This document shows, piece by piece, positions 1 through 34,774 of a stretch of DNA of 34,774 nt. Positions within the stretch are counted from its first letter, which is position 1; every line of letters begins with the position of its first letter. The stretch is taken from assembly GCA_014237145.1 (NCBI GenBank), contig JAAXOC010000011.1, positions 1 through 34,774 of the forward strand, in the 5' to 3' direction. This DNA is from ANME-2 cluster archaeon (GTDB lineage: Archaea > Halobacteriota > Methanosarcinia > Methanosarcinales > Methanocomedenaceae). The notes under the pieces were generated by a model. It saw only the letters and a program-made list of their open reading frames with translations. It was not told where the DNA came from and did not search any database. A program made the translations under genes and the position numbers.

Positions 1-620
1 CTCCTCACCACATCCCGATCAAACACTCGCCTCCCATCTACCATTCTCGACGTGCGCCTTCTCTCCTTTACCTTCCGCAGATCACGCTCCCTAAACTCCC
101 TGTGTGCAGTCATCATCACCAGTGCATCCGCACCCTCAAGAGCCTTATAAACATCCTTCTCCACTTTCCCATACCTGTCCAGATACCCATCCTCAATATA
201 AGGATCAACTATCCACACACAAGCCCCCTTCTTCCCCAATTCCTCAACAAAAACCTCAACAGGACTCTCCCTCGCATCGCCCACATTCTCCTTATACGAA
301 AATCCCAGCACAACAACCTTCGGATTCTTCACAGCCCTCTCGCATTCATTCAGCGCATCCACCAGCAACTCAAACACATGCAGCGGCATATAATCATTAA
401 CAGCCCTGCCCGCTGTAATAACCTTCGAATGATACCCCAGCTCCTCAGCCTTCTTCTCCAGGTAATAAGGGTCAACAGGCAAACAGTGCTCGCCCACACC
501 CGCACCCGGGTAATACTGGATCATGGGTTTATCATGGACTGTGAGGGGGTGTTTGTCGGTGACTTTGGTTAGGAGGTAGAGGCGTGAGCCTATGTCGTCT
601 TTGAGGGTTATGCCTTTCAT
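1..620 (-). CDS. Chimeric fragment: RmlA-like N-terminus joined in frame to the C-terminal half of a nucleotide-sugar dehydrogenase (3' end outside window)
   Basis: An open frame of 206 codons starts at the ATG at 620-618 and runs off the left edge. Residues 1-34 (MKGI..., GSRLYLLTKVTDKH, VHDKPMI) match the start of glucose-1-phosphate thymidylyltransferases (RmlA/RfbA). From about residue 36 the protein becomes the C-terminal part of a UDP-GlcNAc/ManNAc-type dehydrogenase: GAGVGEHCLPVDPYYL, which carries the catalytic Cys, then ITAGRAVNDYMP and LGFSYKENVGDARESP. The dehydrogenase's N-terminal NAD-binding Rossmann domain is missing, and the RmlA GGxGTRL nucleotide-binding loop has become DDIGSRL. 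Neither enzyme can be complete. I infer a deletion or recombination inside a surface-polysaccharide cluster that fused two gene ends; a pseudogene is the likeliest reading. Functional parents would make dTDP-sugars and UDP-ManNAc-uronate for surface glycans. Confidence 0.75.
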   Translation of the reverse strand, partial: MKGITLKDDIGSRLYLLTKVTDKHPLTVHDKPMIQYYPGAGVGEHCLPVDPYYLEKKAEELGYHSKVITAGRAVNDYMPLHVFELLVDALNECERAVKNPKVVVLGFSYKENVGDARESPVEVFVEELGKKGACVWIVDPYIEDGYLDRYGKVEKDVYKALEGADALVMMTAHREFRERDLRKVKERRRTSRMVDGRRVFDRDVVR

Positions 621-851
621 AGTTGTATTGGTCCTGATAAACATAGAAATAAAGTGTTGATTTTGATTGTAAGTTAGTTTAGTATAGGTAATAAATATTG
701 TATTAGTTACTTAACGGTTATTATTTGATTTTTTCTAACATTCTTTGTTTTGGGGAGCGTGTTAGGCGCAGGCGGTGGCTGTAGAAATATATAATTGAAG
801 TAATATTGTGCCACACGGAATGCAAGTTTAATGTAACAATGTCTTTGCGCA
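621..851. other. AT-rich intergenic stretch
   Basis: No convincing ORF, RNA gene or repeat is visible between the chimeric dehydrogenase fragment and the small ORF ending at 852. It presumably holds the promoter of the leftward chimeric gene. Confidence 0.4.
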
Positions 852-1085
852 CTAAGCAGCTGCCATTGAGGTACTTTCCTTAACTATCACATGGGCTTCG
901 TATCCAAGGCGGAATAAGAACTGCTCACAATCTTCCCACGTCATTCCAAACGCCTTCACATCTGCAACACCAAGCCTGCTGACAATATCACGAAGAGTCT
1001 CATAATCCTGAGGTTCGTAATCGGCTTCCATCATCATTGATTCAGCCCAATCTACCAGTTCTGTCAATGAAATCTGATGCTGCAA
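852..1085 (-). CDS. Small acidic protein of unknown function (ISLTELVDWAE family)
   Basis: This is a 77-aa acidic ORF with ISLTELVDWAE at the N-terminus and a VADVKAFGMTWEDCEQFL core. I recall similar short proteins in cyanobacteria and archaea, sometimes beside toxin-antitoxin genes, but cannot confirm a function. The only start in the open frame is TTG at 1085; the codons upstream (TAT, GCG, ATC, ATC) run to a TAA stop. The native 5' end may therefore have been lost or mutated when the neighbouring reverse-transcriptase element arrived 28 bp upstream. Product uncertain; an antitoxin is only a guess. Confidence 0.5.
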   Translation of the reverse strand: MQHQISLTELVDWAESMMMEADYEPQDYETLRDIVSRLGVADVKAFGMTWEDCEQFLFRLGYEAHVIVKESTSMAAA

Positions 1086-1113
1086 ATACGCGATGATTTA
1101 TCCAGCTATATCT

Positions 1114-1617
1114 TTACGAGTGATTATCATAACTTTCATCTCTAATTTTTCTGTGCCCTGCGTCTTCAGGATATTTTTGATGTATTTCAATAAGTATACC
1201 ATTGCTATTATAGATTTCCTGATGGAATTTTAAGGTTTTTTCCATTGAATCAAAGGTTTCACACTTTATGCCGTATTTCCTTGCTCTTTGGCATGTACAT
1301 CGTCCGAACTCGATGATCTTACTCTTCTCTTCAGAGATCGTAAGGCCGAATTCACCCATTCGCTGCCTCAGCGCAATTCCAAATGCTCTGGCTTCTTCCT
1401 CTTTTTCGAAACAGACGACGAAATCATCTGCATATCGAACTAGCTGGGCATAACCAGTTAGCTGTGGAATCACCTCAGTCTCAAACCATAAGTCCAGCGC
1501 ATAGTGGAGATATACATTAACAAATAATGAATCCATCTCCTGCAATGGGACTATGTCAAACGAAAGCCGCTTACGGAAAATCCGTACTAGCGGTTTGATG
1601 TGGAGGGGGCGCCGCAA
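1114..1617 (-). pseudogene. Group II intron-type reverse transcriptase remnant
   Basis: Residues 34-105 read NVYLHYALDLWF, an intact RYADDFVV catalytic motif (residues 61-68), FGLTISEEKSKIIEFGR and a later ETFD. This is the palm region of group II intron-encoded reverse transcriptases, which mediate intron splicing and retrohoming. Only about 167 codons remain against the usual 400-600. The expected PQG box before NVYLHY is degraded (VPLQEMDSLF), and homology stops after ETFD, before the maturase and endonuclease domains. The apparent start is a TTG inside a repeat fragment (1612-1635) shared with 14577-14600, so the ORF begins at a junction. It is a decayed mobile-element fragment, not a working enzyme. 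Confidence 0.8.
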
Positions 1618-1635
1618 GGCCTCTTCTTTACTCTA
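1612..1635 (+). repeat. 24-bp fragment shared with the 3' side of the dispersed repeat copy at 14577-14600
   Basis: The 24 bases here equal the reverse complement of 14577-14600 with one mismatch. Both copies contain a short hairpin closed by a GNRA-type loop (GCAA here, GTAA there). The fragment overlaps the first codons of the reverse transcriptase remnant, which points away from it. This links the RT remnant to the repeat family but in inverted order. Confidence 0.7.
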
Positions 1636-1686
1636 CCACATCGGCTAACCGGCGCATCCTGATTCTTCAATTATACAAGCCCAAAT

Positions 1687-3024
1687 CTATTTCATTAATT
1701 TTTGGATAATAGTATCAAATTTTTGTGATCTATAATATACTAATTTCTTTTTCCCAGAGGTAGTTTTTTCCAATAGCCCCAATTTTTCTAAATAAATAAT
1801 ATCTTTTCTAGCTGTTTCATAAGCAGTATTGAACCTATTTTGTATCTCTTTTATTGTAAATGAAAACTTAGGGTCATCAAAAATAAATTTTAAAATATAT
1901 ATTTGTCTATCATTTATGTCTTTTATTATCCTGAAATCATATAGATCCCGTTTTTCCTGAATTTTCTCATTTATATACTTTTTAAGATTGTGAAAGGCTA
2001 AGTCTGTTGTTTTTAGCTGATAATTTATAAAATAAGTTAAATCATTTTCATCGAGTTCAGTGTATAAATATGCTTTTGCATATTGTGTGCGTGATTTAAT
2101 AATAATTCTTGAAATAGACATATACTCTATTAACCAGTAATCTCTTGAAAGCAAATACCAATAAAAAATTGCTCTTGCTGTTCTTCCATTTCCATCTACA
2201 AAAGGATGGATATACCCAATTAGAAAATGCAATATAATGGCTCTGATCATTGGATGAATAAATCTGGTCTCATCACTTTCATTTGCAAAATTACAAAAAT
2301 CGTCAATTAATTGTTCTATTTTTTTATAGTCAGGGGGATGGTAAACAACATTCCCTGTTAAATCCACTACAGATATGTCATTTGCAGCTCTATATTTACC
2401 TTCGTTACTTGGATCTTCCAAAGTGTTTTTGGTAATTGAAGTATGAATTTCAAGTATTAGTTCAGAAGTAAGTTCTTTATTTGTTAATGGTTTTATTTTT
2501 TTAATTGTATTATAATTGTTGAGAATCATTTGTTCAGACCTGTTTTTTGGTTTTCCCCCCTTTCTCAACATCGATTTGGCATGTTCTCTGGTAGTAACAG
2601 CTCCTTCTATTTGACTTGAAGCAATTGCCTCTTCCATAATTGAATTAATTAAATATTGTTTTTTATCTTCCTGTGGTATAATATTTCCTTCAAGATTTCC
2701 CACTAAATTAAGATCAAATTCGTGAATTTTTTGGTTGATATAAGGAGTTAAATTATACTTAAACTCAAATCCTTCGAGGTCACTTAATTTTATTATTTCA
2801 GGATGGGAGTCTCTTTGTGTTTTGGTGATTTTCCATAATATTTCAGGACTGATCTGTAGGGAAATTTTCTTATGTTTTAATTCTGACCAATATAAATATC
2901 TATTATAAATATCTAAAAATGATTGTCTAAATGATTCGTTGCTTAAATATTTATAAATTTCATCAATTTCGTTTGCTTTAATTTCTGATGATGGAGGTTT
3001 TTCTGGAATTTTCATAATAACCAT
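1687..3024 (-). CDS. Fic-family AMP-transferase with inhibitory helix and C-terminal winged helix
   Basis: Fic proteins transfer AMP (or a related group) from a nucleotide to hydroxyl side chains of target proteins. The catalytic motif HPFVDGNGRTAR is complete at residues 273-284. An N-terminal inhibitory motif of the S/T-xxx-E-G/N type, SSQIEG, lies at residues 136-141 and marks a class II, self-inhibited Fic. Residues about 370-445 look like a winged helix (TIKEIQNRFNTAYETARKDI, then LEKLGLLEK), so the protein may bind DNA and control itself. The gene is strikingly AT-rich compared with lhr or the folate cluster, suggesting acquisition. Start: the ATG at 3024, or the ATG three codons in (3015). 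A palindromic site lies directly upstream. Cytoplasmic; target unknown. Confidence 0.9.
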   Translation of the reverse strand: MVIMKIPEKPPSSEIKANEIDEIYKYLSNESFRQSFLDIYNRYLYWSELKHKKISLQISPEILWKITKTQRDSHPEIIKLSDLEGFEFKYNLTPYINQKIHEFDLNLVGNLEGNIIPQEDKKQYLINSIMEEAIASSQIEGAVTTREHAKSMLRKGGKPKNRSEQMILNNYNTIKKIKPLTNKELTSELILEIHTSITKNTLEDPSNEGKYRAANDISVVDLTGNVVYHPPDYKKIEQLIDDFCNFANESDETRFIHPMIRAIILHFLIGYIHPFVDGNGRTARAIFYWYLLSRDYWLIEYMSISRIIIKSRTQYAKAYLYTELDENDLTYFINYQLKTTDLAFHNLKKYINEKIQEKRDLYDFRIIKDINDRQIYILKFIFDDPKFSFTIKEIQNRFNTAYETARKDIIYLEKLGLLEKTTSGKKKLVYYRSQKFDTIIQKLMK

Positions 3025-3066
3025 TAATTACTATTTTTGACAATATTAGTAATTAATAGTAATTAA
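3024..3066. promoter_or_regulatory. Putative operator of the Fic gene
   Basis: TTAATTACTAT at 3024-3034 is the exact reverse complement of ATAGTAATTAA at 3056-3066. The 9-mer AGTAATTAA also occurs as a direct repeat one helical turn apart (3048-3056 and 3058-3066). An AT-rich TATA-like stretch lies further upstream around 3100-3110. The winged helix encoded in the Fic protein is the natural candidate ligand, which would give autoregulation; this is inference. Confidence 0.5.
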
Positions 3067-3154
3067 AGTTTTTCGACAAAGGTTTAGGATTAACATATCT
3101 TAATATTTTATGCGCCCTCAAGATGCCCCCGACATTCTGTCCAGCGTCGTGACG

Positions 3155-3357
3155 GCGTGCCTTGAAGCATAAAAGAGAAAGATAAATAAACAGGACATTG
3201 GAGGTAAAAAAAATCATGTCCCACTACGGGTTAAAATCCCCCCCTCCGGGTCTGCTCCCGGATGAAGAGAACGGGAAGTGCGGCATCATGAGGTGCTGTG
3301 CGGAGTTCCCTAGTGTCGGCAACCACAACCCAAAGCGCAAGCGAACGCAAGGTGGCC
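3155..3357 (+). repeat. Dispersed structured repeat, copy 1 (possibly group II intron-derived RNA)
   Basis: About 203 bp, from GCGTGCCTTGAAGC to AAGGTGGCC, matches the reverse complement of 14599-14804 closely, with scattered substitutions and small indels. The open frame over this copy (from 3198) is not conserved: in copy 2 the same frame reaches a stop after about 16 codons. I therefore do not call it a gene. The sequence upstream (3110-3154) contains an imperfect CTCAAG/CTTGAAG pairing reminiscent of a structured RNA 5' domain. The presence of an intron RT remnant nearby makes an intron-derived RNA plausible but unproven. Confidence 0.75.
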
Positions 3358-3438
3358 TTGGTGATTGGCGACAGTCCCAGTCACAGTGGAAGCCTGAGCA
3401 AAATATAATCGCTGGGGTGGTTATCGTTGGGATGGTTG

Positions 3439-3494
3439 CGAAAATCCTGCGGATTTTCTAAGCCTCCACACCTTCGGAGTGTCGGTTGCGAATG
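3439..3494 (+). other. Hairpins downstream of repeat copy 1
   Basis: GAAAATCC-TGC-GGATTTTC forms a perfect 8-bp stem. It is followed by ACACC-TTCG-GAGTGT, a stem with one bulged base and a UUCG loop, ending near a short T run. These look like structured RNA or a transcription end. They are not present at the equivalent place in copy 2. Confidence 0.45.
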
Positions 3495-3620
3495 CTCTTT
3501 TTTGTGACCGGGGGAGACAAATTTAGCGTTTACATCAGCTTTACACCCGAATAAAAAAAAAGATGTTGAGGTGGCAAATTTACCACAACAACATAATGAA
3601 AATATTAAAAAATATTTTTT

Positions 3621-3884
3621 TTACATATTCTCCATCATTTCCAGTGCTTCTTCAAGTGGTAATGCAGGAGTTATATGGGGCATGCCAAATTCACAGAATG
3701 GATGTGTTATCTTTAGAATTGCTTCCTCATTTGGGGCATCAAATATTGCCACTGAGATATGCCTACCTATCATGAGATACCTGTTTATCACTTTTACCTC
3801 TTCAGGATATTTGAATTTTTTCCAAACTTCTATAACTTTTGGCGTATTCTCCGGAGCCCACTCGAACCATAGTATATACAGCAT
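3621..3884 (-). CDS. Small DUF3303-like protein
   Basis: This 87-aa protein starts MLYILWFEW and contains YLMIGRHISVAIFDAPNEEAI followed by HITPALPLEEAL. This fits the DUF3303-type family, thought to adopt a dimeric ferredoxin-like alpha/beta barrel fold. No catalytic residues or signal peptide are evident. Start: ATG at 3884, with a purine-rich AGGTG segment just upstream. It stands alone between the dispersed repeat and the lhr terminus, so context gives no pathway. Family assignment is from remembered motif shape and is moderately sure; function is unknown. Confidence 0.65.
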   Translation of the reverse strand: MLYILWFEWAPENTPKVIEVWKKFKYPEEVKVINRYLMIGRHISVAIFDAPNEEAILKITHPFCEFGMPHITPALPLEEALEMMENM

Positions 3885-4259
3885 ACTTTCACCTCCAATA
3901 TTAAACTACAATAATGAGATATAAAAATGTTGGTATCATTCTACTCCAGTATAAGAAAATTAAATTTACTTCGAAAATCCCGTTCTTAATTTGGTTTATT
4001 GCCTTAGCGTCACGATAAGTTAATCATGGAATGTAATACTTGGACAGCTTCCACAAACTAAAACATCATCTATATCCAAAATATAGCCACCTTGTTATTA
4101 ATTGTAATAGCCGTATTGGATTTTGGTGGAAAACACATTTTTCAAGTATAGGAGGATAAAAAAAACGTGTTACGAATTTGTTTTTGATGGAATAATACGG
4201 CTAATACAATAATATATTACACACTCAATAATAATAAAGTTTGTGACCATACGAACAAA
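3885..4259. other. Intergenic stretch without recognised gene
   Basis: AT-rich, with no ORF of note, no tRNA-like cloverleaf and no clear repeat seen. It presumably carries the promoter of the DUF3303-like gene and the 3' end of the lhr transcript. Confidence 0.4.
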
Positions 4260-7079
4260 CTAATCCCAGAACCTCTTTGTCCTGACATAATTCCTTTCAG
4301 CCTCCAGAATATCCCGGTAGAACCCATCCTCATCCTTTCGCATCTTCCTTATTACCCTGGATGCAGTCTCAGGTCCCAGCCCCCTGCTCCCCAGGGCAAT
4401 GACCGCAGTCCTGCCGTGGGACAGTACCAGACTAGCGTTCCTGTAAACCCGGCGTGTCCGTTTCAGGTCATCAGCAGTCTTCTCCTTAATCTTCGCCACC
4501 TTGATCTCCTCTTCCTCCCAGGGTTTCAAGGCAGCGATCATCCTGCTCTCACACAAAGGGCATTTCGGTATTTCCTGCACACGGGATACCCTGGTTCTTG
4601 ACACCCACTTCTTACAGGTTACACAGAACAGGATCACCCTGTCGTTCATTATCCTCTGCTTCAGTGCCTCGATGATAGAAGCATCCGCCCTTGCTGGGGA
4701 CACAAGGTCCCTGCCGCCCGTAAAACCGGACATGCCAATGGGACTTACCTTACCTGCCGCCAGTATGACCTCACCTGCAGCAATTCGCCCGATTATATCA
4801 ACAGTCCTTCCAATGTCCAGCTTGTCCTGGAATATCTCCCTCACAGCCTCGTCATACATAGGCGTACCTTCGTATACATCAAGTAACCTCTGCAGGCTTA
4901 TCCGCTCATAATCGGCATCCGTGTTTATGGCACCGAACTTTTTGGCTACCTGTATCATCTTCCACTTGAAAAAAGTAGTGTGCTTTAAAGACATCTCGAT
5001 AATAGGTTCTACGTGAGCAGGGTCCAGGTCCATTATAAGCCTGACTACATCTGCTGCCCCTATCCTTTGGGGCAGGTCAAGTTTGATCCTGTAAGGGTCT
5101 ATCTCCATTGCAACACTGGTGCCCAGCCTGGCAGAAAGCAGGGCACTAAGTACTCCGCCAATAGTATTATTGACCTTATGACCCCCGCAGATATTGATTA
5201 TTACAGACCCTTTTGCATCTTCCACTGTAATTGTATCCTGCGTAGGCATTGCAAACCCTTCATCCATCTGTTTGCGCATGATATCCACCACACTCATAGT
5301 TGTGGCCCTGTCGGCAGGGAACTGTTCCATCAGGTTCCTGGCGATCTCATCATCGGTCAGTCCCGCCCCTATCTTACTGCCTATTTTCGCCCTGATACTG
5401 CAAACCTCATCAGCCACTCCAAAGGGCACAGGGATCTCCTCGCCCACCCATGAAGGTATCTCACCGCCAGGGTCGCGTACCGGCTCCACCTTGATGCGCT
5501 GTCTCTCATGCAAAATCTCCATCACCCGCCACATTTCACCCCTGGCAATGAACACCGCACCGGGTTTTATGAAATTGACAATAAATATCTCATCCAGTGC
5601 ACCCACAGGCCTGCCGCTGACAATATCCAGTACATCATATTTCTTTTCATCAGGTATCATGGAGAGGTTGGCATAATAGTACTGCCAGCTTTTTCGCCTC
5701 CGCCCTACACGACCGTCTTCTTCATGCCACACCAGCCGGTTGTCCCCCACCTGCTGTAAAACCGCATCTACCTGTTCCAGGGTGATATGATGGTAAGGAT
5801 ATGCCCTTGTCACAATGTCGTGTATACGCTCACTGTCCAGTTCCCCGAAGTCCAATACCATACCTGCTATCTGGTTTGCCAGCGTATCGGTCGAACCCTC
5901 GTGGATAAGCGTCTCCTCAATCATTCCTGAGTGCGCCCTGTGAATGATGGCCCATGACTCGACCACATCGTCTGGAAACGTGGTAACAATGGTCCCTTTT
6001 GAGGTCTCATGTATGCGGTGTCCTGCCCTGCCCACCCTCTGGATAAGCCTGGACACTTCCCTGGGTGACATGTACTGGACCACATGGTCCACGTCCCCGA
6101 TATCTATACCAAGCTCCATTGAACTGGTGCAAATAAGTCCCTTCAGGTCGCCGGACTTGAACATATCCTCCATCTCGATCCTGGTTTCCTTGGACAGGGA
6201 GCCATGATGCACACCAATTGACCTTTCCAGCATCCTGAACCTGGAACCCAGGGCTTCGGCAGCTTCCCTGGTATTTACGAAAATTAGGGTGGAAATATGT
6301 GATTCCACGATGTCCCCTATCACTCTCAGGTGCGATGCCATTTCAGGTGTACACATCAGGCTGCGTGCACTTGTCCGGTCAGCAGCTGTGACCTGTGGGG
6401 TCACAACATTGAATTCCAGGTCCTTGTAGATGGAGACCTCCACTATACCTACCTCCCGGTTCGAACCTGCCAGGAAGCGGGCTACTGTCACGGGACTGCC
6501 CACTGTTGCAGACAGCCCTATCCTCTGGAACTCACCTGACACTTCAACCAGCCGTTCAAGTGCGATGGATAGCTGGGCACCCCGCTTGCTGGCTGCCAGT
6601 TCGTGTACTTCATCCACTACAACATACCGTACCGATCCCAGGTTCTTGCGTAACCGGCTGCCTGTTAGCATGATCTGCAGGGTTTCGGGCGTGGTGATAA
6701 GTACATCGGGGGGGTGTTTGCTCTGCTTCTGCCGCTGGTATTTGGAAGTATCCCCATGCCGCACCTGGACATCTATATCAAGCTGGGCACCCATTACCGC
6801 AAGCCTGGCCAGCATATCCCGGTTCAGTGCCCGAAGCGGTGTTATGTATAGTGCCGATATTCCTTTACGTTCCTCTTCATTCCTGTTGAGGATGTGGTGG
6901 AACACAGGAAGTATGGCACTCTCGGTCTTGCCGCTACCTGTAGGTGCAATAAGCAGCAGGTTATCACCCTTTAGAAGTTTTGGTATAGTGCGTACCTGTG
7001 GTTCGGTTGGCCGGGCGAACCCCATTGATGAAACGACAACTTGGAGGCGAGGGTGAAGTTTGTTGAAAATATCTGGCAT
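4260..7079 (-). CDS. lhr: Lhr-family ATP-dependent DNA/RNA helicase
   Basis: Large superfamily 2 helicase of 939 aa. Walker A is APTGSGKTE (residues 45-53), motif II is DEVH (156-159), motif III is SAT (190-192). Later come TSSMELGIDIGDVDHV (motif V) and QRVGRAGHR (motif VI). A long C-terminal Lhr-type region follows, including a CVTC...CPLC zinc-ribbon-like pair near residues 815-845. Lhr proteins translocate 3'-5' on single-stranded DNA and unwind DNA or RNA-DNA duplexes in repair. The length is typical of archaeal Lhr. The ATG at 7079 gives a natural N-terminus (MPDIFNKLHPRLQ). It is transcribed alone; the divergent neighbour is an endonuclease IV-like gene, compatible with a repair neighbourhood but not proof of cooperation. 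Confidence 0.93.
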   Translation of the reverse strand: MPDIFNKLHPRLQVVVSSMGFARPTEPQVRTIPKLLKGDNLLLIAPTGSGKTESAILPVFHHILNRNEEERKGISALYITPLRALNRDMLARLAVMGAQLDIDVQVRHGDTSKYQRQKQSKHPPDVLITTPETLQIMLTGSRLRKNLGSVRYVVVDEVHELAASKRGAQLSIALERLVEVSGEFQRIGLSATVGSPVTVARFLAGSNREVGIVEVSIYKDLEFNVVTPQVTAADRTSARSLMCTPEMASHLRVIGDIVESHISTLIFVNTREAAEALGSRFRMLERSIGVHHGSLSKETRIEMEDMFKSGDLKGLICTSSMELGIDIGDVDHVVQYMSPREVSRLIQRVGRAGHRIHETSKGTIVTTFPDDVVESWAIIHRAHSGMIEETLIHEGSTDTLANQIAGMVLDFGELDSERIHDIVTRAYPYHHITLEQVDAVLQQVGDNRLVWHEEDGRVGRRRKSWQYYYANLSMIPDEKKYDVLDIVSGRPVGALDEIFIVNFIKPGAVFIARGEMWRVMEILHERQRIKVEPVRDPGGEIPSWVGEEIPVPFGVADEVCSIRAKIGSKIGAGLTDDEIARNLMEQFPADRATTMSVVDIMRKQMDEGFAMPTQDTITVEDAKGSVIINICGGHKVNNTIGGVLSALLSARLGTSVAMEIDPYRIKLDLPQRIGAADVVRLIMDLDPAHVEPIIEMSLKHTTFFKWKMIQVAKKFGAINTDADYERISLQRLLDVYEGTPMYDEAVREIFQDKLDIGRTVDIIGRIAAGEVILAAGKVSPIGMSGFTGGRDLVSPARADASIIEALKQRIMNDRVILFCVTCKKWVSRTRVSRVQEIPKCPLCESRMIAALKPWEEEEIKVAKIKEKTADDLKRTRRVYRNASLVLSHGRTAVIALGSRGLGPETASRVIRKMRKDEDGFYRDILEAERNYVRTKRFWD

Positions 7080-7443
7080 AATTGCGGAAATAACTGTTTC
7101 GTTTCTGCATCGACATTAAACTTTCTGCTTACTGATCGATGTTTAACCCTCTTTCATCAGGTCATCAAGTTTTCTGGCAAGCAAATCCTCGCTTTTACCC
7201 GGATTAACTTGAGTATACAAAGTCATATTTTAAATGTATGAAAAAAAAGGTGGACAGACTTTTGAGTTATGTTTGTGTGGGAATAGGAAGATAAGTGCTG
7301 TCCAATTACTAACATATACATTATACTATATAAAGATTTCTCATTGGCATTATCATCATCATCATGTTAATATATCCGTATTCTGCCCATTGGATCGTGC
7401 AGTGAAAAACAATCATATATAGTCAGCCCTTAAAGATAAGGTC
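7080..7443. promoter_or_regulatory. Divergent intergenic region between lhr and the nfo-like gene
   Basis: No gene is seen. A TATA-like CATATATA (about 7412-7419) lies about 26-30 bp before the ATG at 7444, so the nfo-like mRNA is probably leaderless or nearly so. A short ATC microsatellite lies at about 7350-7363. Confidence 0.5.
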
Positions 7444-8265
7444 ATGTTACGATTCGGGACGGCCGGCACACCCATAAGTGCCTCAAAGAGGGATACACGG
7501 TCTGGAGTGAAACGGGTAAGGGAGATTGGTCTGGACTGCATGGAAGTTGAGTTTGTCAGGGGAGTGAAGATGGGAGTTGAAACCGCCGGAAAGGTGGGGC
7601 AGGCCGCCATTGAAATGGATGTGGCACTAAGCGTCCATGCACCGTATTACATCAACCTCAATTCCAGGGAAACTGAGAAGGTTGATGCCAGCCGGAAACG
7701 TATCCTGGACTCAGCCCGCATAGGTAATATATTCGGAGCCAGGGGTGTAGTGTTCCATCCGGCATTTTATCATGATGACTCTTCTGACACGGTTTATGGT
7801 ATAGTGAAGACACACCTGCTTGAAATGGCTGCCCAGCTGGAAGATGAGGGAATTGACATACTGTTGCGTCCTGAGACCACGGGGAAAGGCTCCCAGTTTG
7901 GTACACTGACAGAGCTACTTGAGATGAGTGCCGAACTGGAAGGTGTGATGCCATGCCTGGATTTCTCGCACATGCATGCAAGAGGGGGGGCACTGAACTC
8001 GCACGAGGAGTTCTGCCAGATACTTAATATGGTGGAGGGTTACCTGGGCCGGGAAGGCCTTGATAATATGCATATCCATGTATCAGGTATTGAATACGGA
8101 CCCAAAGGGGAGAAGAAACACCTTGTGCTGGAGGAGTCGGATATGGACTATCACGGACTGGTCAGGGCCTGGAAGGAATATGACATTAAGGGTACTGTGA
8201 TCTGTGAGAGCCCCAACCTGGAGGAGGATGCGCTACTGCTGCAGAAAGTGTACAGGGAATTGTAG
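7444..8265 (+). CDS. nfo: Endonuclease IV-like AP endonuclease / TIM-barrel protein
   Basis: The 273-aa protein has the endonuclease IV order of metal-binding segments: HAPYYINL, FHPAFYHD, LRPETTGKGSQFG, CLDFSHMHARGG, HIHVSGIEYG and ICESPNLEEDA. Endonuclease IV cleaves the backbone 5' of abasic sites in base-excision repair using a trinuclear zinc centre. The segment that normally supplies a D-x-H zinc pair reads GPKGEKKHL here, keeping the His but not an obvious Asp. Activity may therefore differ, or it may belong to the broader xylose isomerase-like barrel group. Single gene with its own TATA box; divergent from lhr. Confidence 0.82.
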   Translation: MLRFGTAGTPISASKRDTRSGVKRVREIGLDCMEVEFVRGVKMGVETAGKVGQAAIEMDVALSVHAPYYINLNSRETEKVDASRKRILDSARIGNIFGARGVVFHPAFYHDDSSDTVYGIVKTHLLEMAAQLEDEGIDILLRPETTGKGSQFGTLTELLEMSAELEGVMPCLDFSHMHARGGALNSHEEFCQILNMVEGYLGREGLDNMHIHVSGIEYGPKGEKKHLVLEESDMDYHGLVRAWKEYDIKGTVICESPNLEEDALLLQKVYREL

Positions 8266-8344
8266 AACATACAGGTAGTAATTGCTATACCTGAAAGACT
8301 AAACTCTAAGCCTGTATCTTCACCAGAGTTACCTTTATTTCAGC

Positions 8345-8575
8345 TTATTGTTCCTTTTCTGCATCAATCTTTGCTATAAGCTCATTGAGGTCCTTAAGTA
8401 TTGCATCCAGGTCTATGCCGTGCATCATGACACCTTCGGCCAGACTCTCATATGAAGATGCATGACAACCTATACAACCAAGCCCGTACTGGAAAAAAAC
8501 ACTCAGGGTCTGTGGATATTTTGATACGATATCCTGGATATTCATATCGCCTGTGATAGTATTATTATCTGACAT
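8345..8575 (-). CDS. DUF1858 redox-disulfide domain protein
   Basis: 76 aa. Residues about 8-65 match the DUF1858/TIGR03980 fold (ITGDMNIQDIVSKYPQ, GLGCIGCHASSYESLAEG). The CIGC pair is the signature of the domain often found with or near hybrid-cluster proteins and thought to form a redox-active disulfide. It is cytosolic, without a signal peptide. It diverges from purN across about 158 bp and converges with the nfo-like gene. No hybrid-cluster protein is encoded in the window, so its partner is unknown. Confidence 0.85.
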   Translation of the reverse strand: MSDNNTITGDMNIQDIVSKYPQTLSVFFQYGLGCIGCHASSYESLAEGVMMHGIDLDAILKDLNELIAKIDAEKEQ

Positions 8576-8733
8576 TGTTATTTACACCTTTTTTATCTGA
8601 TATTCCTCAATGTTACATAAAATTGATTGAAAAACACCTGATTTTCAGAAAATCTTAAGGATTCTCCTGTTATCTATCCAGATGCCCAAAAATAAAAGCC
8701 TTTATATTGCATTCACAATAGGAAGTTAAGTGT

Positions 8734-9354
8734 ATGAACAACACCCATATCAACATAGCAGTCCTGGTATCTGGCAGAGGTTCAAATCTACAGGCCATCA
8801 TTGATAATATTGAAAATGGTACTATACCCAACGCATCTGTTTCTTTGGTCATCAGTGATATAAAAGATGCCTATGCAATGGAGCGGGCGAAAAACCATGG
8901 TATCGATTCTATTTTTGTAGACCCGGCCAGTTATCCTGATAAGGAAGGATTCGAAAGTAAGATACTGCATTTCCTTAAAGAATATAACATCGGGCTGGTC
9001 CTGCTTGCAGGTTATATGCGCGTAGTAGGCCCTACCTTATTGGATCCATTCAATGGCAGGATGATCAATATCCATCCTGCACTGCTGCCTTCCTTCCCTG
9101 GACTACACGCCCAGCAGCAAGCATTTGAGCACGGGGTGAAAGTGAGCGGCTGCACAGTCCATTTCGTTGATGAAGGTGTGGACACAGGCCCTATCATCAT
9201 ACAAAAATGTGTCCTTGTACTTGAAGATGACACCCAAGATATACTTGCGTCCAGGATACTGGAACAGGAACATAAGATATTCCCAGAAGCAGTAAGATTA
9301 TTTGCCAGTGGAAAGCTTACTATTGAAGGACATATGGTCAGGATCGTTGAATAA
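8734..9354 (+). CDS. purN: Phosphoribosylglycinamide formyltransferase
   Basis: 206 aa, the usual length for PurN. The enzyme transfers formyl from 10-formyl-tetrahydrofolate to GAR in purine synthesis. Visible features: the phosphate-binding VLVSGRGSNLQ (residues 10-20), catalytic INIHPALLPSFPG with N112 and H114, and VDEGVDTGPII with D150. It opens a + strand cluster of one-carbon pterin genes (glyA 51 bp downstream). A TATA-like TTTATATT about 30 bp upstream and an AGGAAG ribosome-binding site support the ATG at 8734. Many archaea make this formylation with formate-dependent enzymes, so a folate-type PurN fits a lineage that has acquired folate-linked C1 enzymes. Confidence 0.95.
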   Translation: MNNTHINIAVLVSGRGSNLQAIIDNIENGTIPNASVSLVISDIKDAYAMERAKNHGIDSIFVDPASYPDKEGFESKILHFLKEYNIGLVLLAGYMRVVGPTLLDPFNGRMINIHPALLPSFPGLHAQQQAFEHGVKVSGCTVHFVDEGVDTGPIIIQKCVLVLEDDTQDILASRILEQEHKIFPEAVRLFASGKLTIEGHMVRIVE

Positions 9355-9405
9355 ATTTAATCATAACACACATCACAATAATCCCAGTCAGGAGAATAAC
9401 ATAAC

Positions 9406-10641
9406 ATGTCATATATTTCAGAAGTGGATCCTACGATTGCAGAAGCTATGAAAAATGAATCCGAGCGGCAGGAATACAAGCTCAACCTGATAGCATCAGA
9501 GAATTATACAAGCCGGGCAGTTATGGAAGCCCAGGGTAGTATAATGACAAATAAATATGCTGAAGGCTATTCTGGTAAGCGGTACTACGGCGGATGCGAG
9601 TTCGTGGACGTGGCAGAAGACCTGGCAATAGAACGGGCAGCGGACCTGTTCGGTGCCGAGCATGTGAACGTCCAGCCCCATTCGGGTTCCGGTGCCAATA
9701 TGGCTGTGTATTTTGCAGTGTTAAATCCCGGCGACACCATCCTGAGTATGGACCTGTCCCACGGCGGTCACCTGTCCCACGGTAGTCCTGTGAACTTTTG
9801 CGGCAAGCTGTATAATATAGTGCCCTATGGTGTGAGCCGGGAGACCATGACAATTAATTACGATGAACTGATGCAAATGGCAAAGGAACACAAACCGAAG
9901 ATGATAGTGGCAGGTGCCAGCGCATATCCCAGGGAACTGGACTTTACTGCATTTAAGGATATAGCAGATGAGGTGGGTGCCTACCTGCTGGCAGACATTG
10001 CTCATATTGCAGGCCTGATAGTGGCAGGCGTACACCAGAGCCCCATCCCACATGCTGATTTCGTGACCACGACCACACATAAGACCCTGCGCGGTCCCAG
10101 GGGCGGCATGATAATGTGCAAAGAAGAATATGGAAAGGACATTAACAGGAGCGTATTTCCCGGAATCCAGGGCGGCCCGCTCATGCACATAATTGCGGCC
10201 AAGGCTGTGGCATTTAAAGAGGCCCAGACCCGGGAGTTCAGGGACTATCAGGTGCAGATAGTGGCAAATGCAAAAAAAATGGCTGCAGACCTGATGAAAA
10301 TGGGACACGATATTGTCTCCAACGGTACAGATACCCATTTAATGCTGGTTGACCTGACCAAACCTGGTATTACAGGCAAGGAAGCAGAAGCAGCCCTTAG
10401 CAAGGCCGGTATCATAGCTAATAAGAATACCATACCCTTTGAGACCCGCAGTCCATTTATAACCAGTGGTATCAGGCTGGGTACGCCTGCAATCACCACA
10501 AGGGGAATGAAGGAACCCCAGATACAGATCATTTCAGAGAACATCGATAAAGTGTTGAAACATATAGATGATGAGAACACATTCACTACAGTAAAGCAGA
10601 ATATGAAGAAGTTGTGCAGGCAATTTCCCATCTATACATGA
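9406..10641 (+). CDS. glyA: Serine hydroxymethyltransferase
   Basis: 411-aa PLP enzyme that converts serine and a tetrahydropterin to glycine and the methylene-pterin. The PLP-binding lysine lies in [14 protein letters not shown] (K226). LADIAH (D197, H200) and [13 protein letters not shown] are also conserved. It sits between purN and folD on the same strand, with a 24-bp gap to folD, so the methylene product is passed to FolD/MetF chemistry. Whether the cofactor is tetrahydrofolate or tetrahydromethanopterin cannot be read from sequence; the folate-type neighbours favour tetrahydrofolate. Confidence 0.96.
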
Positions 10642-10665
10642 GGTATATGGTGGTATGAGGTAAGA

Positions 10666-11523
10666 ATGGAATCCGGTAATAAGCTAATAGACGGACGTGT
10701 CCTGGCAAAGAAAATAGAGCAGGAGGTTGCTTTAAGAGTAGCAGAACTAAAAAGCTCAAAAGGCATCACTCCGTGCCTGGCCACCATACTGGTGGGCGAC
10801 GATGAGGGCTCAAAAATGTATGTGAGGTTAAAGCATAAGGCATGTGAAAGGGCGGGTGTACATGCAGAAGACCATACCCTGCCCGCCGATGCCGGCCAGG
10901 AAGAATTGACAGCATTGATACACTCCCTGAATAATAGGGATGATATCCATGCCATACTGGTCCAGCTCCCACTGCCGCCCCACCTGGATGCACAGGCAGC
11001 CATGGAGGCTATTGCACCTGAAAAGGATGCAGATGGTTTCAATCCGGTGAACATGGGACAGTTGCTTATAGGCAACGAAGGCTTGGTCCCATGCACCCCA
11101 AAAGGTATCATCCGTGCCATGGAAGAATACGGGGTTGAAGTGGAAGGCAAAAATGCGGTCATTGTCGGGCATAGTAATGTTGTAGGAAAACCTATGGCAG
11201 CCATGCTATTAAATCGCAATGCCACGGTATCGGTCTGCCACGTGTATACCGATGACCTGAAAAGGTACACTACGCAGGCAGATATCCTGGTCTCTGCCAC
11301 CGGGGTAGCCCATCTTATCAAGGCTGATATGGTGAAAAAGGGGGCAGTAGTGTTTGATGTGGGTATAAGCCAGAAGGACGGCAAAGTAGTGGGAGATGTG
11401 GATTTCGAGGCTGTGCTGCCAGAGGTATCACTGATCACTCCGGTCCCTGGTGGTGTGGGTCCCATGACAATTTCTATCCTGCTGCAACATACACTGGAAT
11501 CTGCCCACCGGATATCAGGATAA
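10666..11523 (+). CDS. folD: Bifunctional methylene-THF dehydrogenase / methenyl-THF cyclohydrolase
   Basis: 285 aa. FolD interconverts methylene-, methenyl- and 10-formyl-tetrahydrofolate with NAD(P). Visible: the catalytic YVRLK (Y52, K56), a PLPPHLD segment, [12 protein letters not shown], the Rossmann segment [14 protein letters not shown], and the C-terminal [11 protein letters not shown]. It links the methylene pool (GlyA) to the formyl pool (PurN). It has its own ATG close behind glyA (24 bp). A 72-bp inverted repeat follows it, separating it from the folP-like gene. Confidence 0.96.
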
Positions 11524-11569
11524 GTAAATATACTACTCCGCATGAATAATTTGGAACTATAGATGACAG

Positions 11570-11641
11570 CCACAGAGAACACAGAGGGAGGATTTAAGGC
11601 TGTGGAAAGGGCATCTCTGTGAGCCTCTGTGTTCTCTGTGG
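11570..11641. repeat. Intergenic palindromic repeat (CCACAGAGAACACAGAGG family)
   Basis: The 18-bp arm CCACAGAGAACACAGAGG (11570-11587) has a perfect inverted partner at 11624-11641, with a 36-bp loop. Related ACAGAGAACACAGAG palindromes recur in many archaeal and bacterial genomes as dispersed intergenic repeats; that is general knowledge, not searched here. It lies between folD and the folP-like gene and could form an mRNA hairpin that attenuates read-through. Confidence 0.85.
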
Positions 11642-11693
11642 CAGAAAGTTACAAAAAACAGACACGCTTTAGTATAATAATCAAGGTAGTTGT

Positions 11694-12917
11694 ATGGTAG
11701 TTGACACCGAAATTGCTGGTATTGCAGTGGGAGATGCACATCCGGTGCGCATCATGGGCGCAATAAACCTGAGTCGTGAATCCTTTTACAAAGGATCAGT
11801 GACCGAACCAGGAAATGTGGTTCCGGCAGCAGAGCAGATGGTGGCAGAAGGTGCCGACTTCATTGATGTGGGTGCGCGCTCCACCTGGCCCCTGGCTGAT
11901 AAGATCACAAAAGAAGAGGAACGCAAACGGCTTATCCCGGCACTGGAACAGCTCACTGGTAACGTGGACGTGCCCATTTCAGTGGATACCCAGTACGCTG
12001 ACCTGGCCCGCGATGCACTTGAGATGGGAGCACGTATTATTAATGATGTGAGCGGCCTGACCGCCGATCCTGGTATGGCAGAGGTTGTCCATGAATATGG
12101 CTGTCCTGTTGTGGTCATGGCTTCAGAGAGAGTGCCCGGTGACGTGATAGGTATGGATGCTGTGATGCACTCACTGGATAAGATAATCAAAAAAGCTGAA
12201 AATGCAGGTATAGCACCTGAGCAGATCATCATCGACCCGGCTTTAGGGAAATGGGTGCCGGAAAAAGTACCGATGTATGATTTCGAGACAATTGACCAGA
12301 TGGAACGCCTGAAGGTATTTGGCAAACCTGTGCTGGCAGCCATCTCAAGAAAGTCGTTCATAGGCGAGGTGCTGGATAAGCCGCCCGCTGATAGACTTAT
12401 GGGTTCCATTGCAGCCACTGCTATTACTGTATATAAGGGTGCACATATTATCAGGACCCATGATGTGGCAGGTACTGTTGATGCCATCCGGGTGGCAGAG
12501 GCTATAAAGGGACGCAATATCACAGCCGGAAAACCAGATCACTCCATTGAAGTACTGGATATTATCAGTGCAACGGATGCACCAGGATATTTTAACAGGA
12601 TCGGCACCACAGGTACAGGCGGCAGAGTGATGAAGGATAAGACTGTGTACAGGGTGCTTAAAATTAACAATGTCACTACTACGGAAGCCCTGATAATCAA
12701 GCAGGAAGCCCTCTCCCGTGGGTGCGATGCTGCCCTGCCAAGAGATGCCGTATCACATGAAACAGATAGTGTTGACCTTATCCTTATGGGGACTGAACTT
12801 CAGTTGAAACTCTTATCTGCAAAATTGGAATGCCAGGCCAGGGACCTGCCTGTGATAGCCGGACTGGTCCAAACCGCCCTGCAGCGGTTCAAGGACATCA
12901 TTTATAGGTACGGATAA
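11694..12917 (+). CDS. folP: Archaeal dihydropteroate synthase-like protein with C-terminal extension
   Basis: 407 aa. Residues about 1-275 form a pterin-binding TIM barrel like dihydropteroate synthase: MGAINLSRESFY, GADFIDVGARSTWP, PISVDTQYADLARDAL, INDVSGLTADP, IIDPALGKW, AISRKSFIGE and IIRTHDV. A C-terminal domain of about 130 aa (from ITAGKPDHSIEVLDI) follows, as seen in archaeal DHPS-related proteins. DHPS joins the pterin pyrophosphate to an aminobenzoate. In methanogens this family may act in methanopterin synthesis or bind methyl-pterins. It lies inside the C1 cluster just ahead of metV (14 bp). The symbol marks family, not proven activity. Confidence 0.8.
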   Translation: MVVDTEIAGIAVGDAHPVRIMGAINLSRESFYKGSVTEPGNVVPAAEQMVAEGADFIDVGARSTWPLADKITKEEERKRLIPALEQLTGNVDVPISVDTQYADLARDALEMGARIINDVSGLTADPGMAEVVHEYGCPVVVMASERVPGDVIGMDAVMHSLDKIIKKAENAGIAPEQIIIDPALGKWVPEKVPMYDFETIDQMERLKVFGKPVLAAISRKSFIGEVLDKPPADRLMGSIAATAITVYKGAHIIRTHDVAGTVDAIRVAEAIKGRNITAGKPDHSIEVLDIISATDAPGYFNRIGTTGTGGRVMKDKTVYRVLKINNVTTTEALIIKQEALSRGCDAALPRDAVSHETDSVDLILMGTELQLKLLSAKLECQARDLPVIAGLVQTALQRFKDIIYRYG

Positions 12918-12931
12918 ATGGGGTAAATAAT

Positions 12932-13552
12932 ATGATTATAACACGACCAAAACCCATTGAAGAAATACTCAGTATGGTGGAGATGTTTCCTGATCTAAGT
13001 ATCTGCGTGGTTGGCTGCGGTATATGCGCCCGCAAGATACAGACCGGGGGTGAAGCGCAGGTCAGCATGATGGCAGCACAATTGCAACGCAGCGGCCTGG
13101 ATGTGCTGGACGGCAAAATTGTAAAACATGCTTGCAGCACCAAGTCCTGGGACAGCTTTGTCGAGGAAAATCCGGCATTGGATAAGGCTGGCATACTGGT
13201 GGTAATGAGCTGCGGTGCAGGTGTATCACTACTGGGGCGTATCTCTGGCAAACCCGTACTCTCCGGACTGGATACTACATCCCTTGGAAGTTCATTAAAG
13301 GATGAGACTTTAGAGAATTTTTGCGCTATGTGTGGGGATTGTAATGTGGGGTTATATGCCGGATTGTGCCCCAAATCGGGCTGCCCGAAATCCCAGGTGA
13401 ACGGACCCTGCGGCGGCTCTATTGATGGAGACTGCGAGGTAGGGGAGCGTGAATGCATCTGGGCGAAGATATACGAGATACTGGAAAGCAGGGATCTGCT
13501 GCAGTTAATGGATGGCATAAGACCGCCCGTGAACCATGACAGGAGGCTGTAA
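12932..13552 (+). CDS. metV: MetV, zinc/iron-sulfur partner of methylene-THF reductase
   Basis: 206-aa Cys-rich protein. The N-terminal half has VVGCGICARKIQTGGE and HACSTKSWD. The C-terminal half has CAMCGDCNVGLYAGLCPKSG, NGPCGG and a final EREC. These are hallmarks of MetV (the MTHFR C-terminal-domain family), which forms a complex with MetF in acetogens and in some archaea. Its stop (13550-13552) lies one base before the metF ATG, implying translational coupling. It probably passes electrons from a physiological donor to MetF in the reduction (or oxidation) of methylene/methyl-pterin. Confidence 0.92.
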   Translation: MIITRPKPIEEILSMVEMFPDLSICVVGCGICARKIQTGGEAQVSMMAAQLQRSGLDVLDGKIVKHACSTKSWDSFVEENPALDKAGILVVMSCGAGVSLLGRISGKPVLSGLDTTSLGSSLKDETLENFCAMCGDCNVGLYAGLCPKSGCPKSQVNGPCGGSIDGDCEVGERECIWAKIYEILESRDLLQLMDGIRPPVNHDRRL

Positions 13553-13553
13553 G

Positions 13554-14423
13554 ATGGGATTTGCTGATGTACTGGAATCAGGGAAATTCATAGTTACTGC
13601 CGAGGTAAGTCCGCCCAAAGGTACTGACATTTCAGGTGCCCTGGCCGGGGCCGGACTACTGCAGGGACTGGTGGATGCCGTGAATGTCACAGATAACCAG
13701 CGATCAATGATGCGCATGTCACCAATAGTGCTCTGCCACAAACTTGGGGAGCTGGGTTTTGAGACCATAATGCACATGACGTGCCGGGACCGTAACAGGC
13801 TGGCACTCCAGTCCGACCTGCTGGCGGCCCATGCGCTTGGGGTACACAATATACTGGCCATGTCAGGTGATTACCCGACCATGGGTGACCAGCCTTCAAC
13901 AAAACCTGTGTTTGACCTGGATTCTGTGCAGTTGTTACAGCTTATTGAAAAAATGAACAAAGGGTTCGATTTCCAGGACAAGCCCATTGACAGTCCCACA
14001 TCCCTGTATACCGGTGCAGTGGCAAATCCGGGTGCCAGGCCGCTTGGGCCGCAATTGCTCAAGCTTAACAAGAAGGTATCGGCCAAAGTAAGGTTCATCC
14101 AGACCCAGGCAGTATTCGATGCGTCGGTGTTCAATGAGTTCGCAGATGCTGCCAGACATACAGGAATACCGGTAATTGCCGGTATCATACCTTTACGGTC
14201 CGTACAAAGTGCCAGGTTCATGAACGAGATGATACCAGGTGTAAATATACCAGATGAAGCAATCAGTAGAATGGAAGCAGCGGAAGATCCTGCATTAGAA
14301 GGAATTCGAATCGCGGCAAAGACTATAGCTGATATCAGGACCAATTGCCAGGGGATACATATCATGCCGATCGGCGGACATGGTAACACCAGGCGGCTGC
14401 TTGAAATGTGCGGCCTGGATTGA
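13554..14423 (+). CDS. metF: Methylenetetrahydrofolate reductase
   Basis: 289 aa from the chosen ATG at 13554. AGGAGG at 13541-13546, seven bases upstream, decides this start over the earlier in-frame ATG at 13536. MetF interconverts methylene- and methyl-tetrahydropterin with a flavin. Visible: TAEVSPPKGTDIS, VNVTDNQRSMMRMS, MTCRDRNRLALQSDL, LAMSGDYP, AKVRFIQTQAVFD and IPVIAGIIPLRS. It forms the last gene of the metV-metF pair. In an archaeon that would carry Mer, MetF either supplies methyl groups for biosynthesis or replaces Mer; this window cannot tell which. Confidence 0.94.
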   Translation: MGFADVLESGKFIVTAEVSPPKGTDISGALAGAGLLQGLVDAVNVTDNQRSMMRMSPIVLCHKLGELGFETIMHMTCRDRNRLALQSDLLAAHALGVHNILAMSGDYPTMGDQPSTKPVFDLDSVQLLQLIEKMNKGFDFQDKPIDSPTSLYTGAVANPGARPLGPQLLKLNKKVSAKVRFIQTQAVFDASVFNEFADAARHTGIPVIAGIIPLRSVQSARFMNEMIPGVNIPDEAISRMEAAEDPALEGIRIAAKTIADIRTNCQGIHIMPIGGHGNTRRLLEMCGLD

Positions 14424-14473
14424 ACTTCTGTTTTTAAGAAAATGGAATACTGCACCGCTAAGGACACTGAATA

Positions 14474-14499
14474 AGGAAGAGCGATTACTCGCTCTTCCT
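14474..14499 (-). other. Perfect 11-bp hairpin with GNRA-type loop on the minus strand
   Basis: AGGAAGAGCGA (14474-14484) pairs exactly with TCGCTCTTCCT (14489-14499). Read on the minus strand the loop is GTAA, a GNRA tetraloop. It lies 50 bp after metF, so it may also serve as an mRNA 3' stem on the + strand, though no T run follows. The same loop occurs in the hairpin at 14589-14604, also on the minus strand. Confidence 0.7.
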
Positions 14500-14588
14500 C
14501 ATCTTAGAACGGTACACTTCTGTGCCTCCTGAAGCCAAAAGAGCGGGAATCTGCTGTTGTTTCTGCAATTGGTTGCTAGAGTAAAGAA

Positions 14589-14604
14589 GAGGCCTTACGG
14601 CCTC
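14589..14604 (-). other. Hairpin GAGGCC-GTAA-GGCCTC
   Basis: A perfect 6-bp stem closed by a GTAA loop on the minus strand, at the 3' edge of repeat copy 2. The related sequence near 1612 has a GCAA loop, so the GNRA character is kept while the bases change. Confidence 0.65.
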
Positions 14605-14804
14605 ACCCTCGCGTTCGCTTGCGCTAAGGGCTGTGGTTGCCGATACTAGGGAACTCCGAACAGAACCTCACGATGCTGCACTTCCCGTTCTCTTCATCCG
14701 GGAGCAGACCCGTATGGCGGGATTTTTAACCCTTGTGTTGACATACTTCTTTTTTCTCCAATGTCCTGGTTGTTTGTCATTCTCTTTTATGCTTCAAGGC
14801 ACGC
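14599..14804 (-). repeat. Dispersed structured repeat, copy 2
   Basis: About 206 bp inverted relative to copy 1 (3155-3357) and closely similar, including GCGTGCCTTGAAGC, TCTGCTCCCGGATGAAG and CGGAGTTCCCTAGT. Translation is not conserved between copies. Upstream on the same strand (14805-14850) there is GGCTTGATGCC, broadly equivalent to the start of copy 1. Together with the GNRA hairpins and the RT remnant at 1114 this suggests a structured intron-derived RNA, as inference. Confidence 0.75.
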
Positions 14805-15011
14805 CAGTCAACGACCCCGGAATGGAATTGCGAGGCATCAAGCCTGCACATATCTAAAATATCTCGATTGGCAGCCGGTTTCCCTCTTGAAAATGTAAAG
14901 ATGTAAAGCGCCTTGTAGTTTTGTCTCTCAGATTCCCTTATGAGCCGCGCCATCCTACGAAAAATGACATCAGTTATTATATATAAGATGCAAATCAATT
15001 TTAGATTAATT

Positions 15012-15149
15012 ATGAAAAAACAGCGCACTCCAAAGAAACACTCTAAACCTATAGTGGTAAAATCTGAGGTCACTGAGATAGATTCAGAACTCAAAGCTAT
15101 AAATCGTATCCTTGATAAAAGATATGAAGTGTTGGTAGAGTTGAGCTAG
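15012..15149 (+). CDS. Small lysine-rich protein of unknown function (45 aa)
   Basis: The ORF from ATG 15012 encodes MKKQRTPKKH... followed by TEIDSELKAINRILDKRYE, a basic N-terminus and an amphipathic helix. A TATA box (TATTATATATAA, 14975-14986) about 30 bp upstream supports this start and a short leader; the longer frame from 14940 is less likely. It converges with the Fic-like gene, and the two stop codons share the palindrome CTAG at 15146-15149. It could be a regulator or antitoxin of that gene, but toxin-antitoxin pairs are usually co-directional, so this is only a possibility. Confidence 0.55.
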   Translation: MKKQRTPKKHSKPIVVKSEVTEIDSELKAINRILDKRYEVLVELS

Positions 15150-15601
15150 TTCATTTTGATATGCGCTTTAATAAATTCTAAACATAGTGAAAATACTTCG
15201 TTATCGCCTTCTTTTAGAACACTTATAGGTCTTTCTTCATAAGTTCCGTATGAATGTAATCTTTTATTATAAAGCTCTTTTCGGAAATTATAAGCTTCGA
15301 CTGCTTCATAATCGAAATTGTATCCGTTCTTTTCTAAGAATCTTTCAGTAGCTGTTATTGCAGTTCTATGATTTGCATCTGGGAACGCTTGTAATATAAT
15401 TATATTTTTTAAATAATAAGCTGATATTTCGATGACAGTTCTTTTTTTTGGTGCATATTCAATAAGCTTCTCAAGATGAAGCACTTTAATAGGATACTCT
15501 TTACTGCCTGTATATTCAATTAGGGGATCTTTTAATGAACGTATTTTAATCTGCTCATTAATATCAAGCAGATTTTTTAATAGAAGCAAGTTAATTGACA
15601 T
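15146..15601 (-). CDS. Fic/Doc-family protein with altered catalytic motif
   Basis: 151 aa. The region LQAFPDANHRTAITATERFL lines up with the Fic/Doc motif (HxFxDGNxRxx). The expected catalytic His is Gln (LQAF), and GNG/GNK is replaced by ANH; the Asp, the Asn and the Arg of the anion hole remain. Fic enzymes need that His as general base, so AMP-transfer is doubtful, although Doc-like phosphotransfer or a binding role is conceivable. AT-rich like the larger Fic gene. Start: ATG at 15601. No inhibitory S/T-xxx-E-G motif is seen. Confidence 0.75.
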   Translation of the reverse strand: MSINLLLLKNLLDINEQIKIRSLKDPLIEYTGSKEYPIKVLHLEKLIEYAPKKRTVIEISAYYLKNIIILQAFPDANHRTAITATERFLEKNGYNFDYEAVEAYNFRKELYNKRLHSYGTYEERPISVLKEGDNEVFSLCLEFIKAHIKMN

Positions 15602-16171
15602 GATCAGATAATTTTTTCTGTTGAGATTATTGAATATATATGATATATATTCTTCTGGATATTATTTTTGATAAATACTTTTAAACGTACCTCATCATAT
15701 AAAAGAATAAATTACGTTAAATTTCAATAATAATATCGATGCACAATAACTATCCCCGTACTAATAGTGCGAGGTCTTCCTATAATTAAATTAAACGATT
15801 TGTCGCTTTGAATCCTGTTTAATAGTAGGATCAGAGAACGTGTAAAACATGAAATTATTTTTGTTCCCTTTAATACAGTTAATCCCTTAACACTCATCCA
15901 CTCATACCCCCACCATCCTCCAAGTTAAACACCGTCATTATTGAGTGTGGGATTGTTATAATGAAACTAATAAGTATAAGAGAGTAGTAGAGTCCGAAAA
16001 CTTAAAAGGGTCTAAAATTAATAAAATTATGAAAAAACCTATCTAAAATGAAAAGTTAAATTAACAAAATGACTATCTGAACTTTCTTTATTCAAATATA
16101 ACTAATAACCTGTCGTTTTATCTAATTTATTTTCAAGTAAGCCCTAAATGAGACAATTGTAAGTGAGACTA
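15602..16171. other. Long AT-rich intergenic region upstream of thiC
   Basis: 570 bp with no supported ORF or tRNA. CACTCA near 15891 and TGAGTG near 15943 form a loose inverted repeat. I looked for the conserved TPP-riboswitch pieces (CTGAGA and the ACC(T)GATC...GATAAT core) and did not find them. Confidence 0.4.
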
Positions 16172-17446
16172 ATGGAAAAAGGCAAAACACAAGTAGAACT
16201 GGCAAAAAATGGCGTTATTACCAGACAGATGAAAGATGTGTCGTCCTGTGAAGGTATTGACCCTAAAGTGATCCGGGGTCGGCTGGCAGAAGGCAGTCTG
16301 GTAATAATGACCCGGGGCCTGGTCTCAGTAGCAATAGGCAAGGGGGCCACCACCAAGGTAAATGTGAACATCGGAAATTCCAGTGCAATGATCGACCCGA
16401 AAGAAGAACTTGAAAAGGCCATGGTGGCAGAAAGATACAAAGCTGATACCCTGACCGACCTGTCAATGGGCGGGAACATACCCGCAATCAGGCGTTCCAT
16501 CTACAGGCATACCACCCTGCCTATAACCACAGTACCCATATACCAGTCAGTGGCCCGGCAGGGTATCTACTCTATGACTGAAGACCACCTGCTAAATAAT
16601 ATCCAGCAGCATGTCGATGAAGGTGTCAGCTCTATGGTCCTGCACTGTATTGAGCGTAACTGTATTGAGAAATTAAAAGGTCATCCCCGCATTATGGGCA
16701 TGGTATCGAAGGGCGGCTCTTTTACCAGCATATACATGCTTACCAATGAATGCGACAATCCTTTCATAGATAATTTTGATCATATCCTGGAAACTTTAAA
16801 GGAGAATGATGTGATACTATCCCTGGGCAATACCATGCGCAGCGGCTGCATCAATGATACACCCGATTCTCCACAGCAACAGGAGATGATGACAAACATG
16901 AGACTGGCCAGGCAGGCAAACCAGGCCGGGGTCCAGGTAATTGTGGAAGGTATGGGTGGGCATGTGCGTGCATCAGAGGTGGCCGGATACGTCAGATACC
17001 ACAAAGATGCAGGGGATTTCCCGTTGTTCGTGGCCGGACCGCTGCCTACTGATGTAGCTGTTGGCTATGACCACATTGCAGGGGCAGTGGGTGCATCCAT
17101 GGCTGCGGGTGCGGGTGCGGATTACCTGTGCTATATCACACCCTCTGAACATCTGAGGCTGCCTACGGTGGATGATGTGAAGGAAGGGTTGGTGGCATTT
17201 CGCATTGCCGCACATATTGGTGATTCCATCAAGTTCGATGCCAGACTACAGGACAGGGAACTGGCAAAACATAGGGCGGTCATGGACTGGGACGGACAGA
17301 TGCAGTATGCGATCGAGCCTGAAAAGGCATCAGGCATGTGTCCTGAAAAGGGACCGTGTACTATGTGCGGGGATTTCTGCGCCCTTACAATTATGCATGA
17401 TTTTCTTGATGGGAATAATAGGAATAATAGGAATAATAGTAACTAA
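16172..17446 (+). CDS. thiC: Phosphomethylpyrimidine synthase
   Basis: 424 aa from the ATG at 16172; an AAGTGAG motif just upstream resembles a ribosome-binding site, while the alternative GTG at 16163 lies inside it. ThiC is a radical-SAM enzyme that converts AIR to HMP-phosphate in thiamine synthesis. Visible: IGNSSAMIDPKEELEKA, TDLSMGGNIPAIRR, VARQGIYSMTEDHLLN, LGNTMRSGCINDTPDSPQQ, EGMGGHVRASEV and, at the end, the 4Fe-4S ligands in GPCTMCGDFCAL (Cys spacing x2, x3). The length suits the archaeal form. The tail after FLDG is built of asparagine-rich repeats. cofE follows 11 bp later. Confidence 0.95.
   Translation: MEKGKTQVELAKNGVITRQMKDVSSCEGIDPKVIRGRLAEGSLVIMTRGLVSVAIGKGATTKVNVNIGNSSAMIDPKEELEKAMVAERYKADTLTDLSMGGNIPAIRRSIYRHTTLPITTVPIYQSVARQGIYSMTEDHLLNNIQQHVDEGVSSMVLHCIERNCIEKLKGHPRIMGMVSKGGSFTSIYMLTNECDNPFIDNFDHILETLKENDVILSLGNTMRSGCINDTPDSPQQQEMMTNMRLARQANQAGVQVIVEGMGGHVRASEVAGYVRYHKDAGDFPLFVAGPLPTDVAVGYDHIAGAVGASMAAGAGADYLCYITPSEHLRLPTVDDVKEGLVAFRIAAHIGDSIKFDARLQDRELAKHRAVMDWDGQMQYAIEPEKASGMCPEKGPCTMCGDFCALTIMHDFLDGNNRNNRNNSN
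17410..17440 (+). repeat. 9-bp tandem repeat at the 3' end of thiC
   Basis: GGAATAATA is repeated three times, then GTAAC. It encodes the NNRNNRNNSN tail, adding low-complexity residues beyond the conserved domain. The repeat may expand or contract without harm. Confidence 0.85.
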
Positions 17447-17457
17447 AATGGATTGTC

Positions 17458-18219
17458 ATGCCAGATAAACTTGAATTATTCGGAATAAAGACGCCGCTGA
17501 TCGGGCCGGGTGATGATATGGGCAGCGTGCTCATAAGCTCTATCAGGGAAAGCGGTATGACCATCATGGACGACGATATTGTGGTGCTGGCCGAATCGGC
17601 TGTGGCCACTGCCGAAGGCAGGCTGGTTGACCTGAATGATGTTGAGGTAGGGAAAAAAGCCAGTGAACTGGGATTAAAGTATGCTGTTGACCCCAGGGAG
17701 ATGGAGTTGATACTTGGGGAGTGCGATGAGGTCATCGGAGGCGTACCTGGCGCAGTACTTACCATTACCAAGGGTAACCTGTCGCCTAATGCCGGAATAG
17801 ATGGTTCAAACGCACCGCCTGACTGTGTGGTGCTACTGCCTGAGGACCCGGCATCAAGTGCCAAGCGTATCAAAAAACAGCTTGAAGCAGCCTTTAGCTG
17901 CCGCCTGGGTGTCGTTGTTGGTGACAGCCGTACGCAGCCTATGCGGCTCGGGTGTGTGGGGATAGCACTGGGTTGTTCGGGCCTGCGTCCTGTGGAGGAT
18001 GCACGGGGGTCAAAGGACCTGTTCGGGAAGGAACTTACTATTACCAGCAAGGCCACGGCTGACAACCTGGTATCTGCGGCGCAGCTTATCATGGGTGAGG
18101 CTGGTGAGGGGATCCCTGCAGTGGTTGTGAGGGGACTGGATGGTATTGAGGACGGAAATTGCGAGATACCTATTTTTTCAAAGGATGAGTGTATGTATTA
18201 CAGCAATATTGCACATTAA
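17458..18219 (+). CDS. cofE: Coenzyme F420-0:L-glutamate ligase
   Basis: 253 aa. CofE adds glutamates to F420-0 using GTP. Visible: IGPGDDMGSVLISSI, VVLAESAVATAEGR, SPNAGIDGSNAP, GVVVGDSRTQPMR, VGIALGCSGLRPVEDARG and ELTITSKATADNLVSAAQL. F420 is a hydride carrier of methanogens and their relatives, so this is one of the best lineage markers in the window. It lies 11 bp after thiC and may be cotranscribed with it. Start: ATG at 17458. Confidence 0.95.
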   Translation: MPDKLELFGIKTPLIGPGDDMGSVLISSIRESGMTIMDDDIVVLAESAVATAEGRLVDLNDVEVGKKASELGLKYAVDPREMELILGECDEVIGGVPGAVLTITKGNLSPNAGIDGSNAPPDCVVLLPEDPASSAKRIKKQLEAAFSCRLGVVVGDSRTQPMRLGCVGIALGCSGLRPVEDARGSKDLFGKELTITSKATADNLVSAAQLIMGEAGEGIPAVVVRGLDGIEDGNCEIPIFSKDECMYYSNIAH

Positions 18220-18454
18220 TGATTTTTATATAGTATGGGAGCAGCTCCACAATTGTGTTTAACCTCAAAATTATCTCTTCTTTTTGAATTTAAACCCTTA
18301 TTTACACTTTCTTTTCGTCCGATTTTAAATTGTTGGACAGCTTCAATAATCTTGAAAATCGCTATACAGGCCACGTTACATCTTGTCCGGGGTATACTGG
18401 TGACTGCAGGGTGGGAGATTTATGCTCCCCAATCTAAATGGGAACGCAAGTATT

Positions 18455-18973
18455 TTATTCTAAATTCAATAATTTATCAACAACTTTCTCTTTAAGACAT
18501 TCTTTCGTACTAATCATTGTTAAAGGAATAGCAATCAATTTTCCATCAATTATTTTACCTTTATATTCTGTTTTTACGGGGATTATTTCGCCAGTCAGGG
18601 ATTTTAATTTATCTGTATTGCCCTCCCAAAGTCTATATAGATCCCATCTATCATACGGCTGGTCAGAAATATTTACATTACCATATACAAAGCTTATAGG
18701 AAACTCATTGTTTTCCACATCAAAGAAAACTAAGATTCCTTTCTTGTAATTATCCTCCTCATCATTTGTGAAATTCCGATATAGATAATATGTTAACCAA
18801 TAATCAGGACTATCAAGTGATTTACTTAAGCCATCTGTCAATGCACTGCCCATAAATATCCAATCTTCTTTATCCATCAATTCTTGAATATCTTCTAACA
18901 TCTGTGCTACTTCCCGATAAAACGTCTTAATGTATTGGAAAGCATTTATAAGATTATTTTCTTTATCACTCAT
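18455..18973 (-). CDS. Unknown partner protein of PD-(D/E)XK nuclease cassette
   Basis: 172 aa, AT-rich, no recognised domain. Starts MSDKENNLINAFQYIKTFY and has a segment SPDYWLTYYLYRNF, an acidic NDEEDNYKKGILVFFDVENN and a C-terminal IPVKTEYKGKIIDGKLIAIPL. No signal peptide or membrane segment. It begins 5 bp after the stop of the nuclease-like gene at 18979 and must be cotranscribed with it. A defence role for the pair is inference from genomic style (AT-rich island, nuclease fold plus unknown partner). Confidence 0.7.
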   Translation of the reverse strand: MSDKENNLINAFQYIKTFYREVAQMLEDIQELMDKEDWIFMGSALTDGLSKSLDSPDYWLTYYLYRNFTNDEEDNYKKGILVFFDVENNEFPISFVYGNVNISDQPYDRWDLYRLWEGNTDKLKSLTGEIIPVKTEYKGKIIDGKLIAIPLTMISTKECLKEKVVDKLLNLE

Positions 18974-18978
18974 TTATA

Positions 18979-19728
18979 TTAACTCCCATATATGATTGTT
19001 TCATTTACTCCAATATTAAAATCCTGCTTTAAAAACGAGAAGCCCTTGAACTCCTTATAATCAATAAAATAAAAGTGGTCTGGAGAAAAATTAAAATCTT
19101 TTGATTGAAAAGTAAAATTAGTAAATTCAACAAAATTTTTATATTTCAAATATTCAATTAAATCTTTAACTATCAAATCCTCATGTCTGTTCAGAACCCC
19201 ATTGTAATTTTCAAGAGATTTCGTTATTTCAAACCATCTTAATTGAAATAATTTTTCTTCAGAGTCGTCAAGTTCTTTCTGCTTTATATAATATAATGAA
19301 TCTTCCAATTCTTTCCTTGAAGGGTATTTAGTTAAATATACAACACCTAAAAAGCTAGATTTTTCTTTTGATGAGATAGATAAAGCTTCAAAGTACCTTT
19401 TTAGTTGATCATTATCCCCATCACCACTTTTAGAGCTATAATATTTAATTTCTATACAAAGAATCAATTCATGACCCACTTTATTACGAAATTTGATTAT
19501 TAAATCTGGTTCACCATAACCCTTAATATTCTCCCAAAATATAAATTCAGGAATATAACTCTTCAAGTCAAATTCAATTTTTTTTCCAGAAAGTGTTTTA
19601 GCATGATCTAATATGTTTAGTAAAATATCATTTGGAAGATATTTTAGTAAGCCGAAAATATTTGAGGTTAAGACATCCTCACTATTTTTAATCTCGGATA
19701 ATTTACCATGCAGTTCAGCTTGAATCAC
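18979..19728 (-). CDS. PD-(D/E)XK nuclease-superfamily protein
   Basis: 249 aa. A PD-(D/E)XK core is visible: E18 in NSEDVLTSNIFG, then GEPDLIIKF (D75), CIEIKYYSSKSG (E93, K95) and a following Q108 in NDQLKRYFEAL. This is the fold of restriction and repair nucleases. The region after about residue 150 is unassigned. It is the first gene of a two-gene unit with the 172-aa ORF downstream. A poly-T/TTTATTTATAA tract immediately upstream (19730-19742) may hold the TATA box. No methyltransferase is nearby, so a standard restriction-modification system is unlikely. Confidence 0.8.
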   Translation of the reverse strand: MIQAELHGKLSEIKNSEDVLTSNIFGLLKYLPNDILLNILDHAKTLSGKKIEFDLKSYIPEFIFWENIKGYGEPDLIIKFRNKVGHELILCIEIKYYSSKSGDGDNDQLKRYFEALSISSKEKSSFLGVVYLTKYPSRKELEDSLYYIKQKELDDSEEKLFQLRWFEITKSLENYNGVLNRHEDLIVKDLIEYLKYKNFVEFTNFTFQSKDFNFSPDHFYFIDYKEFKGFSFLKQDFNIGVNETIIYGS

Positions 19729-19785
19729 CTTTTTATTTATAATGGGAGTGCCTTAAATATTTTACTAATTAAAAACCCGATTCCC

Positions 19786-19842
19786 ACGTAAAGGATGCAC
19801 GAAATAAAAAGTAAGTCCAACCGCAAAGGATGCCCACGAATT
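19786..19842. repeat. Two degenerate copies of an AAAGGATGC-ACGAA motif
   Basis: ACGTAAAGGATGC-ACGAA and CCGCAAAGGATGCCCACGAA follow each other in the gap between the lipoprotein and the nuclease genes. They are too few and too short to be a CRISPR array. Possibly remains of a dispersed repeat. Confidence 0.45.
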
Positions 19843-19917
19843 CTATTCGGGGGTGGCGCGGTTGGGGCTCAGAGCTAGCACCTATGCATCATTGAGAATA
19901 ACATCTAAACACTATAT

Positions 19918-20628
19918 TTACCCATATTCTAAAATAGTTTCAATTTTTATTAATGTTTCTGAAAATCGTCTTTCCTTTATTTCAAGATTATTTTTAGTAA
20001 CATCCAATGCACCTTTTAATTGAATTTGTTCATAGTAATTGGCGTTGTTATATATCTTAACCAATTGATTATAGTATTCCCATTCATTTTTATAATCAGC
20101 ATATTGATAAGTATAATCTTCATATAAATCTACAAATTCTCTGTAATTTTTAGGATTACTAAAATAATATCCTTCATAATATTTGTCATTATCTTCTTTA
20201 TAAACAACAAAACCACCTGTTGTTTCAACGGCTAACCATTCATTTGGTAAAACTTCTACCAATAACCATACGTGATTACAATCATCCAGTGTCAATGGTC
20301 CAAAATGGTCTACGTTTCCAAGTACAAGTTTTGAATTAATTCCTTTTGCTTTGAAGATGTTCCAAACATCTTGTGCCATGTTATCACAGTCAAATATGTT
20401 ATCGCTCATGTAGACATGGTTTTGACGATAATCATCTAAAATTTCTTCAATTGTTATAATTTTTGTCTGTGTTTCGGTTAAAGTGGGTCTTGCTGTTGGT
20501 GTACTTGTTGGTGCTTCATAAGATTCGGGTGGAGTTGATTGAATGGTCTTGGATTCATTATACTCCACACACCCTATACACGAAATCGAAATTATAAATA
20601 AAATTATAACAATATTTTTTATATTCAT
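19918..20628 (-). CDS. Lipoprotein with transglutaminase-like Cys-His-Glu domain
   Basis: 236 aa. The N-terminus has a signal peptide with a hydrophobic core (IVIILFIISIS) and a lipobox-like SCIGC, so it is probably lipid-anchored outside the membrane. A Thr/Pro linker follows (residues 30-55). The body resembles transglutaminase-like folds: FDCDNMAQDVW (Cys), DCNHVWLLVEV (His) and WLAVETTGG (Glu/Asp place). The C-terminal third is Tyr- and Asn-rich and helical. Archaeal proteins of this kind may act as peptidases or cross-linkers on the cell surface. AT-rich and solitary; activity not certain. Confidence 0.75.
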   Translation of the reverse strand: MNIKNIVIILFIISISCIGCVEYNESKTIQSTPPESYEAPTSTPTARPTLTETQTKIITIEEILDDYRQNHVYMSDNIFDCDNMAQDVWNIFKAKGINSKLVLGNVDHFGPLTLDDCNHVWLLVEVLPNEWLAVETTGGFVVYKEDNDKYYEGYYFSNPKNYREFVDLYEDYTYQYADYKNEWEYYNQLVKIYNNANYYEQIQLKGALDVTKNNLEIKERRFSETLIKIETILEYG

Positions 20629-20667
20629 AATTCATACCTTATTTTCATGCATCATCATAGTCATGTT

Positions 20668-20684
20668 CCCTGCTTCCAGCAGGG
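20668..20684. other. Short hairpin CCCTGC-TTCCA-GCAGGG
   Basis: A perfect 6-bp stem lies 40 bp upstream of the lipoprotein start. It could be an operator or a remnant of a repeat; nothing decides it. Confidence 0.4.
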
Positions 20685-20863
20685 ACGTTGGGCTGGCGCA
20701 CGTGACTTATTTATGGTTTTTAGTTCATTTTGATTATCATAACGAAAATATCTATGTGATAAAAGCCATGTCATTCTAATACCTCGTTTCATTATTATAT
20801 TTATTTAGTAATTTATGTATTAATATATATAATTTTTCTAGATAGTCTTAAATCGATTTTATT

Positions 20864-21004
20864 GAGATTGTCGGAAAAGCCTAATTTTCGAATATTTTAG
20901 CTTTACTGTCTAAACTTGACCGGGCGCAGCATAGTGATTTAGTTTTAACAATATTTCTGGAAGTTTCAATTTAGGCGCTTTTTAGGTACTTTTCCGACAA
21001 TCTC
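20864..21004. mobile_element. 141-bp MITE-like element
   Basis: GAGATTGTCGGAAAAG (20864-20879) and its perfect inverse CTTTTCCGACAATCTC (20989-21004) are the ends. Similarity continues inward with CCTAA after a 2-base gap. The flanks are an exact 6-bp direct repeat, TTTATT (20858-20863 and 21005-21010), the mark of transposition. There is no coding capacity, so it would depend on a transposase elsewhere in the genome. The family is not assigned. Confidence 0.9.
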
Positions 21005-21168
21005 TTTATTATATTTCTTCATAAACTTGGGCGGCACTGTTCCATATGAGATAGTACTTTGTTATCCATTTGAGTAATTCAATTGCGCCTGAATTATGAT
21101 AGAGATCAAACAATTCCCCCCCCTAATGAACGATAATTTCATCACCCCAGCGCAGGATATAACATATC

Positions 21169-21636
21169 ATGAAACAAGAAAGAAAATTCCAGGTAGGCGT
21201 CATCGGGGCAGGCACATGCACCCCGGAGGAAGCACAAGCCGCATACATAGTCGGCCAGGAGATCGCCAGGCGGGGTGCGGTACTGGTATGCGGGGGCCTG
21301 GGCGGCGTCATGGAAGCTGCCTGCCAGGGCTCAAAGGATGCGGGCGGGACAACAGTTGGGATAGTGCCCACATCCCGCAAAGAAGATGCCAACCCTTACG
21401 TGGACATAGTAATAGTAACAAACATGGGCCATGCCAGGAACGCCATCGTAGTCAGCTCATCAGACATCCTGGTAGCAGTGGCAGGACAATACGGTACCCT
21501 GTGCGAGATCGCCCTGGGCCTGAAAATGGGAAAAACCGTAGTGTCACTTGCAGGCGGATGGGATATTGAAGGTGTAGTGACTGCAAAGAGCCCAGAGCTT
21601 GCCGTGGATACAGCCTTTAAGATTCTTCTTCAATAA
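21169..21636 (+). CDS. TIGR00725/LOG-like Rossmann-fold protein
   Basis: 155 aa. VGVIGAGTCTPEEAQAAY, LVCGGLGGVMEAACQGSKDAGG, VVSSSDILVAVAGQYGTLCE and LGLKMGKTVVSL match the TIGR00725 family, related to LOG (cytokinin riboside monophosphate phosphoribohydrolase) and often mis-called lysine decarboxylase. The PGGxGTxxE motif of LOG is partly present as AGQYGTLCE. It may cleave a nucleotide 5'-monophosphate, but the substrate is unknown. Its last 20 bases overlap the convergent regulator gene. Confidence 0.85.
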   Translation: MKQERKFQVGVIGAGTCTPEEAQAAYIVGQEIARRGAVLVCGGLGGVMEAACQGSKDAGGTTVGIVPTSRKEDANPYVDIVIVTNMGHARNAIVVSSSDILVAVAGQYGTLCEIALGLKMGKTVVSLAGGWDIEGVVTAKSPELAVDTAFKILLQ

Positions 21637-21955
21637 CGGCATATATCCACTCGTTCAGCGGGTAGCAGGTTTCAGGGACACAATCCAGGTTACAACCAGT
21701 ACAGGGGCTGAACTTACCCTTAGCAAGAAGTTTAGTATGTTTTTCACCGGGACCGGAAAATGTTAGGGGATACAACCTGAAAGTGTTCCTGCCCTTGGCC
21801 AGTTCAGGCTCCCTGCGTATCAGGTGTTTTTTCATCAGTTTACTAACAAGCCTTGAACACTTCTTGCTGTCTATCCCAAGGCTTTTCCTGACATCACTCT
21901 GCAGGATGCCTTCCCTGTTGGATTTTATCAGTTCGATCATTTCTTCTTCTGACAT
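21617..21955 (-). CDS. Winged-helix regulator with C-terminal Cys4 motif
   Basis: 112 aa from the ATG at 21955; a longer frame would start at a TTG at 21997 and add 14 poorly supported residues. Residues about 1-60 look like a winged helix (ILQSDVRKSLGIDSKKCSRL, KKHLIRREPE). The C-terminus has CTGCNLDCVPETCYPL, i.e. Cys-x2-Cys-x3-Cys-x4-Cys, which probably binds zinc or an iron-sulfur cluster and may sense metal or redox state. Similar proteins occur in methanogens. It lies just downstream of the Sm-like gene on the same strand. Targets unknown. Confidence 0.75.
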   Translation of the reverse strand: MSEEEMIELIKSNREGILQSDVRKSLGIDSKKCSRLVSKLMKKHLIRREPELAKGRNTFRLYPLTFSGPGEKHTKLLAKGKFSPCTGCNLDCVPETCYPLNEWIYAVIEEES

Positions 21956-22002
21956 GAAAGTACAGCACACCACCTTTTTATGTTCAACATTGACCAAAAA
22001 CC

Positions 22003-22233
22003 CTAATTCTCAATCGGATTGATGATAATAATATTGTTACCCCGCAATACCACAGATCCCAGGGAAGTAGATCTTTCACCGTTAACGATCTCAACCGTAC
22101 TTGTTAAGTGCATATTTAGATATTCATCGGCGCTTTCTAAAGTGCCTTCCAGGATGTGCTTGCCCCCTTTCATTTCAACCTGGATTTTCTGACCTATTAA
22201 AGATTGTACTTTCTTAGTTGGAAACAAAATCAA
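22003..22233 (-). CDS. Sm-like archaeal protein (LSm)
   Basis: 76 aa, full-length for an archaeal Sm-like protein. The Sm1 motif region is IGQKIQVEMKGGKHILEGTLESADEYLNMHL and the Sm2 motif is GSVVLRGNNIIIINP. Such proteins form heptameric rings that bind U-rich RNA, functionally related to Hfq. Start: ATG at 22233. The regulator gene follows on the same strand with about 47 bp between, so they may share an mRNA. Confidence 0.92.
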   Translation of the reverse strand: MILFPTKKVQSLIGQKIQVEMKGGKHILEGTLESADEYLNMHLTSTVEIVNGERSTSLGSVVLRGNNIIIINPIEN

Positions 22234-22287
22234 ATCCTCGTTTTATTTTGTAAGCTACCTATTTGTGGGTTTCATACTTCAATTTTT

Positions 22288-22351
22288 GCATTTACATTAT
22301 AGGGCACTTACATTATAAGGCATTTACATAGTGTGGCACTTACCCATTGGT
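22288..22351. repeat. 16-bp tandem repeat array, interrupted
   Basis: Units begin at 22288 (GCATTTACATTATAGG), 22304 (GCACTTACATTATAAG), 22320 (GCATTTACATAGTGTG) and 22336 (GCACTTA...), an exact 16-bp period. A further unit, GCATTTACATTATAGA, lies at 22558 on the far side of the palindromic element. The array therefore looks split by an insertion. Confidence 0.8.
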
Positions 22352-22558
22352 CATCGGTTAAGGAGTTTGACAGAGTCGGTATGTATTATTTTCCAAAAGA
22401 CCAATGATTTCATACGATTCTCAAATTTAATTTAAATCGAACACGGATGACACGGATTTGACGGATTTTCACAGATTTATTTATTATCCGTGCACATCCG
22501 TGTCATCCGCTCAATCTGTGTTCCATTACAATATTACTCTTAACCGATGACACATGGG
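22343..22558. mobile_element. Palindromic intergenic element, about 216 bp
   Basis: The ends CCCATTGGTCATCGGTTAAG (22343-22362) and CTTAACCGATGACACATGGG (22539-22558) are inverted repeats with a 13-bp perfect core and two central mismatches. Nested inside (22439-22523) is a second imperfect palindrome with GAACACGGATGACACGGAT and ATCCGTGTCATCCG, a dispersed-repeat type seen in many prokaryotes. No ORF is present. It lies between the Sm-like gene and the methyltransferase-like gene and interrupts a 16-bp tandem array. Confidence 0.8.
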
Positions 22559-22566
22559 CATTTACA

Positions 22567-23301
22567 TTATAGAATGTCAATTCCTGAGAGCACTGCACTT
22601 CGACGGGCCGTAAACTGTATAGAGGGCAGTAATTCCTCACCGTGTTCCTTCACATGTGTTTTATAATCCTCAATTGCTTTATCAATATCCGGGGAGGCAG
22701 TTACTTTTTTTCCTGAATAGTTGTCCGTACCGCGTTTGAGCCATTTCAAATGTGTACGTACCCAGTTATCCGGAACTGGTATATTCCGGCTCACCAGCTC
22801 CATAGTTATCTCTTCAAACCCTGCTCCTTCCAGCCACCTGGATATCTCATCAAATTGGTGTAAATATAACATACCCAGCTTCTCAAGAATCCCAAGCAGT
22901 ATCAAATGTGATGACTGGGCCTTATTGGTGGGTTTCAGCGACCAGACCATTGATGCAAACCTGCCGTTCTCTTTCAATATGCGATTTGCCTCTTTAAGTA
23001 GTCCGGGGACTTCGCCTGGCTGGATGTAGTTCACGGCATGGTATGAGAAGATAATATCAAAGCAATTGCCCTTGAAGGGCTGATGGTTGTAGTTTGTGAC
23101 GACGGGGGCCACTTTATTGGATATGCTGCGTATGCCCCGGGCCTGCCCGGCATCTGGAACAGCAGCAGCTACGACTGATTCCACACTTTTTGCAACCTGG
23201 CTTGCCGTAATATGGTCCGGGCCTATGTTTAACACTTTCATATCAGGACCCAGACCAGTGCGTGTTACAAATGCATCCCGGTCATATACTGCATATGGCA
23301 T
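22567..23301 (-). CDS. Class I SAM-dependent methyltransferase-like protein
   Basis: 244 aa from the ATG at 23301; the frame also has a TTG one codon before. KVLNIGPDHITASQVAKS takes the place of the SAM-binding glycine loop. CFDIIFSYHAVNYIQPGEV is the usual motif IV strand, and LKEANRILKENGRFASMVWS the following strand, as in Methyltransf_11 proteins. The glycine-rich motif I (usually VLDxGxGxG) is degraded to VLNIGPDH, and the N-terminal region is shorter than usual. SAM binding is therefore uncertain. Substrate unknown; cytosolic; transcribed alone. Confidence 0.75.
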   Translation of the reverse strand: MPYAVYDRDAFVTRTGLGPDMKVLNIGPDHITASQVAKSVESVVAAAVPDAGQARGIRSISNKVAPVVTNYNHQPFKGNCFDIIFSYHAVNYIQPGEVPGLLKEANRILKENGRFASMVWSLKPTNKAQSSHLILLGILEKLGMLYLHQFDEISRWLEGAGFEEITMELVSRNIPVPDNWVRTHLKWLKRGTDNYSGKKVTASPDIDKAIEDYKTHVKEHGEELLPSIQFTARRSAVLSGIDIL

Positions 23302-23429
23302 CAATTGAAGCTAATAGCAAACAATATGTTTTAATCTTGCGTTTTGGTGATTTTTCAAATTAATCGTGAAAATTAATTAGAAAACTTTAAGGTGGATTGA
23401 TAGGAAGTCACATTCCTACAAAACCCTTT

Positions 23430-23447
23430 TTGTACTGGTCAGTACAA
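23430..23447. promoter_or_regulatory. Palindromic putative operator TTGTACTG-GT-CAGTACAA
   Basis: Two perfect 8-bp arms around 2 bp, 70 bp upstream of the UPF0058 gene. The length and symmetry suit a dimeric regulator; no partner is identified. Confidence 0.5.
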
Positions 23448-23517
23448 GGATTGAAAAGAATGTGGAAGATACGCGTAGACCACATCAACTATCAATTACA
23501 TTGGAGGATGGGAATAA

Positions 23518-23796
23518 ATGCACAAAGAGGAACTAATCCAGCTTCACACTCTAATGACGCAGATGAAAAAGTACTTTGAAGAAAATGGATCGGACAATGG
23601 TTTTAGTATTTATGATAACTTGGGTATAAGTCCGGTTCATGTTCATAGGAGTAAAGCTGAGCATAAACATGCCATTTTTGTTTTGGGTAGCGAAATTGCA
23701 AGTGTGATTTCAGATGACGAATTTTCAGGTACTGGAAGGACGTCTGCACGAATGAACCAGCTTGCAGAAAAGGCGCAAAGTGAGGTAAACCTGTAA
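23518..23796 (+). CDS. UPF0058 family protein
   Basis: 92 aa. MHKEELIQLHTLMTQMKKYF, ISPVHVHRSKAEHKHAIFVL and SDDEFSGTGRTSARM are the hallmarks of UPF0058, a conserved euryarchaeal family of unknown function; the His-rich HVHRSKAEHKH could bind a metal. A GGAGG ribosome-binding site about 12 bp before the ATG supports the start. Upstream lies a perfect palindrome; downstream a T-rich stretch (see 23929-23950). Confidence 0.92.
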   Translation: MHKEELIQLHTLMTQMKKYFEENGSDNGFSIYDNLGISPVHVHRSKAEHKHAIFVLGSEIASVISDDEFSGTGRTSARMNQLAEKAQSEVNL

Positions 23797-23928
23797 AGTA
23801 GATAACCAATTAATAAATATTTATTGTAAGTTTATATATAACATTTATTCTGTATTTATATATTATTGCCATTTTACAGGAACAATATTTTAGTTATTTA
23901 CTGGAAAAAGGTTCTACTTTATAGTTGT

Positions 23929-23950
23929 CCTTTTTTCTTTTTTTTTCTTA
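23929..23950 (+). terminator. T-rich archaeal terminator
   Basis: A run of CCTTTTTTC followed by TTTTTTTTTTC lies about 130 bp after UPF0058 and before the AAA gene. Archaeal RNA polymerase stops at such T tracts without a hairpin. Confidence 0.5.
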
Positions 23951-24010
23951 AATCATCCGGGAATTGTTCGAAAATTATTTCATTCAATACAACCCTTATA
24001 GAGTTTTTAC

Positions 24011-24018
24011 TTTATAAT
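24011..24018 (+). promoter_or_regulatory. TATA box of the AAA ATPase gene
   Basis: TTTATAAT lies 17-24 bp before the ATG at 24035. That spacing places transcription start at or next to the start codon, i.e. a leaderless mRNA. Confidence 0.5.
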
Positions 24019-24034
24019 TTGGATTTGATGCTCG

Positions 24035-25309
24035 ATGCATGATATAAAATTGGAAACGACCGCCCTGGTCCTGACAGCTGAGATATATAACAGGACCAAG
24101 GATTTGATAGCAGACGACCTTCCCTCTGAACTCAGGAAACACTACTGGGACATGAAAGAAAAAACGGTACTAAGGCCTATGAATGTCACTGCCAGGGATA
24201 TGGAAGAACTTCTTGATATTCATGACCCCCAGGAGATTGCAAGTTCCTTACCTTTTATGGAATATGAAGAGTTTGGGCAGAAAATAAGACCTACCGTCTT
24301 TGACATCGCTGCCAAGTGGCTTGCAAAACAGGAGCATGGAGTGGAATATATCAAGAACAATCCGGTGCTTGCACATTTTTATGAAAATTATGATTCCCTT
24401 GATGTAAGTTATGAAGCAGCAATCGGACAAAATGAGCCAAAAGAGGCCAGCCGGCAGTGGGTTGATTCACTTATAGCGCATATCAGCACTGAAAAGGATA
24501 CTGAAAACCTGCTTAAACTGGTACATATAACTGTGCCAGAGGAGATTGACCAGACCCTTGATAAGCTTGTACTTAACCAGGACCAGAAGGACGAAATGGA
24601 AAAGATGGTCAAGGCTATACAGTTCAAGGACTACCTGAAAAGGATAGGTCTTGTAGAAGTAGGAAAACTATTATTCGTGGGCCCACCAGGCACTGGCAAG
24701 ACCTCCACTGCCAGGGCCATGTCAGCCAAATTGAAACTGCCATTTTTAGAGGTCAGGCTATCTATGATCACAGACCAGTACCTGGGTGAGACTGCCAAGA
24801 ACATCGACCGGGTGTTCGACCTGGCAAAAAGGATGAGTCCGTGTATCCTGTTCATTGATGAGTTCGATTTCATGGCCAAGACCCGCTCATCTGATGAAAA
24901 CGCAGCCTTGAAACGGGCCGTGAACTCCCTGCTCAAGGCCATTGACGAGATCAGCCTGGTAAAGCACGGGGTCCTGCTGATCGGTGCAACTAACCATCCA
25001 CAGCTCCTGGACAGTGCCGCATGGAGAAGGTTTGATGATATTTTAGATTTCCCCTTGCCAGATAAGGAGATGCGCCAGGATATCCTGGATATTATCATAA
25101 GTGAGATCGAGGGGGAGTTCGATACTGAAGAGATCGCAGCAATAACTAAAGGTTATTCAGGTTCTGATCTGAAATTGGTAATTAGGGAAAGTGTCTTAAA
25201 TGCCCTGATGACCGACCGTATGGCATTGAACCAAGACGACCTGATCCGGGCAGTAGGCGAGTTCAACAAGAGGACTTCATTGAAATACATAGCTGAAGAA
25301 GAATTATGA
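24035..25309 (+). CDS. AAA-family ATPase
   Basis: 424 aa. N-terminal 200 residues have no recognised domain. The AAA module shows Walker A GPPGTGKTS (216-224), Walker B ILFIDEF (271-277), the sensor 1 region LLIGATNHPQLLDSAAWRRF with arginine finger candidates, and a small helical lid (YSGSDLKLVIRESVLNAL). It resembles classical AAA unfoldases, though no protease-docking C-terminal motif is visible. The stop overlaps the next gene's ATG (ATGA at 25306-25309), so the two are translationally coupled. The substrate cannot be inferred. Confidence 0.9.
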   Translation: MHDIKLETTALVLTAEIYNRTKDLIADDLPSELRKHYWDMKEKTVLRPMNVTARDMEELLDIHDPQEIASSLPFMEYEEFGQKIRPTVFDIAAKWLAKQEHGVEYIKNNPVLAHFYENYDSLDVSYEAAIGQNEPKEASRQWVDSLIAHISTEKDTENLLKLVHITVPEEIDQTLDKLVLNQDQKDEMEKMVKAIQFKDYLKRIGLVEVGKLLFVGPPGTGKTSTARAMSAKLKLPFLEVRLSMITDQYLGETAKNIDRVFDLAKRMSPCILFIDEFDFMAKTRSSDENAALKRAVNSLLKAIDEISLVKHGVLLIGATNHPQLLDSAAWRRFDDILDFPLPDKEMRQDILDIIISEIEGEFDTEEIAAITKGYSGSDLKLVIRESVLNALMTDRMALNQDDLIRAVGEFNKRTSLKYIAEEEL

Positions 25310-26046
25310 AAGTCATACTGCTGGGCACAGGGGATGCTATCGGTACACCTAAGATCGGATGTCATTGCCCCACCTGCCAGGACGCACTTAATGGCGGTCC
25401 CAGCCAGAGACTCAGGTTCTCGGTATTAGTGGAGGGACCGGAGGGGAAAGTGCTGGTAGATACCAGCCCGGACCTGAGATATCAGATGATATCCCACGGA
25501 CTGGATCATGTTGATGCCGTTATCTGGACCCATGCCCACTATGACCATTATGCGGGTTTTGGTGATTTCCACCGTGTCCAGAACCATGTCCCTGTATATG
25601 GGCTGAAAGATACCCTGGAGTATATCCTGCAATACCTGGGATTCCTGAAACCTGTGAGGAATGAGGTAATGCCCCTGGAACCCTTCGAATTAGCGGGTCT
25701 TGAGTTCACATTGTTCCCTGTCAATCACCCGCCATTAAAGGAATCGGTGGGTGTTATGATCCGGCAGGGCGCTCGGAAAGTAGTAATTACCGGGGATACA
25801 AACGAAGATATACCCAAGGCCAGCCAGGATATCATACGGGATGCAGACCTGATGATAATAGATGCCATCGTTCCCCCTGGTATCAACCTTGTTAAACACT
25901 TGAACGCCAAGCAAGCTGCCGAACTTGCCAGACGGCTTGGTGCCAAAAAAGTGGTGTTCACCCATATCAGCCACATGTTCCCACCCCACGCAGAGGCTGT
26001 CAAAGAATGGCCACTGGGTGTGGATGGTATGGAGTTTTTAATCTGA
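25306..26046 (+). CDS. PhnP-like metallo-beta-lactamase-fold phosphodiesterase
   Basis: 246 aa. Residues 1-25 hold the structural zinc ligands GCHCPTC (C19, C21, C24) seen in PhnP, and THAHYDH (75-81) is the metallo-hydrolase active site. Others are FPVNHPPLKESVG, VITGDTN and FTHISHMFPP. PhnP hydrolyses ribosyl 1,2-cyclic phosphate, but related archaeal proteins may act on other cyclic phosphates. The gene overlaps the AAA gene by 4 bp, and that coupling is unusual for PhnP. Exact substrate unknown. Confidence 0.88.
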   Translation: MKVILLGTGDAIGTPKIGCHCPTCQDALNGGPSQRLRFSVLVEGPEGKVLVDTSPDLRYQMISHGLDHVDAVIWTHAHYDHYAGFGDFHRVQNHVPVYGLKDTLEYILQYLGFLKPVRNEVMPLEPFELAGLEFTLFPVNHPPLKESVGVMIRQGARKVVITGDTNEDIPKASQDIIRDADLMIIDAIVPPGINLVKHLNAKQAAELARRLGAKKVVFTHISHMFPPHAEAVKEWPLGVDGMEFLI

Positions 26047-26349
26047 TTGTAACCTGTTGAAAATAAGAGGGGGCTGGCCTACCGCCTGCCTGAACCACCG
26101 CGCATTTGAACTGAGCGGGGGGTGCAGTAGATGGTGAGTACTGTCATTCGTTTCGATAATGCCCATATGATAAAGGGACTCAGCGTTGAAATTATAGTCA
26201 TGGTTTCAATACATATTTCATGAATACTTTGCGTTCTGGCGTGCTTTGCGCTTATTCATTGATAATTTTGCCTGGAAACTCAAATATTGAGCTAGTATTC
26301 ATCAAATAACTTATATATCATGATTGATAGTGTACCATAGGTGAACAAA
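26047..26349. promoter_or_regulatory. Intergenic region with TATA box and strong ribosome-binding site before DUF2111
   Basis: No gene seen. CTTATATATC (about 26308-26317) is a likely TATA box, and AGGTGA (26338-26343) pairs well with the archaeal 16S tail, 6 bp before ATG 26350. The earlier GTG at 26341 lies inside this site and is not the start. Confidence 0.6.
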
Positions 26350-26685
26350 ATGGCCGGACTTATTATCTCAGAAAATTCAACAGCCGAAGAACTTAAACCC
26401 ATAGCCTTGGCAATATATGGCACCATGGGACTTCCCATAACCATGCGAAGCAAGAACCATAACGGTCTCAGGGTCGAGAACAGCAAAGTAGTTGACTACA
26501 ACTACACAGGGGAATACCTGGAACAGGCCTTAAATATCGGTAAGATCGTCCACGGTTTCGCAGGAAGCGGGCCGTATAAAGGCATGCCGGTCATAGTCTC
26601 ACCTATAAAGAACCGTAACAGCGAGACCATCGCGGCATTGGGGACCGTAAACCTGTCAGGGTACATTGACCTGAAACGCTTTTAA
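26350..26685 (+). CDS. DUF2111 protein
   Basis: 111 aa. AGLIISENSTAEELKPIALA, GTMGLPITMR, KIVHGFAGSGPYKGMPVIVSP and ALGTVNLSGYIDL fit DUF2111, a small family I associate with methanogens and their relatives. It is cytosolic and without motifs of known enzymes. The start is decided by the AGGTGA site upstream. It converges with the UPF0182 gene, with a 4-bp overlap at the 3' ends (26682-26685). Confidence 0.85.
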   Translation: MAGLIISENSTAEELKPIALAIYGTMGLPITMRSKNHNGLRVENSKVVDYNYTGEYLEQALNIGKIVHGFAGSGPYKGMPVIVSPIKNRNSETIAALGTVNLSGYIDLKRF

Positions 26686-29432
26686 CCAGTACTTTCCTCT
26701 ACAAGCTGTGCAAGCCTCTCCATAAGGCTGTCCACTATCTTCATCTTACGACCGTAGTTCTCAAGGTCCCCTGACTTAAGGTACTCCTGGGCTGCATCAT
26801 AATTTGAGATAGTATCCTCCAGCAATTCAGTCATTGTCATATCCACAGTCCCGATCCCAGCAGGAATTGGGGCAGCACTTGACGTGACATTTATACCAAT
26901 CACTTTCAGAAGTGCCTCTTCAAGCGAATCCTCCATAGCCACCCTGTTCTCGTACACTACCAGTATCTTCTTCAGTTCAGGGATGCTGGATGCAGACTCT
27001 GCCGAGATGTAAAGAGGTTCGATATAGAGTATGGAATCCTTTATTGGAATAACCAGCAAGTTACCCCTGATAACCTGTGAACCGCCCTGGCTCCACAGAG
27101 TCAGGTCTTTTGAGATATCCTCATCCTGGTCTATCAGCGCCTCGATCTGGGCCGGACCGTATATCAGTTTATCCTTTGAGAACTCATACAGTATCTTCTG
27201 GCCGTATCGTGGGGGGTCCTGGTTCACTGCCATCCAGGCGATCATATTGTCCTTGTTGACTGGTGTGAAAGGCAGCATCATTATGAAATCAGTGGAATCG
27301 TCCATTTCCAGCAGTACATTATAAGGCTCAACCTGTATCAATGAATTAGCATATTTCTCTTTTGCAAACTGCCATCTGTCCTCCCGGTTGTAGAACACCT
27401 CGGGCACTTTCATATGATAATCGGTATAGATGGTGGATTGTATCTGGAACAGGTCAGAAGAATACCTGATATGCTGTTTCAGGTCAGCAGGCATTGAGTC
27501 CATCGGCTTAAATACACCAGGGAATATGCTTGAATAAGCAGTGAGCAACGGGTCATTTTCGATGATATAATAAGTGACGGTCCCGTTGTATGCATCAACG
27601 ACTGCCTTTGTGGAATCCTGGACATAGTTAGCCCTGGTGTTGCCGATCCACAGGTTTTCTGAGTAGGGATACTTGTCAGTTGTCACAAGAGCATTGACCA
27701 TCCAGTAGATATGCCCGTCGTCACCCACAATTGCATAAGCATCCGAATCCTGGAGCAAGTACGGGGCAATAAGGCCGGTGCGGTCCAGCACATCACGTTC
27801 GATATGCAGTCTGCTGTCCTCATCAATATCAGAGGATGTAAGTATCTTAAGTTCACCCAGTGCGATGGTAGCGATGAGCTTGTTCAGTCCACTCATAGTG
27901 ATCCCGCCTGTCCCGTCATATGTGTTGCCCACATTGGTATCGCCGCTGGGATAATCGAACTCATCCCTGCCCGTACCTGTAAAAATATATGTGTCTGTCC
28001 TTTCACCGTAGTATATCCTGGGCTGCTCTATTTCCAGCGACGGAATATAACTTACTGGCGGGATGTTCTCAATATACATATCTGGCAGTCCCTGGTCCAC
28101 TACAAGGTTCACAGGGGACATGACCACCCCGATACCGTGGGTGTAGAGTACGTGTTTGTTAAGCCAGGTATCGGCCTTGCCGTGCAGCTGGTCATAGAAT
28201 ATCTCCCTTGCCGATAACCATACCTGTTGCTTTGTGCCGTCGATATCATACCTGTCCACATCCACGTCATTGAAGCCATAATAAGTGCGTATCGCCTGTT
28301 TCTGCTGGTATATGGTCATGAGGGGGCGGTAATCCCACAATCTGGCATTGATGATGGAAGGGTGCTCAAGGACATCATCGGTGAGGTTGTATGTCAGGGG
28401 ATATTGCCTGACCTCGACCTCGTCAAGATCATAGGCGGTATTGGTCATAGCGATATTGTTCATGATGTAAGGTCTTTCCAGTTCCAGTTCATTTGGCGTG
28501 ACCTTGTATTCCTGGATGACCACGGTGGCAATTCCACCAAGGACTGAAATGAGTAGCATGGCAGCGATCATGCCTGCCAGTATCTTCGGGATCGAAGGTA
28601 CAGATGTGCTATCCAGCCATCCTGACACCAGTATCACCAGGGCCGAGAGTATGAAGATCGCAGCGAGTATAATAGGAATGTACTGCCTTATGGCCACATC
28701 GATATATCCTGCACCGTAGACTACGCCTGTTTCACTGTACAGGATATTGTAACGTCCCAGGTACGTCCTGGTGGCCAGGACAGTCAAAAAACCCCCCAGT
28801 ACAATCCTGAAGTTCAAGGGTGCTTTCATCAACAGTTTCCAGTTAAATGTTGCATACAGGACTGCCAGGACAAGAAGCCCAAGGAGCAGGACTGTGAGTA
28901 AATAGCTCAGCAGGAATTTGTAGAACGGCAGTTCGAACACATAAAAGGTTATATCATTATTGAAAATAGGGTCGGCTGTGCCAAAAGGTGTCCGGTTCAG
29001 GTACATCAGGACATTCAGCCATGAGCCTGAGGCTGCCAGTCCCTGTATCACTGAGATCATGATTATCAAAATAATGGCAGGCATCTTTGCAGCCTTCACC
29101 CCTTTGGCCAGGTCACCTTTCGTTTCCATCTCAATGTATTCTTTTGGCTGCCCGGTGAAGAATTCCTGTTCCCACAGAGATGTGATACTCCCCCCAATTT
29201 TCAGGAGGGTTTTAATCCCGGATTGGAGTATCAAAAACAGGATAAGTGCTGCCAGGATCGTGAAAACCACTAACATCAGGATGCTCATCTTGTATTTAAC
29301 AAGAAAAACGCTTGCATATCCCAATGAATCGAACCACAGGTAATCCAGGGCCAGCCTGGCCAAGGTAGGCAGTGTAAATATTGTTAATAGTATCAGCGCA
29401 AATATTGCTTCCCATTTATAGTTGAACTTTAT
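26682..29432 (-). CDS. UPF0182 family membrane protein; probable AUA start
   Basis: About 916 aa. The N-terminal third has about seven hydrophobic segments, followed by a large extracytoplasmic domain (MTNTAYDLDEVE, YGPAQIEALIDQDEDISKDL, LWSQGGSQVIRGNLLVIPI) and a C-terminal helix, as in UPF0182. The first canonical start in frame is a TTG at 29363, which would cut off the first membrane helix. The frame stays open upstream to ATA at 29432-29430 (KFNYKWEAIFALILLTIFTL), with GGAGG (29441-29445) eight bases before it; an in-frame TAA lies just beyond. Function unknown; perhaps a transporter or envelope factor. Confidence 0.85.
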   Translation of the reverse strand: MKFNYKWEAIFALILLTIFTLPTLARLALDYLWFDSLGYASVFLVKYKMSILMLVVFTILAALILFLILQSGIKTLLKIGGSITSLWEQEFFTGQPKEYIEMETKGDLAKGVKAAKMPAIILIIMISVIQGLAASGSWLNVLMYLNRTPFGTADPIFNNDITFYVFELPFYKFLLSYLLTVLLLGLLVLAVLYATFNWKLLMKAPLNFRIVLGGFLTVLATRTYLGRYNILYSETGVVYGAGYIDVAIRQYIPIILAAIFILSALVILVSGWLDSTSVPSIPKILAGMIAAMLLISVLGGIATVVIQEYKVTPNELELERPYIMNNIAMTNTAYDLDEVEVRQYPLTYNLTDDVLEHPSIINARLWDYRPLMTIYQQKQAIRTYYGFNDVDVDRYDIDGTKQQVWLSAREIFYDQLHGKADTWLNKHVLYTHGIGVVMSPVNLVVDQGLPDMYIENIPPVSYIPSLEIEQPRIYYGERTDTYIFTGTGRDEFDYPSGDTNVGNTYDGTGGITMSGLNKLIATIALGELKILTSSDIDEDSRLHIERDVLDRTGLIAPYLLQDSDAYAIVGDDGHIYWMVNALVTTDKYPYSENLWIGNTRANYVQDSTKAVVDAYNGTVTYYIIENDPLLTAYSSIFPGVFKPMDSMPADLKQHIRYSSDLFQIQSTIYTDYHMKVPEVFYNREDRWQFAKEKYANSLIQVEPYNVLLEMDDSTDFIMMLPFTPVNKDNMIAWMAVNQDPPRYGQKILYEFSKDKLIYGPAQIEALIDQDEDISKDLTLWSQGGSQVIRGNLLVIPIKDSILYIEPLYISAESASSIPELKKILVVYENRVAMEDSLEEALLKVIGINVTSSAAPIPAGIGTVDMTMTELLEDTISNYDAAQEYLKSGDLENYGRKMKIVDSLMERLAQLVEESTG

Positions 29433-29458
29433 AGCACATCCCTCCGAGCGTAGTTATT

Positions 29459-29527
29459 AAATGATGGGTTACAGTATTTAAGTCTGGGGTAACAGTATTG
29501 CAGTATTGAAATGATGGGTTACAGTAT
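29459..29527. promoter_or_regulatory. Direct repeats in the divergent UPF0182-dinB promoter region
   Basis: The 19-mer AAATGATGGGTTACAGTAT occurs exactly at 29459-29477 and 29509-29527, 50 bp apart. A partial copy (GGGGTAACAGTAT) lies between, near 29486-29498. The spacing places them on one DNA face, roughly five helical turns. They may bind a regulator controlling both genes. Confidence 0.6.
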
Positions 29528-29568
29528 AATTATTTCCCGCAGCACAAACCTCTAAACGGAGCAATTTA

Positions 29569-30642
29569 ATGAGTCGCATCATCCTTCATGTGGATATGGA
29601 CAGTTTTTATGCCTCAGTTGAACAGCGCCGGGACCCATCCCTTAAAGGGCGTCCGGTTGTGGTGGGTTCTGACCCAAAAGGTGGGATCGGCAGAGGTGTG
29701 GTAAGCACCTGCTCATATGAAGCGCGGGAGTTCAGGATACATTCCGGAATGCCAATTTCCCAGGCTTACAAGCTGTGTCAGGATGCCGTATACCTGAGAG
29801 TGGATATGCAATTGTACAAGGAGGTTTCCTGCAGGGTCATGGAGATACTCAGGTCTGAAGCTGGCAGGTTCCAGCAAGTGAGCGTGGATGAGGCCTATCT
29901 TGACATCAGTGAAAAAGTCAGGGATCATGAAAGGGCTGTAAAGATCGCACAGGAGATCAAAGTACAAATAAAGGCACAAGAGGGGCTTACGTGCTCTATC
30001 GGCATTGCCCCCACCAGGTCGGCTGCCAAAATAGCCTCGGACCTGGACAAGCCTGACGGCCTGACAGTAGTAGAACCAGACAAGGTGGCCGGGTTCCTGG
30101 AGCCACTGGAAGTACGCAGACTGCAAGGGATAGGTCGTAAGAACGAGGAGATACTGCATGGGCTGGGAATCCGGACTATCGGGCAGTTGGCACGATTTGA
30201 CAGGAACAAGCTGGTGGATGTGTTCGGCAAGTGGGGCACTGGAATGCATTTACTGGCGCAGGGAGTGGATGATAGTGAGGTAGAAGAGCGGGGCGTGACC
30301 AGGTCGCTAAGCAGGGAGCACACCTTTGATGTGGATACTGGTGATACTGCGCTTTTGTACGGGGCTCTGGACAACATAGCCGAGCTGGTGCACAAGTCAT
30401 TGCAAAAGAGGGGGTTTTCATTCAGGACAGTATCTGTGAAAGTTCGTCAGGCAGATTTTACCACTTTTACCAGGGCCAGGACACTGTATCATGATACCAG
30501 AGACCAAAATACCATCAGACAGGTATCACATGAGCTTGCCAGGGAGTTCTTTGATGGCAGGAAGATACGGCTTCTTGGTGTCAGGCTGTCAAACCTGGGC
30601 AAGAACAAACTGCGACAGACCACATTTGAAGATTTTATATAG
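29569..30642 (+). CDS. dinB: DNA polymerase IV (Y-family, Dpo4-like)
   Basis: 357 aa, the standard length. Palm motifs HVDMDSFYASVEQRRDP (D9) and SVDEAYLDIS (D107, E108) carry the catalytic acids for translesion synthesis. The thumb/helix-hairpin-helix (GIGRKNEEILHGLGI) and little finger follow. The tail RQTTFEDFI is a PCNA-interacting (PIP) box, QxxFxxFI, so it should load on the sliding clamp. ATG at 29569 follows TTTA and CGGAG. It is divergent from UPF0182 and convergent with the ligase gene. Confidence 0.95.
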   Translation: MSRIILHVDMDSFYASVEQRRDPSLKGRPVVVGSDPKGGIGRGVVSTCSYEAREFRIHSGMPISQAYKLCQDAVYLRVDMQLYKEVSCRVMEILRSEAGRFQQVSVDEAYLDISEKVRDHERAVKIAQEIKVQIKAQEGLTCSIGIAPTRSAAKIASDLDKPDGLTVVEPDKVAGFLEPLEVRRLQGIGRKNEEILHGLGIRTIGQLARFDRNKLVDVFGKWGTGMHLLAQGVDDSEVEERGVTRSLSREHTFDVDTGDTALLYGALDNIAELVHKSLQKRGFSFRTVSVKVRQADFTTFTRARTLYHDTRDQNTIRQVSHELAREFFDGRKIRLLGVRLSNLGKNKLRQTTFEDFI

Positions 30643-30672
30643 AAATGAATTAAGGTAGAGAAATAAAAATTA

Positions 30673-30696
30673 GGGGACCTAAGCCCCCCGTTTTTT
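30673..30696 (+). terminator. Hairpin plus T-run after dinB
   Basis: GGGG-ACCTAAG-CCCC followed by CCG and six T residues, 30 bp after the dinB stop. It looks like an intrinsic terminator. Confidence 0.7.
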
Positions 30697-30782
30697 ATGC
30701 AAGAGAACAGATATACAAAGGCCTTATGGGGTGGGAGTGGGAGTATAGTAAAAAAAAGACCTCTGTATACCCTGCGACTCTT

Positions 30783-30923
30783 GGTTCGTTATTAAACGAA
30801 CAATCTCTTAAATATTGCACATAATATATATCCGTTTTCAGAATAAATAAATTGTCAATGATTATACAGGATGAACAAATTGTCAATGAGTTCACAGTAT
30901 AGACAGATTGGCTGTAACCAACA
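30783..30923. repeat. Palindrome and direct repeats in the dinB-ligase gap
   Basis: GTTCGTT-ATTA-AACGAAC (about 30784-30801) is a perfect 7-bp stem. AAATTGTCAATGA occurs twice, at 30849-30861 and 30877-30889, 28 bp apart. No gene is visible here. Confidence 0.5.
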
Positions 30924-32627
30924 TCATGAAGCGTTGTCAGGTCTGCCTTTCTGGTTAATATACAGCTGTTCTATTCTATCAAGTGTATCTGCTTCATCAG
31001 GACTCTTATCATCCCTCACCCTGACAAGCCGGGGAAACCGCAGTGCATAACCTGAATTGTAAGTCGGGCTTTTCTGGATTTCTTCAAAAGCGATTTCGAA
31101 CACCACTTGTGGCACGAATTCCAGTTCCTTGCCATTCTCAACTACAATGAGTTCCTTGAACTGTGCTGTCAGGTCTTCGAGCATATCGTCAGTAATACCT
31201 GTTCCCACTCTTCCAATGGATAGAATATCACCTGATTCCTGCTCAATACATGCAAGCTGGAATGATCCTATAAAGTTAGCGCGCCGTCCTTCACCCCATT
31301 CCCCGCCGATAACCACCAGATCCAGTGTCTCCATAAGTGGCTTGATCTTAAGCCAGTTCTTCCCGCGCTTGCCAGGAGAATAAAGTGATTCCGGGTTTTT
31401 CAGCATCACACCTTCATGACCCGCTTCCAAAGCTTCACGGTAAATATCATTGATATCCTTTACGTCTGAAGTGATGACCTGCTCTGCAATCTTTAGTTTA
31501 TCAGAGGGGCTCACACATTCAACCAGATGCGATCTTCGCTGTACCAGGGTATTGTCAAACAGGCTCTCACCATTGAAATATAACACATCGAACAGATACA
31601 ATTGTAGAGGTATTTGTTCCTTCACCACATCCACATCATACTTGCGCCTGAACCGTTTGAGTATCTGTTGGAAGGCTCCTGGTTTACCATCAGGACCCAA
31701 CACAACAGCTTCCCCGTCAAGAAGGGCTGATTCCGCTGAAATTCCTTCCCTTACCATTTCCACTATATCGGGCAGGGAGTTTGTTACATCTTCCAGGCGC
31801 CGTGAATAAATAGAGATCTTATCTTTGTTCTTATGGATCTGCACCCTGGCACCGTCGAATTTCCATTCAACTGCAACTTTGCCCATTTCATTAACAGCAG
31901 GTTCGATACCCAGGGATATCTGGGCCAGCATCATCCTGATGGGGCGACCCAGTTCCATGTCCAGGCCGGCCAGACCGCGTGTTCCGTTAAGTTTTGCTTC
32001 CCTTACAACCAGTCCAAGGTCATTTGTGAGCATATAGCCCCGTTCCACAGCATCTTTTGGTACATTGAAAGCTTTTGCAATGGAATCCCTGACAATTCCT
32101 TCACCCACCCCGATCCTCAGTTCCTCAATAGACAGCCGTGCCAGGTATACGGCCTCAATTGGTGTGGCCCGGCCGAACAGGAACTGTAAGTTCCTTGCCC
32201 TGGAGGACTGGGAGCCTTTGCCAGATGTAGTGGCAATATCAAAAAATCTTGTAAAAACGTCCAGTATGGATAGTACCGATTCCTCTTCCCCGAAAGCAGC
32301 AAGTGTGGATTGTGACTTCTTGGCTCCTGTCAGTGCTTCCCTGGCTGCAAGTCCCACATCCCCTGTCTCACGTACCAGGTTAATGATACCCTTTACAGGA
32401 ACACCGGATGCCCTGGACAGGGAAGTATACAGCAAGCTGGGTCCGATACCAAGCTGCAATGGACTCCATACAGGGAACACCAGGCCCATAATGAACCTGG
32501 ATACTATCTCAAGTTCGTCATCTTCCACGCTGGAAAAAAATTCCGCCACAACCTGCGTCATTTCAAGGGAACCTGGGATATTCTCGATACGCTGGCAAGT
32601 TTCTGCAAAATCCTGGAAACTGGTCAT
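30924..32627 (-). CDS. lig: ATP-dependent DNA ligase
   Basis: 567 aa, the length of archaeal replicative ligases (LigI type). The nucleotidyl-accepting lysine is K256 in EWKFDGARVQIHKN. Others are LLDGEAVV, LYLFDVLYFNG, EGVMLKN and LKIKPLMETLDLVVIGGEWG, and an N-terminal DNA-binding domain (about residues 1-200) precedes them. It seals nicks in replication and repair. Start: ATG at 32627, divergent from rqcH with 85 bp between chosen starts. Confidence 0.95.
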   Translation of the reverse strand: MTSFQDFAETCQRIENIPGSLEMTQVVAEFFSSVEDDELEIVSRFIMGLVFPVWSPLQLGIGPSLLYTSLSRASGVPVKGIINLVRETGDVGLAAREALTGAKKSQSTLAAFGEEESVLSILDVFTRFFDIATTSGKGSQSSRARNLQFLFGRATPIEAVYLARLSIEELRIGVGEGIVRDSIAKAFNVPKDAVERGYMLTNDLGLVVREAKLNGTRGLAGLDMELGRPIRMMLAQISLGIEPAVNEMGKVAVEWKFDGARVQIHKNKDKISIYSRRLEDVTNSLPDIVEMVREGISAESALLDGEAVVLGPDGKPGAFQQILKRFRRKYDVDVVKEQIPLQLYLFDVLYFNGESLFDNTLVQRRSHLVECVSPSDKLKIAEQVITSDVKDINDIYREALEAGHEGVMLKNPESLYSPGKRGKNWLKIKPLMETLDLVVIGGEWGEGRRANFIGSFQLACIEQESGDILSIGRVGTGITDDMLEDLTAQFKELIVVENGKELEFVPQVVFEIAFEEIQKSPTYNSGYALRFPRLVRVRDDKSPDEADTLDRIEQLYINQKGRPDNAS

Positions 32628-32712
32628 TCTCCCTTAATCTGGAATATGTTATCAAAACAGTTTCTATATTCCTGCAAAAGATTATGGGTCTATGGTCTAT
32701 AATGTCTGCCCC

Positions 32713-34680
32713 ATGAAAGAGGAAATGACCAGTGTGGATGTGGCTGCCATTGTATCCGAGTTCAATAGTGCCACACCCTGCCTGCTTGATGCAAAGATAG
32801 GAAAGATATACCAGACAGATAATGATGAGATCAGGATCACCCTGGCCATATACGGGCAGGGCAGGCATAACCTGGTGATACAAGCTGGCAAGAGGATGAA
32901 CCTCACCCGGTATCCGCGCCCGGCCCCACAGTTGCCACAGGGGTTTCCCATGCTGCTTCGCAAACATATCACAGGGGGCAGGATAAAGCGTGTTTCCCAG
33001 CATGAGTTCGACCGGATCATCGAACTGGAAGTTATAAGGGCCGGAGTGACTACCAGATTGATCTCCGAACTGTTTGCAAGGGGCAATATTATTCTTACCG
33101 ATGATGAGGGCAGGATCCTGCAGCCTATGAAACCTGTCAGTTTCAGGGACCGGTCGCTGCGCAGGGGCGAGATATATGAACTGCCCCCACTCCAGATGAG
33201 TCCGCTTGATGTATCGCCCGGCGACCTTACCGGTATATTCAGTAAATCGGACAGCGATGTTGTAAGGACGCTGGCCACCAGGTTAAACATGGGTGGCGTG
33301 CTGGCAGAGGAAGTGTGCCTGCAGGCAGGTGTAGACAAGAATAGACCTGCTGTGGATATGTTGGATTTTGAGGGGCTGCATGCGGCGATTGGCAAGGTTT
33401 TCGAACCGATATCCGCTGGAAAACTTGAGCCACAGGTGGTGGTAAAGGACGGTAAGAACATTGATGTGCTGCCATTCGGACTTATGCGCTACCAGGGTTT
33501 TGAGACCCGGAAGCTGAATAGTTTTAACCAGGCTATTGATGAATATTTCAGTGCTGGTATAAAGGTTGCAGCTCAAAAAGTGGCAGTGGAGCAGAAAAAG
33601 GAAGGTGTGCTTGAGAGGAGGCTAAGACAGCAGCAACAAGCTATCGAGAAGTTCACAAAGCAGGCAGCCGGGTTTAAAGAAAAGGGGGAACTGCTGTATG
33701 CCCATTACCAGCCTGTAGAGGAGATATTAAATATCATCACCGAGGCAAGGCAGCGGATGGGCTGGGATGAGATACGAAGCAGGCTGAAGGGTGCAGAGAT
33801 TCCGCAGGCAAAGATGATCAGATCTATTGATCCTGGTTCAGGGAAACTTTCAGTGGAACTGGACGGTAAGAATGTGGATGTGGATATCAAGTTGACAGTG
33901 CCACAGAATGCCCAGGTTTATTATGATAAGGCAAAGAAGGTGGCAGGTAAAAGTTCCGGTGCCAGGCGTGCCATACTCCAGACTGAGGAACTGATAAGGA
34001 AACAGCAGGAGCCTGTGCGCACCAGGCAGTTGAAGGGTAAGATCAAGGTGAAACCGCGCTGGTATGATAAGTTCAGGTGGTTCGAGTCCTCAGATGGCTT
34101 TTTGGTTATAGGGGGCAGGGATGCGGGCACTAATGAGGAAGTGGTTAAGAAGTATATGGAAAAGCGGGATGTCTTTTTCCATACTGAAGCGCCTGGCTCG
34201 CCTGTGGTTGTTATCAAGACGGAAGGTAAGGAAGTTCCGCAGACCACGCTTGATGAGGCTGCTATGTTTGTGGTCTCCAACTCGGGTGTGTGGAAGTCAG
34301 GCCGGGCTGATGGTGACTGTTACTGGGTGACGCCAGGGCAGGTGTCCAAGACCCCTGAGAGTGGTGAGTTCGTGCCCAGGGGTTCGTTCATTATCAGGGG
34401 CAAGCGAAATTATATGACTGCCCTGGTGGGTGCAGCGGTTGGGATCCAGCTGAAGGGTGCTGTGAGGCTGGTAGGCGGGCCGCCAGGGGTTGTGCGTAGG
34501 CTGGCGCAGTATGTGGTTGAGGTGGAGCCGGGCGGGTTCAGCCAGAACGATATTGCTAAGAAGGTTTACAAGACGCTGGTGGACGAGGTGGGGGACAGGC
34601 AGCTGGTGAAGTCAATTGCTTCGCCTGACAGGATCGCTATGATGCTGCCGCCGGGGGAGTCGAGTGTGAGGAAGGGGTAG
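32713..34680 (+). CDS. rqcH: RqcH/NEMF-family ribosome quality-control protein (NFACT)
   Basis: 655 aa from the ATG at 32713 (MKEEMTSVDVAAI), which matches the family N-terminus better than the ATG at 32692; no clear ribosome-binding site precedes either. NFACT-N and helix-hairpin-helix regions occupy about residues 1-290, a coiled coil about 290-340 (KKEGVLERRLRQQQQAIEKF), and the NFACT-R domain follows with RWYDKFRWFESSDGFLVIGG, KRDVFFHTEAPGSPVVVI and KTPESGEFVPRGSFIIRGKRNYM. These proteins bind stalled large ribosomal subunits and, in bacteria, add alanine tails. Often mis-annotated as fibronectin-binding protein. Divergent from the ligase. Confidence 0.92.
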   Translation: MKEEMTSVDVAAIVSEFNSATPCLLDAKIGKIYQTDNDEIRITLAIYGQGRHNLVIQAGKRMNLTRYPRPAPQLPQGFPMLLRKHITGGRIKRVSQHEFDRIIELEVIRAGVTTRLISELFARGNIILTDDEGRILQPMKPVSFRDRSLRRGEIYELPPLQMSPLDVSPGDLTGIFSKSDSDVVRTLATRLNMGGVLAEEVCLQAGVDKNRPAVDMLDFEGLHAAIGKVFEPISAGKLEPQVVVKDGKNIDVLPFGLMRYQGFETRKLNSFNQAIDEYFSAGIKVAAQKVAVEQKKEGVLERRLRQQQQAIEKFTKQAAGFKEKGELLYAHYQPVEEILNIITEARQRMGWDEIRSRLKGAEIPQAKMIRSIDPGSGKLSVELDGKNVDVDIKLTVPQNAQVYYDKAKKVAGKSSGARRAILQTEELIRKQQEPVRTRQLKGKIKVKPRWYDKFRWFESSDGFLVIGGRDAGTNEEVVKKYMEKRDVFFHTEAPGSPVVVIKTEGKEVPQTTLDEAAMFVVSNSGVWKSGRADGDCYWVTPGQVSKTPESGEFVPRGSFIIRGKRNYMTALVGAAVGIQLKGAVRLVGGPPGVVRRLAQYVVEVEPGGFSQNDIAKKVYKTLVDEVGDRQLVKSIASPDRIAMMLPPGESSVRKG

Positions 34681-34774
34681 AATATATCAAGCAGTCTGGT
34701 AAAACAATATTTGTGCAATGTGATGTAATAGTTGAATAAATGTCCTGGGAGATAAAATATTTGGGAGAACATAT
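34681..34774. other. Right-edge intergenic sequence
   Basis: No feature seen in this AT-rich end. Confidence 0.4.

Follow-up and report, generated by a model that had tools for sequence, protein, structure and literature searches.

A fused reading frame at the end of the contig

The window analysed here, the whole stretch of 34,774 bases, is contig C11 of an archaeal assembly (G000) of 2.97 Mb in 118 contigs, in which a gene for McrA is present and identifies the organism as a methanogen or methanotroph-type archaeon. An open frame on the reverse strand (644..3) encodes, over 214 residues, the start of RmlA followed by the C-terminal half of a nucleotide-sugar dehydrogenase, and the peptide across the joint reads ..DKPMIQYYPGAGVGEHC.. 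in this frame. Neither a stop nor a frameshift interrupts the 214 codons, and the frame meets the start of the contig before any stop, leaving its 3' end unseen. An earlier note had described an in-frame chimera of these two genes with no stop at the joint; matches to TIGR01207 and TIGR03026 within one frame confirm the chimera, and the frame is indeed open, over all 214 residues. The range given there, 515-620, holds the RmlA part, whereas the dehydrogenase part lies outside it, at 515-3. The frame is made up as follows.

518..620, reverse strand: 5' remnant of rmlA, its first ~34 codons, with the nucleotide loop destroyed (TIGR01207; protein and DNA matches)
507..518, reverse strand: the joint, ATC-CAG-TATTACCC (compared with rmlA of G003/G079 and with intact dehydrogenases of L046, G062 and others)
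3..515, reverse strand: C-terminal half of the dehydrogenase, cut by the contig end (PF00984, PF03720, alignment with G062)
621..644, reverse strand: 8-codon upstream extension from an alternative ATG at 644 (open reading frame listing)

Alignment with relatives places the native rmlA start at the ATG at 620. Counted along the frame, RmlA occupies roughly residues 9-42, and the dehydrogenase takes over at residue 43-44. Residues 10-46 of the frame are assigned to RmlA by NCBIfam (TIGR01207, E 6e-4), with a score of 19.0 bits over model positions 1-36 of 286 only, which lies below the curated cut-off of 360.65 bits. The same part is 70% identical in amino acids to RmlA of relatives over 37 residues (E 8.5e-8) and matches, as DNA, an rmlA remnant in a genome of the same genus, G003 (E 5e-21); judged from these alignments, the match to RmlA exceeds chance. 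The glycine-rich nucleotide loop LAGGxGxRLxPLT is not retained, the RmlA half reading LKDDIGSRLYLLT, and the damage to the loop that had been claimed is real: LAGGTGSRL has become LKDDIGSRL. The changes in the loop (A7K, G8D, G9D, T10I and P16L) all fall at sites that are invariant in intact relatives. Over the whole remnant, 31 of 34 residues are invariant among intact RmlA relatives, and 10 of these 31 are replaced in the window and none in the G003 remnant.

Polarised against G003 and G079, the 15 derived substitutions in the RmlA half are spread over codon positions 1/2/3 as 4/7/4, and 15 random changes without a stop would be expected under neutrality to change 9.7 residues (5-95%: 7-12), against the 10 observed. 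This even spread, together with a count of changed residues that is as expected, points to neutral decay of the RmlA half. Since the chance of no stop arising there is then ~0.84 (a figure for 16 changes), the open frame is uninformative. An orphan rmlA piece in G010, which differs from a longer copy on the same contig by three nonsynonymous changes and one synonymous change, shows the same picture of neutral decay.

Residues 44-206 are classed as nucleotide sugar dehydrogenase by NCBIfam (TIGR03026, E 4e-38), at 131.4 bits over positions 254-413 of 413 only and below the curated cut-off of 189.8 bits; Pfam assigns PF00984 (positions 53-93) and the UDP-binding domain PF03720. The retained part is the end of the central domain, with the catalytic Cys, and the UDP-binding domain, while no N-terminal NAD-binding family was matched in the fused frame by Pfam or NCBIfam and the start of the central domain is missing as well. 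Without these two parts, the dehydrogenase half cannot be a dehydrogenase. The catalytic Cys and PF03720 are present, but GGHC reads GEHC. This half is 76% identical in amino acids to the intact dehydrogenase of G062, from residue 260 of the latter onwards, and likewise to that of G081 when a frameshift there is allowed for. The pairwise dN/dS to G062 is ~0.08, a low ratio that mostly reflects history before the joining, and only 3 of 63 invariant sites are changed. Second-position changes number 9 against 4-5 in intact genes, a slight excess, and release from constraint probably came later here than in the RmlA half.

The joint and its counterparts in related genomes

At the position of the joint, rmlA relatives read ATC TAT TAC CC (TATTACCC), and dehydrogenase relatives read a variable codon followed by TAT TAC CC or a synonymous string (TATTACCC in L046, TATTATCC or TACTATCC in others), both parents encoding Tyr-Tyr-Pro in the same phase. 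With this motif in both genes, joining them was enough to leave the frame open, and selection need not be invoked. One extra codon (CAG) stands at the joint and can be placed on either side of it, so that the crossover cannot be fixed within ~12 bases. Homology to rmlA ends at DKPMIYYPL in G003 and at DKPMI(Q)YYP in the window.

A search of 186 genomes of the order, with the joint region as the query, listed no other match that crosses the joint. Apart from the frame's own, none of the listed matches starts before residue 41, and the majority fall within ordinary dehydrogenases, in frames of 430-480 amino acids. A search of IMG/VR with the fused frame returned no relative. In PLSDB, each of the best 10 of 770 plasmid records is a single annotated dehydrogenase; nine match only from residue 41-44, and the tenth, from Streptomyces, aligns weakly (32%) starting at residue 13. 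Homologues that share the full-length fused architecture as an ordinary family, which the earlier note had said would refute its reading, were not found in the 186 genomes, and we reject such a family on the results from all three sources. A narrow search of the literature found nothing on an RmlA-dehydrogenase fusion.

Separate intact dehydrogenase genes, which the earlier note had proposed looking for, do occur in relatives; they are ~450 amino acids long and lie beside an epimerase gene. The dehydrogenase adjoins an SDR sugar epimerase in G062, G081, G181, G149, G134 and two Methanofastidiosum genomes, and in one of the two Methanofastidiosum loci the SDR gene lies ~1 kb from it. TviC is the nearest model for the epimerase; the dehydrogenase is matched by those for TviB and UDP-ManNAc dehydrogenase, and no score reaches an equivalog cut-off. 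In G003, an rmlA 5' remnant of ~38 codons, which ends at nearly the same codon as that of the window, stands directly upstream of the SDR gene, and the dehydrogenase follows. The G003 dehydrogenase is a different allele (46% to that of G062), and the layout is therefore a model and no direct ancestor of the window. The 3' part of rmlA, the 5' part of the dehydrogenase gene and a close SDR gene were not found elsewhere in the window's own assembly, which is 99.95% complete, the best matches there to the missing rmlA, dehydrogenase and SDR pieces being distant paralogues (40%, 39% and 46%, respectively). An intact donor elsewhere in the genome was likewise sought and not found.

These comparisons bear on whether the RmlA leader and the UDP-binding half could together form a new regulatory or sugar-nucleotide-binding protein, as an open frame throughout and a well-preserved dehydrogenase half might suggest. 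However, the architecture is private to one genome among the 186 searched, the RmlA half is neutral and its nucleotide loop destroyed, the dehydrogenase half has no NAD domain and carries GEHC for GGHC at the catalytic Cys, and an open frame is expected by chance. We consider such a protein very improbable, and give as little credence to the narrower view that the frame is translated from the former rmlA start into a stand-alone nucleotide-sugar-binding protein consisting of the UDP-binding half. A functional fusion would be an odd new sugar-nucleotide-binding protein; the evidence points the other way.

Gene wreckage around the fused frame and in relatives

The 1.1 kb beyond the fused frame is also wreckage, made up of a repeat, an interrupted small gene and a second chimera.

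776..849, no strand assigned: dispersed intergenic imperfect palindrome, CACCGCAAAG..GCAAAGAC..TTGCG..CTTTGCGGTG, with copies elsewhere
852..1139, reverse strand: small gene that an in-frame TAA interrupts close to its start (97% in DNA to the uninterrupted G002 copy, L092)
1114..1617, reverse strand: second chimeric frame, a central part of a group II intron reverse transcriptase joined to the end of another small gene (TIGR04416 189-284; L092)

Further copies of the palindrome lie on this genome's contigs C81, C63 and C9, and relatives have them too, several per genome across the family. The joint of the second chimera is at ~1253, and the small gene that supplies its last 45 codons there is whole in G002 (93% to the L092 frame 953..678). 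The small-gene block (window 842-1254, L092 403-814) is 97% identical between G000 and G002, whereas a dehydrogenase gene common to these two genomes is only 80% identical, which makes a recent transfer of the block likely. The block is laid out like a two-gene toxin-antitoxin pair; a known toxin-antitoxin family for the two small genes is unsupported by Pfam or NCBIfam, and no RNA family reaches the gathering score at the locus. In both genomes the block lies beside a scrap in which an RmlA start is joined to dehydrogenase sequence. An intact-looking Fic/DOC protein with a C-terminal HTH (SoFic-like; window 1687-3024, reverse strand) adjoins the wreckage.

A block that probably moved so recently raises the question of whether a mobile element, or the transferred block itself, carrying an rmlA scrap, landed in a dehydrogenase gene and left a conversion or insertion scar. 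The same block does stand in G002 beside another dehydrogenase fragment, a C-terminal piece behind a short RmlA-like start, but the stretch common to the two genomes stops at ~842, leaving ~220 bases between it and the rmlA remnant, and G003 carries its own remnant without any such block. An insertion of this kind is, in our judgement, improbable.

The second chimeric frame, only 0.6 kb away, could also be read as a sign of misassembly, by the assembler or through strain mixing, in which case the rmlA remnant and the dehydrogenase would lie apart in the cell. Between the joint and the contig end lie ~515 bases, and the genome has several of its glycan genes on short contigs (5-10 kb), suggestive of strain variation or of breaks there. 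Against this, the two parents are identical at the joint over only ~8 bases, less than a k-mer assembler would need for a false bridge, and no search of the almost complete assembly brought up the remaining rmlA, SDR and dehydrogenase pieces in another place. Furthermore, the rmlA piece is already decayed, so that a dead fragment would be there in any event, and the G003 remnant is cut at almost the same codon beside an SDR-dehydrogenase pair. Misassembly, the main rival reading, is unlikely, if somewhat less so than an insertion.

Fragments of rmlA or the dehydrogenase gene are also found in G013, G010 and G021. G099, a relative from the same order, has a 36-codon dehydrogenase piece enclosed in a small frame of 87 codons (L096 6102-6365, reverse strand) with a PIN-domain-like start, directly after a UPF0175 gene and near a frameshifted SDR gene. 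A 5.7 kb contig of G013 (L097, G013:C110) carries several C-terminal dehydrogenase pieces and a C-terminal rmlA piece, which sit downstream of copies of the window's palindromic repeat in what amounts to a gene graveyard. The glycan loci of this lineage appear often to lose and shuffle genes.

Origin of the fused frame

The fused frame is most probably a deletion scar, a decaying pseudogene that is present in the assembly. Two genes are each partly lost at one joint, and the missing parts are absent elsewhere in the assembly, as expected of a deletion-fusion; constraint has been lost in the RmlA half, and the dehydrogenase half shows only the slight second-position excess. Counting against a pseudogene are the 214 open codons, the 76% identity of the dehydrogenase half to intact relatives, its dN/dS of ~0.08 and the extra CAG, which is unexplained. 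The earlier note had left the choice between a recombination scar in a surface-glycan cluster and a fusion with a new role. Comparative evidence favours the former, as a deletion, and tells against the latter, given the private architecture, the neutral RmlA half, the missing NAD-binding domain and neighbours that are also scraps.

From the conserved SDR-dehydrogenase pair and the layout in G003 we infer an ancestral arrangement, a single deletion and an order of events. In the ancestor, rmlA, whole or already truncated to its 5' part, would have stood upstream of a TviC-like SDR epimerase and a TviB-like dehydrogenase. A deletion of ~1.8 kb (estimated from distances in G003, and more if rmlA was whole) would then have joined rmlA at codon ~34-37 to the dehydrogenase at codon ~260, with Tyr-Tyr-Pro, in the same phase in both genes, keeping the frame open. 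The RmlA piece, its constraint lost, decayed neutrally; the dehydrogenase piece would have been deprived of its cofactor domain by the joining and have probably ceased to function then.

On this reading the fused frame is an ordinary instance of gene decay at a glycan locus with rapid turnover, and gives a worked case of how chance can account for an in-frame chimera where two genes have a short motif in common, in the same phase. It also indicates quick loss and shuffling of surface-glycan genes in an mcr-bearing archaeal lineage.

Compared with known systems, the window aligns without gaps and from the same start codon with the first ~34-37 residues of the RmlA/RfbA glucose-1-phosphate thymidylyltransferase (TIGR01207; the short archaeal form of G079 and G006), but ~85% of the enzyme is gone and 10 of the 31 invariant residues in the retained part are changed. 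With nucleotide-sugar dehydrogenases of the TIGR03026 type (TviB- or UDP-ManNAc dehydrogenase-like) it has in common a C-terminal half at 76% (G062) or ~64% (Methanofastidiosum L046), including the catalytic Cys and the UDP-binding domain; unlike these intact enzymes, it has no NAD-binding domain, retains nothing of the first half of the central domain and reads GEHC for GGHC. It also resembles deletion-fusion pseudogenes such as the rmlA 5' orphans of G003 and G010 and the dehydrogenase scraps of G099, G002 and G013, which are similarly truncated glycan genes joined to unrelated sequence, some of them in frame, although each has its own breakpoint and none shares the window's joint.
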